DNA of 64,000 nt, from NCBI GenBank assembly GCA_021838785.1, contig JAKCCV010000001.1:248001-312000 (forward strand). Reading direction: 5' to 3'. Shown here in pieces: positions 1 through 64,000 of the stretch (position 1 is its first letter; each line of letters opens with the position of its first letter). The notes under the pieces are model-generated. The model was given only the letters and a program-made list of their open reading frames with translations, ran no database searches and was not told the origin of the DNA. The position numbers and the translations under genes were made by a program. This stretch comes from Acidobacteriota bacterium. Lineage in GTDB: Bacteria; Acidobacteriota; Terriglobia; UBA7540.

Positions 1-386
1 GCCTGCCGAATCTCGGCTTCCGCCGTGGCCAGCGTTGATTCGTCTTCGGCCAATTGCTCCTTAAGTTGGCTGGAATCAAACTGCACGATGACCGTTCCCG
101 GACGGACGTTGGTTCCGTCCGGAATGAGGTTAATAACTTGAAGCTGGCCCGCGCCCATCGGCGCCGACAAGATAATGGAACGGTTTGCCTTGAGTTCACC
201 GCGCAGCGGGAGTTGGTCGCGAAAAACGCCTTGCCTCACGACCGCCGTAGGAATCGCGGCGGCAGGGCGCGCCGTGCGAGTTCCGCTCATCAGCGCCACC
301 AGCGCAACGCCGACCGCGCCAGCCGCAGCCCACAATCTCCACGGGCTGTGCCGTTCGCCGCCCCTCATTGAATCGTCCGACTTCAT
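1..386 (-). CDS. HlyD-family membrane fusion protein, partial (3' end beyond window)
   Basis: Reading the minus strand from the ATG at 386 gives 128 codons open to the window edge, so the C-terminal part lies to the left. The product has a short polar N-terminus, a membrane helix (about residues 17-34), then a lipoyl-like barrel half around residues 70-105 (SAPMGAG ... PDGTNVRPGTVIVQFD), and the start of a coiled coil. This order is that of periplasmic adaptor subunits of ABC or RND exporters. The ATG overlaps the stop of the upstream adaptor gene in an ATGA tetranucleotide (383-386), so translation of the two is probably coupled. The family assignment is good; the transporter it serves is not visible. 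Confidence 0.8.
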   Translation of the reverse strand, partial: MKSDDSMRGGERHSPWRLWAAAGAVGVALVALMSGTRTARPAAAIPTAVVRQGVFRDQLPLRGELKANRSIILSAPMGAGQLQVINLIPDGTNVRPGTVIVQFDSSQLKEQLAEDESTLATAEAEIRQ

Positions 387-1681
387 GGCCGAGCCACCAC
401 CTCACCTGCTCGAAGTCCGGATTTCACCACCGCCACCAAGGGATTTTCCGGACCTAGTAGGATTGCGCGTTGCTGAAATCCTACAGCCGAGCGTACCCGG
501 ACATAACTTCGTCCGTCCCGTTCAAACACGCACTCGCGTGGTATCAGAAGAACGTTTTTCTGCCGTTCCAGCCGGACGTCCACGGCAGCCGAGAGATCCG
601 GCATCAGCTTCGAGTTCTGTCCTCGGATGGAAAAAATGGCCCGAAACGTTCGCACCGTGCTCGAAAATTGCCCGCGGGCGCCGACGGGACTCAGTTGGGT
701 GAGCGTTGCCGGAAAAATGAGCTTCGGATAAGCGTCCAATCGCACCCGCGCCGGTTGACCCAAATGCAGGCGCAGAACATCCATTTGATTGACGTTGGCC
801 AGAACCTCCATCGCTGCCGGGTTGACCACTTGCATGAAGCCGGTTCCGGGGTACACCTGGTCGCCCTCTTCCACCTGTGCCAGGCGACCTTGTTTCCAAA
901 TGCTTTGGAGAACCACGACGCCGGATATCGGCGAGGCAATCGCCATCCGCTCCTCGTTGTGTTTGGAGTGGAGCATATTGGCCCGCGCCTGCTGAGCTTG
1001 AATTTCGAGGTCTCGCAGTCCTGCCGCAGCCGCCTGCCGCCTCCAAGCGTAAGTCTGCCGGAGTTCTTTCAACGTCGCCCGCGCCTCCGCCAACTGCTCG
1101 CGCGTGATCTCCTGTTGAATACGCGGCAAAATTTCAAGCCTTTGCATCTCAAGTTGGGCGGTCCGAAGCTGATCCTTGGCCGTCTGGATATTGGTCTCAT
1201 CCTGCGCCAGAGCAGCGGCGGCAGCGGCTTTTTGCTCCGCAATCTGATGTAGGAGGTCCAGGTAGGTGGCTCGATTGGCCAAGTAACTCTTAATTTCATT
1301 CTGCCGATCGAATTCCACCAACAATTCGCCCCGCTTCACGCGCGCCCCATTGGTTTGGAGCCGGACTATCGTCAGAGCCGAACCCGGCTCTCCGGCCAGT
1401 CGCGGCGCGACAATGGGATAAGCTTCTACCGCCTGCGTCGAGCCGCTGAGTCGGAGGACGTCGGTGAAGGTTCCGACCTCTGCCTTGGCCGTTCGCGTGG
1501 GCGCGCCGACTGGGGCCCGAGCCGCCGTGCGCGCCCGCCACAGACCCGCCGCCGCAGCCACACTCAGCGCCGCCGCGCCCGCCCACAAAACACGGCGCCG
1601 CCTTGGGCGTGGAGAAGGGCTCGGCGACGTGGACACGCTGGGCGGAGGTGCCGTCGCTACGCTCTGAGATTCGCTCTCCAT
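383..1681 (-). CDS. HlyD/RND-type periplasmic adaptor subunit
   Basis: This 432-residue protein is a probable membrane fusion protein of a tripartite exporter. A basic, proline-rich N-terminus precedes one membrane helix (about 30-46). A split lipoyl-like domain follows (about 85-130 and 255-290, with SPISGVV), interrupted by an alanine- and glutamine-rich coiled-coil hairpin (about 135-245). A beta-barrel domain with LLIPRECVFERDGRSYV lies near the C-terminus. It starts at the ATG at 1681 and overlaps the next adaptor gene by four bases. Two adaptors in tandem suggest either a heteromeric adaptor or an ABC exporter operon continuing to the left. The substrate cannot be told from the sequence. 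Confidence 0.85.
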   Translation of the reverse strand: MESESQSVATAPPPSVSTSPSPSPRPRRRRVLWAGAAALSVAAAAGLWRARTAARAPVGAPTRTAKAEVGTFTDVLRLSGSTQAVEAYPIVAPRLAGEPGSALTIVRLQTNGARVKRGELLVEFDRQNEIKSYLANRATYLDLLHQIAEQKAAAAAALAQDETNIQTAKDQLRTAQLEMQRLEILPRIQQEITREQLAEARATLKELRQTYAWRRQAAAAGLRDLEIQAQQARANMLHSKHNEERMAIASPISGVVVLQSIWKQGRLAQVEEGDQVYPGTGFMQVVNPAAMEVLANVNQMDVLRLHLGQPARVRLDAYPKLIFPATLTQLSPVGARGQFSSTVRTFRAIFSIRGQNSKLMPDLSAAVDVRLERQKNVLLIPRECVFERDGRSYVRVRSAVGFQQRAILLGPENPLVAVVKSGLRAGEVVARP

Positions 1682-2044
1682 CGCATTATCGGCTCGTTAG
1701 CTTAAGCCGGGCAGGGTCTTCAAGTTTCTCTTCTAGGGTTGGCAGCAGCGGGATTTGCGAGCCGTCGCCGCAACGCCGTCGAGTGAGGTCTCGGGGCCAT
1801 CAAGAGGCCATAAGGGCTAGGTCGTTTCGTCCGGACTACGGAAAACCTCGGGTGCTCCGCTCGGACCCCAACCTGAAAGCGTGCCTTTTCATTGGAGCGC
1901 CGATGATTCCGCTCTCCATCTTACAAGGTTGCCACATTGCGCCCAGCGAGACAAGGGGGGCACATCGAGACTTGGTCGGCGCCGCTCCGCTCGGTCAAGA
2001 TCTCGTCGCTTCCCTGAGCGACCCTGGAGGAACACAGAAACGGT

Positions 2045-2074
2045 TTGACAAAGTTGATATGCGCTTCCGATAAT
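2045..2074 (+). promoter_or_regulatory. Sigma-70 type promoter upstream of the lipoprotein cyclophilin gene
   Basis: TTGACA at 2045-2050 and GATAAT at 2069-2074 are separated by 18 bp. The -35 box is a perfect consensus and the -10 box matches five of six. The gene starts about 65 bp downstream. The rest of the 457-bp divergent gap (1682-2138) shows nothing else I can identify. Confidence 0.6.
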
Positions 2075-2138
2075 CAATGACTGTGCCCATATGCGCAGAG
2101 TGAGTGCACTTCCTGTCAGCGAGGGAAGCAACGAGTTC

Positions 2139-2921
2139 ATGATGCGACAGCAAGCACCCAGAAAACACGGCACGCGGGCGGCACTGCTGGCCGTGGGGAC
2201 GCTCACGCTCGTCTTCGGAGGCTGCCGGAAAGCGGCCGTCAAGCGCCCCGGAGAGAGTGCGAGCCAGAGTGCGGGCCCACCCTCGCTCTATCGTCCAGCC
2301 TCGCTCCAGCTTACGGCACCGCCAACCTATCAAGTTAAATTCAACACCACCAAGGGCAGCTTCGTCGTTGCTGTTCACCGCGATTGGGCGCCTCTCGGCG
2401 CGGACCGCTTCTATAACCTGGTCAAGTTTGGCTACTACAACGACGCGAGTTTTTTCCGCGTGGTGCCCGGCTTTGTCATCCAATTCGGTTTGAGTCCCAA
2501 TCCGAGGCTTTCTCAAATTTGGAGTCAGGCCATGATTCAGGATGACCCGGTACGCCACAGCAATTTGGCGGGCACGTTGGCCTTCGCAGCAGCCGGACCG
2601 AACACTCGTACAACCCAGGTCTTCATCAACCTGGCCAACAATTCAAATTTGGACGCTATGGGCTTCGCCCCCTTTGGCCAAGTCGTGCAAGGAATGAACG
2701 TGGTGGAGAAAATCTATAGCGGCTATGGCGACGCACCACCGTCGGGTCACGGCCCCGACCAGAATCGAATCATGATGCAGGGGGCCGCGTATCTAAAAAA
2801 GGACTTTCCTAAGCTGGATAGCATCGAGACAGCTTCCATCTTTACCCCCTCCGAACGTTCAACCGACGAGGGCGCCACTTCCCGGCGACGGACAGGCCGA
2901 GCGGTGCAGGGGAACCATTGA
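2139..2921 (+). CDS. Cyclophilin-type peptidyl-prolyl isomerase, predicted lipoprotein
   Basis: I place the start at the ATG at 2139 (260 residues). It has GAGGGA upstream and puts a lipoprotein signal at the N-terminus: basic residues, a hydrophobic stretch and the lipobox VFGGC. An upstream start at 2091 is possible in frame. The cyclophilin domain spans about residues 60-225 and keeps the catalytic Arg and the Phe/Gln of FFRVVPGFVIQ, and the GPNTRTTQVFIN loop. The tryptophan that many cyclophilins carry after this loop is absent. It probably isomerises X-Pro bonds in envelope proteins, tethered to a membrane. A second, cytoplasmic cyclophilin lies 49 bp downstream on the same strand, so the two are likely co-transcribed. 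Confidence 0.87.
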   Translation: MMRQQAPRKHGTRAALLAVGTLTLVFGGCRKAAVKRPGESASQSAGPPSLYRPASLQLTAPPTYQVKFNTTKGSFVVAVHRDWAPLGADRFYNLVKFGYYNDASFFRVVPGFVIQFGLSPNPRLSQIWSQAMIQDDPVRHSNLAGTLAFAAAGPNTRTTQVFINLANNSNLDAMGFAPFGQVVQGMNVVEKIYSGYGDAPPSGHGPDQNRIMMQGAAYLKKDFPKLDSIETASIFTPSERSTDEGATSRRRTGRAVQGNH

Positions 2922-2970
2922 GGCGCCTCAAGTCCACGCAAAAAGAGACTTAGCGTCAACAGGAGTCAAC

Positions 2971-3498
2971 ATGAGCGAGCGACCACCCGGACTTTATGCG
3001 CGATTTGAAACCTCCGAGGGAACCTTCGTCTGCCGGCTTTTTCACGACCAGGCTCCAAAAACCGTCGAAAACTTCGTCGGTCTCGCTACAGGCACGAAGG
3101 AATTTACCGATCCCTCAAGCCGGCAAACTGTCGCTCAGCCGTTTTACGACGGCCTAACCTTCCACCGTGTCATCCCGAACTTTATGATTCAAGGCGGCTG
3201 CCCGCTAGGTAACGGGCGGGGAGGGCCGGGCTATCAGTTCGAAGACGAATTCGCGTCGGAGGTTCGTTTCGACCGCGCGGGTCGGTTGGCTATGGCCAAC
3301 GCAGGTCCGAACACCAACGGCAGCCAGTTTTTCATTACCGTCGCGCCAACGCCTTGGCTCAATGACCACCACACCATCTTTGGCCAGGTCGTCGAGGGTG
3401 AGCACGTGGTCAACCAAATTGCCCTCGTCCCCCGGGACCGCCAAGACCGGCCCAGAACCCCGGTCGTCATTCACCGTGTCCGCATTGAGCGTCTCTGA
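2971..3498 (+). CDS. ppiB: Cyclophilin-type peptidyl-prolyl cis-trans isomerase, cytoplasmic
   Basis: This compact 175-residue cyclophilin has no signal peptide, so it should act in the cytoplasm on X-Pro bonds. The active-site motifs are intact: FHRVIPNFMIQGG, with Arg and Phe/Gln, then GPNTNGSQFFIT, and a downstream Trp in PWLNDHHTIFGQV. The start ATG at 2971 is preceded by AGGAG at 2961-2965. It follows the lipoprotein cyclophilin and converges on mdh, with 80 bp between the two stop codons and no clear terminator hairpin there. The gene symbol is by family resemblance; ppiA and ppiB cannot be separated confidently from sequence alone. Confidence 0.9.
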   Translation: MSERPPGLYARFETSEGTFVCRLFHDQAPKTVENFVGLATGTKEFTDPSSRQTVAQPFYDGLTFHRVIPNFMIQGGCPLGNGRGGPGYQFEDEFASEVRFDRAGRLAMANAGPNTNGSQFFITVAPTPWLNDHHTIFGQVVEGEHVVNQIALVPRDRQDRPRTPVVIHRVRIERL

Positions 3499-3578
3499 TT
3501 CCGCGGAGAAGCATGGTGCGCGGTGCGCTCATAGGAATCTGTGGCCCGATGGCGGCGGGGTTGTCCCGGCTGACCGGA

Positions 3579-4505
3579 TTACACGCCAATTACTTGCACC
3601 AATTCCTTGACAGCAGCGGCGGATTTCTGCAACGCGGCATTCTCTTCGGGCGTGAGCTTGATCTCGAGGACCTGCTCCATGCCGCGCGCGCCGAGCTTCA
3701 CCAAAACGCCGACGAAAAGCCCGCGAATCCCGTACTCGCCCTCGAGATAGACCGTGCAGGGTAGGATTTTCTTGCGGTCGTTGAAGATCGCGTCCACCAT
3801 CTCCACCACGGCGGCGGAGGGCGCGTAATAGGCGCTTCCGCTCTTCAAATAATTGACGATTTCCGCTCCGCCGTTGCGCGTGCGCTGGATGATGGCATCC
3901 AGCTTCTCTTGCGGTAGCAACTCGGTCACCGGAATACCGGCGACACAGGTGTACCGGGGCACGGGGACCATCGTATCGCCATGGCCGCCGAGGACAAATC
4001 CTTGAACGTTCTGTACCGAGACGTTGAGCGCCTCGGCAATGAAGGTGCGATAGCGGGCGCTATCGAGCACGCCGGCCATGCCAATCACCCGGTTGCGGGA
4101 AAAGCCACTCACGCGAAACGCCGTCTGCGCCATCGCGTCCAGCGGGTTGGTGACCACAATCAGAATACAGTCGGGAGAATACTGAACGATTTTTTTAATC
4201 GTCCCCTTGACCACGTCATAGTTGGCCTTCAGGAGATCATCTCGGCTCATGCCGGGTTTGCGCGGGAAGCCTGCGGTCATGACGACCAGATGGGAGTTGG
4301 CGGTCTCGGCATAATCGTTGGTGCCTCGGATGCGCGCGTCGTAGCCTTCAATGGGTCCCGCTTCCAATAAATCGAGCCCTTTGCCTTGCGGCACACCTTC
4401 TAGAATATCAATCAGCACCACGTCGCCCAGTTGCTTGTCGGCGAGACGATGAGCCACCGTCGCGCCCACGTTGCCCGCACCCACCACGGTAATTTTCTTT
4501 CTCAT
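3579..4505 (-). CDS. mdh: Malate dehydrogenase (NAD-dependent)
   Basis: This 308-residue protein belongs to the LDH-like malate dehydrogenases and oxidises malate to oxaloacetate in the TCA cycle. The Rossmann motif VGAGNVG (residues 8-14) ends with Asp33, which favours [15 protein letters not shown] (79-90) carries the arginine that distinguishes malate from lactate dehydrogenases. VTNPLDAM follows at about 118-125, and the catalytic His is in GGHGD (H175). The start at 4505 has a strong GGGAGGTGAC ribosome binding site. It lies 154 bp downstream of icd on the same strand, so the two TCA-cycle genes are probably co-expressed. Confidence 0.95.
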
Positions 4506-4659
4506 GTCACCTCCCTCGAGTTTCGTTGCCCGACCCGTTGCCAGCGAGTATTGACCTGCCTAAAAAACCCTCTTCGGAGGCCGTCCTGCGCCCCGGTACG
4601 GCAGCGGCTTGCCCTCCTTCTCATTTAACTCGGTTCCTCCTCGGCCTCCGTGACGCGGG

Positions 4660-6099
4660 TCACGCAGATTGAGTTTTAACCGCACCCATGTTTTCAATGA
4701 GCGCGCTCGCAAACGCGCTCGTGCCGAGCTTTTCGACGTTTTCTACGCCTTCCCTCTTCAGCAGCCGCTCCAGGTCATAGGTGACGCGGCGTTGCGCAAT
4801 CGTCGCAGCCAGAGCGCGCTCAATCAGTTCGCCGACTTCAGCCCATCCGATGAACTCAAACATCAGCGCCCCGGAGCGGATGAGAGCCGAGGGATTGATG
4901 ACGTCTTTATCGGCGTATTTAGGCGCGGTTCCGTGCGTCGCCTCAAACACACCGTAACCATCGCCAATGTTGGCTCCCGGAGCCAAGCCCAGCCCGCCAA
5001 TCTGCGCCGCGCAAGCATCGGAAAGATAATCGCCGTTGAGATTGGGCGTGCAGACCACTTGGTATTCGTCGGCCCGTGTCAGAATTTGTTGCAGCATCGA
5101 GTCGGCAATTCGATCGTTCACCAATATTTTCTTCTTCCATTCACCCCGACCGTGCGTCGCATAGATGGAATCGAGGCATGTCTTTACCTCCTCGGCCACT
5201 TGCTTCTGAAACGCCGGGGGGGCCATGGCAAGACCAGGCTCAATTTGGGCGGCAATCGCTTCGATGGATAGGCCGGGGTCTTGGTCGCGGGAAGCGAGAA
5301 TCCAGCTCTCGCGTTCCGTCACGATTTGCTGACGAAATTCATCCCGCGCCAACTGATACCCCCAATCGCGAAACGCGCCTTCGGTAAACTTCATAATGTT
5401 GCCCTTGTGAACCAGGGTCACGCGCTGCAGGCCCCGGTCCAGCGCATATTGCAGCCCGCGTCGGACCAGTTGGCGAGTTCCGGTGATGGAAATCGGCTTC
5501 AGTCCCACCCCGGAGTCCGCGCGCATTTGCTTTTTAACACCATCCTCGCGCAACAAATGGTTGACGAATTCAATCAGACGCTTCGCCTGCGGTGTCCCCT
5601 CGCGCCATTCGATGCCCGCGTAAACATCTTCGGTATTTTCACGGAAAATAACGATGTTCATCCGCGAAGGCTCGCGGACGGGCGACGGAACGCCCGGAAT
5701 GTACTTTACGGGCCGCCAACAGGCATAAAGATTCAGCAATTGCCGCAGAGCCACGTTGAGGCTGCGAATGCCGCCGCCCACCGGCGTGGTCAGCGGGCCT
5801 TTGATGGCGATGCGAAACTGTGTAATGGCCTCCAGAGTGTCCTGGGGAAGCCATTCGTCGAATCTCTGAAAAGCTTTTTCTCCTGCGAAGACCTCATACC
5901 ACTCAATACGCCGCCGGCCAGCGAAGGTTTTCTCGACCGCGGCGTCAAAGACGCGCCGCGCCGCTTTCCAGATATCGCGGCCGGTGCCGTCACCCTCGAT
6001 ATAGGGAATCACCGGCCGATCAGGAACGATGAATCGGCCGCCTTCATAGGCGATAGTTCCCCCGTCGGACGGAACGGGAACACCGTTATACGCAGCCAT
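4660..6099 (-). CDS. icd: Isocitrate dehydrogenase, NADP-dependent, long form
   Basis: This enzyme decarboxylates isocitrate to 2-oxoglutarate with NADP reduction. IRSLN (111-115) contains the substrate-binding Ser equivalent to the regulatory phospho-serine of E. coli Icd. [13 protein letters not shown] follows at 153-165, and [11 protein letters not shown] (386-396) carries the Lys-Tyr pair that marks NADP use. At 479 residues it is about 60 longer than the E. coli enzyme, with extra sequence around residues 262-325. Cyanobacterial Icd is similarly long. It starts at the ATG at 6099, with AAGGAGG about 12 bp upstream. No aceK-like kinase is in the window, so phosphorylation control is not supported here. 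Confidence 0.94.
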
Positions 6100-6584
6100 C
6101 GAAAAGTTCCGCCTCCTTCACAAACTGCTGGTCGGGTCGAATGACCCTCAAAAGGCCCAGCCCTCAACGACAGCATCAGCCCTCGCCCTTCCGCTGACCT
6201 AGGCTATGCCTCCGCCTCTCGTCGAGCGTGGTTGGGTAAGGGCGAATCTTCAACCATATCACTCGCCATCGTTGTGTTCAAGGGCCGGGCACCGGCGCAA
6301 GCATCTCGATCAAAGAGAGACCAAGGCTAACAAGATCAGGGTTGCCCTTGGGGGATGTGTGTCACAGAGACTTTGGGAAAGAGCCTTAACGCGCGCCCCT
6401 GGCTGAACGATTCACGCCAGCTCACCGCCCATCGAGCTCCCAGCGCTTCACCAGAGCCACCATGCCGGGTAAACTCGGTGGGTGAGGTGTGCGCTGGAGC
6501 TTGAATAGCCGAACCGGTTCCTCTAGGATAAGAGAGATCTAAGCTTCGGGGCTTTTTCAGGATGAGGCTCCGCTCGGTGAACGC
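6100..6584. other. Divergent intergenic region between icd and an unknown gene
   Basis: These 485 bp separate icd (minus) from the gene at 6585 (plus). I find no convincing gene, RNA or terminator. It presumably holds the icd promoter, but no box pair stands out. Confidence 0.4.
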
Positions 6585-7316
6585 ATGAGTTGGTTTTTGG
6601 CGATACCCGTTCTTATATTGGTCTCGGTGGTTGCGCGGCGTCTGCTGCACCTGGGGACGGAGAAAGAGCCCGTCCGATCGCCTTCCCATGTTTTGGGACC
6701 GCAACGTGAGGCTTTGTATAGCATGGCGGGAGAGGAGATTGAAACTTACATCACCATGGTGGCGGTCTCGTTGAACGACGCCCTGGAGGAGCAGCAGGCG
6801 GGGCACGCAGAACTCGCCCTCCAGTTGCACTCGCTCGCGCTCGGCGAATGGGGCCGACTGGCGAAGGTCGTTCAGAGCCTGCAAGCGCTTACCGTTCGCT
6901 ATCTGGTCCTCACGGAGTACACGGTGCCGCTGCGACCGCTCACCTCCCATCACTTTCGCTCCCAGATCATGGCCGACCACGTGCGATTCCATTCCTTCCT
7001 TGATCAGTTTGTTTTCCGGCCGCGCCTCCGCTTCAAACTCCATCTCGGGATCCTTCGCCATGCGACGCAAATTCTTACAGAAGAGTTCTGCCGCGCCACC
7101 CTGCCAAGAGAGGATTTTACCGGGCGTGGGAGCAAACTTGATTACTGTTTCCACGACTTTGACTTGGTGGCCAAGGAATCATTGGTCGTATTTCGGGCGC
7201 TGCTAGCTTGTCTGCCGGATTCCGCTTTGCCATCGCTTGGCGAGGAGGTTGCCTCGCTTTTTGGCAAGAGAGTCATTCCTGTCCCGTTGCCGACGGATGG
7301 TACCCTTTCCAGCTAG
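6585..7316 (+). CDS. Hypothetical membrane-anchored protein
   Basis: I do not recognise this 243-residue protein. It opens with one hydrophobic helix (about residues 2-18), then a basic linker. The rest is mostly helical and leucine-rich (about 40-230), with a conserved-looking stretch YSMAGEEIETYITMVAVSLN. It therefore looks like a single-pass protein with a cytoplasmic helical domain. The start at 6585 has only a weak ribosome binding site. A 272-codon open frame on the other strand (6336-7154) overlaps it. I prefer the plus frame because it has an N-terminal membrane helix and a more natural residue composition, but that is a judgement. Confidence 0.5.
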   Translation: MSWFLAIPVLILVSVVARRLLHLGTEKEPVRSPSHVLGPQREALYSMAGEEIETYITMVAVSLNDALEEQQAGHAELALQLHSLALGEWGRLAKVVQSLQALTVRYLVLTEYTVPLRPLTSHHFRSQIMADHVRFHSFLDQFVFRPRLRFKLHLGILRHATQILTEEFCRATLPREDFTGRGSKLDYCFHDFDLVAKESLVVFRALLACLPDSALPSLGEEVASLFGKRVIPVPLPTDGTLSS

Positions 7317-7602
7317 TCGGGCGCGCGAGGGGTCTAGGGTGAATCGCTTGTTTGTCGCAGCCCCTCCAACGTGGGGATGGGAACCTTAGAGCGCAAGCGA
7401 ATTTTCAGACGGATTCAAGGCGCCAAGGTCCTATTTCCTAGCGTCCGATTTCTCGACTGGGATTCGATATTTGGGAACAACCTCGCCTGCTGCGGTAGTG
7501 CATTTTATTGCCTTCCTCCAGGGTGAGGATAATGTCGAGCGCCGCAGGAAAGGCTGGGGTGGTATGTTGTAATTCAAAATAGGCCCGTAGATGGAAGCCA
7601 AT

Positions 7603-8361
7603 ATGGAGCGTCTGCAGAAAATCATTGCCGAGGCCGGCATCACCTCGCGGCGGAAAGCTGAGAAGCTGATCGTCGAGGGCCGCGTTGCAGTCAACGGCCG
7701 GACCGTCACGGCTGTCGGCTCCAAAGCCGACCCGGCGCGCGATAAAATCTGTGTGGACGGCCGGCCGCTCACGCGCAACCCTCGCCGCGTGACGGTTCTG
7801 CTGAACAAACCTGACGGTTATATTTCAACCGTAAGCGATCCCCAGCATCGCCCGACGGTGCTTTCATTGCTGCGTGGCGTGAAGGAACGGCTGTACCCCG
7901 TGGGACGCCTGGATTACCATTCAACAGGATTGCTCTTGCTGACCAATGATGGCGAGCTTGCGCATTTCCTCATGTCGCCTTCTTCCGGTATTCCTCGCAC
8001 CTATCATGTCAAGCTTCCAGGCAATCCGAAGCCTGAGGATCTCCGCAAGCTCGAAAACGGCATTGTTTTGGATGGCCGCCCAACAGCACCGTGCAGCATT
8101 CGCCCTCTTACCGGTCGAGGCAAGCCTTGGTATGAAATCACCTTGGTGGAAGGCCGATACCATCAAGTTCGTCGGATGTTTGAACGTATCGGACAGCCAG
8201 TGCTCAAGTTGAAGCGAGTTCGAATCGCATTCTTGACGGAGAGAGGGCTACCGCCGGGCGGGTTTCGACTTCTCCCGCTGAAGGAAGTCGAGCGGCTGAA
8301 GCGATGGAACCCGGCAATCGAACGGTCTTCGGATGAGAACAGAAACGCAAAAATCGCCTGA
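7603..8361 (+). CDS. rluB: Ribosomal large-subunit pseudouridine synthase, RluB/RsuA family
   Basis: This enzyme isomerises a uridine in rRNA to pseudouridine. With the ATG at 7603 the protein has 252 residues. It begins with an S4 RNA-binding domain (about 1-60, ERLQKIIAEAGITSRRKAE). The catalytic domain follows, with the active Asp in VGRLDYHSTGLLLLTNDG (D104) and a C-terminal EGRYHQVRRMFE motif. An in-frame ATG at 7591 would add four residues; I chose 7603 because homologues begin at this point. hisC follows 79 bp downstream. RluB, RluE, RluF and RsuA share this architecture, so the exact target base is uncertain, though the general role is clear. Confidence 0.88.
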   Translation: MERLQKIIAEAGITSRRKAEKLIVEGRVAVNGRTVTAVGSKADPARDKICVDGRPLTRNPRRVTVLLNKPDGYISTVSDPQHRPTVLSLLRGVKERLYPVGRLDYHSTGLLLLTNDGELAHFLMSPSSGIPRTYHVKLPGNPKPEDLRKLENGIVLDGRPTAPCSIRPLTGRGKPWYEITLVEGRYHQVRRMFERIGQPVLKLKRVRIAFLTERGLPPGGFRLLPLKEVERLKRWNPAIERSSDENRNAKIA

Positions 8362-8440
8362 TGGTCGGAAGGCGCTCGGAGCGACCTGGCCGGAACCGGA
8401 GCGGCGAGGGTGTTGCCGAGCACCTCGGATGGGATAAACC

Positions 8441-9565
8441 ATGCCAAGAAGTTCTCCTCTCAACGAGTTGCTACTACCGTGGGTAGGGCGGATTCGACCT
8501 TACCCTCCTGGCAAACCCATTGAGGAAGTCGAGCGTGAGCTGGGTCACACCGCCATCAAGCTCGCCTCGAATGAGAATCCCCTCGGCCCGTCACCCAAAG
8601 CGATTGAGGCCATCCGCGGCCGGGTGGATCGGATTCATCTCTATCCGGACGGAAACGGCTACTACCTCCGAAAACGATTGGCAGAAATTCATGAGCTCGA
8701 CATGGGGCAGGTAATTCTTGGAGCCGGCTCGACCGACCTCATAGAACTGGTTGCCCGGACGTTTTTAACGGCCGGCGACGAGGCCATCACGTCGGAATCT
8801 TCTTTCTACATCTATCGGCTGGCGATGGATGAGGTGGGCGCCCAGCGCGTCGAAACTCCTCTTGCCGACGAAGGTATCAACCTGACCGCCATGGCCCGCG
8901 CAGTCACGCACCGCACGAAAGTGATCTATATCGGCAATCCCAACAACCCCACAGGCACTTTGGTAACGGCTGAGGACATAGACCGTTTTTTGAGCGCGAT
9001 ACCACCGAGCGTGCTGGTAGTGCTCGACGAAGCCTATTATGAGTATGCCCAGAGGCCTGGTTATTCGCACTCTCTTGATTACGTGCGTGAAGGCCGAAAT
9101 GTGCTGGTGCTGCGAACCTTTTCAAAGGTCCACGGTCTGGCGGGATTGCGTATCGGTTACGGCCTAGGCCATGCCGAGCTGATTGAGGTGCTCAACCGGG
9201 TTCGCTCGCCCTTTAACGCCAGCAGTTTGGCTCAGGCGGCGGCGCTGGCAGCCCTCGATGACCGGGAACACATCGCTCGCTCGGTCGAATCGAATCGCCG
9301 GGAAATGAAGTTTGTCTCCCAGGAATTGGCGTTGCTCGGCGTGCGGTACACACCCTCGGCCGCGAATTTCATTTTGATGGACACGGGGCACGACTGCGAG
9401 GAGGATTTCATGCGCCTTCTGCACCAGGGCGTTATCGTCCGTCCCATGAAACTCTATGGCTTTCCGACCCGGCTTCGGGTTACTATTGGCGCACGGCCGG
9501 ATAATGAACGATTTCTCGAAGCACTGACCAAGGTGATGGCATTGCCGGCCGGCAACCGCCGCTGA
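8441..9565 (+). CDS. hisC: Histidinol-phosphate aminotransferase
   Basis: This 374-residue class II (fold type I) PLP aminotransferase interconverts histidinol phosphate and imidazole-acetol phosphate in histidine synthesis. The N-terminal LASNENPLGPSP (41-52) is a typical HisC substrate loop. NPNNPTG (166-172), DEAYYEY (196-202) and the PLP lysine in TFSKVHGLAGLRIGYG (K229) are all present. The start at 8441 has GGATGGGA upstream. The other his genes are not nearby. HisC-like enzymes can also act on aromatic substrates, so a broader aminotransferase role cannot be excluded. The next gene, a CoA-binding protein, begins 56 bp downstream. Confidence 0.9.
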   Translation: MPRSSPLNELLLPWVGRIRPYPPGKPIEEVERELGHTAIKLASNENPLGPSPKAIEAIRGRVDRIHLYPDGNGYYLRKRLAEIHELDMGQVILGAGSTDLIELVARTFLTAGDEAITSESSFYIYRLAMDEVGAQRVETPLADEGINLTAMARAVTHRTKVIYIGNPNNPTGTLVTAEDIDRFLSAIPPSVLVVLDEAYYEYAQRPGYSHSLDYVREGRNVLVLRTFSKVHGLAGLRIGYGLGHAELIEVLNRVRSPFNASSLAQAAALAALDDREHIARSVESNRREMKFVSQELALLGVRYTPSAANFILMDTGHDCEEDFMRLLHQGVIVRPMKLYGFPTRLRVTIGARPDNERFLEALTKVMALPAGNRR

Positions 9566-9621
9566 GAGGCAACAGGAATCATCCTTCACGGAGGCGAAGG
9601 GGCGGGTTGGGAGGAGAAAAG

Positions 9622-10095
9622 ATGGCATCCACGGGTTTGTCCGGACACTCGCTGACTCATGCCTCGCGGCTGCGGCGACGGGGCTCGCCGGATCTGATTT
9701 CGGCGATCTTGGAACGCTCCAAGGTGCTGGCCATTGTGGGCCTGTCATCAAAACCGATGCGTCCGAGCCATGGCGTGGCCGCTTATTTGAAGGCCCACGG
9801 CTACCGCATCATCCCTGTCAATCCGCACGAAGAATCCGTGTTGGGAGAAAAGGCCTACCCTTCTTTGGAAGCAGTTCCCGATCCCGTTGACGTTGTAGTC
9901 ATCTTTCGTCGGTCCGAGTTTGTTCCCGCCATCGTTGAAAGCGCCATTCACCGGCGAGCCAAGGTGATCTGGATGCAGGAAGGCATCGAGCATGAGACAG
10001 CGGCTCGTCGCGCCCGGCGCGCCAGCCTCGACGTCATCCAGGACCGTTGCATCCTCAAAGAACACGCCAAGCGTTTTGTTACCGAAGGCATTTGA
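9622..10095 (+). CDS. CoA-binding domain protein (YccU type)
   Basis: This 157-residue protein is a single Rossmann-like CoA-binding domain, as in succinyl-CoA synthetase alpha N-termini and the YccU family. Motifs are LAIVGLSSKPMRPSHGVA, RIIPVNPHEESVLGEKAYPSL and KVIWMQEGIEHETA, and a late Cys in DVIQDRCILKEH fits the family. The start is the ATG at 9622, with GGGAGGAG at 9609-9616. A longer reading from the TTG at 9607 would place this ribosome binding site inside the gene. Its substrate and role are unknown for most members. It converges with the cytochrome gene, with five bases between the stops. Confidence 0.85.
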   Translation: MASTGLSGHSLTHASRLRRRGSPDLISAILERSKVLAIVGLSSKPMRPSHGVAAYLKAHGYRIIPVNPHEESVLGEKAYPSLEAVPDPVDVVVIFRRSEFVPAIVESAIHRRAKVIWMQEGIEHETAARRARRASLDVIQDRCILKEHAKRFVTEGI

Positions 10096-10100
10096 ACGTG

Positions 10101-11294
10101 CTATGGCCCCGTCCGCGCTTGCCGCGAGCCCGCGCGGACCACTGGCATGTTGAATTTGGAATCCTGGATAGGGGTGTCGAGCGAGACGTGCGTGAAGGTT
10201 TCCGTCATCGCGCCTTCGGTTGTGGTAAGGGTCACCTGGAAAGGAATTTTGGTTCCGTCCACATTGCGGTAATCGGCAAAATCTGCCCGCGAAGGCAGAT
10301 TGCCAACCGGTGTCGGGGTGAAGTGGGTCACGCGGAGCAAGAGGCCGGTTTGCCGGTCAAAGTAGAGCTGCTCGAAGGGGCCGCCGGGCGCGGAATGCGC
10401 CTCAAGGATATAAGTTTCTTGCCCTCCTATCTTCGCCGTGCCACGCACACGCATATGCGGATAATCTTGGGCCACGTTGATGACGTCTAGATTGCCATAG
10501 AAATTGGCTTGTTCGTGGATCTGTTCCGCATCGGGTCCGAAAGCCGGCATAACACCGCGTGGCGTCCGGATCCATGCGAGGGTGCCGTTAGTTCCTTGCT
10601 CGACCGTTCGTCCGTTGGGCAAGGTCACGACGTCAAGGAATTTATTGGGCGCCTTCTCATAAATCGTGGCAGGAAGGGTGCGATGCGGCCCCATCGTAAC
10701 GGTTCCCTCGAGAATGCGCGTCGTGACTTTGCGCGCGGCGGCCTCACCGCCAATGGCGGCATCATAGGCGCCGAGAACTTTGGAGGGCAGGGGCATGCTC
10801 TCGAAAGCGGGAGGCGGTGGTGGAGGCGCCGGCGGCCCGAAACTTGCCTCAGCCAGAGCCGGCACCGAGCGGGGGTGCGGATGTCCATTGTGGCAAGTCG
10901 CGCAGGTGACCACCAGCCGCCCGTGGAAATTGTTGTTGTCAATGGAACGCATCATCAGAACCATTTTGCGAGCCGTGCGCTTCGTTCGCTTGTCATCGCT
11001 GGCAAAATCAAAACGCGGCGGCTGGCCCTTCATCACATGGCAGAAGGTACACTGCACGCCGAGCGAGGCAGCGATGAAGTGCATGGCCGGAATAAGTTGT
11101 GAGGCGGGAACCCCTTTGAACACCTTGATGTTTTTGTAATACTGCTCGGCGGTCTTCCCGGCCATGCTCATGGGATGGGCGGGCGCCGGCACCATCGGCA
11201 CTGAATTCTGCGCCAACTCAGGCCGCGGGCCTGCGAAAGCTGTTCCGGCAAAAATCACGATGAGGGCAAAAAATTTCTCTAGACGGCTCGCCAT
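10101..11294 (-). CDS. Dihaem c-type cytochrome (reaction-centre type) with LolA-like C-terminal domain
   Basis: The 397-residue product starts with a signal peptide (about 1-22) and should be exported. Two haem c motifs follow: CTFCH at 82-86 and CATCH at 131-135. The helix before the first, MHFIAASLGVQ, and the Met-rich helix between them resemble the repeat of photosynthetic reaction-centre cytochrome subunits, whose relatives are frequent in Acidobacteriota without phototrophy. A proline run links to a C-terminal half (about 170-397) of beta-rich sequence resembling LolA/outer-membrane lipoprotein-sorting folds. It is probably a periplasmic electron carrier, and the partner is unknown. 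No reaction-centre genes are in the window. The start is the ATG at 11294 and the stop is TAG at 10101. Confidence 0.82.
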   Translation of the reverse strand: MASRLEKFFALIVIFAGTAFAGPRPELAQNSVPMVPAPAHPMSMAGKTAEQYYKNIKVFKGVPASQLIPAMHFIAASLGVQCTFCHVMKGQPPRFDFASDDKRTKRTARKMVLMMRSIDNNNFHGRLVVTCATCHNGHPHPRSVPALAEASFGPPAPPPPPPAFESMPLPSKVLGAYDAAIGGEAAARKVTTRILEGTVTMGPHRTLPATIYEKAPNKFLDVVTLPNGRTVEQGTNGTLAWIRTPRGVMPAFGPDAEQIHEQANFYGNLDVINVAQDYPHMRVRGTAKIGGQETYILEAHSAPGGPFEQLYFDRQTGLLLRVTHFTPTPVGNLPSRADFADYRNVDGTKIPFQVTLTTTEGAMTETFTHVSLDTPIQDSKFNMPVVRAGSRQARTGP

Positions 11295-11568
11295 CGGTTT
11301 TCCTCTCCTCTGACTCCCAATGGATTTCCTCTGGCTGAAAACTACATCTACTCCCGAAGCTCTTGGCCAAGCGCTTTGTCGCGCTGGCTCCTACTGCGGG
11401 AGTTCTTGAGCTACTTTTCCGACCAGCGTGAACGTTCCACCCTAACGAGCCGCAGCATAGCAAATGTTCCATGACGTAGTCCAAGGAAAAATGGTTTCAG
11501 GGTTTTGCTGATGCGCCGGCCGCTCAGCCGGGCCCTGACAAGGAGCGAGCCTCGGCGCAAGTCAAGAG

Positions 11569-11871
11569 CTAGCGGTAGCTTTTACGGGCGGGACGATGCA
11601 CTTCGCGGAAATGGTCAAGCTCCTGGTCGGAGACTGTGAAGTGGCGGTCGAGCGGTTGGGCGGGGGTTTCCTGGAGGAGTTCGCGTTGCAGTTTCTGGTA
11701 GCCGATGGCAGCGCCGTCCTGATAAGGGATGCGGCGCTCCAAGAAGGAGCGATTGGTGATGGTAATGGTGAAGTCCCGGGGCTGCGATTGCGGAGCCAGC
11801 ACGCGATAAGAATAGTCGCGGCCGCGCGGCTTGACTTCAAATCCGGTGTATTGAATCAGCGTGGACAACAA
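11569..11871 (-). CDS. Small conserved-looking hypothetical protein
   Basis: This 100-residue protein is not recognised. It has no signal peptide or membrane helix. The sequence is polar and alternates as in a small beta-rich N-terminal part (about 1-50), followed by a Gln/Glu/Arg-rich helical part. It would start at a TTG at 11871, with GAGGA seven bases upstream. It lies just downstream of the cold-shock gene on the same strand, after a GC hairpin at 11899-11918, so some read-through could express it. A competing frame at 11562-11840 is composed of low-quality Ser/Arg-rich sequence and was not chosen. Confidence 0.5.
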   Translation of the reverse strand: MLSTLIQYTGFEVKPRGRDYSYRVLAPQSQPRDFTITITNRSFLERRIPYQDGAAIGYQKLQRELLQETPAQPLDRHFTVSDQELDHFREVHRPARKSYR

Positions 11872-11898
11872 AATTGGTCCTCGGGTTCAGGCGCCGCA

Positions 11899-11918
11899 GG
11901 CGGGCTGTGTAGCCCGCC
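11899..11918 (-). terminator. GC-rich hairpin after the cold-shock gene
   Basis: Perfect 8-bp arms GGCGGGCT and AGCCCGCC flank a GTGT loop, 17 bp past the stop of the cold-shock gene. No T-run follows on the minus strand, so termination may be weak or Rho-dependent; it could also stabilise the mRNA 3' end. Confidence 0.5.
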
Positions 11919-11934
11919 CGCGCCGTCCGTCGCT

Positions 11935-12141
11935 TTAGAGCTTGACGACGTTTTCAGCTTGCAGGCCCTTGGGACCTTTGGTCACCGTAAACTCCACCGT
12001 GTCGCCCTCAGCGAGGGACTTGTACCCGGTTGCCTGGATGGCGGAGTGGTGGACGAAAACATCGTCCCCCGTGGCGCGCTGGATGAACCCGTAACCTTTC
12101 TCGTTGTTAAACCACTTGACCTTGCCTTGTTCACTTGCCAT
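11935..12141 (-). CDS. cspA: Cold-shock protein (CspA family)
   Basis: This 68-residue single cold-shock domain binds single-stranded RNA and DNA as an RNA chaperone. Both RNP motifs are present: KGYGFI (residues 15-20) and VFVHHSAI (28-35), and the protein ends in the usual GLQAENV. The start is the ATG at 12141 with AAGGA upstream. A longer in-frame reading to 12261 has no family support. The leader carries a promoter-like pair at 12283-12311 and a terminator-like hairpin at 12201-12239, so control through the 5' untranslated RNA is likely. Whether it responds to cold cannot be told. Confidence 0.95.
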
Positions 12142-12200
12142 ATTCGTTTTGTTCCTTTTCGTTGTTGAATTTTCTTGTTCCGCTCTCGCAACCACTCGCC

Positions 12201-12239
12201 AAAAACAAAAAGGCCACAAAACCAGAGATTCTGTGGCCT
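12201..12239 (-). terminator. Terminator-like hairpin in the cold-shock gene leader
   Basis: On the minus strand AGGCCACA (12239-12232) and TGTGGCCT (12218-12211) form an 8-bp stem with a 13-base loop, followed at once by a T-rich tract (TTTTTGTTTTT). This is a textbook intrinsic terminator shape. It lies between the predicted promoter at 12283-12311 and the cold-shock start codon, so it either ends transcripts from the gene at 12340-13065 or acts as an attenuator for the cold-shock mRNA. Confidence 0.6.
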
Positions 12240-12282
12240 CGCGGTTAAGGTAACCGGTCACAAAAACTGATCAAGCAATCTC

Positions 12283-12311
12283 AGTATATAGCATTCCGCC
12301 CCGCCACGCAA
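12283..12311 (-). promoter_or_regulatory. Predicted promoter of the cold-shock gene
   Basis: On the minus strand TTGCGT (12311-12306), 17 bp and TATACT (12288-12283) form a plausible sigma-70 promoter. Transcription would begin near 12276, leaving a leader of about 135 bases before the cold-shock start codon, a length typical of cspA-type mRNAs. Confidence 0.45.
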
Positions 12312-12339
12312 CCGGAAATTGTTGACGGGCGCGCGACCG

Positions 12340-13065
12340 TCAGAGCGGCTTGGGCGGATTGAACTCCCTCGCCCCGACGTAGCGCTCCACGAAGCCCGGA
12401 TCGAAGCTTTTGAGGAAGTAGCTGTACTCGTTGAGAAACGTGACAAAACGCTCGCGGCAGGCGTTCAGGCTGCTTCGCGTTGAGTCGGTAAGCTGGCTGC
12501 GAAACTCCTGCGGCGGGTTCTGAAAAATGGGGTAAAGGCAGGAGTTGTTGTACAGCGAGACGAGCGTGCTCAAGTCAGCATTGCAGGCTCGAAAGGCCGC
12601 GAGGCTTGGCTTTTCGGTGGCAACATCATTGCTGAGGTTCCAATAGAAACTTAGTAACAGATTGGCGCTTGGGATGCCGAACAGCCGACGCAAATCGTCG
12701 CCCCCGCGAAAGACCTCGGTCCGGAGGACGTACTCCAGCGAGTCGCCGCCCCGGTCGTTGACGAACCGCTCGAAGTCTTTAACAAATTGCCGAAGCTGCA
12801 CGAAGGCCTGCCGAGCCAAGCGCTCGTCGCGGCGGGCTTGGCGACGGCGCTTGACCCAGGGCGAAACCTGCGGATAAAAGCCGATGAACAGAGACACAAA
12901 AGCCAGGCCGAGCAACGACCACATGAGCGCCGGCTGCTGCTGGGATTGCGTGGCAATCAGGGTCACGAGCGCGAGCACCGGAACGGCCAGCTTGGTGATG
13001 TAATCGAGGACCGAAAACCCGCGTGAACTTTCGCCTTCGCCGGGCGGGGTGGGAAGAAGACTCAT
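12340..13065 (-). CDS. Hypothetical protein with two membrane helices
   Basis: I do not recognise this 241-residue protein. The start ATG at 13065 has a very strong site (AGGAGGT, eight bases upstream). The longer open frame to 13158 lacks support. Two hydrophobic helices lie at about residues 23-39 and 47-64. A strongly basic stretch follows (VKRRRQARRDERLARQ), which should face the cytoplasm. The remaining 155 residues are soluble and helical, with aromatic and Asn-rich segments and no known motif. It is upstream of the cold-shock gene on the same strand, separated by a terminator-like hairpin. No function is proposed. Confidence 0.7.
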   Translation of the reverse strand: MSLLPTPPGEGESSRGFSVLDYITKLAVPVLALVTLIATQSQQQPALMWSLLGLAFVSLFIGFYPQVSPWVKRRRQARRDERLARQAFVQLRQFVKDFERFVNDRGGDSLEYVLRTEVFRGGDDLRRLFGIPSANLLLSFYWNLSNDVATEKPSLAAFRACNADLSTLVSLYNNSCLYPIFQNPPQEFRSQLTDSTRSSLNACRERFVTFLNEYSYFLKSFDPGFVERYVGAREFNPPKPL

Positions 13066-13900
13066 GTCAGCACCTCCTGCTGAAGACTGCAACACTTCAT
13101 CGCCATGAACCCGGCTGACGTGCGGGGTGCATGGTCTGGATGAGCCTCCGAAGCTCAACGCGAATCATACCGGGCAGGGTCGGGTTTCGCAAACGGCGCG
13201 TTGCATCGTCCGCACGCGACGCAGAACAACCCGAACCGATTGAGCGCGGTGGATGCACGAACCAGCGGTCAGGCGGGTTAGGCGATCAGTCAAAGGAAGC
13301 GCCATCCTATCGAAGAAATTTTCGGCTGGATGGAGACGGTTGGGTTGGTGCGGAAGGTGAGGCAGCGAGGCCGAAAGCAGCTGGCGTGGGTGTTCATGTG
13401 GGCAGCGGCAGCATCAATTCCAGGGCACAGTGCGCCTCGAAGCCTGGAAACCGCAACCAAGACCATCCCAAGGGCAGCGACGACGGGCGCGCGAACCACG
13501 CCCCCGGAGGTGAAATTGCCCTGACGACGAACGGAATTTTTTAATTATGCCCATTTTCAGTAGTCTGTCAGGAGGACCCAGCACCGCCCACGCGGGATTT
13601 TTTGCTTCCCCCACTTCCACCTGCACGGGTTCAAACTCTCCGCCTCTCGCCATACCCCGCTTCCCGCGGCAGTCCTGCACGACGGAACGTTACTCCCGGC
13701 TGACATGAGCAGCCCTCCCAGACAAATTCTGAGCGGCCACCTGCAATACGCTTGCCGCGTCCGCGCCTTGGGCCGCGCTCAGCCGGCGCACGCCACCTTC
13801 AAACTGGGGGAGCAAGTTTTCTGCCTCGTTGACAGGGCAGGGGGTGGGTTTCTATAATCCCGTGTGGGGTTGCGGGACGGGGTCCTGCAACCAGTTCCGA
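13066..13900. other. Long region without a supported gene
   Basis: These 835 bp hold only short open frames with Arg- and Pro-rich, shadow-like translations on both strands. No ribosome binding site with a sensible product, RNA gene, repeat or terminator was found. It could be decayed sequence. Confidence 0.5.
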
Positions 13901-13975
<75 letters not shown>

Positions 13976-14002
13976 TAGCTTTCTGGAACCGAGGGCGAAC
14001 CG

Positions 14003-14077
14003 GGCGCGGTACCCAAGTGGTAAGGGAGAGGTCTGCAAAACCTTTATGCGGGAGTTCGATTCTCCCCCGCGCCTCCA
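14003..14077 (+). tRNA. tRNA-Cys (GCA)
   Basis: A 75-nt cloverleaf with encoded CCA. The acceptor GGCGCGG (14003-14009) pairs with CCGCGCC (14067-14073). The anticodon loop CTGCAAA gives anticodon GCA. The T arm reads GGAGTTCGATTCTCC. It lies 27 bp after tRNA-Gly, so the two are probably one transcript. Confidence 0.97.
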
Positions 14078-14203
14078 ACTCATCCTGTTACGCATCGAAG
14101 CTAATTTGAAAGCATCCGCCGGCATCACGTGCCCTCATGCAAGCAGCTCATTATGCTCGACGGAAGACGGATTGTTTAGCTGGTTGTAACGGGGCAGATG
14201 CTT

Positions 14204-15028
14204 TCAAGGATGCGGGTTACGAAGATAGGACACACCACAAAGGACGACGTCGCCCTGCCGAAGGGCCTGAGTCCGAGCAATGCGCGCCGGCAAAAAAATG
14301 TTGCCGCCGCCGGGTGAGTAGGGGACGGCGACTTCAATCTTCCAACCTTGCGCATAATGATAGCGGCTTTCAAAGCAGAGGCCGCCGCGGGAAATGTTGC
14401 GCGTCCAAACGACTTCATCGCCAAACTCGACGGATCGAATGCAGGCCTGCACGCGCAATTCGCGGCGAGGCTCGCGCCGCTTCTCGCGGCTTTCGGCCTC
14501 CTGCACCGGGGCGGCAGCGGCAGGCGGAGCAGTGGGTTCCCCCGCCGACTTTCTCCACAGCGTGCTTTGCGTGCAGCGCATACAATAGCGGGTGAGAGTG
14601 CGGTTGGCTTCTAAGACCTCAATTTCAAACTCGTCGAGGTGTGCGACCTCCAGGGTCTGGCAAGCAAGACATTGGAGCACGACTCGCCCCACAACTTCAC
14701 CCGGGCCACCTAGAGGAGGAAATTCGATCCCCCACGGATTGGCATCGGGGTTGAGAAAGGAAATGCCATAATAGTAACCGTCGAGTTCCTCGCCGATTTG
14801 TCCCACCACACGCGCGTCGCCTTCCAATCCCGTGGTGAGGCAACGGACGCTGATCTCCTGGTCGGGAACCAGCTTGCGCGGGGAAAGGATTCTGGCTCCG
14901 TGCCGGGCGATGACCACGGTCTTCGCTTCATCCACAAAAGAAGCGCCCATAGCGTCAGTTCCCGCGACTCGAATGGACAGTTGCAGAGCAATCCGATCGC
15001 TTCGCCGCACATCCTCGTAAGTCTCCAT
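14204..15028 (-). CDS. PilZ-domain protein with a Cys4 insert, paralogue A
   Basis: This 274-residue protein starts at the ATG at 15028, rather than at 15088, because DVRRSDRIALQLSIRV then opens the protein as in PilZ proteins. An N-terminal PilZ-like beta-domain (about 5-105) is followed by two CxxC pairs (C120/C123 and C149/C152), as in a zinc ribbon. A second PilZ domain (about 182-272) has an Arg cluster (REKRREPRRELR) and NISRGGLCF. PilZ domains typically bind cyclic di-GMP through such RxxxR and (D/N)xSxxG motifs. It is divergent from a homologue at 15279-16121 with the same layout. The output is unknown. Confidence 0.78.
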   Translation of the reverse strand: METYEDVRRSDRIALQLSIRVAGTDAMGASFVDEAKTVVIARHGARILSPRKLVPDQEISVRCLTTGLEGDARVVGQIGEELDGYYYGISFLNPDANPWGIEFPPLGGPGEVVGRVVLQCLACQTLEVAHLDEFEIEVLEANRTLTRYCMRCTQSTLWRKSAGEPTAPPAAAAPVQEAESREKRREPRRELRVQACIRSVEFGDEVVWTRNISRGGLCFESRYHYAQGWKIEVAVPYSPGGGNIFLPARIARTQALRQGDVVLCGVSYLRNPHP

Positions 15029-15278
15029 ACTCAAAAACCTCGCAACCCGGATCGAATCTTCCGGCCAAGCAACGAACCCAAGACTCATCTCTCCCGAACT
15101 CTGTTCCTCGATGGCTGGAACGCTATTATACCAACCGGACGGGGCTTTTTATGTTGTCAACGGAGCTATCTCCCTCAAGATAATCGGCATTCGAGCGCGG
15201 AGGCATGAGAAAGACTTGCCAGATTTGTTCAATTCATCATACACTAGCGCCGAATCCCTGGCTTCGGGGATATGTTCC

Positions 15279-16121
15279 ATGACGATCAACAACCGCCGTT
15301 CCGACCGGTTAATGCTTACCGTTCCGCTGACGGTTCAAGGCAAGGATGAGCAGGGCTTTCCGTATCAGGACACGGCGCGGACTTCGGTTTTGAACCGTCA
15401 CGGCGCGCGAATCCAGATCGGGCGCCGGCTGACTAGCGGCCAGATCGTCCGCGTGGTCAACATGCTGAATCGGCGGGCGGCGGATTTTCGGATTATCGGG
15501 CCGGTCGCTCCGTTCTCCGAGGCGGGCGGTGAGTTTGGGGTGGAATGCGTAGAACGTGAGGCCAATATTTGGGGAATTCAATTTCCGCCTTTGCGCGAAG
15601 GTGAAACGGCCGAATCCAAGGCCTTGCTGGAATGTCGCCAGTGCCACACCGTGACCCTCGTGCCCCTCTCGCTGGTTGAGGTGGAAGTCCTCGAGACCTC
15701 GGGCATACTGACCAAACAGTGCGAGCACTGCAAAACCTTCACCCGATTCGGATACGCGGAGAAGCAGATCGGCATGGGAACTCCGGGTGACGCCACGGCC
15801 GTGGCGGAGGTTCAGGCGGAAGTGGAGGCTGTGGCCACCAACGAGCGGCGACGGCATCGGCGCATCGCGCTTCAGTTACCGGTGCGCATCCGCGACTACC
15901 AAGGGGGCATCGAAATCACCAAAAGCGAGAACATTTCCAAAGGCGGATTTTGCTTCACCACTGAGAAAGACTACCAGGTGGGTGAGGGCCTTCTGGTAGT
16001 ATGCCCTTATAACGAGGCGGGCCAGAGCATCGAGGTGCGCGGGCGCGTGGTGCGCCGTCGCGCCATCCCGGGCTCCAACCGAAAAATTTACGGCGTTAGC
16101 TACGACACCTCCATGCGCTAG
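15279..16121 (+). CDS. PilZ-domain protein with a Cys4 insert, paralogue B
   Basis: This 280-residue protein begins at the ATG at 15279 (MTINNRRSDRLMLTVPL); the upstream extension to 15111 is not supported. It repeats the layout of the divergent neighbour at 14204-15028: an N-terminal PilZ-like domain (about 5-105), two CxxC pairs (C119/C122 and C148/C151), an acidic linker and a C-terminal PilZ domain (about 188-278) with RRHRRIALQLPVRI and NISKGGFCF. The matching IWGIQFPPL and WGIEFPPL segments show common origin. Cyclic di-GMP binding and metal binding by the cysteines are inferences from motifs. Its regulation is probably shared through the 250-bp divergent gap. Confidence 0.78.
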   Translation: MTINNRRSDRLMLTVPLTVQGKDEQGFPYQDTARTSVLNRHGARIQIGRRLTSGQIVRVVNMLNRRAADFRIIGPVAPFSEAGGEFGVECVEREANIWGIQFPPLREGETAESKALLECRQCHTVTLVPLSLVEVEVLETSGILTKQCEHCKTFTRFGYAEKQIGMGTPGDATAVAEVQAEVEAVATNERRRHRRIALQLPVRIRDYQGGIEITKSENISKGGFCFTTEKDYQVGEGLLVVCPYNEAGQSIEVRGRVVRRRAIPGSNRKIYGVSYDTSMR

Positions 16122-16319
16122 CCGATCCTTCTTCACCCAGCCTCTCAACCTTACCCAGCCGGTCCAACGGCTTCCGTCAGAGGAACGCACGATTCCTGCG
16201 AGCCTCCGTTCCGAGCCGGTTCGCGCTGGCTCCGCATTGAATCTTTGATTCCGCCAGCCTAAAATGAGAATTGGAAGCAGCAGAAGCTCCGCAGCCTTGC
16301 AGTCCGAAAGGAAGATCGA

Positions 16320-16700
16320 ATGGCGGATGTTCCAAGTCTCAAATCGCTTTTGATAACCATCGCCCTCGGCTTGGCGCTGGTAGGTATGATGGGCTGGAGC
16401 CGCTCCAGTTACGCCGCGCCCCAGTTCGGGCAAGGCTTGAACGCTGGACCGCCAAGCCCGCTTCCCATTCTTCAGGGTCCGCGTGAGCCTCGTCTCAGCA
16501 AAAAGCAGCAGCAGGCCATCCTGAAAATGAATTATGAGAAGATGAAAAAACAAGCTGCGGCGCTCGCCGCGCTGGCGAAGTCTCTTCAGAAAGACATTGA
16601 CCGGTCAAATGTGAACGTGCTCCCTGTGGCCGTGATTAAAAAAGCTAAAAAAATCCAGAAACTGGCTAAAAGCATCCAGAACACAGCGCGCGGTTATTAG
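16320..16700 (+). CDS. Small secreted hypothetical protein
   Basis: This 126-residue protein has a clear signal peptide: a membrane-type stretch (about 8-25) ending in SSYAAPQ near residue 33. The mature part begins with a Gly/Pro-rich segment, then a lysine-, glutamine- and alanine-rich helix (about 58-95) and a basic C-terminal helix with KKAKKIQKLAKSIQ. It could be a periplasmic helical, nucleic-acid- or membrane-binding protein, but no family is recognised. The start at 16320 follows GAAAGGAAG. It is upstream of the gap operon on the same strand, and that operon has its own promoter. Confidence 0.65.
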   Translation: MADVPSLKSLLITIALGLALVGMMGWSRSSYAAPQFGQGLNAGPPSPLPILQGPREPRLSKKQQQAILKMNYEKMKKQAAALAALAKSLQKDIDRSNVNVLPVAVIKKAKKIQKLAKSIQNTARGY

Positions 16701-16888
16701 CACCCTCTCGTACGTCGTTATAAATCGCGCGAACTTCATGGGCTTGCCAATACATCGCGGCTGATCATGGAAACGGCATTCCGGGGTTCAGCGGCCCCTC
16801 TGGCTGTGATGAATCTGCTTCTATTTCTCTAAGGCCCAAAATCCCTGCCAGGCCGGGACCGGCTTCAATTGACAATGAACACAAACGT

Positions 16889-16917
16889 TTGACAGGTCTG
16901 AAGCCAAGGCATAAAAT
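16889..16917 (+). promoter_or_regulatory. Strong sigma-70 promoter of the gap operon
   Basis: TTGACA (16889-16894), a 17-bp spacer and TAAAAT (16912-16917) form a near-consensus promoter. It lies 46 bp before the gap start codon. A second TTGACA at 16869-16874 has no matching -10 box. Confidence 0.75.
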
Positions 16918-16954
16918 AAAGAGTTTACGAGCATCACGACAATCTTTGACTTAA

Positions 16955-17968
<1,014 letters not shown>

Positions 17969-18036
17969 GGACGGGTGCCGGAACCTCGCATTGTGCCGGT
18001 ACGACGCAAGCGACCACATTCGACAACGGATCTTCA

Positions 18037-19224
18037 ATGCCCAAACTTTCCATTCGCGACCTTGACCTGAAAGGTAAGCGTGTTTTTATGCGCGTGGACT
18101 TCAACGTTCCCCTCGACGCCGAGGGCGGAGTGGCGGATGACACGCGCATTCGCGCGAGTCTCCCGACGATTCAACTGGCCCTCCGTGAGGGGGCACGGTT
18201 GATTTTAGCCTCTCACCTTGGCCGGCCGAAGGGAAAACCCGACTCGAAATTGAGCCTGGCGCCCGTAGCTGGGCGACTCTCCCAACTTCTTGGACAACCG
18301 GTTGCCTTCGTGAAAGATTCGATCGGTCCGGAAGCAGAAGCGGCCGCCGCCGCTCTCGGCGACGGTCAGGCCTTGCTGCTGGAAAATCTCCGTTTTCACG
18401 GTGAGGAAGAAAAAAACGATCCGCAATTTGCGCGACGGCTGGCGGCGCTGGCAGAAGTTTACGTTAACGATGCCTTTGGCACGGCCCACCGAGCCCACGC
18501 TTCGACTGAAGGGATTACACATCTTCTTTCCCCCGCCGCAGCCGGTCTGCTCATGGAAAAAGAACTCCACTACCTGGGTCAGGCGGTGGAGAACCCGCCA
18601 CGCCCATACGTGGTGATTGTGGGCGGCGCCAAGGTCTCCGATAAAATCGAATTTCTGCAGAATCTCATGCGGTTTGCGGACGCCGTGCTGATCGGCGGAG
18701 CCATGGCTTACACGTTCCTGAAGGCACGCGGCGTGAACGTTGGACTATCGAAGTTCGAAGCAGAAAAGCTGGACCTCGCCCGCGACCTTTTGAGCTTCTC
18801 TGAAAGGCGCAGCATCAAGCTCTGCTTGCCCAGCGATCACGTGGTAGCAGAAAAAATCGAGATCTCTGCCGCCGCGGAGGTTGTTTCGGGAGCGGCCATC
18901 CCTGCCAATCGTCTCGGTGTGGACATCGGCCCGGCCACGCGCGCCGATTATGCGGCTCAGATCCAGCAAGCTCGGATGATTGTCTGGAACGGGCCGATGG
19001 GCGTGTTTGAGATTCCTCAATTCGCCGCCGGCACCTTGGCCGTTGCCAAGGCCGTTGCCGACTCCTCCGCAATTTCGATTGTCGGCGGCGGCGATTCGGT
19101 TGCGGCGGTCCATCAAGCCGGCCTGGCTGACAAAATCACTCACGTTTCAACCGGGGGCGGTGCTTCGCTCGAGTTTCTTTCTGGAATGAAGCTGCCCGGG
19201 GTTGAGGCGCTGACGGATAAATAA
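18037..19224 (+). CDS. pgk: Phosphoglycerate kinase
   Basis: This 395-residue enzyme transfers phosphate between 1,3-bisphosphoglycerate and ADP. The substrate-binding RVDFNVPL (19-26) and the basic SHLGRPKG loop are in the N-domain. GGAKVSDKI lies near the hinge, and the nucleotide site is in the C-domain with NGPMGVFE and [10 protein letters not shown]. It lies 68 bp after gap and 21 bp before tpiA, so the three glycolytic genes are one transcription unit. The ribosome binding site is poor. Confidence 0.97.
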
Positions 19225-19245
19225 TCCGACTCTTTGGAAACCCCC

Positions 19246-20025
19246 ATGCGTCGTCCTGTGATTGCCGGCAATTGGAAGATGTACAAGACCATTGCAGAAA
19301 CTTCCGCCTTCGTGGCCAAGCTGAGAGAGCGCCTGGCCAACGTGAACCATTGCGACATCGTGGTCGCTCCACCCTTCACCGCTCTTCGCGCGGCGGCCGA
19401 GGCGGCCCGGGGAAGCAACCTCCGCATCGCCGGCCAGGACGTCCATTGGGAGCCTAACGGCGCGCACACCGGAGACATCTCTGCGGGCATGTTGATGGAG
19501 GCCGGTGCCACGGCGGTCATAATTGGCCACTCCGAGCGGCGCCGAGATCACGGCGAGACCGATGAAATGATCAACCGCAAACTCAAGGCGGCGTTGGCCG
19601 CTGGCCTGACGCCGATCGTGTGCGTGGGAGAAACCTTGGAAGAAAGGGAGTCTGGGCGGACACAACAGGTGCTGAGCCGGCAATTTGATGGCGGCTTTGC
19701 CGGATTGACCCCTTTGGAATTTTCCCGTATTATGATGGCGTACGAGCCGGTTTGGGCCATTGGGACGGGACGGACCGCAACGCCTGAAATGGCGGCGGAA
19801 AGTCACAGCTATCTGCGGGAATTGAGTCGGCGGCGTTTCGGAGAAGCGGAGGCGGAAACGCTGCGTATTCTTTACGGCGGCAGCGTGAAGCCCGACAACA
19901 TTGGCGGCTTGATGCGCGAGGTCCAAATTGACGGCGCACTCGTCGGGGGAGCAAGCTTGGACCTGGAATCTTTTGTAGCCATCGTCCAGTACCCGCAGCT
20001 AGTGGCCGCAGGCAGGGCAGGATAA
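19246..20025 (+). CDS. tpiA: Triosephosphate isomerase
   Basis: This 259-residue TIM barrel interconverts dihydroxyacetone phosphate and glyceraldehyde 3-phosphate. The catalytic residues are all visible: Lys in GNWKMYK (K11), His in IIGHSERR (H95) and Glu in AYEPVWAIGTG (E167). The phosphate-binding YGGSVKPDN is near the C-terminus. I chose the ATG at 19246 because homologues begin with RRPVIAGNWK; a TTG at 19234 is also in frame. It sits between pgk and secG, and secG begins ten bases after its stop. Confidence 0.97.
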   Translation: MRRPVIAGNWKMYKTIAETSAFVAKLRERLANVNHCDIVVAPPFTALRAAAEAARGSNLRIAGQDVHWEPNGAHTGDISAGMLMEAGATAVIIGHSERRRDHGETDEMINRKLKAALAAGLTPIVCVGETLEERESGRTQQVLSRQFDGGFAGLTPLEFSRIMMAYEPVWAIGTGRTATPEMAAESHSYLRELSRRRFGEAEAETLRILYGGSVKPDNIGGLMREVQIDGALVGGASLDLESFVAIVQYPQLVAAGRAG

Positions 20026-20035
20026 TCAAAATCTT

Positions 20036-20335
20036 ATGGTAACCGCAGTCGTCGTCCTGCAAGTGTTGATCAGCATTCTGCTGATTTTGGTGGTTCTCAT
20101 CCAGGGCGGAGAAAATGTGGATATGGCCGCCGCTTTTGGAGGCGCCAGTCAGGCCGCGTTTGGGCCGCGTGGCGCAGTGACCACCATTCAGAAAATTACG
20201 TGGGTGTTGGCGGCGCTGTTTGTGATGACCTCGATGACCTTGGCCATTTGGTCCGGCGGGACGAGCTCCCCTTCGGTGCTGTCGAAGGCTCCGCCGCGGC
20301 AGACAGCCCCAGCCTCATCGGCGAAGAAGAAGTAA
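20036..20335 (+). CDS. secG: Preprotein translocase subunit SecG
   Basis: This 99-residue protein is the small auxiliary subunit of the SecYEG channel. Two membrane helices (about 3-22 and 55-75) flank the conserved cytoplasmic loop with LIQGGENVDMAAAFGG and the AFGPRGA segment. The C-terminal tail is low-complexity and lysine-terminated. It follows tpiA closely on the same strand, an arrangement seen in many bacteria. A tRNA-Leu gene begins 67 bp later, with no clear terminator between. Confidence 0.92.
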   Translation: MVTAVVVLQVLISILLILVVLIQGGENVDMAAAFGGASQAAFGPRGAVTTIQKITWVLAALFVMTSMTLAIWSGGTSSPSVLSKAPPRQTAPASSAKKK

Positions 20336-20402
20336 CGGCCTGACCGCGCGACGCCACGTGACGGGGCGACAGTTCGCTATATGTTGCACGAGGCTCCTAT
20401 GT

Positions 20403-20489
20403 GCGGAAGTGGCGGAATTGGCAGACGCACCAGCTTGAGGGGCTGACGCTCGCAAGAGCGTGGGGGTTCGAGTCCCCCCTTCCGCACCA
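20403..20489 (+). tRNA. tRNA-Leu (GAG)
   Basis: An 87-nt class II tRNA with encoded CCA. The acceptor GCGGAAG (20403-20409) pairs with CTTCCGC (20479-20485). The anticodon loop TTGAGGG gives GAG. The long variable arm has the stem ACGCTC-GCAA-GAGCGT and the T loop reads GGTTCGAGTCC. Confidence 0.97.
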
Positions 20490-20591
20490 CCGGCTCGCAT
20501 AAGCTCCATTCCTTTGTCAACCCTAAAACAAATGAGCTTGCTGAGGACAGGCGGAGAAGTATTTCAAGAGGAAGATGTATTCAGTTCGGAC

Positions 20592-21266
20592 TCATCCGCC
20601 GTGGCGGGTGTTGGCGGCGCTTGAGCGCAGCTCCTCGATGGCAGCTAGGTAGCCTTCGGGAGCATCAAAGATCGCCGAGCCGGCAACCAAAACGTCGGCG
20701 CCCGCTTCGACCACCCGCGCAGCGGTTTGCCGATTGATGCCGCCGTCCACCTCCACGTCGCATGTTCGCCCACGCTGCTGTAACTGCGCCCGAACCTGGC
20801 GAATTTTGCGCAGCGTGTCGGGAATGAACGCTTGTCCGCCAAAGCCGGGGTTGACGGTCATGATCAGCACCATTTCCACTCGATCTAAAATTTCTGAAAG
20901 CATGGCCACCGGCGTTGCCGGGTTCAAGGCGACGCCCGCCTGCTTGCCGAGCAGATGAATGTGCTCTACGGCGCGATGAAGGTGCTGGGTGGCCTCTTGG
21001 TGGATGATGATGGTATCGGCGCCAGCCTTCGCAAAACGCTCAATGAAGTCTTCCGCCGGCTCAACCATTAAGTGGGCTTCCAAAGGAATGCGAACCAGTG
21101 GCCGAAGGCGCTGAACCGCCTGAACGCCGAAGGTAATGTTGGGAACGAATCGGCCGTCCATGACATCAATTTGAATGCGGTCGGCACCGGCCGCTTCCAC
21201 GGCTTTAGCCTGCTCGCCCAGGCGAGTGAAGTCCGCCGAGAGAATCGAAGGCACGATTTTGATCAT
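20592..21266 (-). CDS. rpe: Ribulose-phosphate 3-epimerase
   Basis: This 224-residue TIM barrel interconverts ribulose 5-phosphate and xylulose 5-phosphate. PSILSADF (6-13), AHLMVEP with His65, MTVNPGFGGQAFI and the late DGGI are all family signatures. The strand motif usually written H-x-D-V-M-D-G reads QIDVMDG here, so one metal-ligand His is replaced by Gln32; Asp34 and His65 remain. The start overlaps the pgl stop in an ATGA (21263-21266), so translation is coupled. It is the last gene of the pentose phosphate operon. Confidence 0.95.
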   Translation of the reverse strand: MIKIVPSILSADFTRLGEQAKAVEAAGADRIQIDVMDGRFVPNITFGVQAVQRLRPLVRIPLEAHLMVEPAEDFIERFAKAGADTIIIHQEATQHLHRAVEHIHLLGKQAGVALNPATPVAMLSEILDRVEMVLIMTVNPGFGGQAFIPDTLRKIRQVRAQLQQRGRTCDVEVDGGINRQTAARVVEAGADVLVAGSAIFDAPEGYLAAIEELRSSAANTRHGG

Positions 21267-22027
21267 GAAGTCTTCACCCGGGCGCTTGCCAATCCCCCCG
21301 CCGCCGCTTTATCCACAAACCAAACCACATGGCCTGCGACCGGCTGCACGGCTTGAGCAGGCCATTGCTCAGGGTCCCGTTGGCCTTCCAGAGCCTGGCG
21401 CAAAATATCCCGCTTCTCTTCCCCGCTGACCATGAAGACGATTTCACCGGCGGCATTCAGCACCGGGTAGGTCAAGGTCATTCGATAGGCATTTAGTTTG
21501 GAGACAAAGTTTGGGACCACCCATCGCGTCTGCTCGGCGAGTGCGCGGGTGCCGGGAAATAATGATGCCGTGTGCCCGTCAGGCCCCAAACCGAGCAAAA
21601 TTAGGTCGAACCGCGGAGGATGTCCCACCGCGGGCACAAGACGCTCTGCCAGGAGCTGCTCGTAATGCTCTGCGGCGGCGTCGAGGTTCGCCCGCTCCGC
21701 CTCCATCCGGTGAAAATTGGCCGCAGCCAAAGCAACGCGGTCCAGCAAGGATTGACGAATCATCCGATAGTTGCTTTGCGGGTCATCCGGCGGCACGGCG
21801 CGCTCGTCCACTTGGAAGAGGTCTAGGCTCGGCCAGGGTATCCGAGACGCTAGCGGTTCGCAGGCCAGGCGCTCGTAAAGAGGGCGCGGCGTATGTCCGC
21901 CCGAAAGGGCCACAGAAAAACGACGGCCTTCACGCGCACGTTCCATGGCACGTGCGGCGACATGCTCCGCCAACGCCCGGCTAAGCGTCGCCATGTCGGA
22001 GAACACACGAATCTGCGCCTCGCCCAT
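21263..22027 (-). CDS. pgl: 6-Phosphogluconolactonase
   Basis: This 254-residue protein of the DevB/SOL family hydrolyses 6-phosphogluconolactone, the second step of the oxidative pentose phosphate pathway. VALSGGHTPRPLYERL, FQVDERAVPPDDPQSNYRM and ILLGLGPDGHTASLFPGT are the three diagnostic blocks. The third contains the catalytic His in DGHTASLFP. It starts at the ATG at 22027, lies 33 bp after opcA and overlaps rpe by four bases. Its neighbours zwf and opcA supply the lactone. Confidence 0.95.
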   Translation of the reverse strand: MGEAQIRVFSDMATLSRALAEHVAARAMERAREGRRFSVALSGGHTPRPLYERLACEPLASRIPWPSLDLFQVDERAVPPDDPQSNYRMIRQSLLDRVALAAANFHRMEAERANLDAAAEHYEQLLAERLVPAVGHPPRFDLILLGLGPDGHTASLFPGTRALAEQTRWVVPNFVSKLNAYRMTLTYPVLNAAGEIVFMVSGEEKRDILRQALEGQRDPEQWPAQAVQPVAGHVVWFVDKAAAGGLASARVKTS

Positions 22028-22060
22028 CGTGACCGAATCGAACCAATCTAAGGCCTGCGC

Positions 22061-23200
22061 TCAATAGGGGAGCGCGACCACACGCGCCAGGGTGTCAATC
22101 ACTTGCTCGTAAATTAGATCGCGGCTCGGAAAATGAAGCTCGTGGCTGATCACCTGACTGATCTTCGTGGCTCCCAGAGGCATCCGCCGCACGAACGGGG
22201 GGCGTCCCACCACCGCGCAGTGACCGGTCAACTCGGCGGCCGCGGGGTTTTCCATAAATCGAAAAACACCGGCCGCAGGACCTCGCGTTTCAATGGAAAC
22301 AGACAGCCTTTCCCCCACCGCAGGCTCTAATATGACTTCCACGGGTTGACCATTGCAGTCAAAAGTTAAAACTCGTCCGCCGGTTTTGGTTTGGGCCGCT
22401 TTTTTTGGCTGCCAATTGAGCCGGTTGGCGAGCCAGGCTGCCAGCAACCATGCGGCCGCCTTGGCACCCCGTCGAGTGCTGGCATCCTCACCCCACTCAA
22501 TGCGAACCTTGGAGATCTGATGCAAGCACGACACGGCTTCCGGAAACTCAAAGCATTGAGCCAGCAACTCCCGCCAAGGAGTCAGCCGGGTCCAATTAAG
22601 GTCACTAAAAGCCAGGCGGCGCGCCCCCCAGACGCGGTTCAACTGCTGGGCGAGGGCCGTGAATCCGTGTTCCACGTCCGGAAAAGCCGAAGAATCCACC
22701 AGCACACGATCGGTCACACGGAGGATATCCGCCAAATAGGCCGGCGGCGCAAAATCACTGCCGCGCCACCACAAGTAAACCGGCAGTTCGGGGATAATCA
22801 ACGGAATAACGAGGCTCTTCAGCCCTTCCACCGGCGGACCGGAGGCATAAAGTGAGATGACCTCGCAGCAGACCTGCCTCTCGCCCGGCGTCGGGATGCG
22901 GCAGCGAGCAAAGACCGAAGCGCGAAGCTGGGCCTGGCTCGCAGCCCGGTCGGCGACCATCACAACGGCTCGACAGGGACTCTCGTGCGTAATCTCGCCG
23001 ATCAGCTTTAAGGTTTCCGCGCCCGCCTGTTCGCTTTCGGAATAAGCAAGAAGCGTCAGGACCGAAGCCCGCGTCACTGGCTGCCGCGTCTCAGTCCCTT
23101 CGGCGGCGGATTGCCAGAGCGCGGAGAGTTCGGCTTCCAGATTGGCGACGTTGGCGATCCGAAGCTCACCTGCTGTCAAAGAGAGGTTCTCACTCGCCAC
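22061..23200 (-). CDS. opcA: Glucose-6-phosphate dehydrogenase assembly protein OpcA
   Basis: This 379-residue protein resembles OpcA, the redox-responsive assembly or activation partner of glucose-6-phosphate dehydrogenase known from cyanobacteria. LPVYLWWRG (about 133-141), the preceding VIPLIIPE and a C-terminal ATKISQVISHELHFPSRDLIYEQ segment fit the family. It starts at a GTG at 23200 with AAGGAG upstream, and lies 34 bp downstream of zwf, its expected partner. Unlike zwf it has no catalytic motif. The role in light-independent bacteria is less well established. Confidence 0.88.
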   Translation of the reverse strand: MASENLSLTAGELRIANVANLEAELSALWQSAAEGTETRQPVTRASVLTLLAYSESEQAGAETLKLIGEITHESPCRAVVMVADRAASQAQLRASVFARCRIPTPGERQVCCEVISLYASGPPVEGLKSLVIPLIIPELPVYLWWRGSDFAPPAYLADILRVTDRVLVDSSAFPDVEHGFTALAQQLNRVWGARRLAFSDLNWTRLTPWRELLAQCFEFPEAVSCLHQISKVRIEWGEDASTRRGAKAAAWLLAAWLANRLNWQPKKAAQTKTGGRVLTFDCNGQPVEVILEPAVGERLSVSIETRGPAAGVFRFMENPAAAELTGHCAVVGRPPFVRRMPLGATKISQVISHELHFPSRDLIYEQVIDTLARVVALPY

Positions 23201-23234
23201 TTTGGACTTACTCCTTCATGCCGTCGGCGCGGAA

Positions 23235-24782
23235 CTACAGGCGGTGCCAGTGGCGACCGTCGCGAGCCAAGAGCGCGTCCGCTTCGGCAGGCCCCCAGGT
23301 TCCGGCCTCGTAAAATGCCAATCCTCCGGCTCCGTCTTGCTGCCACCGCTCCAATAGAGGCGTGAGCAGTTCCCAGGCCATTTCCACGGCGTCTTCGCGG
23401 GTGAACAGCGTCTGATCGCCCAGCATACAATCCAGCAGCAAGGTCTCATAGGCGCCGGGGGCTTCCACGCCGAACGAGTCGGCATATCGGAATTCCATCT
23501 TAACCGGGCGAATTTGCATTGTGGTGGCCGGAAACTTGGCGTTGAACTTGACGGAGATTCCTTCGTTCGGTTGGATTCGAACGGACATGATATTGGGTTC
23601 AACGGAATCTCTCCACGTTTTCCCGAAGACCATGTGGGGGACGCGCCGAAATTCGATAACGATCTCGGAAATGTGTTTGGCCAAGCGTTTTCCCGATCGA
23701 ACGTAGAAGGGCACGCCCGCCCAACGCCAATTATCCACCGAAAACTTCAAGGCAGCGTAGGTTTCTGTCGTGGAGGTCGGCGACACCTTGGGTTCGGCGC
23801 GATAGGCCGGGACGCTTTGACCCTTCACCCAACCTTGCAGATACTGCCCCCGCACGGCAAATTCGCTGAGTCGGTCCAGGTCGAAGGGTCGAATGGCCCG
23901 CAGCACCTTGGCCTTCTCATCGCGGACTTGGGTTGCCTCAAAACTCGCCGGCGGCTCCATCGCCACCAAGCTCAGCACGGACATGACGTGATTCTGGATC
24001 ATGTCGCGCAGCAAACCCGCTTCCTCGTAATAGCCGCCCCGCCCCTCAATTCCGATATCCTCCGCAACCGTGATTTCCACATGGTCTATGTAGCGCCGGT
24101 TCCAGATCGGCTCAAAAATTCCGTTGGCAAACCGAAGAACCAACAGATTTTGCACCGTTTCCTTGCCCAGGTAGTGGTCGATCCGGTAAACCTGATCCTC
24201 GCTAAACACGCTAAGAACTGCGCTATTGAGTTGCCGCGCGCTCGTGAGGTCACGGCCAAACGGCTTCTCCACCACGATCCGCGTCCAGGTTTTACCGGGA
24301 TCCTTGGGCTTGGCGAGTCCGGCTGAATTTAGATGGCTGACAATGACCGGAAACTGGCTGGGAGGAGTGGCCATATAGAAAAGGCGATTGCCTTGTGCGA
24401 CGCCCTCTTTGTCTAATTTCTCCAGCAAATCGGTCAACTGTTTGTAGGCTTTCACATCGCTGAAGTTGTCGGTGAGGTAGTAGAAGTGGCGCAAAAAATC
24501 GGTCACGGCCGCATCTTCTACGGTCTCCGGAGAGTACTTGTGAATGGCGGCGGCCATCGCCTCCCGAAATTTTTCGTGGGAATAGGGAGTTTTGGCACAG
24601 CCAATCACGGCCACCGTCGGGGGCAACATGCCTCCACGGTCGAGAGAGAAGAGCGCCGGAACCAGTTTTCTTGCTGTCAGGTCGCCTGATGCGCCAAAAA
24701 TAACGATGGCGCAAGGATCTGGCGTCTTGCGCATGCGCATGCCTTCTCGCAGAGGGTTCGGGACCACCGCAGTTGTGGCCAT
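23235..24782 (-). CDS. zwf: Glucose-6-phosphate 1-dehydrogenase
   Basis: This 515-residue enzyme oxidises glucose 6-phosphate to the lactone with NADP, opening the oxidative pentose phosphate pathway. GASGDLTARK (30-39) binds the coenzyme. RIDHYLGKE (200-208) is the active-site signature with the catalytic His and Lys. The start is the ATG at 24782, with AAGGGGCG upstream. It lies between the tal-pgi fusion and opcA on the same strand, in an operon that also holds tkt, pgl and rpe. Confidence 0.97.
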   Translation of the reverse strand: MATTAVVPNPLREGMRMRKTPDPCAIVIFGASGDLTARKLVPALFSLDRGGMLPPTVAVIGCAKTPYSHEKFREAMAAAIHKYSPETVEDAAVTDFLRHFYYLTDNFSDVKAYKQLTDLLEKLDKEGVAQGNRLFYMATPPSQFPVIVSHLNSAGLAKPKDPGKTWTRIVVEKPFGRDLTSARQLNSAVLSVFSEDQVYRIDHYLGKETVQNLLVLRFANGIFEPIWNRRYIDHVEITVAEDIGIEGRGGYYEEAGLLRDMIQNHVMSVLSLVAMEPPASFEATQVRDEKAKVLRAIRPFDLDRLSEFAVRGQYLQGWVKGQSVPAYRAEPKVSPTSTTETYAALKFSVDNWRWAGVPFYVRSGKRLAKHISEIVIEFRRVPHMVFGKTWRDSVEPNIMSVRIQPNEGISVKFNAKFPATTMQIRPVKMEFRYADSFGVEAPGAYETLLLDCMLGDQTLFTREDAVEMAWELLTPLLERWQQDGAGGLAFYEAGTWGPAEADALLARDGRHWHRL

Positions 24783-24827
24783 AAATTTTTCGCCCCTTGG
24801 TAAGAGTTGGCTATCTCGGTCCGGAGC

Positions 24828-27716
24828 TTAAGCCGCCTTGGCGCTGACTTTGACGAGCGCGGTTTCGATCACTTTCTGCAAGCTCGCCAGACCGGCCGCG
24901 GCGTCCTTGCCCAAATGGACCTGGATGACTCGACGGTGCTTGGCTTCAAGGGATTGCAAATCCCCCAACGCCTGAGCCTGCTTCAGGATCGAGAACGTGT
25001 ACGGCTCGCCTGGGATTGCCAGGTCCTCGGCATCGTCGGCGATGCATTGAAAGAACAAGCCGCTGTTGGGCCCACCTTTATGAAGCTGCCCCGTCGAATG
25101 GAGAAAGCGCGGCCCGTAGCCGACGGTCGTGGCGAGGCGCAATGAATTCCTGAGTCGCGCGCGAATCGTTTGAAGTTGACTCTCAACGGTGTCGGAGCGT
25201 TCGGTATAGGCCATCAGCGCGACGTAGTCTCCATCGGTCGCCTCACTCAACATGCCGGCGATCATTGCCTCGCCGGAATTGCTGCCCGCCGCCTTCAGCC
25301 TTTCGGCTCGCGCCCGCGTTGCCTCATCGGCATAGTAGCGAAGCCCTTCAAATTCCACTGTCGGCGACGGAGAAGGCAACCGACCCTGTGCCTTATATTC
25401 CGCCAACAGACGGTTTGTGTTGTCCTTGCTCTCCTGAACGTTGGGTTGATCGAAGGCATTGATGCCCAAGAGCGCTCCCGCTATCGCCACGGCGACTTCC
25501 CAGCGGAAGAATTCCTGGCCTAGGTCAAACTTATCGCCAAGTTCAATCCTCACCACGGGATGGCCTGCGCCTTCCAAAGCCTTCAATCTGCGCTCGGTCG
25601 CCTCCTCGGAATCCGAAGCTAATTGGAGGGAAATGAACAGGCGATCGTTCCGGTAATCGTTGGGTTCTCCGAGCACTTCGCCGGCTATGGGGACCAAACC
25701 CTTCCCTTCCTTGCCGGTGCTCTCGGCAATCAATTGCTCGGCCCAATCGGCAAAGGGCGCCAAACTCGCCGAGGCGACGAAAGTAACCTTGTTCCGCCCA
25801 GCGCGGGCCGCCTCCGCCAAGATGACCCCAAGCTGCACGCCGGGGTTTTCTCGCGACGCGACCGATGGGCCACAGGCCTGAACCATCCGTTCCGCCCGAT
25901 CGAGCAACGTTGCGCTCTTCACGCCCGCAAGCGCCGCAGGAACCATGCCGAAATTGGAAAGCGCGGAATAGCGCCCTCCGATGTCCGGCTTGCCGTGGAA
26001 AATACGGCGAAAGTTTTTCTCACCTGCCAATTTCTCAAGCGACGTCCCTGGATCCGTGATAGCAATAAAATTTCCGCCCGGCCGATTGGATCCAGCCTTG
26101 GACACGCGATCATAGAAGTACTTGAAAAAGCTTAACGTCTCTGCCGTGCCGCCGGACTTGCTGGAGACAATAAAAAGCGTGTGGGCCACGTCAATGGAAT
26201 TTTCCAAGCGGGCGATATTCCCCGGCACGGTCGAATCCAACACGTGCAGCTCGGGATAGCCCGAGGTCTTTCCAAAAATTGCCCGACAAACATCTGGACA
26301 CAAACTGCTGCCGCCCATGCCGAGAACTACGGCGTGAGTGAATCCATCCCTTCGGACCTCTTCCACGAAGCTGAGAATGACCTCCTGCTGCTCGGCCATC
26401 TCGCTCGACACGCTGAGCCAGCCCAGGGCATTGCGAATCTGTTTCTGAATCGCGGGATCCGACTTCCAGAGTGAGGCATCGCGGTCCCACAAACGGTGCG
26501 CCCATTTTTCTCGATCGAGCCGCGCCAGCGTGGCCTCAGTCGCCGCGCCTAATCCGCCGAGAAAGGTCGTGCTGGAATTCAGCGTACCGGCTAATACTTT
26601 TCCCCGCTTTTCTTCAAGCACCTCGAGCAACTTGTTATAATCCCGCGAGAAGGCCGCGCAGCCGTCCTCTTCGAGCTTTTGGGTGATTGCATCGAGACGG
26701 ATTCCATGACGGGAAAGCTTCCGCAGAACCTCGCGGGCTTCCTCTATCCCCTCTTCCAGCGTCGGCCTAGGCTTGCCGTGGTCGCGATAGGCAACGATGG
26801 TTGCGGGCGGCATGGTGTTCACGGTATCGCGGGCAATGAGTTCCTGAACGTACAGGATGTCACTGTATTTCGGATTTTTGGTGCTGGTCGAAGCCCACAA
26901 AAGTCGCTGTGCTCGCGCGCCATTTTTTTCTAGTTCCTTGAATCGCGGGCCGAAGAACAACTTCTTATACTCCTCGTACGCCATCTTCGCGTTGGCGATG
27001 GCGGCCTTGCCCAAGAGGCTGGTGATTTCTTTCTTGTCTGCCTCATTGGCTGTGGCCAGCTTGGCTTCAAGTTGCTGATCCACCAGCGTATCAATCCGAC
27101 TCACAAAGAAGCTCGCCACGGAAGCCACGCGGTCAACAGCAGCACCCTCCCGCAATCGCTTTTCAAGAGCGTTCAGATACGCCTTAGCCACCTCGACGTA
27201 GCGCTCCACGGCAAACAACAGAGTGATATTGATGTTGACGCCCTCCGCCAGCATTTGCTCAATGGCCGGAAGGCCCTCGCGGGTCCCTGGAATTTTGACC
27301 ATCACGTTGGGCCGATTCACGGCTCCTCTTAACCGACGAACCTCCGCAATGGTGCCTTCCGTGTCATGGGCGAGCAGCGGTGAAACCTCGATGCTCACAA
27401 AGCCGTCGCGTCCCTGGGTCGCATCGTAAATGGGCCGGAACAAGTCCGCCGCCATTTGGATATCTTCCACGACAAGCCGCTCGTATATTTCGGCCGAGGT
27501 CAGCCCTTGCTGAGCCAATCGCCGGATGGAGTCGTCATAGTCCGTGCTTCCCACGATGGCTTTTTCAAAAATGCTCGGGTTGGAAGTAACGCCCGAGATG
27601 CCGTCTTCATCAATCAGCCGCTTCAATTCTCCTGACAACAATTCCCCGCGACGAATGTAATCGTGCCAAACACTCTGTCCCAGCTTATTCAGTTCTCGAA
27701 GAGGATTACTTTCCAT
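24828..27716 (-). CDS. tal-pgi: Bifunctional transaldolase / glucose-6-phosphate isomerase
   Basis: This 962-residue fusion joins two enzymes. The N-terminal transaldolase (about 1-370) has GISGVTSNPSIFEKA (39-53) and the Schiff-base Lys in VMVKIPGT (K141). The C-terminal glucose-6-phosphate isomerase (about 400-962) has GMGGSSLCPDV and SSKSGGTAET, the sugar-phosphate (SIS) site. Such fusions are known in several phyla including Acidobacteriota. They would link the non-oxidative pentose shunt to fructose 6-phosphate recycling into glucose 6-phosphate, the substrate of the next gene, zwf. I chose the ATG at 27716; an in-frame GTG lies at 27728. Confidence 0.95.
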   Translation of the reverse strand: MESNPLRELNKLGQSVWHDYIRRGELLSGELKRLIDEDGISGVTSNPSIFEKAIVGSTDYDDSIRRLAQQGLTSAEIYERLVVEDIQMAADLFRPIYDATQGRDGFVSIEVSPLLAHDTEGTIAEVRRLRGAVNRPNVMVKIPGTREGLPAIEQMLAEGVNINITLLFAVERYVEVAKAYLNALEKRLREGAAVDRVASVASFFVSRIDTLVDQQLEAKLATANEADKKEITSLLGKAAIANAKMAYEEYKKLFFGPRFKELEKNGARAQRLLWASTSTKNPKYSDILYVQELIARDTVNTMPPATIVAYRDHGKPRPTLEEGIEEAREVLRKLSRHGIRLDAITQKLEEDGCAAFSRDYNKLLEVLEEKRGKVLAGTLNSSTTFLGGLGAATEATLARLDREKWAHRLWDRDASLWKSDPAIQKQIRNALGWLSVSSEMAEQQEVILSFVEEVRRDGFTHAVVLGMGGSSLCPDVCRAIFGKTSGYPELHVLDSTVPGNIARLENSIDVAHTLFIVSSKSGGTAETLSFFKYFYDRVSKAGSNRPGGNFIAITDPGTSLEKLAGEKNFRRIFHGKPDIGGRYSALSNFGMVPAALAGVKSATLLDRAERMVQACGPSVASRENPGVQLGVILAEAARAGRNKVTFVASASLAPFADWAEQLIAESTGKEGKGLVPIAGEVLGEPNDYRNDRLFISLQLASDSEEATERRLKALEGAGHPVVRIELGDKFDLGQEFFRWEVAVAIAGALLGINAFDQPNVQESKDNTNRLLAEYKAQGRLPSPSPTVEFEGLRYYADEATRARAERLKAAGSNSGEAMIAGMLSEATDGDYVALMAYTERSDTVESQLQTIRARLRNSLRLATTVGYGPRFLHSTGQLHKGGPNSGLFFQCIADDAEDLAIPGEPYTFSILKQAQALGDLQSLEAKHRRVIQVHLGKDAAAGLASLQKVIETALVKVSAKAA

Positions 27717-27851
27717 AACCACCCCCACGGTTGATTTAAGCCATTTCTGCCCTCACCTGCTTGCGCGACGGATGCCGGAATTTATAGCCTCCGGGCGATG
27801 TCTGGGATTACCCAGCGATCCAACCAGCTTGCCCGGCAGCCCCCAGGGTCT

Positions 27852-29903
27852 TCAGTTCTGGCGTTTCATCACTTCCCGCGCCTGCTGGACCACGTTTTCC
27901 GCCGTAAATCCAAACTTCTCCGCCAAAACTTGGTACGGCGCCGAGGCACCAAATCGCCTCATGCCGATGACCGCGCCGCGCGCACCGACGTACCGCTCCC
28001 AGCCCAAAGTCGCCGCAGCCTCAATGGCAAGTCGAGCCTCGACATTCGGCGGCAAAACCTCGTCACGGTAAGCCGCCGGCTGCTTTTCAAACAAGTCCCA
28101 ACTTGGCATGCTGATGACACGGGCTTTCACTCCCTCAGCTCTCAACCTTTCGTACGCTTCCAGGGCTACGGATACCTCCGAACCCGAGGCGATCAGAAGA
28201 ATCTCTGGCATTTCCTCCCGGGAGCCCGCCAAAATGTAGGCACCTCGCGCCAGGCCTTCGGCCGAGGCGCATTTTTGACGATCAATAACGGGCAGTTTTT
28301 GCCGCGTCAAAGCGAGCGCTACTGGCCCGCCGAGATGTTCAATGGCCACGCGGCAAGCCACCGCCGTCTCATTCGCGTCCGCCGGACGGATCAAGCACAA
28401 GTTCGGAATTGCGCGCAGGGATGGTAGATGTTCGATCGGCTGATGAGTCGGGCCGTCTTCTCCCAAAAAGATACTGTCGTGGGTGAAGATAAAAATGCTG
28501 TGGACTTCCATCAGTGCAGCCAGACGTATCGCCGGACGGCAATAATCCGAGAAGATCAAAAACGTTGCGCCGTAGGGAATCAGGCCGCTGAGCGCCATGC
28601 CATTCAGAATCGCTCCCATGCCGTGCTCGCGCACTCCAAAGTGAAAATTGCGCCCCTGGTAACTGCGGGGACCGAAGTCTGGCTGGCCCTTAATCAGCGT
28701 ATCGGTTGACGGGGCTAGGTCGGCCGCGCCCCCAATCAGAAAGGGCAGGGCGGGCGCAACGGCATTCAGAGTCTTTCCCAACGCTTGTCGCGTGGCCATG
28801 GGTCCCTCGGAGGGCTTAAAGACGGGCAATTTCGATTGCCAACCCGTCGGAAGCTCCCCACGGAGGAAATGATCAAATTCTTCCGCGAGCTGAGGGAAGG
28901 CTCTCCGGTATGCCGACAGCTTTGCTTGCCACTCCGACTCCCATCTTTCTCCCTGCTCAATCGCTTGCCGGAAATTCTCCAGCGCTTCCTTGGGAACGTA
29001 AAAAGGTGGCTCGATCGGCCAGCCAAGGTTCTGTTTGGTCAGTTTGACCTCTTCGGCCCCCAGCGGCGCGCCGTGAGCCTCCGCCGTATCCTGTTTGTGG
29101 GGGCTGCCAAAGCCGATGTGCGTACGACACATAATGATGGAGGGGCGGTCCGTTTCAGCTTGGGCGGCGCGAAGAGCCCGATCCACCGCCTCCAGGTCAT
29201 TGCCATCCGGCAGCTTTTGCACGAACCAGCCGTAAGCCTCAAACCGTTTGGCCCGATCCTCCGTGAAGGCCAAGTTCGTGGAACCTTCAATCGAAATGTG
29301 ATTGTCGTCGTAAATGTAGATGAGGTTGCTCAGCCTTAAATGACCCGCCAGCGAGGCCGCTTCCGACGAGACGCCCTCCATTAAATCTCCATCACTGACC
29401 AGAGCGTAAATTTTATAATCCAGGATCTCGTGCCCCGGTCGGTTGAAATACTCCGCCAGGTATCGTTGGGCGATGGCCATGCCGACGCCGTTGCCGAAAC
29501 CTTGACCAAGCGGTCCCGTGGTTGTTTCAATGCCCTCGACCAAGCGATGCTCGGGATGGCCCGGAGTTTTGCTTCCCCATTGCCGAAACTGCTTGATGTC
29601 TTCGAGCGAAAGGTTGTATCCGGTTAAATAAAGCAGGCTGTAGAGCAACATGCAGCCGTGCCCCGCGGAGAGGATGAACCGATCGCGGTTGGGCCAACGC
29701 GGGTGACGCGGGCTGTGACGCAAAAATCGCTTCCAAAGAACATAGGCCATGGGCGCTGCACCCATCGGCAACCCGGGATGTCCCGACTTTGCTTTTTCCA
29801 CAGCATCCATCGCCAGACAGCGGATGGTGTTGATGGAGAGCATATCCAATTCCGCGGAACTTAAATTTCTATTTTGGGCTTCTGTGGCCGATTGTCCGTC
29901 CAC
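27852..29903 (-). CDS. tkt: Transketolase
   Basis: This thiamine-diphosphate enzyme moves two-carbon units between sugar phosphates. [19 protein letters not shown] near the N-terminus, the ThDP-binding [13 protein letters not shown] with a downstream Asn, and the central [20 protein letters not shown] of the pyrimidine domain are all present. I place the start at the GTG at 29903 (683 residues), nine bases after GGAGG. The TTG at 29909 is too close to that site, and an ATG at 29843 would remove residues. It heads the pentose phosphate operon and is divergent from gnd. Confidence 0.95.
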
Positions 29904-30017
29904 GCGCAATTCCCTCCGTCGAATTTAGCGGCGACTTGCCGCTCCACACTTGTAATCCCCTGGCGAAAACCCCAGCCTGCCTCTTGGCTCATCCGTCTCC
30001 CTGCACCACAAAACGGG

Positions 30018-30047
30018 TTGGAACATCCGAGGCTTGTATTATATAAC
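30018..30047 (+). promoter_or_regulatory. Candidate promoter of gnd
   Basis: TTGGAA (30018-30023), 18 bp, then TATAAC (30042-30047), in an AT-rich patch of the tkt-gnd divergent gap. It would give a leader of about 120 bases. Confidence 0.4.
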
Positions 30048-30064
30048 TTTATCTTCAGTACCAA
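30038..30064 (-). promoter_or_regulatory. Candidate promoter of the tkt operon
   Basis: On the minus strand a perfect TATAAT (30043-30038) lies 15 bp downstream of TTGGTA (30064-30059). It overlaps the gnd candidate, so the two genes may compete for polymerase. The spacer is shorter than ideal. Confidence 0.4.
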
Positions 30065-30176
30065 GCGGCCCGTTAAAAATTTCTGGAGCGAGGTGCCGAG
30101 CGCCCCGCACGAAAGGAGGCGCAAGACGAACGAGCCCCGGAAAAACAGCGGCATTTGCGAGAGGAGAAGAATAGAC

Positions 30177-31589
30177 ATGAACAAATATCATCTCGGCGTA
30201 ATGGGGCTCGGCGTCATGGGCAAGAACCTTGCGCTCAATGCGGAGAGCAAAGGCTTTTCAGCAGCCGGCTATACCCGCAGCGCGGAGCGAACGCGCGCTT
30301 TTGCGGCTGAGGCGAAGGGAAAGAACATTTTCGCAACCAACTCGCTCGCAGAGTTCGTGCAAGCCCTGGAAGAGCCGCGCCGCATTCTGGTGATGGTCAC
30401 GGCCGGCAAGGCCGTGGACGAGGTACTCACCGAACTGAAGCCGTATCTCAAGCCGGAAGATATTGTCATTGACGGCGGAAACTCCCACTACAAAGACACG
30501 GAACGCCGGGCCAAGGAACTGGAGGCCTCCGGGCTTCGATTTTTCGGCATGGGAGTCAGCGGCGGCGAGGAGGGGGCGCTACGGGGCCCTTCGCTCATGC
30601 CGGGCGGACACGAGGATTCTTATCGTCACCTCGAACCCGTGCTGACCCGGATGGCTGCCCAGACCAGCGACGGCCCCTGTTGCACCTATCTTGGGCCGGG
30701 TGGCGCCGGTCACTATGTCAAGATGATTCACAACGCCATTGAGTACGGTATCCTGCAATTAATCTGCGAGTCCTACGATATTTTGAAGAACGTCCTGGGC
30801 CTTACGGTGCCTCAGATGCACGATTTGATGAACGAGTGGAACCACTCTGACTTGAATTCCTACCTCCTTGAAATCACGACGCTCGTGTTGGGCAAAAAAG
30901 ACCCGGAGACGGGTCAACCGCTGGTCGAGCTTATCTTGGACGAAGCTGAGCAAAAAGGCACAGGCAAGTGGGCGGCTCAAGACTCCATGGATCTGGGCGT
31001 GGCTATTCCGACGCTTGCTTATGCAGTTGAGGCGCGAATTCTCTCTGGCCAGCGTGCGGATCGTCTTGCCGCGAGCGCGGTGCTGCGTGGGCCCTCCGCC
31101 AAATTCAGCGGGGTCCGCAAGGCTTTTGAAACTGCGCTGCGTGAAGCCTACCGTGCAGCCGTCATCATTTGCTACGCTCAAGGCTTTGAGCAACTGCGCA
31201 TCGCCGCGGCGGAGCATCACTACAACCTCAACTACGCCGAGATTGCCCGCATCTGGAAAGGCGGCTGCATTATTCGCGCCAAGCTGCTGGACCCCATCCA
31301 ACTGGCCTTCAAATCCAATCCTCAATTACCCAACCTGATGGTTGACCCGAACTTCGCGCGGGTTTTGAACTCCGCCACCGAGAGCTTGCGGCAGGTGGTG
31401 CGCGCCGCCTTCGAGGTCGGCACACCCTGTCTAGCCTACGCCACCTGCCTCGGCTACTTTGACAGTTACCGCCAATCGAGGTTGCCGGCCAATCTACTCC
31501 AGGCCTTGCGCGATTGCTTTGGCGCCCATACCTATCATCGCATTGACAAGCCTGGCGTCTTTCACACCGAGTGGACCAAACCCAATTAG
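30177..31589 (+). CDS. gnd: 6-Phosphogluconate dehydrogenase, decarboxylating
   Basis: This 470-residue enzyme oxidises and decarboxylates 6-phosphogluconate to ribulose 5-phosphate, completing the oxidative branch begun by zwf and pgl. GVMGLGVMGKNLALN (7-21) binds the coenzyme, followed by DGGNSHYKDTERR, SGGEEGALRGPSLMPGG and the catalytic Lys in VKMIHNAIEYG. The ATG at 30177 has GAGAGGAGAAG upstream; the longer open frame from 29874 is not supported. It is divergent from tkt across a 270-bp regulatory gap. Confidence 0.96.
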   Translation: MNKYHLGVMGLGVMGKNLALNAESKGFSAAGYTRSAERTRAFAAEAKGKNIFATNSLAEFVQALEEPRRILVMVTAGKAVDEVLTELKPYLKPEDIVIDGGNSHYKDTERRAKELEASGLRFFGMGVSGGEEGALRGPSLMPGGHEDSYRHLEPVLTRMAAQTSDGPCCTYLGPGGAGHYVKMIHNAIEYGILQLICESYDILKNVLGLTVPQMHDLMNEWNHSDLNSYLLEITTLVLGKKDPETGQPLVELILDEAEQKGTGKWAAQDSMDLGVAIPTLAYAVEARILSGQRADRLAASAVLRGPSAKFSGVRKAFETALREAYRAAVIICYAQGFEQLRIAAAEHHYNLNYAEIARIWKGGCIIRAKLLDPIQLAFKSNPQLPNLMVDPNFARVLNSATESLRQVVRAAFEVGTPCLAYATCLGYFDSYRQSRLPANLLQALRDCFGAHTYHRIDKPGVFHTEWTKPN

Positions 31590-31637
31590 CGTGGTCCGGA
31601 TGGCCTCGGGAACAATGCGGGCGGTGTTGTGACAACC

Positions 31638-33197
31638 TCAATGCGCTGCTATCCCACCCGGGCGAGTTCTTGGTCTTTTCATGAGGAGGATGAAGGGCCC
31701 CATCACGATGAAGATGACGGCCAGAGTCCAAAAGGTGGCGTTATAGGCGAGCATGGCGCTGTGGCGCTCCACGATGCGGAACAGCAAGGCGTTGGCGCGA
31801 GCGGTGGCCGTTGCCCAATCGGCACCTTTGGCGAAGAACATTTGCTGCAGCGAACTCCGCAGCATTCGGCTGCGGAGGCTGTATGGATTGACGTGCCGGC
31901 CCAGGAGGTTGAAATAGAGCTGTTCGCGCCTGGCCACCAGCGTGGTGGAAGCGGCGATGCCCATACTGCCGCCGAGATTCCGCATCAAATTGAAGATGCT
32001 GGTGGCGTTGCCCATGCGTTCATTGGGAATCGGATCCATGGTGATGGTGGTGAGAGGCACGAAGACCATCCCCATTGCCAAACCCTGAATCAACTGCGGC
32101 CAGAACACCTGCCAATAGCCGATGCTCAGGTTCAGCGTGCCCAGCATCATAAAGCTGATGGCGGTCACCAACACACCCGCGCTGAGCATTTTGCGCGCGT
32201 CAAAGCGTGTCAAAAGAAATCCCACCGTGGGCATCATCAAAAAGGAACCAAAGCCGCGGGGGAATAAAGCGATGCCCGCCTGGAGCGCCGGGTAGCCGAG
32301 CAACGTTTGCAGCAGCAGCGGAAGGATGACCAAACCGCCGTAAAGTCCGAAGCCCAACAAGGTCATCAAAAACACGCCGGTGCTGTAAGTGCGAACTTTG
32401 AAGACCCGCAAGTCCACCACCGGATGTTCGGTCAGAAGCTCGCGGGCAATGAAAATGACCAGCGCGATGGCCGCGATGATGGCCAAGGTGAGGATAAAAT
32501 GGGAGCCAAACCAGTCATCTTCCTGGCCTTTATCCAGGACAATTTGAAGGCTTGCGACGCCCACGGCCAAAAAGCCGATGCCCCAGTAATCAATGCGGCT
32601 TTCGGTCCGCCTGAGATACGGGGGATCGAAGATGAAGAGCTCGGTCATGACCAGCGCCAGAATGCCCACCGGCACGTTGATGTAAAACACCCACCGCCAG
32701 CTATAGCTATCCGTAATCCAGCCGCCGAGCACCGGTCCGAGCATGGGAGCCACCACAATGCCCAGTCCCCAAAAGCCCATGGCTTTGCCGCGCTCTTCGG
32801 GAGGGAAGGTTTCCAGCAGCACGGCCTGAGAGATGGGTTGCAACCCGCCGCCACAGGCGCCTTGAATGACCCGGAAGACGATGAGGGCGGAAAGGGTGGG
32901 AGCGAACCCGCACAAGAACGAAGCCGCGGTAAAGCCGGTGACCGCTAACATCAGAAGGCGCTTGCGCCCGAACCGGCTGGCCAACCAGCCCGTCATGGGA
33001 AGAATAATGGCGTTGGCCACCAGGTAGGAGGTCAAAGCCCAGGTAGCTTCATCCGGCGTCGCCGAGAGGCTGCCCGCAATATGAGGCAGCGACACATTGA
33101 CGACGGTCGTATCCAGCACTTCCATAAACGTGCTGAGCATTACCGCGATGGCGATGATCCAACGATTGATGGGCGGGTTTTCAGTGGATTCGGTCAT
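31638..33197 (-). CDS. emrB: DHA2-family multidrug efflux transporter (EmrB-like)
   Basis: This 519-residue protein is a major-facilitator drug:proton antiporter with about 14 membrane helices. The N-terminus has FMEVLDTTVVNVSLPHIAG, typical of DHA2 proteins. GWLASRFGRKRLLM in the loop between helices 2 and 3 is the MFS motif A, and GPVLGGWITDSYSWRWVF is the antiporter motif C. I chose the ATG at 33197, two bases after the stop of the kinase-like gene; a TTG at 33203 is also in frame. With the upstream EmrA-like and TolC-like genes it should form an inner-membrane-to-outer-membrane efflux system. Substrates are unknown. Confidence 0.92.
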   Translation of the reverse strand: MTESTENPPINRWIIAIAVMLSTFMEVLDTTVVNVSLPHIAGSLSATPDEATWALTSYLVANAIILPMTGWLASRFGRKRLLMLAVTGFTAASFLCGFAPTLSALIVFRVIQGACGGGLQPISQAVLLETFPPEERGKAMGFWGLGIVVAPMLGPVLGGWITDSYSWRWVFYINVPVGILALVMTELFIFDPPYLRRTESRIDYWGIGFLAVGVASLQIVLDKGQEDDWFGSHFILTLAIIAAIALVIFIARELLTEHPVVDLRVFKVRTYSTGVFLMTLLGFGLYGGLVILPLLLQTLLGYPALQAGIALFPRGFGSFLMMPTVGFLLTRFDARKMLSAGVLVTAISFMMLGTLNLSIGYWQVFWPQLIQGLAMGMVFVPLTTITMDPIPNERMGNATSIFNLMRNLGGSMGIAASTTLVARREQLYFNLLGRHVNPYSLRSRMLRSSLQQMFFAKGADWATATARANALLFRIVERHSAMLAYNATFWTLAVIFIVMGPFILLMKRPRTRPGGIAAH

Positions 33198-33199
33198 TC

Positions 33200-33820
33200 T
33201 CAATTGTTCGGGGAAAGTCCGGCCGCCGAGAGAATCGTCCGGACAACGGTCTCAAGGCCCAAGGAGGAAGTAATCGTCAGATGATAGAGGCGCCGGTCCT
33301 TCCGGTTTTCACCGTAGTACCGCTGGACGTAAGCTGCGCGCTGACGGTCCCTTTCCGTCAGGAGGGTGTCGTAGTCAGTTTCAGGCCCCAAGCGCTGGCG
33401 CAGGCGATCGAGCTTCTCCCGGTGTGGCGCAAAGATAGAAGCGTGGAAGGCGTCGTTGCGGTCGCGCAGGATACACTGGCTGCCGCGCCCCACGATGACG
33501 CATTCTCCGGCCCGAGCGGCTTCGCGAATGGTCTCTGCGGTCAGTTCGGCCATGGCTTCGGCGTCAAACGGTTCGGGCGTGGGCGAGCCAGCCGCAGCTT
33601 CAAAGCCCCCACGCCAGAGGGCCTTGATCAGACGGTTAAACCACGGATCCACTTGTTCGTCCCAGCGGGCCGCGGCCGCGGCAGGAATCCGAGCTCGGCG
33701 CGCGACTTCTTCGATAATCTTAACGTCGAGAAGTTTCCATCCCAGCCGCTGAGCGAGCATTTCCGCAATCTTCCCGCCTCCGCTGGCATATTCACGGCTG
33801 ATGGTGATGGCGCGAAACAT
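33200..33820 (-). CDS. Cytidylate kinase-like family protein
   Basis: This 206-residue protein starts at the ATG at 33820. The N-terminal ITISREYASGGGKIAEMLAQ followed by LGWKLLDVKIIEEVARR is the typical opening of cytidylate-kinase-like P-loop proteins (AAK-type), where SGGGKIA stands for the usual nucleotide loop. CVIVGRGSQCIL and a Arg-rich lid region (DRQRAAYVQRYYGENRKDRRLY) follow. Its substrate is unknown; it is distinct from true Cmk. It is embedded in the efflux operon, 10 bp after the EmrA-like gene and 2 bp before the EmrB-like gene, so a link with the transporter is plausible but unproven. Confidence 0.82.
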   Translation of the reverse strand: MFRAITISREYASGGGKIAEMLAQRLGWKLLDVKIIEEVARRARIPAAAAARWDEQVDPWFNRLIKALWRGGFEAAAGSPTPEPFDAEAMAELTAETIREAARAGECVIVGRGSQCILRDRNDAFHASIFAPHREKLDRLRQRLGPETDYDTLLTERDRQRAAYVQRYYGENRKDRRLYHLTITSSLGLETVVRTILSAAGLSPNN

Positions 33821-33830
33821 TTTGCTTTCC

Positions 33831-35087
33831 CTATCGCTTCGTGATGACCGTCGGCTCGACCGACATGCCCTCGCGGAGAAGGTGGTGAGGGTCCTGCCCG
33901 GGATCGAAGATAATCTTGACCGGAATCCGCTGCACCACTTTGACGTAATTTCCGGTGGCGTTTTCGGGAGGCAAGAGGCTGAAGCGATCGCCCGTCGCGC
34001 CGGCGATGTTGAGCACGTGCCCCTTGTAATCGCGGTCGTAGGCGTCCACATGAATGGTGGCCGGGTCGCCGGGCCGCATGTAGCGCAACTGGGTTTCCTT
34101 AAAGTTGGCGGTCACGTAAAGGCCGTTCACAGGAACCACGGCCATCAGCGCCTGGCCCGCTTGGATATTCTCGCCGGGCTCAATGGACTTTTCCCCGACA
34201 ATGCCATCCACTGGCGCACGGATAGTGGTGTAACTGAGATTGAGCTGTGCTTGGTCGAGGTTGGCCTTGGCCATTTTGACGGCGGCGCGGGCTGCGTCGG
34301 CTTGGGCTCGGCTGACGCTGACCCGCTCGGGGCCGGACATGGAGTTGCGCAGGTTGGCTTCGGCGAGCGAAAGCCCGGCGTGCGCCTCGGCGATCTTCTG
34401 GCGGGCGGCGAGGGCGCTCGCTTGAGCCGCGGCTAGCGCGGCAGCGTCCGCTTGCTCGGTGGCCAAGGCATGGTCATAACGCTGCCGAGAAATTTCCCCT
34501 CTTTTAACCAGCGCTGCATAGCGACGCAGGTCCGATTGAGCTTTCACCACGTCCGCCTGCCGCTGATGGATAAGCGCTTGCGCGGCCAGATATTCCTTCT
34601 GAGCCGCAGCCACCGCCGCCTGAGCTTGCTGAACGCCAGCCTGCGCGGCGGAAATGCCGCTTGAAGAAGTGACCGACGTGATGGGCACCGTCACGTGAAA
34701 GGCTTCGGCATGGGCGACGGCGTTCTCAAAGTCGGCCTCGGCGCGCTCGACGGCCACTTGGTAATCGGTGGGGTCCAGGCGCACCAGCACCTGTCCCTTT
34801 TTCACAAATTGGTTGTTTTCAACGTCAACCGCAATCACATGGCCGCCCACGCGTGCGCTGATCGCGTAAAGGTCCCCATCAATTTGGGCATCGTCGGTGG
34901 TGACGCGGTTCCGATAGTAAAAGTAAAGCCCGATGACCACGGCCAGCGCCACCAGCCCGCCGGCCAGAATCAAACGACGAGTCCTGGGGCTGGTGCGTGG
35001 CGCCGGAGGACCCTCCCGCTCCGGGGACGGCGAGACGTCATTGCGGCTTTCAGGTTCCAATTCGGTGATCCGTGTCGGTTCGCTCAT
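33831..35087 (-). CDS. emrA: EmrA-like membrane fusion protein
   Basis: This 418-residue adaptor has a proline-rich cytoplasmic N-terminus, one membrane helix (about 38-57), a split lipoyl domain with TTDDAQIDGDLYAISARVGG and IRAPVDGIVGEKSIEPGE, and between them a long alanine- and glutamine-rich coiled coil (about 110-280). A beta-barrel follows with DPATIHVDAYD. TDDAxID is characteristic of EmrA/HlyD proteins that pair with MFS pumps. It is 10 bp downstream of the TolC-like gene and should connect it to the EmrB-like pump. Confidence 0.92.
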   Translation of the reverse strand: MSEPTRITELEPESRNDVSPSPEREGPPAPRTSPRTRRLILAGGLVALAVVIGLYFYYRNRVTTDDAQIDGDLYAISARVGGHVIAVDVENNQFVKKGQVLVRLDPTDYQVAVERAEADFENAVAHAEAFHVTVPITSVTSSSGISAAQAGVQQAQAAVAAAQKEYLAAQALIHQRQADVVKAQSDLRRYAALVKRGEISRQRYDHALATEQADAAALAAAQASALAARQKIAEAHAGLSLAEANLRNSMSGPERVSVSRAQADAARAAVKMAKANLDQAQLNLSYTTIRAPVDGIVGEKSIEPGENIQAGQALMAVVPVNGLYVTANFKETQLRYMRPGDPATIHVDAYDRDYKGHVLNIAGATGDRFSLLPPENATGNYVKVVQRIPVKIIFDPGQDPHHLLREGMSVEPTVITKR

Positions 35088-35097
35088 GGAAGATTCC

Positions 35098-36720
35098 TCA
35101 CTTCGAATAAAGCTTTTCGATCTGGCCCATGGCGCGGGCTAATTCGGCCCGCGACTCGTTGTATTGGTAGAGCGCGCCAATCTGGTTGTCGTTGGCGCGC
35201 GCCAACTCATCTTGCGCGGTGATCACCTCGATGTTGTCGGCGACGCCGGCGGCAAAGCGGTCGCGCGCCTCCACCACCTCCTGTTGGGCTAATTTTACGC
35301 CCAGGTTGGCCACCTCCACTTGATGGCGGGCGGACTCCAAATCCACCAGCGCCGTCTTCACCTCGAGAGCAATCCGGTCGCGGATATCCTGCGCCTGCTC
35401 TTGAAGCGAGCGGAGTTCGAGCCGGGCTTTGGTTTGATTGGCGCGGATTCGGCCGCTTGAAATCAGAGGAAACTGAACGTCCACCTGATAGGTGTACGCG
35501 GGAATGGAGGACGCCAGCGAGAGACCCTGATATTCCCAGCTTCCATCAATGTTGACCGTCGGCCAGCGCTCGGCGCGGGCGGCCCGGATTTCGGACGCGG
35601 CGGCTTGCTCCTGCGCCCGAATAGCTTTCAGTTCCGGCCGTTGGGCGAAGGCGGCGGCCAACGTCGAGTTGGCATGGAACCCCGGCGTTTGGAAAAAGCT
35701 CATCTCGTTTTTCAGAATGATCGGCTGGTTAGGGTTTAAGTTCAGCAGGCGAGCCAAACCGTATGAGGCCGTTTTGTAATCGGTCTCCGCCTGGATTCGC
35801 CGTTGCAATTCATTTTGAAGTTCCACATTGGCGCGGAGCGTGTCCAGCGCCGTGCCCACGCCGTGCTTCTGGAGGTCGAGGGCCTGCTGATAGAGCGCGC
35901 GGGCCAACGCCACCCGTGCCTGCGAGGCTTTGACGTTGGCCGCCGCGCGCAGTCCGTCCAGATATTGCGAAACCACCAGCAGCACCGTCTGTTCGCGCAC
36001 CGTCGTCAAATCCTCCTCGCTCGCCTGAACCACGTGATGCGAGGCTTGCCATTTCCGCAAAAGGCTGAGATTGAACACTGGAATCGAGAACCGCGGGCCC
36101 GATTGAAAGACTTGAAAGGGACCGACATGCTCAAAGGGCAGAGGAAAGGCGCCGCCCGCAAAGGCCTTGATGTTGAAACGCTCCGCCTCATCGAAAGTGT
36201 CGAGGGTGGCCTGGGGCAACAGGCCGGATCGAGTCAGCTTGACATCCTGCTGACTTTCGGCCAAGGTCAAATTGGCGATTTGGACTTGCGGATTCTGCCG
36301 TAAAGCCAAGGCGATGGCCTGCCGGAGGCTCAAGGCGAGCGGCGGCTTCTGCGCCGCGCGGGCTTTGGACCCAGCCATCCACGGAAGCAACATCATCAGC
36401 ACCCAGCCGGTCAGGCGCTTGGCGGGGTGGCCTTCGCTGGTGGCAGGGGCTTGCTGGGAAATTTCCTCCACCACACATTTGGTCAGGCAACCGCGCGCCT
36501 GTAGCTCGCCGCCGGCCTGGTGAATCCGCGCCAACACGCGCTTGCCCTCCGCGTCAATAAAAGTGACCCCCGCCAAGTCCACCACCACCTTCTGCGCCTG
36601 GCCTGGGTTCTGCGCTTGCTGCCAACTTCGTTCGAGTTCTGAGGCCCAAAGCCCGACCAATTTGCCTTCCAGCTTTAACGTAATTTGATGCGGCTCAAAC
36701 CGTGTGGTGATTTTTAGCAT
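35098..36720 (-). CDS. STAS domain fused to a TolC-family outer-membrane efflux protein
   Basis: The 540-residue product starts at the ATG at 36720 (AGGGAA upstream). Residues 1-85 read as a STAS domain with KVVVDLAGVTFIDAEGKRVL (44-63). The position of the phosphorylated Ser in SpoIIAA-type proteins is Ala57. After a polar linker comes a signal-peptide-like segment at 101-123 with a hydrophobic run and KARAA. The remainder (about 130-540) has two outer-membrane efflux repeats with long heptad helices, as in TolC. A cytosolic domain before an export signal is unexpected. No start codon with a ribosome binding site separates the two parts. It leads the emrA-kinase-emrB operon. Confidence 0.85.
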   Translation of the reverse strand: MLKITTRFEPHQITLKLEGKLVGLWASELERSWQQAQNPGQAQKVVVDLAGVTFIDAEGKRVLARIHQAGGELQARGCLTKCVVEEISQQAPATSEGHPAKRLTGWVLMMLLPWMAGSKARAAQKPPLALSLRQAIALALRQNPQVQIANLTLAESQQDVKLTRSGLLPQATLDTFDEAERFNIKAFAGGAFPLPFEHVGPFQVFQSGPRFSIPVFNLSLLRKWQASHHVVQASEEDLTTVREQTVLLVVSQYLDGLRAAANVKASQARVALARALYQQALDLQKHGVGTALDTLRANVELQNELQRRIQAETDYKTASYGLARLLNLNPNQPIILKNEMSFFQTPGFHANSTLAAAFAQRPELKAIRAQEQAAASEIRAARAERWPTVNIDGSWEYQGLSLASSIPAYTYQVDVQFPLISSGRIRANQTKARLELRSLQEQAQDIRDRIALEVKTALVDLESARHQVEVANLGVKLAQQEVVEARDRFAAGVADNIEVITAQDELARANDNQIGALYQYNESRAELARAMGQIEKLYSK

Positions 36721-36830
36721 AGGCGATTCCCTGTTGTTCCCCAAGAGCGCAAGGCAATTGAACGTCCAAGCAGGTGGATGCCGCTGGTTTTCGTGTAAGC
36801 CATTGAAAAATCAGTATGTTATTTATAGCG

Positions 36831-36924
36831 ATCGGCAACTTTGGGAGGAATGTATTTGCCCATTGTGACGCCGATATTCCGGCATGTGCCGATATATTGG
36901 CACTTAAACGACGGGGTGCCGATA
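36831..36924. promoter_or_regulatory. Cluster of TGCCGAT repeats and palindromes upstream of the efflux operon
   Basis: GCCGATA occurs at 36870-36876, 36888-36894 and 36918-36924, and the inverse ATCGGCA at 36831-36837. Two palindromes overlap there: CGGCA-TG-TGCCG (36880-36891) and GTGCC-N8-GGCAC (36886-36903). They lie between the activator gene and the TolC-like gene, so they are good candidates for activator or repressor sites. I searched for a -24/-12 promoter and did not find one. Confidence 0.5.
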
Positions 36925-36930
36925 GCGATT

Positions 36931-39126
36931 TCAAGGCCGGACGAGGCCGAGCTTGCGCATCCGCGACTGGAGGGTGGTGCGTTTCAAGCCCAGGAGGCGG
37001 GCGGCGCCGCTTGGGCCGCCGATAACCCATCGGGCTTGCTGAAGGGCGCGCAGGATGTGCTCCCGCTCGGCTTCCTGCAGCGTCACGGGATGCGCGGGCG
37101 GATCGGGCGTGAGCGGCGGCTGTCTCAGCTCGGAGAGGGGCAACCGCAGAGCCGGTCCGGGCGAAAGGATGACGGCGCGCTCAATCAAATTTTGGAGCTC
37201 GCGCACATTACCCGGCCACGGGTAGCGGATCAGTTCTTGGAGCACTTCGGTCGGGATGCTTTCAATTTGGCGATCCATCTGCCGAGCGTATTTTTGCGCG
37301 AAGTACCGGACGAGCAGAGGAATGTCTTCCGGGCGCTCGCGCAGGGGCGGGACGGTCAAAGGAAAGACACTGAGGCGGTAATAGAGATCAGAGCGAAAGA
37401 TGCCGGCCTGCACCATCTCCGCCAGGTTGCGGTTGGTGGCTGCTACCAGGCGAACATCGGTGCGAATGGTACGGACGCCGCCCAGCCGCTCAAACTCCTG
37501 CTCTTGCAAGACGCGCAAGAGCTTGGGTTGGAGTTCAAGAGGGATATCGCCCACTTCGTCCAAAAAGAGTGTGCCGCCGCTCGCCAACTCAAAGCGGCCG
37601 ATTTTTTGGGTCAGTGCGCCGGTGAACGCGCCGCGCTCGTGGCCAAACAGTTCGCTCTCCAGCAGGCCGGTGGGGATAGCGGCGCAGTTGAGCTTGACGA
37701 AGGCGCGTTCGCGGCGTCGGCTCAGGTTGTGGATGGCGCGGGCGATCAATTCCTTCCCCGTCCCCGTTTCACCCAGGATGAGGACCGTAGAATCGGTAGG
37801 GGCAACGGTTTCGACGTCGCGCAGCACGCGCTTGAGCGCGGCACTTTCTCCGATGATCTCCTCAAAATTGTACTCGGTGCGAATTTCATCTTCCAGGTAC
37901 AGTTTCTCCTCCGCCAATTTTTCTTTGAGGGCGGCAATCTGGCGGAATTGGAGGGCGTTTTCCATGGCAATGGCGATTTGGCCGGCCGCTTGAGTGAGAA
38001 AATCCAAGTCTCTCTGGGTAAGTGCGGGTCCGTGAGCGCGCCCCAGCAGGAGAGCGCCCAACAGGCGGCTGCGCCCCATGAGGGGCAGACAACAGCCATT
38101 CGGCGCACCGTCCCCGGAACCGGATCGCCGCAACATGGCCCTGAAGCCCTCAGACCAAAGAGGGCTTTGGGCATAGTCGGCGCGCGTTAAATCGAGCCGT
38201 AAGGTTTGACGCTTGGCAATGGCCTGGCCGAGAGGATCCTCGGTCGGACGAACGGAGGTCGGCGGCGGCAGGGGTCCGTCGCGATGCGGAATAGCGTACA
38301 CGCGCAAGGCGCCGGCGTCTTCGTCGAAGACAGCCAGCGCAGCTTCATCGCATTCCACGATGCGGCGCAGCGCTCGGCCAAGAGCGGAGCGCAGGTCGTC
38401 CAGCTCCAAGTGAGAGACCAAGGCATTGGTGATGTCGAGCAGGGCGCGAAGGCGGTCTCGTTCTTGCGCGAGTTGACGCTGATAGGATTCCAAACTCTCG
38501 GTGTTCAGCCCATTGTCCACGGCGAGCGCCACTTGGCGGGCCAGTTGAGTGAGTAATTTGAGATCCACGCCCGTATAAGCATTAGCTTGAGAACTGCCAA
38601 AGCCGAGCGTTCCAATGCGGCGCTGGGCGGTGGTCAACGGCAGAGAGCAGATGGATTTCACGCCGTGAGCGCGCAGCATGTCGAAGACCCTGGGAAAGCG
38701 CGGGTCGTTTTCGATGTTGGCAAGCACGAGCGGGGTCTGCCTTTCAAAGCTCCACCCGGCGGGCGACTCCTCGACCGTAAACTCCACCCCGGCCTCGACC
38801 TCGATGGGGAGGGCGCTCTCTAAAATGTGCAGCCGCATGGTGCGGCGCTCCGGCTCGTAAAGCATCAGGGTCAGGAAGTCATAGCGCACGACGCGGTGCA
38901 GCCGCGCCGCCAAATCGTGAAAGAGCGCTTTCAGGTCTCGGTGGGCGGCAATGGACTCGGAAACTTCCAAAAGCGAGGTGTGAGGGTCGCCGCCATGCGC
39001 CGTCGAGGAGGCGGAACCGGATCGGGCGAAGCGGGGCGAGCGAGGCCGTACGGGCACTCGCGGAGATTGCTCGCGTTTTCCTGACCGAGGCGATGAGGAA
39101 GCGGATGAAGCTCGGCGCCGGCTCAT
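36931..39126 (-). CDS. Sigma-54-dependent transcriptional activator with two GAF domains
   Basis: This 731-residue FhlA-like activator has two GAF sensor domains (about 50-205 and 225-390), a coiled linker, and an AAA+ domain (about 422-655). The AAA+ domain has Walker A GETGTGKE (452-459), the sigma-54 contact loop GAFTGA (499-504) and Walker B TLFLDEVGD (519-527). A Fis-type helix-turn-helix (about 685-728, GAARLLGLKRTTLQSRMRKLG) ends it. It should activate sigma-54 promoters on a small-molecule signal. The efflux operon begins 210 bp downstream with repeated motifs between, so that operon is the likely target. No phosphorylatable receiver domain is present. Confidence 0.93.
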   Translation of the reverse strand: MSRRRASSASSSPRSGKREQSPRVPVRPRSPRFARSGSASSTAHGGDPHTSLLEVSESIAAHRDLKALFHDLAARLHRVVRYDFLTLMLYEPERRTMRLHILESALPIEVEAGVEFTVEESPAGWSFERQTPLVLANIENDPRFPRVFDMLRAHGVKSICSLPLTTAQRRIGTLGFGSSQANAYTGVDLKLLTQLARQVALAVDNGLNTESLESYQRQLAQERDRLRALLDITNALVSHLELDDLRSALGRALRRIVECDEAALAVFDEDAGALRVYAIPHRDGPLPPPTSVRPTEDPLGQAIAKRQTLRLDLTRADYAQSPLWSEGFRAMLRRSGSGDGAPNGCCLPLMGRSRLLGALLLGRAHGPALTQRDLDFLTQAAGQIAIAMENALQFRQIAALKEKLAEEKLYLEDEIRTEYNFEEIIGESAALKRVLRDVETVAPTDSTVLILGETGTGKELIARAIHNLSRRRERAFVKLNCAAIPTGLLESELFGHERGAFTGALTQKIGRFELASGGTLFLDEVGDIPLELQPKLLRVLQEQEFERLGGVRTIRTDVRLVAATNRNLAEMVQAGIFRSDLYYRLSVFPLTVPPLRERPEDIPLLVRYFAQKYARQMDRQIESIPTEVLQELIRYPWPGNVRELQNLIERAVILSPGPALRLPLSELRQPPLTPDPPAHPVTLQEAEREHILRALQQARWVIGGPSGAARLLGLKRTTLQSRMRKLGLVRP

Positions 39127-39511
39127 GCTTTTGAGATTAGCATCTCAGGAGGGTTGGGTCGAGTTCGCCGGTGATGCAGGCAAGTGACCGGCTCTACCCG
39201 AACAGGGTGGCCATCTCGCTTGGCAAGAACCCATTGTGCAAGGTAGCCGCCGAGCCGCCGAGCGCTGACGGCGCCCCCCATTTGATGCCAAGCCGCCGCC
39301 AGAGCCGCGCCGGAATCACAATCTATCCCTTCGAGGTCCTTCCCTCGTTGGAATCTTCACGGTAGGAACTTCGCCCAATTCAATGCAGTGCTGGGAGATG
39401 TCAGCCAAATACGGAATGTCCTGCCAACGGGAGCCGGAAGCAGAGCTCACCGTGTGGTGCGGGTCGGGCCAGGGCAGTGCTCCGGGGTGAAGGTTCGTGC
39501 GGTCGCGCGAA
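39127..39511. other. Intergenic region upstream of the activator gene
   Basis: These 385 bp between the activator start and the rho stop contain only short frames without support. No hairpin terminator after rho or promoter boxes for the activator are convincing. Confidence 0.4.
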
Positions 39512-40858
39512 CTAGCGGCTGCCGTTGCTCATGGAAGCAAGGAATTGGGCGTTGGTTTGGGTCTTCGACAGCTTGTCAATAATCAGTTCCATGCTCTCGA
39601 CCGGGGATAGCGGGCTGAGCACTTTGCGCAGCACCCAGATGCGGTTGAGCTCGTCCTTGGGGACCAGCAATTCTTCCTTTCGCGTGCCCGATTTATTGAT
39701 GTCAATGGCCGGGAAGACGCGCTTTTCGACCAGCTTGCGGTCAAGATTGATTTCCATGTTGCCGGTGCCTTTGAATTCTTCGAAGATCACGTCGTCCATG
39801 CGACTGCCGGTGTCAATGAGGGCGGTGGCGATGATGGTCAAGCTGCCGCCTTCCTCGATGTTGCGGGCTGAGCCGAAGAAGCGTTTGGGGCGTTGCAAGG
39901 CGTTGGAGTCCACACCGCCCGAGAGCACCTTGCCGGAAGGCGGCACGACGGTGTTGTAAGCGCGGGCCAGCCGCGTGATCGAGTCGAGCAGGATGACCAC
40001 GTCGCGCTTGTGCTCGACCAGGCGCTTGGCCTTCTCAATCACCATTTCCGCCACCTGAACGTGGCGTGCCGCCGGTTCGTCGAAGGTTGAGCTGATGACT
40101 TCGCCCTTGACGGTGCGCTGCATGTCGGTGACTTCTTCCGGGCGCTCGTCAATCAGCAGCACGATGAGGGTGATTTCGGGATGATTGGTCGTGATGGAAT
40201 TGGCGATGCACTGAAGCAGCATGGTCTTGCCGGTGCGGGGCGGAGAGACAATCAATCCGCGCTGACCCTTGCCGATGGGCGTCAATAGGTCGAGAACGCG
40301 CGCCGAAATGTTGTCTTTGGTGGTCTCCAGGCGAATGCGCTCCTGCGGGTACAGGGGGGTTAAGTTGTCGAAAAAGATCTTGTTGCGAGCCTCGTCGGGC
40401 GGCTCAAAGTTGATGGCCTCGACCTTAATGAGGGCAAAATAGCGCTCGCCTTCTTTGGGCGGACGGATTTGTCCGGAGACCGTGTCGCCGGTGCGCAGGT
40501 CGAACTTGCGGATCTGAGAGGGCGAGACGTAAATGTCATCGGGACCCGGCAAATAGTTATAGTCGGGGGCGCGGAGAAAGCCAAAGCCATCCGGCAGGCA
40601 CTCGAGCACGCCCTCGGAGAAGATCAATCCCGCCTTTTCGGTCTGCGCCTGGAGGATCTTAAAAATCAGCTCCTGCTTGCGCATGCCGGTGGCGCCCACC
40701 ACGCCCAGGTCCTTGGCCACCTGGGTGAGCGTGGTGATATTCATCTCCTTCAGCTTGGCGATGTCGAGGATTTCCGCGTCTTTTAGTTCCTCGATCTTTT
40801 CTTCCTGAATTTCGGGTTTTTCTTCGTGTTCTTCCTGCTGTTGTTTTCGCACAGGCAT
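39512..40858 (-). CDS. rho: Transcription termination factor Rho
   Basis: This 448-residue hexameric RNA helicase ends transcription. An acidic, glutamine-rich N-terminal extension (1-35) precedes the Rho N-domain (about 36-75) and the RNA-binding cold-shock-like domain (about 80-155), with [16 protein letters not shown] and [10 protein letters not shown]. The ATPase has Walker A SPPRTGKT (205-212), [12 protein letters not shown] and the [17 protein letters not shown] segment, with the secondary RNA-site loops conserved. The start is the ATG at 40858. It is a single-gene unit here, with 300 bp to lon and 385 bp to the activator gene. Confidence 0.97.
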
Positions 40859-41158
40859 AAAGCACTCTCAAATTCCGGGTGAAATTCCGAGCCCGCAAAG
40901 GGCCGGTGGGTCAACCAAAGGTGGCCGTGGTGTTTCCAGGCAAGCCGTTACAGTTCACGCTGCGGGCACGAACCGCAGAGGGCGCGCCCACCTAGAGCAT
41001 CCACAACCATCCTCGCTCTTCGTTCTGGGTATTAATCCTGAATGCACAGCGGATGATTTAGCCTTCAAGGTCTGACGATTCGCCGCGTCGCTCTCAAGCC
41101 GACCGGAGACGCCGCACCGTGGCGGGATGATCGCTTCGGGTTTCGAAAGAACCTCTCT
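40859..41158. other. Intergenic region between lon and rho
   Basis: These 300 bp follow the end of the tig-clpP-clpX-lon operon and precede rho on the same strand. They must hold the rho promoter, and possibly an autoregulatory leader, but I see no box pair or stem good enough to place. Confidence 0.4.
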
Positions 41159-43588
41159 TCAGTTGGTCAACGATTCGCGGTCGGGCCGTGCTTCGGGTTC
41201 AAGCGACGCTGCTTCGGCGGGTTCGGCGCCGAGCGGCGCGACGGCAGTGAGCTTGTGCTCCAATGCCAGGTCAAGCACTTCATCCATGTTCTCGACGAAT
41301 CGGATGGCCAAAGCCTCCTGAATATTCGCCGGAATCTCGCTCAAATCCTTTTCGTTGTCCCGCGGCAGAACGACGGTTCGGTTGCCGGCCCGCAGAGCGG
41401 CCAGAACCTTTTCCTTGACGCCGCCGATGGGCAAGACCTTGCCGCGCAGGGTGATTTCGCCCGTCATGGCGATTTCCCGGCGCACAGGGATCTTGGTCAA
41501 CGCGCTGACGAGGGCCGTCGCCAAGGTGATGCCGGCCGAAGGCCCATCCTTCGGGATGGCGCCTTCCGGGACGTGAATGTGAACATCCAAGCTGCGATAG
41601 AAATCCGGCAGCAATCCCCAGCGCGTCGCGCGCGACCGGACATAGCTGAGGGCCGCCTGAGCCGATTCCTGCATGACATCGCCGAGTTTGCCGGTGAGGG
41701 TCAGCTTGCCCTTGCCGTGCATGACGGTAGCTTCGATGTTCAAAATCTGACCGCCGGTTTCCGTCCATGCGAGGCCCGTCGCCAAGCCCACTTCGTTTTT
41801 CTCCTCCGCCGAGGTATCACGGAACTTGACCACCCCGAGGTAGTCTTGCAGGTCTTCTGGCCGCAGGGTGATGGCCACGTCCTGACCTTGCTGCACTACC
41901 TTGCGGGCAACCTTGCGGCAGACATTGGCGATTTCGCGCTCCAGGTTGCGGACCCCCGCCTCGCGCGTATAACTGCGAATGATGGCCAGCAGAGCCTCAT
42001 CGGTAAAAGTGAGTTGGGATTCCTTCAGTCCGGTCGCATCGCGTTGCTTGCGCACCAAAAACCGCTTGGCAATTTCCAGTTTTTCCTGCTCGGTGTAGCC
42101 GGAGAGCCGCAAAATCTCCATGCGATCCTGAAGCGGCTGCGGAATGGTGTGGATGACGTTGGCGGTCGTGATGAAAAAAACCTTGGACAAATCGTACTCC
42201 ACGTCCAGGTAATGGTCCATGAACATGTGGTTCTGCTCAGGGTCCAAAACCTCCAGCAGGGCGGCGGAAGGATCGCCACGAAAATCCATGCTCATTTTGT
42301 CCACTTCATCCAGCAAGAACACTGGGTTGGTGGTTCCTGCCTTCTTCATCATCTGGATAATTTGCCCGGGAAGCGCGCCGATATAGGTTCGACGATGGCC
42401 GCGAATCTCCGCCTCATCGCGGACGCCGCCTAGCGAGAGCCGGACAAACTTGCGCCCGGTGGCACGGGCGATGGAGCGGCCGAGCGACGTTTTGCCGACG
42501 CCCGGCGGTCCCACAAAGCACAGAATCGAGCCCTTGGGCGTTTTGACCAGCTGGCGCACCGCCAAAAATTCCAGGATGCGCTCTTTGATTTTCTCAAGGC
42601 CGTAGTGATCCTCTTCCAGAATCTTTTCCGCCCGGCGGATATCGCGAATCTCCTTGGATTTCTTCTTCCAGGGCATCGCCAATAGCCAGTCGAGATAGTT
42701 ACGAGAGACCGTGGATTCGGCCGACATGGGCGGCATCTGCTCGAGTCGGCGTAACTCGGCAAGCGCTTTCTCATGGGCGTCCTGAGTCATCCCGGCGGCC
42801 TCGATTTTTTTCTTCAATTCCTCGATTTCGTTTTTTTCGTTGCGACCCAATTCTTTCTGAATGGCTTTGATCTTCTCCTGCAGGTAATACTCGCGTTGGG
42901 CACGCTCCATCTGCCGCTTGACCCGCCCCTGAATGGTGCGATCCACGTTGAGCTTCTCAATCTCGATATCCAGGAGATCAGCCACGCGGTTGAGTCGCTC
43001 CACGGGGTCGAAAAGCTCCAGCAACTCCTGCTTCTCTTCGACGCTCACGTTCAAGTTGGCGGCAATCGTGTCAGAGAATTTGCCGATCTCTTCCACTTTG
43101 GCTGCCGCAATCATGGTTTCGTAGTTGAGGCTTTGCGACAGCTTGACGTATTGCTCAAACAGCGAGGTGACGCGCTGCACCAACTGCTCGAGGCTGGGGG
43201 TGCTGACGACGCGGTAACTGCTGATCTTGACCGAAACGCGATAGAATCCCTCTTCGCTCGAGACTTTGAGAATTTTCCCGCGCTCGACCCCTTCCACCAA
43301 TACCTTGATATTGCCGTCGGGCAGCTTGAGGCTCTGAATGATGTTGGCGACGGTGCCAACCTGATAGATGTCCTGCGGCTTGGGATCCTCGACCGCCCCG
43401 TCATGCTGAGTGGCCAAAAAGATTTTCCCATCGCCCGCCAAAGCGGCTTCCAGCGCCCGAATCGAATTCTCGCGGCCCACCACAAACGGGGTCATCATGT
43501 AGGGAAAGATGACCACTTCCCGAATCGGCATCATGGGCAGCATTCGCGTTTCGTTTTTTTCTCGACCGGAGAACATCGGCGTATCCAT
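41159..43588 (-). CDS. lon: ATP-dependent protease La (Lon)
   Basis: This 809-residue LonA protease degrades damaged and regulatory proteins. The N-terminal substrate domain (about 15-210) and coiled coil (215-290) precede the AAA+ module, with Walker A GPPGVGKT (360-367) and LLDEVDKM. The protease domain has the catalytic Ser in DGPSAGIT (S684) and the Lys in GGVKEK (K727). The start ATG shares one base with the clpX stop in TAATG (43586-43590), so translation is coupled. The tail is acidic and Ala-rich. It is the last gene of the quality-control operon. Confidence 0.97.
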
Positions 43589-44850
43589 TAGCTGGCCTTC
43601 TCGAAGAGTAGCGGGTCGAAAGCAATCTCGCGCTTGCGAACCATCTCTTCGGTCACCACAAACTCCCGCATCTTGCGCTGGCTGGGAAGATGGTACATCA
43701 GATCGAGCATCAAATCTTCCAGAATCATGCGCAGCCCGCGCGCTCCGAGCTTGCGCTCGAGGGACTGGTCGGCCACGGCGTGCAAGGCCCCTTCGGAAAA
43801 GATGAGCTTCACGTTCTCATACTCGAACAATCGCTGATACTGACGGATGAGCGCGTTTTTGGGTTCCGTCAGAATCTTGACCAGGGCGGTGGCATCGAGA
43901 TCGTGCAGCACGCCCACCACCGGCAGCCGGCCCACAAACTCCGGTATCAGCCCGTAGCGGATCAGGTCCATGGGCAGCACTTGCTCGAGCAGGCCGGTGT
44001 TCCGTCTTTCGGGGCTGAGCGGCTCCGCTCCTTGCTCCGTGTGAAAGCCCATGGCCCGCTTGCCCAATCGGCGCTCAATAATTTTTTCTAGCCCCACGAA
44101 CGCTCCGCCGCAGATAAACAGAATGTCCGTCGTATCCACGGGGGTGAATTCCTGATGCGGATGTTTGCGGCCGCCCTGCGGCGGCACGTTGGCAACGGTT
44201 CCTTCCAAGATTTTTAGCAGAGCTTGCTGGACGCCCTCGCCCGAAACGTCGCGAGTGATGGAGGGGTTTTCATCCTTTTTAGAAATTTTGTCAATCTCGT
44301 CAATATAGATAATGCCCTGCTGCGCTCGTTGCACGTCGCCTTGAGCGTTTTGCAACAGTTTCAGGATAATGTTTTCCACATCCTCGCCCACATAACCGGC
44401 CTCGGTGAGCGTGGTCGCATCCACGATGGCAAAGGGGACATCGAGCAAACGCGCCAGCGTCTGAGCCAGGAGAGTTTTTCCGGTTCCGGTCGGTCCAATG
44501 AGGAGGATGTTCGATTTGGTCAGTTCCACATCGCTCCGTACACGGCCCAAGAGAATCCGCTTGTAATGGTTATAGACGGCGACGGCCAGCTTCTTTTTGG
44601 TCTTTTCCTGGCCGATCACGTACTCATCCACGAAGCGTTTCACTTCCATCGGCCGGGGCAGCTTCGCCTGCGGCGTGGACACGGGGCCGGGGCGGTCTTC
44701 TTCGAGGATGGTGTTGCACAGCGCCACACATTCATCGCAGATGTAGGCACGCGGATGGTCGCCCGGCGAGGAGATCAGTTTGCCCACAGCCTCCTGGGTC
44801 TTCTGGCAGAAGGAGCAGCGAAGGACTTCATCGGACGCCACGCGCTTCAT
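43588..44850 (-). CDS. clpX: ClpX, unfoldase subunit of ClpXP
   Basis: This 420-residue AAA+ unfoldase feeds substrates to ClpP. The zinc-binding domain has C12/C15 and C38/C41. Walker A is GPTGTGKT (119-126) and the pore loop is GYVG (152-155). The ClpP-docking tripeptide, IGF in most ClpX, reads MGF (267-269) in [22 protein letters not shown]-like and GARGLR sensor 2 motifs follow. It lies 15 bp downstream of clpP and overlaps lon by one base. The conservative Ile-to-Met change in the loop should not prevent docking. Confidence 0.97.
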
Positions 44851-44865
44851 GGCCGGGCCCTCCGC

Positions 44866-45471
44866 CTATTTGTGCTTGTAGATAATCTCATCCACAATGC
44901 CATATTCGTGCGCCTGCTGGGCGCTCATCCAAAAGTCGCGTTCCACGTCCCGCTCGATCTTTTCAACCGGCTGACCGGTGTGCTTGGCCATGATTTCATT
45001 CAAACTGGCCCGGATGCGAAGAATTTCACGGGCATGGATATCAATGTCCGTCGCTTGGCCGGAAAGCCCGCCCATGGTCGGCTGGTGAATGAGGACGCGG
45101 GAGTTGGGCAGAGCGAAGCGTTTGCCGGGCGTGCCGGCGGAAAGCAGAAGCGCGGCAATGCTCGCCGCTTGCCCGATGCAGATCGTCGCCACGTCGGGCC
45201 GAATAAACTGCATGGTGTCATAGATGGCCATGCCGGCCGTCACCACGCCGCCCGGAGAATTGATGTAGAGTGAAACATCCTTTTCAGGATCCTCGGCCTC
45301 CAGGAACAGCAACTGCGCGGTTACCAAATTGGCCACGTTGTCGTCAATGGGCGTGCCGATGAAGATGATGTTATCACGCAGCAGACGCGAGTAAATATCA
45401 TAAGCTCGCTCCCCTCGATTGGTCTGTTCGACCACCATGGGGATCAGGGTCATGCTGGGTTGATCGTTCAT
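44866..45471 (-). CDS. clpP: ATP-dependent Clp protease proteolytic subunit
   Basis: This 201-residue serine protease forms the ClpP barrel. The catalytic triad is complete: Ser104 in [10 protein letters not shown], His129 in LIHQP, and Asp179 in IERDVERD. The N-terminal propeptide-like segment before about residue 13 is short. The start ATG at 45471 lies 15 bp after trigger factor, and clpX begins 15 bp later. It is the only clpP in the window, and so the likely partner of ClpX and possibly of the single-module Clp ATPase at 50470. Confidence 0.98.
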
Positions 45472-45486
45472 AGCTGTTCCGTGGAA

Positions 45487-46788
45487 TTAGCCCTCGGCCG
45501 CCGAAGTCGTTGGCTGTCCCTCTCGCTGAATCTTGGCGTTCTGGTAGATAAAGTCAAGGGCTTTCTGGGCGCGGCGAGTAGATTTCAGTGTATCCAGTCG
45601 CCCCTCCTGTGTCAAGCGCGTTTTCATGGCTGCCGGAGCTTCATGGGTTTCCGAGGCCAGACGGCGAATCCAATCGTCCAACTCCTCTTCCGAGACGCTA
45701 ATCTTTTCCGCCTCGGCGATCTTCTCCAAGATCAGCGAGGCGCGGGCTTCTCGCTCGGCTTCCGCACGGGCATCCTCCCGGATTTTTCCCCAATCCACGT
45801 TCAAGGCTCGTGGATCCACCCCTTGCACAAAAAGCTGATTTAAAACTTTTTCCATCTTCTTGTCCAGTTCGGCTTCCACCAAAACCACCGGAACCGGAAA
45901 CGGGTGAGCATCAATCAATTGCTCCAGCAGTTTCCGTTTACTTTCCGCCTCGGCCTGGCGCTTTTTGCGTTGGGTCAAATCCTCGCGTAGTTTGGCTCGG
46001 AGTTCATCCAGTGTCTGGAATTCGCTCACGGACTTGGCCAGTTCGTCGTCGGCAGGCGGCACCACCTTCTTTTTGACGCTGAGGACTTCGACCGCGTAGC
46101 GCACCGTCTTGCCCGTCAAGGTGGGGTGGGGGTAATCGGCAGGATAGTGAACGTCGAACTCACGCTTATCCCCGGCCTTCGTGCCGCGCAGGTTCTCGCT
46201 AAAAGCCGGCACGGTTCCGGAATCACCGAGGCGGATGGTGGCCTCCTGTGTTTCCTTCGGCGGCACGCCTTCGCCGTCAGCCCCGGACAGAGCCTGATAA
46301 TGAACCAGAACTTCGTCGCCATCTTCAGCCCCGCGATCTTCGACCGGCTCGAAGATTGCAGCCTGCTCTTGGAGCCCCTTCACCGCCTGATCGAGATCCT
46401 CCTCGGTCACCGCCGCCGGCGTCTCCGCAATCTCCAGTCCTTTGTAATTGCCAAGCTCGAACTCAGGCAGGACTTCAAACGAGGCTTTGAAGGTGAGCGG
46501 CTGATCGTCCTCAAACTTCAAATCGGCGAAGCGAGGCCGACCAATCACCGAAATCTTCTGACCCTTGACCGTGTCCTCAAAGTACTTTGGAACGAGCGAT
46601 TGCAGAATCTCGTCGCGGATGTTCTCTCGAAAATGCCGGCGCACCAACGCCACCGGCGCTTTGCCAGGGCGGAAGCCGGGAATGCGGGCCACGCGCCGAT
46701 ATTGGCCCGTCACCGTTTCGGTCTCGCGGCGCACCACTTCGGCGGGAATTTCAATAACTAGTTCTCGCTTACAAGTATCAGCGTCCAC
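45487..46788 (-). CDS. tig: Trigger factor
   Basis: This 433-residue chaperone binds the ribosome exit tunnel and folds nascent chains. The ribosome-binding motif GFRPGK is at residues 38-43. An FKBP-like isomerase domain follows (about 150-240, with DGDEVLVHYQAL), then a long charged helical C-domain (about 250-420). It starts at a GTG at 46788 and is the first gene of tig-clpP-clpX-lon, transcribed from a near-consensus promoter at 46953-46980. Confidence 0.96.
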   Translation of the reverse strand: MDADTCKRELVIEIPAEVVRRETETVTGQYRRVARIPGFRPGKAPVALVRRHFRENIRDEILQSLVPKYFEDTVKGQKISVIGRPRFADLKFEDDQPLTFKASFEVLPEFELGNYKGLEIAETPAAVTEEDLDQAVKGLQEQAAIFEPVEDRGAEDGDEVLVHYQALSGADGEGVPPKETQEATIRLGDSGTVPAFSENLRGTKAGDKREFDVHYPADYPHPTLTGKTVRYAVEVLSVKKKVVPPADDELAKSVSEFQTLDELRAKLREDLTQRKKRQAEAESKRKLLEQLIDAHPFPVPVVLVEAELDKKMEKVLNQLFVQGVDPRALNVDWGKIREDARAEAEREARASLILEKIAEAEKISVSEEELDDWIRRLASETHEAPAAMKTRLTQEGRLDTLKSTRRAQKALDFIYQNAKIQREGQPTTSAAEG

Positions 46789-46952
46789 TGTTTGCCGCGC
46801 TCATATCTGAAGGTGGAGTTGAATGGTGAGAAACCCCGTGCTCAAGACCCGATGAGCTGTCCAGTCGAGGAGAGCGCCCAGTCTGGAAGCCTTCCGCCCT
46901 TCGCTCACTGCCGACCACCATCGCCGCGGGCTACCTAAAGCTCCCACACGCC

Positions 46953-46980
46953 AGTATAGCACACCCTCTCGACATGTCAA
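46953..46980 (-). promoter_or_regulatory. Strong sigma-70 promoter of the tig-clpP-clpX-lon operon
   Basis: On the minus strand TTGACA (46980-46975), a 16-bp spacer and TATACT (46958-46953). The -35 box is perfect and the -10 box matches five of six. The leader before the tig GTG would be about 158 bases. No CIRCE or other heat-shock operator is seen beside it. Confidence 0.72.
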
Positions 46981-47131
46981 CGCGGCCGCGCATATTCGAT
47001 TCCCTTGAGCGCCTGCTCAGAGCCTGCGATGGCGCAGGAGCAAATCATGACAACTTCGACCACCCGAGACGCTGAGTGTAAGCGTGGCAGAGCCAGCCTG
47101 GCGGGTCCAAAGCAGGTTACAGTACTGCAGT

Positions 47132-47160
47132 CGCGGCACGGCCAGGATGGCCGTGCCGCG
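47132..47160. repeat. REP-like perfect palindrome
   Basis: CGCGGCACGGCCA (47132-47144) and TGGCCGTGCCGCG (47148-47160) are perfect 13-bp inverted arms around GGA. It lies between tig and the iron-sulfur repair gene. Such GC-rich stems are typical of dispersed REP-type elements, but this window holds only one copy. It could also work as a bidirectional transcript stabiliser. A smaller stem, CCTGCG-ATGG-CGCAGG, is at 47023-47038. Confidence 0.6.
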
Positions 47161-47213
47161 AACACCCACAGGACGCACGTGCCACATCGCGGGATTGCAA
47201 AGAGGAGCTAAAC

Positions 47214-47381
47214 ATGCCAGAGTGGCCGCTTGGTGCGCCCGAATTGAGACGTCTGCGATCACGTAGCGGAGGCTATGCCGGCGGGCGAAATCGTGCGACT
47301 TTGGTCATAGCAATTCCCGGCGGAATCCTTCATGCTGAGGCTGTGAATCTCCGTGGATGGAGGGGCGCGCGGGCCGGCTGA
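47214..47381 (+). CDS. Possible 55-codon leader ORF upstream of the iron-sulfur repair gene
   Basis: An ATG at 47214 with a good ribosome binding site (GAGGAG at 47202-47207, spacing six) opens 55 codons to a TGA at 47379. The product is basic and has no recognisable motif. It lies 47 bp before the RIC gene, so it could be a leader peptide, or chance. Weak support. Confidence 0.2.
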   Translation: MPEWPLGAPELRRLRSRSGGYAGGRNRATLVIAIPGGILHAEAVNLRGWRGARAG

Positions 47382-47428
47382 GTTTCGTCAAGGAGGCAAG
47401 CGCGTCAGACCCAAAAGGAGCAGGCGAC

Positions 47429-48181
47429 ATGCCAATAGACGCAACGAAGTCCGTGAAAGAGATTGTGCTCGAAGTCCCGGCCTCGATCAGCGTTTTTGAG
47501 CGGCTGGGCATTGACTACTGTTGTGGCGGCGACCAGCAGCTCGAAGCCGCATGTCAGGCGGCCGGGCGACCGGTTGAGGAAGTTTTGCGTTCCCTCGAAG
47601 CCGCCAAAACCGCGACGCATGGGGAAACAAGCATCCTCGACTGGAGCCGAGAGCCTCTGGCAAGATTGATGAGCCACATTGTTGAAAAGCATCACACCTT
47701 TTGCCGTGAGCAAGTCTCGCGCCTCGAGCCGCTGCTCGCCAAGGTCAGCGAGGCGCACGGCGCCAGACATCCCGAACTCCGCCGCCTCCAAAACCTGTTC
47801 GCAGGAATGAGCAAGGAGCTGTTAATGCATCTGGTGAAGGAGGAACAAACATTGTTCCCTTACATCGCGCATATGGAGGAGACGGTCCGCCAAGGCCGGC
47901 CGCTTCTCCGGCCAGCGTTCGGGACCGTTCAAAACCCGGTGCGCATGATGGTGCTGGAGCATGACAACGCGGGCGCAACCCTCCACGAAATGCGCAGGCT
48001 GAGCCGCGACTACGAGGTCCCGGCGGATGGTTGCAACAGTTACCGCGCACTGTACGACGGCCTCATGACTTTTGAGAGCGACATGCATCAGCACGTCCAC
48101 CTTGAAAACAACATTCTGTTTCCTCGCGCCGTGGGCATGGAAGACGCAGCCGTTGCTCAGGAAAAACCTGCCGGCACTTAG
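47429..48181 (+). CDS. ric: Iron-sulfur cluster repair di-iron protein (RIC/ScdA/YtfE)
   Basis: This 250-residue protein repairs iron-sulfur clusters damaged by nitric oxide or oxidants. The N-terminal ScdA domain (about 5-60) has FERLGIDYCCGGDQ, with the paired Cys31-Cys32. The hemerythrin-like di-iron domain (about 75-235) has HIVEKHHTFC, MHLVKEEQTLFP, LEHDNAG and a late HQHVHLENNILFP, supplying His and Glu ligands. The start ATG at 47429 follows AAAAGGAG. It precedes mobA by about 190 bp on the same strand, which places iron-sulfur repair next to molybdenum cofactor synthesis. Regulation by a nitric-oxide sensor is typical, but no site is recognised here. Confidence 0.92.
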   Translation: MPIDATKSVKEIVLEVPASISVFERLGIDYCCGGDQQLEAACQAAGRPVEEVLRSLEAAKTATHGETSILDWSREPLARLMSHIVEKHHTFCREQVSRLEPLLAKVSEAHGARHPELRRLQNLFAGMSKELLMHLVKEEQTLFPYIAHMEETVRQGRPLLRPAFGTVQNPVRMMVLEHDNAGATLHEMRRLSRDYEVPADGCNSYRALYDGLMTFESDMHQHVHLENNILFPRAVGMEDAAVAQEKPAGT

Positions 48182-48374
48182 GGCAGCCTCCTCGCCGGCC
48201 CAGAGCACCTTGCCGCTTGACTCATTTTCAGCTCCTTGGAAAATAATAAGGCTCGTTTCCGGGGAGCTATCGCCGGGCCGACGCTGCCAACCGGCAACGC
48301 CGCCGTGCGCATCGCGTGCCACCGACCATCGCATCGCGTCGCGCGAAAGGTTGATGCTGGCGAAAGAGCGGATC

Positions 48375-48986
48375 ATGGACGAACATCTCCATTTGAGTGG
48401 CTTTGTGTTGGCCGGCGGACGCAGCGCCCGCATGGGAGTAGATAAAGCGCGGCTTGAAATCGCAGGTGTACCGCTCTTGGTACGAACGGTGGAGCTTCTG
48501 AAACCCTATGTTGATTCGGTAACGGTTCTGGCCCCGGCCGACCGATACGAATTCATTCAAGAGCCAAATCTTCCGGACCGCTGGCCAGGGAAAGGGCCGC
48601 TGGCGGCCATTCTGACCGGGCTTGAGCATCTGCGGGGCGAATGGGGAATCTTTCTTGCCTGTGATCTCCCCTTGCTTGACGGCCGATTCATCCAGATGCT
48701 CGCGCGACGCGCAAGGGCCGGCAACGCGGACGCTGTGGTGCCGCGCACCGCAGAAGGCTGGCAGCCGCTTTGCGCCGCCTACCGCCGGTCGAGCACCCAA
48801 ACAATTCGCCAAGCCCTCGAAGCAGGAGAGACGGCTATCATTCAAGTTCTGCCACGATTACAGACCGACGTGTTGACGCCGGAGGAGCTGGCGACAGCGG
48901 GCATGGATGAAATCATCTTCGAGAACCTGAACGGCCCCGAAGATTGGAAAAGAGTCACAAAACTTTTGGACGCTGGTGCGCGATGA
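48375..48986 (+). CDS. mobA: Molybdenum cofactor guanylyltransferase
   Basis: This 203-residue enzyme joins GMP to molybdopterin-bound molybdenum. The N-terminal nucleotide-binding motif VLAGGRSARMGVDKARL (about 11-27) is diagnostic, and GKGPLAAILTGLE and FLACDLPLLDG follow with the Mg-binding Asp. I chose the ATG at 48375. An ATG at 48354 adds seven residues and has GAAAGG upstream, so it is an open alternative. The stop overlaps the next gene, an FmdE-like protein, in ATGA (48983-48986), so the two proteins are probably made in parallel. Confidence 0.9.
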   Translation: MDEHLHLSGFVLAGGRSARMGVDKARLEIAGVPLLVRTVELLKPYVDSVTVLAPADRYEFIQEPNLPDRWPGKGPLAAILTGLEHLRGEWGIFLACDLPLLDGRFIQMLARRARAGNADAVVPRTAEGWQPLCAAYRRSSTQTIRQALEAGETAIIQVLPRLQTDVLTPEELATAGMDEIIFENLNGPEDWKRVTKLLDAGAR

Positions 48987-49558
48987 AAAGCTTTGAGGAT
49001 TACATCCAGGCCGCCTCCAAGAATGGCCGGCCGCCCCGGCCGGGGATTGTTCTCGGTGTCAGGATGTGCCTCGTGGCGCTTAAGCGGCTTGAGATTGACG
49101 ATCCAAACAAACACAAAAGGTCTCTGGTCGTGGTGGCTGAGACCGACCGCTGCCTGCCGGATGCAATTCAACTCGTCACCGGGTGTCGGCTTGCCAACCG
49201 CACGTTGAAGTTAAGGGATATGGGCAAGATGGCGGCAAGCTTCGTTGATTTGGCCACGAATCGCGCGGTTCGTGTTGCGGCGCGTGAATCAGCAAACGAG
49301 AGGAGTGCCGCCGAATATCCCGAGCTGGACCGCCTTGAAGCCCTTGCGAGAGCCTATCGCACCTTTCCGGATGAAAAACTGTTTAGGGCTGATTGGGTGA
49401 AGGTCCAGCTCCAGCCGGAAGATGTGCCCGGCAGCCATTTTCAGCGGGTGGTTTGCGAACAATGCGGCGAGGGCATCGGTTTTCACCGCGAAGTGCGCAT
49501 GGGCGGGCGCATCCTCTGCCGCGCCTGTGCCGGGGATAGCTATTACGAATTGCTCTGA
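48983..49558 (+). CDS. FmdE-like protein with C-terminal zinc finger
   Basis: This 191-residue protein resembles the FmdE domain associated with formylmethanofuran dehydrogenase. The core block is ETDRCLPDAIQLVTGCRLANRTL (from about residue 53, with C57 and C68) and GKMAASFVD follows. The usual N-terminal H-x-C-x-G metal site is absent; it reads RPPRPGIVLG. A C-terminal zinc ribbon has C158/C161 and C179/C182. It is translationally coupled to mobA through ATGA, which suggests a role with molybdenum enzymes such as formate dehydrogenase or a metal chaperone. The start at 48983 lies inside the mobA stop. True methanofuran chemistry is unlikely. Confidence 0.82.
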   Translation: MKSFEDYIQAASKNGRPPRPGIVLGVRMCLVALKRLEIDDPNKHKRSLVVVAETDRCLPDAIQLVTGCRLANRTLKLRDMGKMAASFVDLATNRAVRVAARESANERSAAEYPELDRLEALARAYRTFPDEKLFRADWVKVQLQPEDVPGSHFQRVVCEQCGEGIGFHREVRMGGRILCRACAGDSYYELL

Positions 49559-49989
49559 CCCTCGGCGATGACCCTTCGGGCCCGTCGTTCGAGGATGCTT
49601 CCGGCGCCTCCCAGGAGCTTTGCCCCGCGAGAAGTGCCAACATGGCGACGGAGCTTCCCGAAGCCTGGAAGAACGCCTACGCGCGGGATCGAATTACCAA
49701 AATCCGATTACGCCGACCCGAGGCCCGAGCGTCCGGCGAGCCAGCTTCCGTAGAAGCACAAGAACTCATCAACCACCGGCCCGGCAGCAACGCCATCACC
49801 AAAACGAACACTCCGCCCAGCGAAGGGTTGCGTTCGTGAGACAAGCGCCGCGGGGCGAAGCGGCACTGTTTCCAGCGCCTTGTTTCGAGCCCCGGAAACA
49901 ACATCACGAGTTGGCTATCGCTGGGCACCTGACCATAAAAATTGTTTATGGGAGCAACTGAAATTTTTTTCTTGCATCTATCGCGGTGT
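49559..49989. other. Intergenic region ending in an AT-rich segment
   Basis: About 430 bp with only short shadow-like frames. The last 60 bp (49930-49990) are AT-rich and contain CCATAA-N7-TTATGG (49933-49951), unlike the surrounding GC-rich sequence. A promoter for the next genes is expected there, but no box pair is convincing. Confidence 0.4.
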
Positions 49990-50011
49990 GTAGTGGTAAG
50001 CTATCCACTAC
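49990..50011. promoter_or_regulatory. Palindrome upstream of the 140-residue protein, possible operator
   Basis: GTAGTGG (49990-49996), 8 bp, CCACTAC (50005-50011): perfect 7-bp inverted arms, 16 bp before the start codon and next to the GGGAGG ribosome binding site. It looks like an operator for a dimeric repressor or an RNA stem that hides the translation start. Confidence 0.5.
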
Positions 50012-50027
50012 GGAAGGGAGGCGAGGG

Positions 50028-50450
50028 ATGGCCTTTATCCGGCGGCGGGGCAACTCCTACTATTTAGTCCATAACGTGCGGAATAACGGCCAGGTAAAAC
50101 AGATTCATCTCGCCTGTCTCGGCCGTCGTCCGCGAATTAGCGAGGACGTGATGCAGGGCGTGGCTGCCCGCCACCCCTTCATTAAGGTGGACTGGCAAAG
50201 TCTTCGGCGGAAGGCTTCCCAGGAACTCGTCAAGCCGTTTGAAAACAACGCACAATTCGTCCACGACCTGGTTGGCGCAGTACGAAATCTCTCGCTGGAT
50301 ATCGCGGATTTGCATTTTCCGGTTCTCGAGATGACGCATGACCGAGAACTGGTGGCGGAGCTCGCAAGCAGCCTCAAACTGCTCCGTTCGACCCTTGATG
50401 TGAAGTTGAACCAGTTAGGGAAGGGACGATCGCGCCCTTACGCGAATTAA
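50028..50450 (+). CDS. Unrecognised 140-residue protein paired with a Clp ATPase
   Basis: The start ATG at 50028 has GGGAGG upstream. The N-terminal 36 residues (MAFIRRRGNSYYLVHNVR ... LACLGRR) resemble the small beta-domain found at the start of IS1634-type transposases, with Tyr-Tyr-x-Val and a final LG. The rest (about 45-135) is helical, with KPFENNAQFVHDLVGAVRNLSLDIAD and no known motif. No transposase catalytic residues follow, so it is not a transposase. It is 19 bp upstream of the Clp ATPase gene on the same strand, so the two are one operon and may work together, for example as adaptor and unfoldase. That role is inferred only from position. Confidence 0.7.
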   Translation: MAFIRRRGNSYYLVHNVRNNGQVKQIHLACLGRRPRISEDVMQGVAARHPFIKVDWQSLRRKASQELVKPFENNAQFVHDLVGAVRNLSLDIADLHFPVLEMTHDRELVAELASSLKLLRSTLDVKLNQLGKGRSRPYAN

Positions 50451-50469
50451 GTATGGGAGGCGTCCATCA

Positions 50470-51612
50470 ATGACCACCGCGCAAACCATTCTTGATCCTT
50501 CGCTGCAAAGCCCGGAGGTTCGGGAATTCGAAAAAGGGTTGCTATCCCGTGTTGTCGGGCAGGATCGCGCCGTGCGGCGTTTAGCTCGGGTCTATCAGGT
50601 GTTTACGGCGGGATTGTCAAGTCCTGGACGGCCTCTGGTGAACCTTCTCTTTCTAGGTCCCACAGGTTCGGGCAAAACGCGATTGGTCGAGGCGGTTGCC
50701 GAGGTCCTGTTTAATGACCCCCACGCCATCTTAAAGATGGACTGCGCGGAGTTTCAACACAGCCACGAAATTGCCAAACTGCTAGGCTCTCCTCCGGGCT
50801 ACCTCGGGCATCGCGAAACCCAGCCCTTGATTACACAGGAGGCATTGGAGGCGCACTTCACCGACAAGCTGAAGTTATCGCTCGTGCTCTTTGACGAGAT
50901 TGAGAAGGCCTCCGATGCGCTCTGGCAACTTCTGCTCGGCATCCTCGACAAGGCAACCCTCACCCTGGGAGATAACCGTCGCGTGGACTTCTCACACGCC
51001 ATGATCTTTATGACGTCCAACCTGGGCTCCCAAGAAGTGATGCGGCTGATGAACGGAGGCCTGGGATTTGCCAGTCGCCAGGCGGAGGATAGCGAAGAAT
51101 TAGACTATAAGATATATCGCGCGGCGGTGGATGCGGCCCGGCGAAAGTATTCTCCTGAATTTATGAACCGGATTGACAAGGTCATTGTTTTCCGCGCCCT
51201 CAAACCCGAGCACTTGGAGAAGATTCTGGACATCGAGCTGGCCCGTGTTCAAGAACGGATCATCTCCGCGACCGGCGACAACCAATTCGTGTTCAAGTGC
51301 ATGCCGTCGGCTCGGCGGTTTCTTTTGAGGGAAGGGACGGACCCCAAGTTTGGCGCTCGACACTTGAAGCGCGCCATTGAGCGCCATCTGGTTTTTCCAA
51401 TATCTAATCTTCTGGCCACCAAGCAAGTTCAACTCGGCGACTTCGTCACGGTGGATGCCACTGAAGATGGCCGACGACTCATTTTCCTTCGGCAGGAGCA
51501 AGGTGCTGTTGTAGGAACCGGACAAGCCGTCGGGGAGTCGCCGCCCATCGCTGCCATCGTCTCAACACCGAAGGCCGCGCGTGCCCTGGCACGGCGTGCT
51601 AGCCGCAACTGA
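50470..51612 (+). CDS. Stand-alone single-module Clp AAA+ ATPase
   Basis: This 380-residue protein matches only the second ATPase module of ClpA/ClpB/ClpC. There is no N-domain or first module. Seen in order are Walker A GPTGSGKT (63-70), pore loop GYLG (110-113), Walker B VLFDEIEKA (139-147), sensor 1 TSN (182-184), the Arg finger in FMNRID (R234) and sensor 2 GARHLKR (295-301). A LGF tripeptide (198-200) falls where ClpA and ClpC carry the ClpP-docking loop, which ClpB lacks. The tail after about 350 is Ala/Ser-rich. It probably unfolds or remodels a specific client, maybe together with the clpP product at 44866-45471. Confidence 0.88.
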   Translation: MTTAQTILDPSLQSPEVREFEKGLLSRVVGQDRAVRRLARVYQVFTAGLSSPGRPLVNLLFLGPTGSGKTRLVEAVAEVLFNDPHAILKMDCAEFQHSHEIAKLLGSPPGYLGHRETQPLITQEALEAHFTDKLKLSLVLFDEIEKASDALWQLLLGILDKATLTLGDNRRVDFSHAMIFMTSNLGSQEVMRLMNGGLGFASRQAEDSEELDYKIYRAAVDAARRKYSPEFMNRIDKVIVFRALKPEHLEKILDIELARVQERIISATGDNQFVFKCMPSARRFLLREGTDPKFGARHLKRAIERHLVFPISNLLATKQVQLGDFVTVDATEDGRRLIFLRQEQGAVVGTGQAVGESPPIAAIVSTPKAARALARRASRN

Positions 51613-51841
51613 ACTGCTCCGAACGATACCCGATCGTCATTCAGCGCCCCACGACTCCTGACCTTGTGGTGTTAAGGGCTAAAAGCGGTGGGCGCGGGGG
51701 CCTCTTTATCTCAACCGTGCTCGCGAGGGCGCCCGGACCCGGGTTCTGTTATTTCTATCCCGCCTCCCTCCGCTGGGCCATTGCTGAGGATGGCAGCCAA
51801 GAATCTGTCATGCGGCGTGGCGACCGTCCGACACGAAAGCC

Positions 51842-53488
51842 TCAAGAAGGAGGGCCGTAGCGGACAACGACCAAGGTGAGATCATCCGAGGCGGGGGCCG
51901 AGCCGACAAATTTCCTGACCCCTTCCAGGACGTAGTCGCTGATGCAGGTTGCCGTCCGCGCGGGGCATTCGGCCAGAAGCTCCTTCAGGCGGGCCTCGCC
52001 GAAAAATTCGTCGCTCAGGTCGAGCGCTTCCGGCAAACCATCGGAAAAAATCACAATCAAATCCCCGGATGCAAGCTGGATTGCCGAAGATTCATAAGTG
52101 ACGACGGGGAAAAGCCCCAAAGGCGGGTTGGAAGGCTCGCGCAGCTCAACCACTGTATCCCGCCGGAGGAGAAAAGGCGGATTGTGCCCGGCGCTAATGT
52201 AATCGAAAGTTCCGTCGCGGCTCAGCACACCGTAGAACATGGTGGCAAACATTTCCGGGGGCGTGCGCTCGCAGAGAAAGGCGTTGATGCGGGCGAAGGT
52301 ATCCCCCAGGCGCAGATCGCCGGCCGCAACCGCAGCGAAAGCTCCTTGCAAGCTGGCGGCCATCATGGCGGCCGGAAGTCCCTTGCCTGAGACATCCGCA
52401 ACGCCGAAGCCGTAGCGTCCGCCCGGCAAGCTAAGCACATCATAGTAATCGCCGCCCACGGTGCGGCTGGGGAGGCTGGACGCTTCGACCTCGAAAGTGT
52501 CGCTGGTGGGAAGCTGGCGCGGCAGCAAACTCTGTTGGATGTTTCGGGCCAGCGCCAACTCGTGCTGGATCCGCTCCTGCTGGCGCCTCAGGCGCAGCAG
52601 ACGCGCATTCTCAATCACCGTGGCGCCCTCGACAGCCAGCGTCTGGAGAACTTGTCGGTCAAGCCCCGTCAGCGAGGTAGCATGCGAGCGACTCTCCAGA
52701 TAGAGCACCCCGAGCAGCTCCGGCTCCGGGCCCCCCATCGTTTCTCCGCCCATTTCGAGAACCGGTAACTTGGCGAGCGGTACCGCTACCACACCGCAAG
52801 CTCCGCCCTGCAAGGTTCGCGTTTCCTGCGCCGTGTGGCCCGTCGCGCCTTCCTCAAGCATCAACTCTTCTCGGCCAGTTTGTACGACCTTTTGCACGAT
52901 GGCTTCCGAGTAATCTCCGGGAGAGCTGAGAAGAGTCGAAATGCCCTGGGCTCGTCCCAGGCGGAACTGCAACTGGCCGCTCGCGTCTTGGAGAAAGAGC
53001 AAGCCGCGCTCGGCGCCCGTCAGGCTGAGGGCAGCGTCCACCAGAGCTGTTAGGACCTCCTCCAGCACCGGCGCCCGCACCAGCTTGTGCGCCATTTGCA
53101 GCAACAGCGAAAGGTGTTGCAGTTGCGGCGCGGGACTCTCCGCAACCTTTTCGAACTGCTCCAGCAGCTCAGGCAGCTCGGGATCCCGTAAGACAAAGAT
53201 GAGCGTGTAAGCATCCGCCACACCCAGGCTGATTCGGTCGCCACTCTTCAGCCGACACGTGCTGACCCGCTCGCCGTTCACATAGGTTCCATGCCGGCTC
53301 CCTAAATCTTCCAGGAGATAGCCATCGCCATCCTGCACAACGCGAGCATGGTTGCGCGAAACTCGCCCATCGAGCATCACTAAGTCATTTTCGCCTTGGC
53401 GACCCATGGTGAACGGGAAGCGATGGATTTCCACCTCCCGCGTGCTCCCGGAAGTGTCTCGCACCTGCAAATGGGGGGATTTGATCAT
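51842..53488 (-). CDS. FHA-GAF-PP2C (RsbU/SpoIIE-type) serine phosphatase
   Basis: This 548-residue signalling protein has an FHA domain at about 20-100, with FTMGRQGENDLVML, VSRNHARV and LGSRHGTYVNG, which binds phosphothreonine. A GAF domain follows (about 130-300), then a coiled linker and a PP2C-type phosphatase (about 335-545). In the latter GGDYYDVLSLPG, GVADVSGKGLPAAMMAA and IVIFSDGLPEA supply the metal-binding Asp residues. Such proteins dephosphorylate anti-sigma factor antagonists (STAS proteins). No antagonist gene is adjacent, but the STAS-TolC fusion at 35098-36720 is elsewhere in the window; a link is not indicated. The start is the ATG at 53488. Confidence 0.93.
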   Translation of the reverse strand: MIKSPHLQVRDTSGSTREVEIHRFPFTMGRQGENDLVMLDGRVSRNHARVVQDGDGYLLEDLGSRHGTYVNGERVSTCRLKSGDRISLGVADAYTLIFVLRDPELPELLEQFEKVAESPAPQLQHLSLLLQMAHKLVRAPVLEEVLTALVDAALSLTGAERGLLFLQDASGQLQFRLGRAQGISTLLSSPGDYSEAIVQKVVQTGREELMLEEGATGHTAQETRTLQGGACGVVAVPLAKLPVLEMGGETMGGPEPELLGVLYLESRSHATSLTGLDRQVLQTLAVEGATVIENARLLRLRRQQERIQHELALARNIQQSLLPRQLPTSDTFEVEASSLPSRTVGGDYYDVLSLPGGRYGFGVADVSGKGLPAAMMAASLQGAFAAVAAGDLRLGDTFARINAFLCERTPPEMFATMFYGVLSRDGTFDYISAGHNPPFLLRRDTVVELREPSNPPLGLFPVVTYESSAIQLASGDLIVIFSDGLPEALDLSDEFFGEARLKELLAECPARTATCISDYVLEGVRKFVGSAPASDDLTLVVVRYGPPS

Positions 53489-53773
53489 AGCCGCGGCGCC
53501 GTCACCATTATACCAGTCCCTTTCACGACGACCCGGTTCTTCTTAAGGCGGATTGTGAAACCGAAGGTTGCGCCGCACCACGGACCGTAACCCGCAGGCC
53601 ACCGAGTGGCAGAAGGCGGGGCAACGAAGTCATGCCCGACCCGGCCTGCGAACCGGAAAGAATCCCAGTCCGGCGGGGAAACAAGTCCCTCCGATAAGGT
53701 CCCATCGTCGAAATTCCTTCTACGCCTTGAGGGGTGAGCGCCGCCTTGACTTTCAGATGGAGGGCGCTTTAAC

Positions 53774-54535
53774 TTGGAAACGATGCGGGCCATCGCCCCG
53801 GAACCGAGACCTGCAACGAGCGAGACGCTCGCAACGTACTACGGGACGTTGCTGCAACACTTCGGCCCGCAGCATTGGTGGCCGGCGCGCACTCGCTTGG
53901 AAGTGATCGTCGGAGCGATTCTGACGCAGAATACTTCATGGCGAAACGTTGAGGTCGCCGTGGCCCGCTTGCGAAGAGCCGGATTGCTCCAACATCGGGC
54001 GCTGCTGAATGCTCCTTTGTCCAGGCTCGAATCCTGCATCCGCCCGGCGGGCTATTATCGGCAAAAGGCGCGGACCCTGAAAGCTTTTGCGTCGTTTTTT
54101 GAAGATCAGTTTGGGGGATCATTCCATCGGCTGTTCCATCTGCCGATGGGTGAATGCCGGGCTCGGCTACTGAGCATCAAAGGATTCGGGCCGGAAACGG
54201 CGGACTCGGTCTTGCTTTACGCCGGCAAGTTTCCAATCTTTGTCGTGGACGCCTACACGCGGCGCATTTTAAGCCGCCACGGTTTGGTTCCTCCCGACGC
54301 CGATTATGCGACCACGCAGGCGATGGTGCATCAGCATTTGAAGCCCGAAACGAAGGTCTATAACGAGTTTCACGCGCTGCTCGTCGAGACCGGGAAAACG
54401 TATTGCCGACCGCAACAACCTCGCTGCTCCTCGTGCCCGTTAAGGCCTTTTCTTCCGGTGGCGGGGCCTGTGCTGGTTGCCGGAAGCCTTGCCAACAGCC
54501 CGGCGTGGGCCCTGGCGGCCGAAGAGGCTGAATAG
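53774..54535 (+). CDS. HhH-GPD DNA glycosylase, endonuclease III-like (MagIII-like)
   Basis: This 253-residue base-excision enzyme has the helix-hairpin-helix LLSIKGFGPETADSVLLY (132-149) and the catalytic Asp in VVDAYTRR (D159). The Lys that makes endonuclease III a lyase, usually GVGRKTA, is replaced by GFGPETA. That points to a monofunctional glycosylase like H. pylori MagIII, which removes 3-methyladenine. The C-terminal iron-sulfur loop has Cys211, Cys218 and Cys221, but the expected fourth Cys is Leu227, so a 4Fe-4S cluster is doubtful. The start may be the TTG at 53774 (GGAGG ten bases before) or the ATG at 53783. It ends three bases before ntrY. Confidence 0.85.
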   Translation: METMRAIAPEPRPATSETLATYYGTLLQHFGPQHWWPARTRLEVIVGAILTQNTSWRNVEVAVARLRRAGLLQHRALLNAPLSRLESCIRPAGYYRQKARTLKAFASFFEDQFGGSFHRLFHLPMGECRARLLSIKGFGPETADSVLLYAGKFPIFVVDAYTRRILSRHGLVPPDADYATTQAMVHQHLKPETKVYNEFHALLVETGKTYCRPQQPRCSSCPLRPFLPVAGPVLVAGSLANSPAWALAAEEAE

Positions 54536-54538
54536 GTT

Positions 54539-56779
54539 ATGAAAGAACCTCCGCAGGTGCCGAGACGCCCGTTTTTAATCTTCCTCCTGATCATCGTTCC
54601 TATTTTGCTTTTCCTCGGCTGGAGCCAGGCATCACTCAATCTATCCTTTATTCATCCCAGCAGCGCGAACCAGACGGTCTTATTGCTGGTGGTTTCAACC
54701 CTCATCTTTTTCGCGTTTGTCATCTTCGGGCTGATTTTGGCGCGGATTCTGCTGAAACTTTATGTCGAAAGGCGAATGCAGCGACTGGGCTCTCGCTTCA
54801 AGACCAAGATGGTGATTGCCTTTCTGGGCTTGACGCTAGTTCCCGTATGTTTTCTTTCGCTTTTTGCCTACGGCCTGCTCAACCACAGCATTGATCGTTG
54901 GTTCGGCATTCCTTTCGACGTAGTTCGTCAGGATGCGGGAGAGATCGTTCAACAACTGGAGGTTCGCGCTTCCGAACGCTCTCGGAGGCTTTGTGAAAAT
55001 TTGGCCGATCTCTCACGGCTCGTGGGGGCAGCGCGCTGGGGCAATGCGCAGTCACTCAGGGCGCTCATTTCAGCGCAGATTGGCAGTTCTAAAGACGAGG
55101 CGGCTGCCTTCTATGACGCACAAGGCCACGCCATTGCTTGCTCCGGCGACCCCGAGTTGTGCAGAACCGCGATGAGCCAAGGCGACGACCTACCGAAGCA
55201 GAATGAAACCCGCTCCACGCGAGTCTCCATTGGAATTCGATCTGTCAACCGAAAGATTTTCCTTGCCTCGCGGCCGGTTTGGGCGGCGGACGGCCGTCGG
55301 GTGGGCAGCATCGTTGCCGCCACGCGATTGCCGATCGAGATTGAGGGAATCGCCTATCGAATTCAGCAAGAAGCCCAAAGGTACGACGACCTGACGCGCG
55401 AACAAAAGATGGCCAAACGGACCTACGTCCTCTCCCTGGCTCTGATTACACTGCTGCTGCTTTTTGTGGCAACGTGGCTGGCGCTGTTTGTGTCCAAGCA
55501 GGTGACCGTCCCAGTGGAAGCGTTGGCCACCGCCACTCACGAGGTATCCCGCGGCAATCTGGGCTTTCAAATCACCGCCGCCAGCGCCGACGATGAGCTG
55601 GGCAGCCTGATCCATTCTTTCAATCAGATGACTCGGCAACTCCAGGAAAACCGACGCGAAATCGAGCGCGTCGCGCAGGAATTGCAGGCGGCCAATGCCA
55701 GTCTCGAGGAACGCGGCAACACGATGGAAGCTATCCTCGAAAATATTCCGTCGGGGGTGATTTCCCTGGACGGGCAAGGCCAAGTGACCCGCATCAATTC
55801 AACTTGCGCCCGCATGATTCAACGGGAGGAGGCACGCTCGGCTCACACGCTCGCGGATCTTTTCCCTCCCGAAGACGTCGCTGAGATTCAGCAGCTCTTT
55901 CGCCGAGCTCGCCGGCAAGGGACGGTCACGCGTGAGATGGAGCTCCATTTGGGGGGACGGCGCGCCCTGGTGGGTTTGACCCTGACCTCGATTCGCACGC
56001 GCCGCGGCAACGCGGGCCTTGTCCTGGTGCTGGACGATCTCACCGAGTTCGTTCACGCCCAAAAGGCACTGGCCTGGCAGGAGGCCGCCCAACGCATTGC
56101 GCATGAGATTAAAAATCCTCTCACCCCCATCCAGCTTTCTGCCGAGAGAATCAGCCGTTGGGTTGAAAAAGCGGGAGCCGAGGCGGCGCCACCCAAACTC
56201 GTCGCGGCTTTGCGCGAAAGTGCGCGCCTCATCGCCCATGAGGTCGGAACCCTAAAGACCTTGGTGGATGAGTTTTCCAGCTTCGCCCGTTTTCCATCCT
56301 CCAGGCCCGTTTCAGCGAACCTGAATGCCGTGGTGGAGCAGGCGCTCCGAGTCTTCGATGGCCGCTTGGATGGAATCATCGTTCAGTCGCAGCCCTCCAC
56401 CGACTTGCCCCCCCTTCTGATTGATCCCGAGCAGATGAAGCGAGTGATTGTGAACTTGATTGACAATGCCGCCGAGGCTGTGGAGCAGTCCGCAGTGAAG
56501 CAAATTTGCGTGCGGACGAACTTTGACCCGGGGCGAGAGTTGATTGAACTGGTGGTCGAAGACACCGGGCCCGGCATTCCTGCCGAAGCCAAAGAGCGCC
56601 TGTTCCTGCCCTATTTCTCCACCAAGCGTCGAGGCATGGGATTGGGTCTGGCGATTGTGAGCCGCATTGTCTCGGAGCACCATGGCGCGGTCCGCGTAGA
56701 GGAGAATCAGCCCGTAGGGACTCGGTTTGTCATCGAATTGCCCGTGGAACGGGCGGCGGTGGGCGCCCACCTCGGATGA
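54539..56779 (+). CDS. ntrY: Sensor histidine kinase NtrY
   Basis: This 746-residue kinase has three N-terminal membrane helices (about 12-27, 46-70 and 90-112), an extracytoplasmic region (about 113-293), a fourth helix (about 296-320), a HAMP domain, a PAS domain and the kinase core. Phosphorylation should occur at His522 in RIAHEIKNPLTP, and the ATPase has NLIDNAAEA, DTGPGIP and GMGLGLAIVSRI. NtrY phosphorylates NtrX, whose gene follows. The classical NtrYX role is nitrogen and redox control, but the signal here is unknown. The start ATG at 54539 lies three bases after the glycosylase gene stop. Confidence 0.93.
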   Translation: MKEPPQVPRRPFLIFLLIIVPILLFLGWSQASLNLSFIHPSSANQTVLLLVVSTLIFFAFVIFGLILARILLKLYVERRMQRLGSRFKTKMVIAFLGLTLVPVCFLSLFAYGLLNHSIDRWFGIPFDVVRQDAGEIVQQLEVRASERSRRLCENLADLSRLVGAARWGNAQSLRALISAQIGSSKDEAAAFYDAQGHAIACSGDPELCRTAMSQGDDLPKQNETRSTRVSIGIRSVNRKIFLASRPVWAADGRRVGSIVAATRLPIEIEGIAYRIQQEAQRYDDLTREQKMAKRTYVLSLALITLLLLFVATWLALFVSKQVTVPVEALATATHEVSRGNLGFQITAASADDELGSLIHSFNQMTRQLQENRREIERVAQELQAANASLEERGNTMEAILENIPSGVISLDGQGQVTRINSTCARMIQREEARSAHTLADLFPPEDVAEIQQLFRRARRQGTVTREMELHLGGRRALVGLTLTSIRTRRGNAGLVLVLDDLTEFVHAQKALAWQEAAQRIAHEIKNPLTPIQLSAERISRWVEKAGAEAAPPKLVAALRESARLIAHEVGTLKTLVDEFSSFARFPSSRPVSANLNAVVEQALRVFDGRLDGIIVQSQPSTDLPPLLIDPEQMKRVIVNLIDNAAEAVEQSAVKQICVRTNFDPGRELIELVVEDTGPGIPAEAKERLFLPYFSTKRRGMGLGLAIVSRIVSEHHGAVRVEENQPVGTRFVIELPVERAAVGAHLG

Positions 56780-56844
56780 GCCATCACGGGCGCTCTCCCG
56801 CGGCAAGGGCAGGTCACAGCGGCTCTTCAGGAGGTTCGATTCGG

Positions 56845-58215
56845 ATGGAGCAGTTGTCCATCTTGGTTGTGGACGATGAGGCGGGCATCCGCCAATCCCT
56901 CACCGACGTCCTCGAAGATGAAGGTCACACGGTCCACGCGGTTGAAAGCGGCGAGGCTTGCCTCAACTTCCTGCGCAACGACGCTTGCGACGTGGTGCTT
57001 CTGGATATTTGGCTGCCCGGCATGGACGGCATGGAAACCCTGGAAAAGATTCGCTCCCTCAGCAACCCTCCGACCGTGATCATGATTTCCGGGCATGGCA
57101 ACATTGAGACCGCGGTGCGCGCAACCAAGATGGGGGCTTACGATTTTATCGAGAAGCCGCTTTCGATTGAAAAAACCCTCCTCACCCTGAAACACGCCAC
57201 CGAGGAATTGCGCTTATCCCACCAGAATCGGGAGCTTCGGAAAAAGATCGAATCCCAATATCGCATCATTGGCGACAGCGTTCCCATGAAAGCCTTGCGC
57301 CAACAGATTGCGGTGGCGGCGCCCACGGTCGGGCGGGTTCTGATTTATGGGGGAAGTGGAACGGGCAAGGAATTGGTGGCTCATGCCTTGCACCAGGCTA
57401 GCCCGCGCGCCGACCGCCCTTTTGTGGAGGTCAACTGCGCGGCCATTCCTGAAGAGTTGATCGAAAGCGAATTGTTTGGCCATCTGAAGGGCTCGTTCAC
57501 CGGCGCGCTCGAAGATAAAATCGGCAAATTCGAGCAGGCGGACGGTGGAACGCTTTTCTTGGACGAGATCGGGGATATGAGTCTCCGCACGCAGTCGAAA
57601 GTCCTACGGGTCATCGAAGAGCAGAGGTTCTCTCCCATCGGCTCCAGCAACGGCCGCACGGTGGACGTTCGGATCGTGGCTGCAACCAACAAAAACCTGG
57701 AAGAAGAAATTCAGAAGGGAAACTTTCGAGAGGATTTGTTCTTCCGATTGAACGTCATCCCCTTTTACGTTCCGCCTTTGCGGGAGCATCCCGAGGACAT
57801 CAGCGAGTTGGCGGAATTTTACCTGAGAGAATTCGCTGAAGCTTACGGTCGCCGTCCCAAACGCCTCTCCCTGCAGGCGCTCGAAGCCTTACGGCGCTAT
57901 CGCTGGCCGGGCAATGTTCGCGAGCTCCGCAACCTGATCGAACGAATGGTCATCATGGTCCCTGGCGACCGGATTGAACGTCGCCACCTCCCGGCGGCGC
58001 TTCTCAACCCTTCCTCTCCGGACGGAACCGCGCGCAAGCCTGCCGGCGCTTATTCAACCCTTTATGAAGCCCGCGCCGCTTATGAACGCGACTACATCCT
58101 GCGAAAATTGGAGGAGAATCACGGCAACGTCAGCCGCACCGCCGAGGCTCTCGGTCTCGAGCGCACGCACCTTCATCGCAAAATGAAATCCCTCGGCATC
58201 TCGACCGCCGAATGA
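56845..58215 (+). CDS. ntrX: NtrX-type sigma-54-dependent response regulator
   Basis: With the ATG at 56845 (AGGAGG at 56829-56834) the protein has 456 residues. The receiver domain (about 5-120) has the phospho-Asp in VVLLDIWLPG (D54) and a Lys in FIEKPLS. The AAA+ domain (about 150-385) has Walker A GGSGTGKE and GSFTGA (216-221) in place of the standard GAFTGA. A Fis-type helix-turn-helix ends it (RTAEALGLERTHLHRKM). A longer reading from the ATG at 56776 overlaps the ntrY stop in ATGA but adds 23 low-complexity residues. The variant loop is also found in NtrX proteins that may work without sigma-54. Confidence 0.92.
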   Translation: MEQLSILVVDDEAGIRQSLTDVLEDEGHTVHAVESGEACLNFLRNDACDVVLLDIWLPGMDGMETLEKIRSLSNPPTVIMISGHGNIETAVRATKMGAYDFIEKPLSIEKTLLTLKHATEELRLSHQNRELRKKIESQYRIIGDSVPMKALRQQIAVAAPTVGRVLIYGGSGTGKELVAHALHQASPRADRPFVEVNCAAIPEELIESELFGHLKGSFTGALEDKIGKFEQADGGTLFLDEIGDMSLRTQSKVLRVIEEQRFSPIGSSNGRTVDVRIVAATNKNLEEEIQKGNFREDLFFRLNVIPFYVPPLREHPEDISELAEFYLREFAEAYGRRPKRLSLQALEALRRYRWPGNVRELRNLIERMVIMVPGDRIERRHLPAALLNPSSPDGTARKPAGAYSTLYEARAAYERDYILRKLEENHGNVSRTAEALGLERTHLHRKMKSLGISTAE

Positions 58216-58221
58216 AGCCGT

Positions 58222-59139
58222 TCATCTCGCCGGGCGCACGGTTTCGCTACCGTAGCCAAGCTGCGCCAACAGGACATGGTCATTCCGCCAATTCGGTTCG
58301 ACCTCGACGCGCAGTTGAAGAAAAACCTTGGGAGGGAAAATTTTCTCCAACTCGCGCCGTGCCTCTGTACCGATCTGTTTGATCCGGACGCCTCCGGCTC
58401 CCACGAGAATGGGCTTCTGCGATTCCTTCTCCACCACGATACGCGCTCGGATGCGGGTTAAACCCGGCCGCTTGCTAAATTCTTCCACCATGACGGCGGT
58501 CGCGTAAGGAAGTTCTTCTCTCGTGGCTTGGATGACTTTTTCACGAATCAACTCTCCCGCCAAAAAGCGCTCGTTTTGATCAGTGTAGAGGTCGGCAGGA
58601 AAATAGCGCGGCCCCTCCGGCAGGGCCTTCGTGACGCAGTCCAAAACCGTTTCAAGCCCTTTTCCGCCCAGGGCCGAAATGGGAATCAGAGCCTCAAAAG
58701 AATAAAGTTTCGAATAGCGGCCCATCAAGGGCAGCAAAGAGGTTTTTCGAATCCGATCTATCTTGTTCAACAAAAGCAGCGCCCGTGGACGATATTCGGA
58801 CAACAAGCTGATGGCAAACTGGTCGCCTTGCCCGAAACTCGCCGAAGCATCCACAATGAACAGCACCAAATCGCGGTCTTGCAGCGACTCGCGCACGCAG
58901 AGCATCATTTGTTCGTTCAGATGATGGAGTGGCCGGTGAATGCCGGGGGTATCCATTAAGACGATTTGCGCATGAGGGCGATTGACAATTCCTAGAATGC
59001 GGCTTCGAGTCGTTTGTGCGACCGGCGTGACGATGGCCACCTTGCTTCCGACCAACGCGTTGACCAGAGTGCTCTTCCCGGCGTTCGGGCGCCCGATAAC
59101 GGCGACAAAGCCGGATTTAAAAGGTGGGGTGGCTGACAT
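58222..59139 (-). CDS. era: GTPase Era
   Basis: This 305-residue GTPase takes part in 30S ribosome assembly. GTPase motifs are G1 GRPNAGKST (16-24), G3 DTPGIH, G4 NKID and G5 SALGGKG. The C-terminal KH domain (about 220-300) has ILVGAGGVRIKQIG, the RNA-binding loop. The start ATG at 59139 overlaps the end of the CBS-domain protein gene by 23 bp, so expression is coupled. It is the last gene of phoH-ybeY-CBS-era and ends six bases from ntrX in a convergent pair. Confidence 0.96.
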   Translation of the reverse strand: MSATPPFKSGFVAVIGRPNAGKSTLVNALVGSKVAIVTPVAQTTRSRILGIVNRPHAQIVLMDTPGIHRPLHHLNEQMMLCVRESLQDRDLVLFIVDASASFGQGDQFAISLLSEYRPRALLLLNKIDRIRKTSLLPLMGRYSKLYSFEALIPISALGGKGLETVLDCVTKALPEGPRYFPADLYTDQNERFLAGELIREKVIQATREELPYATAVMVEEFSKRPGLTRIRARIVVEKESQKPILVGAGGVRIKQIGTEARRELEKIFPPKVFLQLRVEVEPNWRNDHVLLAQLGYGSETVRPAR

Positions 59140-60412
59140 GGGTAGGACTCACCGTGGGGATCGGGTTCTTCAAAATGAAGCGGACTTGCAAGATAGCCCG
59201 CTCGCTGACCTGCATCACCTCCACCGTAAAATCGCTTAGCTCCAATTTCTCTCCGACCCCCGGCATGTGGCCAAGCTTCGAAAGCACCCACCCTGCGACG
59301 GTTGAGTAATCACCGGGCTCAAAGGCAAGGTGAAGCTCCTCGGCGATATGTCCGAGTTCCGCGTGGCCGGCCACGCGATAGGTCGTTGGGGACTCTCGGT
59401 GAAGGTCATGATCGTGGGGTTCCACCTCATCCCGAATCTCTCCCACCAGCTCTTCAATCAAATCCTCAATGGTCACCAAACCGGAGACGCTGCCGTATTC
59501 ATCCACGACGACCGCCAGTTGCGGAGTGATTTGTTGGAGCTCTTTGAGGAGGTCTGCGGCCGGCTTGGTTTCAGGCACGAAAAAGGCCGGTTGCACTAAC
59601 GAGCGGAGCGTGGTCTGCGCCTGGCGCTCAGGCGGGAGTTCCATCAGGTCGCGCACGCTCACGATTCCTTCCACGTGGTCGAGGTCGCCCGCATAAACCA
59701 CATAGCGCGTGTACCGCCGCTCTCGGAACACGGCGCGCAAAGCATCAATCGGCGAATTGATCTCGATGGTGGCGATTTCGGGCCGAGGCGTCATCACCTC
59801 GCGGACGGTCTTGCCCTTAAACTCCACCACCGATTGCAACAACTCGCCTTCTCCTTTCTCAATCAACCCCACTTCTTCACCCGCTTGAATCAGTTCCTCG
59901 AGCCCTTCCTGCGGCTTGGCGGGGGAGGATTCGGAATCGTCCGCCGACTGCAGCAGGTGCGCGATGGTGCTCGAGACCACGACCGGAAAAGTGAGAGGTA
60001 GCGCCCAATAGACCGTTCGCCGAAGAACAGGCATCCATTGGGCCAAAAGGTTTTCAGGATCATCGTGTCGAGCCACCAGGATGAACGGAATCAGTTGATC
60101 GGCAATCATCACCGACAGCAAACAAACCAGACAAGCGGTGCCGAGGTCCCACCCTAAATTCTTCGGGCGGTGCCATAGGAGGAAGCCTGTCAGTCCGATG
60201 GCGAAAAGCGCCATCACGGCACCGTGCAACGCGGAAATGGAAACTCCTACCCGTTCTCGGTCGGCTTGAACTTTGCTTCCCTCGCCAACTCCGAAGAGCT
60301 TGGCTGCGCCTCGGGGCGAAAGCCTTCGCATCAACAGTCGCAGGTAGGAAGCGATGCTCCCGCAGACCAACAGCGCCGCAAGAACCATCACCCACAGGAC
60401 CGAACTTATCAT
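59117..60412 (-). CDS. CNNM/CBS-pair membrane protein (CorC/TlyC family)
   Basis: This 431-residue protein has an N-terminal DUF21-type membrane domain with about four helices (residues 1-150), a CBS pair (about 200-320, with VREVMTPRPEIATIE and VVVDEYGSVSGLVTIEDLIEELVGEI), and a C-terminal CorC/HlyC transporter-associated domain (about 335-425). Members are proposed magnesium or cobalt exporters or regulators. The ATG at 60412 has GAGGAG seven bases upstream, better than the TTG at 60427. It lies 11 bp after ybeY and overlaps era by 23 bp. Hemolysin activity, from which older names came, is unlikely. Confidence 0.92.
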   Translation of the reverse strand: MISSVLWVMVLAALLVCGSIASYLRLLMRRLSPRGAAKLFGVGEGSKVQADRERVGVSISALHGAVMALFAIGLTGFLLWHRPKNLGWDLGTACLVCLLSVMIADQLIPFILVARHDDPENLLAQWMPVLRRTVYWALPLTFPVVVSSTIAHLLQSADDSESSPAKPQEGLEELIQAGEEVGLIEKGEGELLQSVVEFKGKTVREVMTPRPEIATIEINSPIDALRAVFRERRYTRYVVYAGDLDHVEGIVSVRDLMELPPERQAQTTLRSLVQPAFFVPETKPAADLLKELQQITPQLAVVVDEYGSVSGLVTIEDLIEELVGEIRDEVEPHDHDLHRESPTTYRVAGHAELGHIAEELHLAFEPGDYSTVAGWVLSKLGHMPGVGEKLELSDFTVEVMQVSERAILQVRFILKNPIPTVSPTHVSHPTF

Positions 60413-60423
60413 GGTTAGGCTCC

Positions 60424-60894
60424 TCAAGCTCCACGGAGCAACGACCTTGGGCGACGGTCGAGTTGGCGGCGTAGTTTCAACTCGAGCGAGGTCATCTCAC
60501 CGTCATCCGTTTCGTGGTCGTAGCCGAGCAGGTGGAGCGTGCCGTGGAGCATCAGCCAGTTGATTTCTTGCTGCACCGCGTGGCCTTCGCGCCTCGCTTG
60601 GCGAAGTGCTGTCTCGCTTGAGATCACCACATCGCCCAGAAAGTTCTTGAATTCTTGGTCGCCCGGATGTTCCCCAACCCCAATCTCATCGTCGCTTTGC
60701 CAAGCGAAGGCCAGCACGTCCGTCGGCCGGTCCTGGCCCCGATAAGTGGCATTGAGATGCTGGATTTGTCGGTCGTCCACAAGACACACGTTCCAAGCTT
60801 TATTAGCGAGGCCAAGGGTGGCCTTGATTCGCCTCAAATAGGCGCGGAGCGCCGACAGGTTCACGGACACAGCCCTTTGCTGATTGATAATCAT
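60424..60894 (-). CDS. ybeY: Endoribonuclease YbeY
   Basis: This 156-residue metalloprotein matures 16S rRNA ends and takes part in ribosome quality control. The zinc ligands are His117, His121 and His127 in HGTLHLLGYDH, and TYRGQDRPTDVLAF holds the conserved Arg. I place the start at the ATG at 60894, because family members begin MI-I/L-N-x-Q-R. A GTG at 60921 gives nine more residues, and the nearest Shine-Dalgarno (AGGAG) is only two bases before the ATG, so this is uncertain. It lies between phoH and the CBS protein. Confidence 0.93.
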   Translation of the reverse strand: MIINQQRAVSVNLSALRAYLRRIKATLGLANKAWNVCLVDDRQIQHLNATYRGQDRPTDVLAFAWQSDDEIGVGEHPGDQEFKNFLGDVVISSETALRQARREGHAVQQEINWLMLHGTLHLLGYDHETDDGEMTSLELKLRRQLDRRPRSLLRGA

Positions 60895-60945
60895 CACTCC
60901 TGCCTGCGACGCGACTGGCACTTAATTCAAGGACGATAAAGCCTC

Positions 60946-61929
60946 TTATTTGCCGACGGTGGACTTTCGCTGGTTATCGGCGGATTTCGTCTGCTCGAAC
61001 TCCTCGTAAGCTCGGATAATTCTTTGGACCAAATGATGACGCACCACGTCGCGCTCGTTGAAATAGACGACGCTGATGCCCGGCACTCGCCCAACAATCT
61101 CAATGGCTTCTGTCAAGCCGGAGCGTCGCCCTTCGGGCAAATCCACCTGCGTCACGTCTCCGGTTACAACAGCCTTGGAGTTAAATCCCAGCCGTGTCAA
61201 GAACATTTTCATCTGCTCGCTCGTCGTGTTCTGAGCTTCGTCCAAAATCACGAACGCATCATTGAGCGTGCGGCCGCGCATGAAAGCAATCGGCGCAATC
61301 TCAATGGTTCCCTTTTCAATCAATCGCTCGGTCCGGTCCGGGTCCAGAACGTCATAGAGCGCGTCGTAAAGCGGGCGCAAGTAAGGATCCACTTTTTCCT
61401 GCAAGGTTCCCGGAAGGAATCCCAGCCGCTCGCCCGCTTCGACCGCGGGCCGCGCCAGAATGATGCGGTTGACGGAGCGGGTGAGCAACGCGTCGGAAGC
61501 CATAGCCACCGCCAGATAGGTTTTGCCGGTTCCAGATGGCCCAATGCCGAATACCATGTCATGCCGTCGAATGGCGTCAATGTAAATACGTTGGTTCAGG
61601 CTTTTGGGCGCCACCGATTTCTTCCCGAAAGCCTTGGGGCGCCCGGCATCGGCAAATCCCTTCAGCGTCGCGGCGGGGTCCTGGCCAAGAATGCGGAGAA
61701 AGGCTTGCAGCTCCGCCGCGTCCATGCGGGTTCCCGACTCTACCAGTTCAGCATATTCTTCGACGATTCGTTGCGCGCGCCCTACGGCTTTCTCTCCGCC
61801 TTCCATTTCAAAGGCTTGATCGCCCAGGTGCGTTGAAACGCCCAAAGATTCTTCGAATAACTTTAAGTTGGAATCGAAGGCCCCAAAAAATTCCTCGATC
61901 CCTTTTGTAATTCTGACACTCGCCTTCAT
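60946..61929 (-). CDS. ybeZ: PhoH-like ATPase (PhoH/YbeZ)
   Basis: This 327-residue P-loop ATPase is the partner of YbeY in rRNA handling. An N-terminal KH-like region (about 20-65) precedes the PhoH domain with Walker A GPSGTGKT (130-137), PAVEAGERLGFLPG and Walker B AFVILDEAQN. A C-terminal RSGLTEAIEIV and VYFNERDVVRH close the family signature. The start is the ATG at 61929. It is the first gene of phoH-ybeY-CBS-era, a very common gene order. The helicase-like activity is reported for some homologues. Confidence 0.95.
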   Translation of the reverse strand: MKASVRITKGIEEFFGAFDSNLKLFEESLGVSTHLGDQAFEMEGGEKAVGRAQRIVEEYAELVESGTRMDAAELQAFLRILGQDPAATLKGFADAGRPKAFGKKSVAPKSLNQRIYIDAIRRHDMVFGIGPSGTGKTYLAVAMASDALLTRSVNRIILARPAVEAGERLGFLPGTLQEKVDPYLRPLYDALYDVLDPDRTERLIEKGTIEIAPIAFMRGRTLNDAFVILDEAQNTTSEQMKMFLTRLGFNSKAVVTGDVTQVDLPEGRRSGLTEAIEIVGRVPGISVVYFNERDVVRHHLVQRIIRAYEEFEQTKSADNQRKSTVGK

Positions 61930-62280
61930 AGACGTGGCCGTCCGGCTCGCCTCCCGATTAAATTATCTTGTTGGTGACGCCCAGCGTACAGAAATAGCAG
62001 GATTCACGATGTTGGTGGCACTCTTTGCCTTGAGGAAACCGCACCAAAGCTAGGATAAGCTACTTCAACTGCGCCGTCAACGGTCATTCCTGGCGGGGGT
62101 TGAAAGCCTTCACCGATCGAGGATGAGGCTCGAGACGAATTCCCTACCCCATTGGTCGGGGGCTGCGAAGTCGCTGACTTCCTTCGCGGTGGCCATCCCG
62201 CGTCGGCATTCGTTCTTACGATTTCACAAACAAGAGTGGTGAATATTTGACCCGCTTCGCCGCCGACCAGGCTGCAAAGA
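61930..62280. other. Intergenic region between phoH and the pirin gene
   Basis: About 350 bp upstream of phoH and downstream of the pirin gene, both on the minus strand. No supported gene, RNA or clear hairpin. A short minus frame (62004-62297) has no family features. Confidence 0.4.
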
Positions 62281-62982
62281 TCAACTGGGCAGGTCAAGCA
62301 GAATCAGTTCCGCATCGGACGCAGCTTGCACCGTTAACTCCGCCTCTTCATCCACTCGCGCCTGATCGCCGGCGTCGAGGCGAATTCCATTGAGCAGGGC
62401 GCTTCCCGAAATGATAAAGAAGTAGGCTTTGCGGCGGGGCTCGCTCCGGTGGCTCAAAGGTTGGCTTGGCTTGAGCGACGAGATGTAAATTTGCGCTTCC
62501 TGATCAATCATCAATGTTCCCGGCAAAGACCCCGAGGAAACCACGGGCAACCACTTATCCCGCCGCATGACGGCAGTGAATTGCCGTTGTTCCCAACGAG
62601 GTTTTCGCCCGTTCACTCGCGGCAGGATCCACATTTGCAGCAAATGGACGGGTCGTTCTTGGGAGTGGTTATATTCCGCATGAACAATGCCAGTTCCGGC
62701 GGACATCACCTGGACCTCTCCCGCCCGAACCACTCCGGTATGTCCCATATTGTCTCGATGCTCGAGTTCTCCTTCCAAAACGTAGGTGATGATCTCCATG
62801 TCGCGATGCGGGTGAAAGCCAAAGCCTTTGCCGGGCTGAATCACATCGTCATTAAAGACGCGCAGCGGCCCCCAGTCCATGTTGTCGGGATCGTAGTATT
62901 CATCGAAGGAGAAATGCCACCGTGTATCGAGCCAGCCGCGATTGGCGTGGTAGCGCTCGTCGGACTTGACGACCTGAATCAT
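62281..62982 (-). CDS. Pirin family protein (quercetinase-like)
   Basis: This 233-residue bicupin has the metal-binding residues at His57 and His59 in FGFHPHRDME, and His101 and Glu103 in GTGIVHAEYN, the same set as in human pirin. The N-terminal VVKSDERYHANRGWLDTRWHFSF is typical of bacterial YhaK/YhhW-like pirins. It may oxidise flavonoids such as quercetin or act as a redox sensor. The start ATG at 62982 follows AGGGGGGG; a longer open frame from 63051 is not supported. It lies 78 bp after the AMIN-domain gene. Confidence 0.92.
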   Translation of the reverse strand: MIQVVKSDERYHANRGWLDTRWHFSFDEYYDPDNMDWGPLRVFNDDVIQPGKGFGFHPHRDMEIITYVLEGELEHRDNMGHTGVVRAGEVQVMSAGTGIVHAEYNHSQERPVHLLQMWILPRVNGRKPRWEQRQFTAVMRRDKWLPVVSSGSLPGTLMIDQEAQIYISSLKPSQPLSHRSEPRRKAYFFIISGSALLNGIRLDAGDQARVDEEAELTVQAASDAELILLDLPS

Positions 62983-63060
62983 GTTCAGCCCCCCCTGTTG
63001 CGTATAGCCTTTTGATGCGGGAGGAAGCTTTTCGTTCCGTCGGGCGCCCAATTCACAGAA

Positions 63061-64000
63061 TTATTGCGAAGGGTTAATCTTGATCCAGAAGAGCTGATTG
63101 CGCTTGAGGTCCTCAATCTCGACGGCGCGAGAGGTAATCATCACGACTTGGTAGCGGCCTTCGAGAATACTCCCTTGCCGCACAAAGCGAACGTGCAGCC
63201 TATCCGCCATGATGGCCTCGACATGAGACCCCTCCATTAAAACGTAGCCAAGGTAGGAAAGGTTTGTCGGCGGTGTGAAGGGCGCGGCGACCGAAGGAAC
63301 CGCTCCCACTGCGGGAGGCATCCTCTGCGCCAGGGCGCGGTAACGCTGCACGCCGACGGTTGGGTTGAAATAGGCAAATGGATTCCGAATCGGCCGCGGA
63401 ATAAATTCCCGAGGGGTTAGATCAATCCGGACGCCGGGGGTGTGCGAACGGACACGGAACGCCGGCCACCCTGTCAGGTCCGCTACCACCCGGACGATGG
63501 CCGGCGCCGGACTTTTCCACTGCCCCACGCGAACCTCGCGGAGCACCGGGGAATCCACCGGGTAGGCGTACCGCAGCCACCCTCGCTGAGCGTCGCGGAG
63601 GTCCACCACGAGCCTCGGTGGACTCTCGAGTTGGAAATAGTGATAAGGAATGCGGCGCGTCGTCGCCACATCCACCCGTGTGTTTCCGTTTCGGTGGGTG
63701 CGGATGGCAATCTTTGAGACAGTGGCCAAAGGAATCGGATGGCTCGCCCTTCGGGCCAGATATAGTTGGCTGAGATCGGAAGGAGCGTGGTCAGGGACCG
63801 GCTCGATTGGAATAACAGCCTGCGCTCGCTCGCCAGCCGTACGGGCTGGCGGTAGGCGCACCCGTGCCGGTTTCGTTGCCAGCCGCCGCAAATAACTGCT
63901 CATCCGCGGTGGTGCGCTCTCCGCCACCCGGCTAGGCTCGAACCTCGGCCGGAAACTGCGTCCTGGGGACTTGAAAATCCGTTGCGGAACGCGACCCATG
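63061..64000 (-). CDS. AMIN-domain protein, probably cut by the window edge
   Basis: The frame runs to 64000. An ATG at 63999 gives 312 residues but no signal peptide, so the true start is probably beyond the window. A proline- and arginine-rich segment (about 1-85) precedes an AMIN-like domain (about 90-200) with NTRVDVATTRRIPYHYFQL, SPPRLVVDLRDA and GVRIDLTP, as in PilQ-type secretins and cell-wall amidases. The last 70 residues (SHVEAIMADRLHVRFVRQG...) look like a PilP-like beta-domain. It may bind peptidoglycan or serve type IV pili, but the rest of the locus is not visible. Confidence 0.7.
   Translation of the reverse strand, partial: MGRVPQRIFKSPGRSFRPRFEPSRVAESAPPRMSSYLRRLATKPARVRLPPARTAGERAQAVIPIEPVPDHAPSDLSQLYLARRASHPIPLATVSKIAIRTHRNGNTRVDVATTRRIPYHYFQLESPPRLVVDLRDAQRGWLRYAYPVDSPVLREVRVGQWKSPAPAIVRVVADLTGWPAFRVRSHTPGVRIDLTPREFIPRPIRNPFAYFNPTVGVQRYRALAQRMPPAVGAVPSVAAPFTPPTNLSYLGYVLMEGSHVEAIMADRLHVRFVRQGSILEGRYQVVMITSRAVEIEDLKRNQLFWIKINPSQ

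Follow-up and report, generated by a model that had tools for sequence, protein, structure and literature searches.

EmrAB-TolC is a tripartite MFS pump, and the locus described here resembles it in that an adaptor, a DHA2 permease and a TolC-family channel are encoded in one operon. It differs in that the channel gene begins with a STAS domain, that a cytidylate-kinase-like gene often lies between emrA and emrB, and that a sigma-54 motif and a GAF-AAA activator are present, whereas EmrAB-TolC has the MarR-type repressor EmrR. The STAS domain shares its fold (Z of about 11 to 12) and a conserved Asp-x-x-Gly loop with the anti-sigma-factor antagonists SpoIIAA and RsbV, but here there is no phosphorylatable Ser and no SpoIIAB/RsbW-type kinase in the operon, the link is to sigma-54, and an export signal is fused to the domain. 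MlaB, the STAS subunit of a lipid ABC transporter, is likewise a small STAS protein tied to an envelope transport system; however, MlaB binds an ABC ATPase, no such partner was found in the operon of the window (the whole 64,000-nucleotide stretch of DNA that was analysed), and the sequence match to MlaB is only marginal.

Control of a sigma-54 activator by a protein whose gene lies among or close to the target genes is known from the pairs PspA-PspF, NifL-NifA and HrpV-HrpS. In contrast to these, regulation would here fall to a STAS domain that is the leader of an outer-membrane protein precursor. In FbcH of Bradyrhizobium japonicum, one polypeptide is cut at an internal signal peptide to give two subunits of respiratory complexes, whereas the products here would be a cytosolic domain and an outer-membrane channel. 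The arrangement was not found in literature on STAS with TolC, OEP, Acidobacteria, sigma-54 or enhancer-binding proteins, a search that covered few subscription journals, and a survey of sigma-54 regulons (PMC12316311) makes no mention of Acidobacteria, TolC or STAS.

Gene layout and operon

A single frame of 540 residues runs on the minus strand from the ATG at 36720 to the stop codon at 35098 (ORF listing); the plus strand of 35098-36720 is full of stops. All genes of the cluster lie on the minus strand, in the order activator, STAS-channel, EmrA-like adaptor, cytidylate-kinase-like protein and EmrB-type exporter:

36931..39126, minus strand: sigma-54 activator with two GAF domains, an AAA+ domain with GAFTGA and a Fis-type HTH (FhlA/NifA-like)
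36754..36768, minus strand: sigma-54 type -24/-12 promoter motif TGGACGTTCAATTGC, a consensus match that starts 48 nt before the ATG
36457..36720, minus strand: STAS domain, residues 1-88, from the ATG at 36720, with Asp56-Ala57-Glu58-Gly59-Lys60 at the position of the switch loop
36415..36456, minus strand: linker, residues 89-102, predicted to be disordered, fast-evolving yet in frame (dN/dS 0.51)
36355..36420, minus strand: internal signal sequence, about residues 101-122, KRLTGWVLMMLLPWMAGSKARA followed by AQ, with a predicted signal peptidase I site after Ala122 (between ARA and AQ)
35098..36354, minus strand: mature TolC-family outer-membrane channel (OEP), residues 123-540, and stop codon
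33831..35087, minus strand: EmrA-like periplasmic adaptor (TIGR00998 with 270 bits, below the cut-off of 391; TIGR01730 with 131 bits, above the cut-off of 95)
33200..33820, minus strand: cytidylate-kinase-like protein (PF13189) between emrA and emrB, its true start probably near 33811-33820
31638..33203, minus strand: EmrB-type DHA2 MFS drug exporter (TIGR00711 with 518 bits, cut-off 230)

An EmrA-type adaptor and a DHA2 EmrB permease, the pair by which an EmrAB-TolC system is recognized, are thus both encoded in the operon. In the fused protein, the STAS profile (PF01740) matches residues 6-76 with 24.7 bits against a curated Pfam cut-off of 22.6, and OEP (PF02321) matches the channel part in two stretches (2.4e-53). 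In the full-length AlphaFold model, the STAS domain is followed by a linker without order (91-103), then by a helix (104-116) and the TolC fold; Foldseek aligned the channel to TolC with an E value of 9e-20, and the two OEP repeats together with the TolC fold identify it as an outer-membrane factor. Residues 1-95, modeled with a pLDDT of 88, matched anti-sigma antagonists at Z 11-12 and 2.0-2.4 Å (for example, Z 11.9, 2.1 Å and 90 aligned residues), which establishes the STAS fold, and a profile of the N-terminal family retrieved TM1442 (7e-6) and SpoIIAA (1e-3), both anti-sigma-factor antagonists, from the PDB. A first-pass annotation of the window had read STAS domain and TolC-like exporter as one open frame, and the minus-strand ORF, Pfam, the structure models and 44 distinct fusions all agree with that reading. 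It had overlooked the minus strand, the context of sigma-54 promoter and activator, and the pump operon.

Distribution of the fusion

The search covered 61 relatives as well as species genomes from a collection, nearly all sequences being from metagenome-assembled or draft genomes. The 44 distinct single-ORF fusions of STAS and channel, 42-78% identical, are all acidobacterial and belong to the window's own family and to a gp2-like group of acidobacteria with Candidatus Acidiferrum among its members. Of the 75 loci from the collection, 74 carry the label Acidobacteriota; the remaining one, L095, is labelled Betaproteobacteria, groups within the gp2 acidobacterial fusions and is probably a mislabelled genome bin. 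A further fusion (L188) was found in another class and is of unsure placement. The channel tree needs five changes and does not reject a single clade of all fusions (AU p 0.078), and the STAS tree, built from only 90 columns, favors such a clade (AU p 0.78).

Other acidobacterial loci have the same parts in other arrangements. In Bryobacterales, the STAS domain is a gene of its own ahead of the activator and the channel is without STAS; with a second channel type (about 35% identical), the STAS gene stands between activator and channel, and other pump operons carry separate STAS genes at the position of the fusion. Two genomes of the same genus have separate STAS and channel genes, with the stop at codon 99-100 (TGA-ATG in G026, TAG and then ATG in G013), a state that may be ancestral or secondarily split. 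The first-pass annotation had named a stop and restart near residue 95 in relatives as what would speak against the fusion; these two genomes of one genus have it, as exceptions beside the 44 in-frame fusions.

Several lineages have lost the STAS domain and retained the channel, and therefore, STAS is dispensable for export. In G010 (L053), an in-frame deletion has kept the first 16 STAS residues and joined MLRITTDSHRKEVTLK directly to VIALLLLPLLAAGANLRSEE, so that the same signal works as an ordinary N-terminal one. L114 starts with MLRI ahead of its signal and may be a second deletion scar of this kind.

The window and several relatives have the activator gene next to the fusion. In the gp2 clade it is not directly adjacent; its nearest homologue lies 12 kb off (G041) or on another contig (G056). 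The cytidylate-kinase-like gene (PF13189) between emrA and emrB is found in the window and several relatives and is missing in others.

A STAS subfamily that accompanies sigma-54 activators

The residue that is phosphorylated in SpoIIAA, a Ser directly after the loop Asp, is aligned with Ala57, as the first-pass annotation had stated; at this position, 39 aligned fused proteins have no Ser and a single Thr. No HATPase anti-sigma kinase is encoded beside the fusion, whose neighbors are the activator, emrA, the cytidylate-kinase-like gene and emrB. A partner switch by phosphorylation is rejected, since the Ser is missing throughout the fused proteins, and the state of the STAS domain must therefore depend on binding, concentration or location.

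The promoters and neighbors of the STAS genes point to a function. In 48 of 54 loci, including the window, a TGG-N9-TGC motif begins at -60 to -35 relative to the start codon of STAS (consensus matches), compared to about 6 occurrences in the rest of the 400 nt upstream over the same loci. The window's genome has a gene for sigma-54 as well as the AAA+ activator with GAFTGA. In Bryobacterales, the motif stands ahead of the operon of STAS and activator and also ahead of the channel gene; at the channel genes of several STAS-less clades, no sigma-54 motif was found. A survey of the phylum (247 genomes) found this STAS subfamily in 27 of them. Twenty of its loci were opened, four of them closely related among themselves. 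A GAF-AAA activator lies within 4 kb in 16 of the 20, and the motif stands at -28 to -48 in 14. Within the window's genome, each of the two subfamily members adjoins an activator, and none of the five other STAS genes has one within 40 kb. The second member (L004/L070, C30:27936-28247) directly follows a GAF-AAA activator and is itself followed by a CRP-like regulator, with no pump.

The same two-product precursor could also be read with a STAS domain that acts on the pump instead of on transcription, as MlaB does on the ATPase MlaF or as the STAS domain of SLC26 does on its transporter. Regulation of transporters by STAS domains is described elsewhere (PMC7367683), and the fused STAS always precedes emrA and, on contigs that extend far enough, nearly always emrB as well. 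However, RND, ABC or MFS pump genes alike are often found downstream of the stand-alone STAS genes of the subfamily, and the relatives L073 and L074 have no pump at all, the order there being activator, receiver protein, STAS and CRP-like regulator, with the receiver between activator and STAS. The common partner is the sigma-54 activator and no single pump type, and we consider direct action on the pump unlikely. Because members of the subfamily are found with sigma-54 activators alongside pumps of several types, they most likely work for the transcription circuit rather than for one particular pump.

The internal signal and the fate of the precursor

All 44 single-ORF fusions have a hydrophobic core at about residues 102-125, and in the 39 aligned fusions, from both clades, this internal signal is followed at a fixed distance after the core by a small-x-small site, mostly A-x-A before Q, E or D. 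The internal signal sequence claimed by the first-pass annotation is borne out by this conserved core and site, as far as prediction goes. Three fates had been offered for the STAS domain, namely, export, a block of export, or cleavage. With no signal before STAS and a conserved cleavage site of the A-x-A type before Q, E or D in the internal signal, a split into STAS and an exported channel is likely, and of the three fates, a cut that leaves STAS on the cytoplasmic side agrees best with these features. This split of the precursor is well supported by the sequences.

The dN/dS values are 0.12 for STAS, 0.16 for the channel, 0.34 for the signal and 0.51 for the linker, which means that every part is read in frame and indicates purifying selection on STAS as strong as that on the channel. 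The linker differs in length among the fusions by multiples of three. In the gp2 loci (L094-L113 and related), the internal signal opens with (K/R)GSHI(I/V)FY, in the forms SHIIFY and SHIVFY; the motif seems to be better conserved than export by a plain signal peptide would require, which hints at an additional function.

Internal initiation, by which a separate channel with an ordinary N-terminal signal would be made as well and the fusion would be a by-product, might be considered: a few members (G011, G020) keep an ATG with a fair Shine-Dalgarno sequence before the signal, and a true stop and restart is found in G026 and G013. In the window, however, there is no ATG, GTG or TTG between residue 87 and the start of the hydrophobic core, in accordance with the first-pass annotation, which had seen no usable internal start; the first candidates, GTG107 and ATG109/110, fall within the core. 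The window is one of 21 fusions out of 44 without any such codon between STAS and core, an ATG is present there in only 3 of the 44, and the other candidates are scattered and mostly weak. Hence, internal restart is rejected as a general rule, and internal initiation as the source of the channel is improbable.

The signal might also stay uncleaved, and STAS would then tether the channel subunit to the inner membrane or brake its export. A folded N-terminal domain ahead of a signal is indeed unusual, but the small-x-small site lies at a constant distance from the core in both clades, and a TolC channel has to be untethered to form its trimer in the outer membrane. We regard this as very improbable. 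An artifact, either a frameshift or an assembly join of two genes, has next to no probability: the two relatives with separate genes and the frameshifts within the channel part on the G020 and G021 contigs are outweighed by 44 in-frame sequences, whose linkers differ in length by multiples of three and whose STAS part is under purifying selection, and the sequencing error that the first-pass annotation had named as a possible cause is excluded.

Two further gene forms were observed in the survey. L206:6062-6502, which lies ahead of genes for an RND pump, encodes a stand-alone STAS domain that carries a hydrophobic helix at its C-terminus; its product looks like the predicted STAS cleavage product, encoded as a gene of its own. 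In L189, L190, L191 and L192 (e.g., L190:7735-12159), from STAS-headed operons of another acidobacterial family, a single frame of about 1475 aa joins an AcrB-type RND pump to a TolC-family channel. The junction holds a hydrophobic signal-like segment, SILPLVVLALAFASPLSAA followed by TPE, and this fusion is apparently another precursor with an internal export signal.

Model and implications

The best explanation, which we put forward with moderate confidence, is a precursor of two products whose STAS part regulates the sigma-54 activator. In our model, STAS would fold in the cytoplasm, and the internal signal sequence would start Sec export of the TolC-like part that follows. Signal peptidase I would cut after A-x-A, and the channel would reach the outer membrane, where it would work for the EmrAB-type MFS pump whose genes lie downstream. 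STAS would remain on the cytoplasmic side, either free or anchored in the inner membrane by its hydrophobic tail. Transcription of the operon would depend on sigma-54 RNA polymerase and on the GAF-AAA activator, whose gene lies directly upstream, and STAS, whether released or tethered, may act as a non-phosphorylatable partner or feedback regulator of this activator. The sequences show the fusion and its conservation, the internal signal with its cleavage motif, the sigma-54 motif and the synteny. From synteny and promoters, we infer the regulatory role of STAS; cleavage itself, membrane tethering and action on the activator are inferred as well. Feedback on the activator would be the simplest reading of the role of STAS. 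The hydrophobic tail left on STAS after cleavage could also be degraded. A tentative and rather doubtful extension of the model is a feedback device of envelope biogenesis: each exported channel subunit would leave one membrane-tethered STAS on the cytoplasmic side, this STAS would directly tune the sigma-54 activator that controls its own operon, and the cell would in this way count its exported channels by their leader domain.

Acidobacteriota are a major phylum of soil, with few genetic studies. If the model is true, they would have a bacterial precursor whose leader is a whole signaling domain, and one reading frame would give rise to two proteins, each in a compartment of its own. A STAS subfamily whose partners are sigma-54 activators in place of anti-sigma kinases would also be defined, and a circuit that controls the efflux pumps of this phylum would be named.
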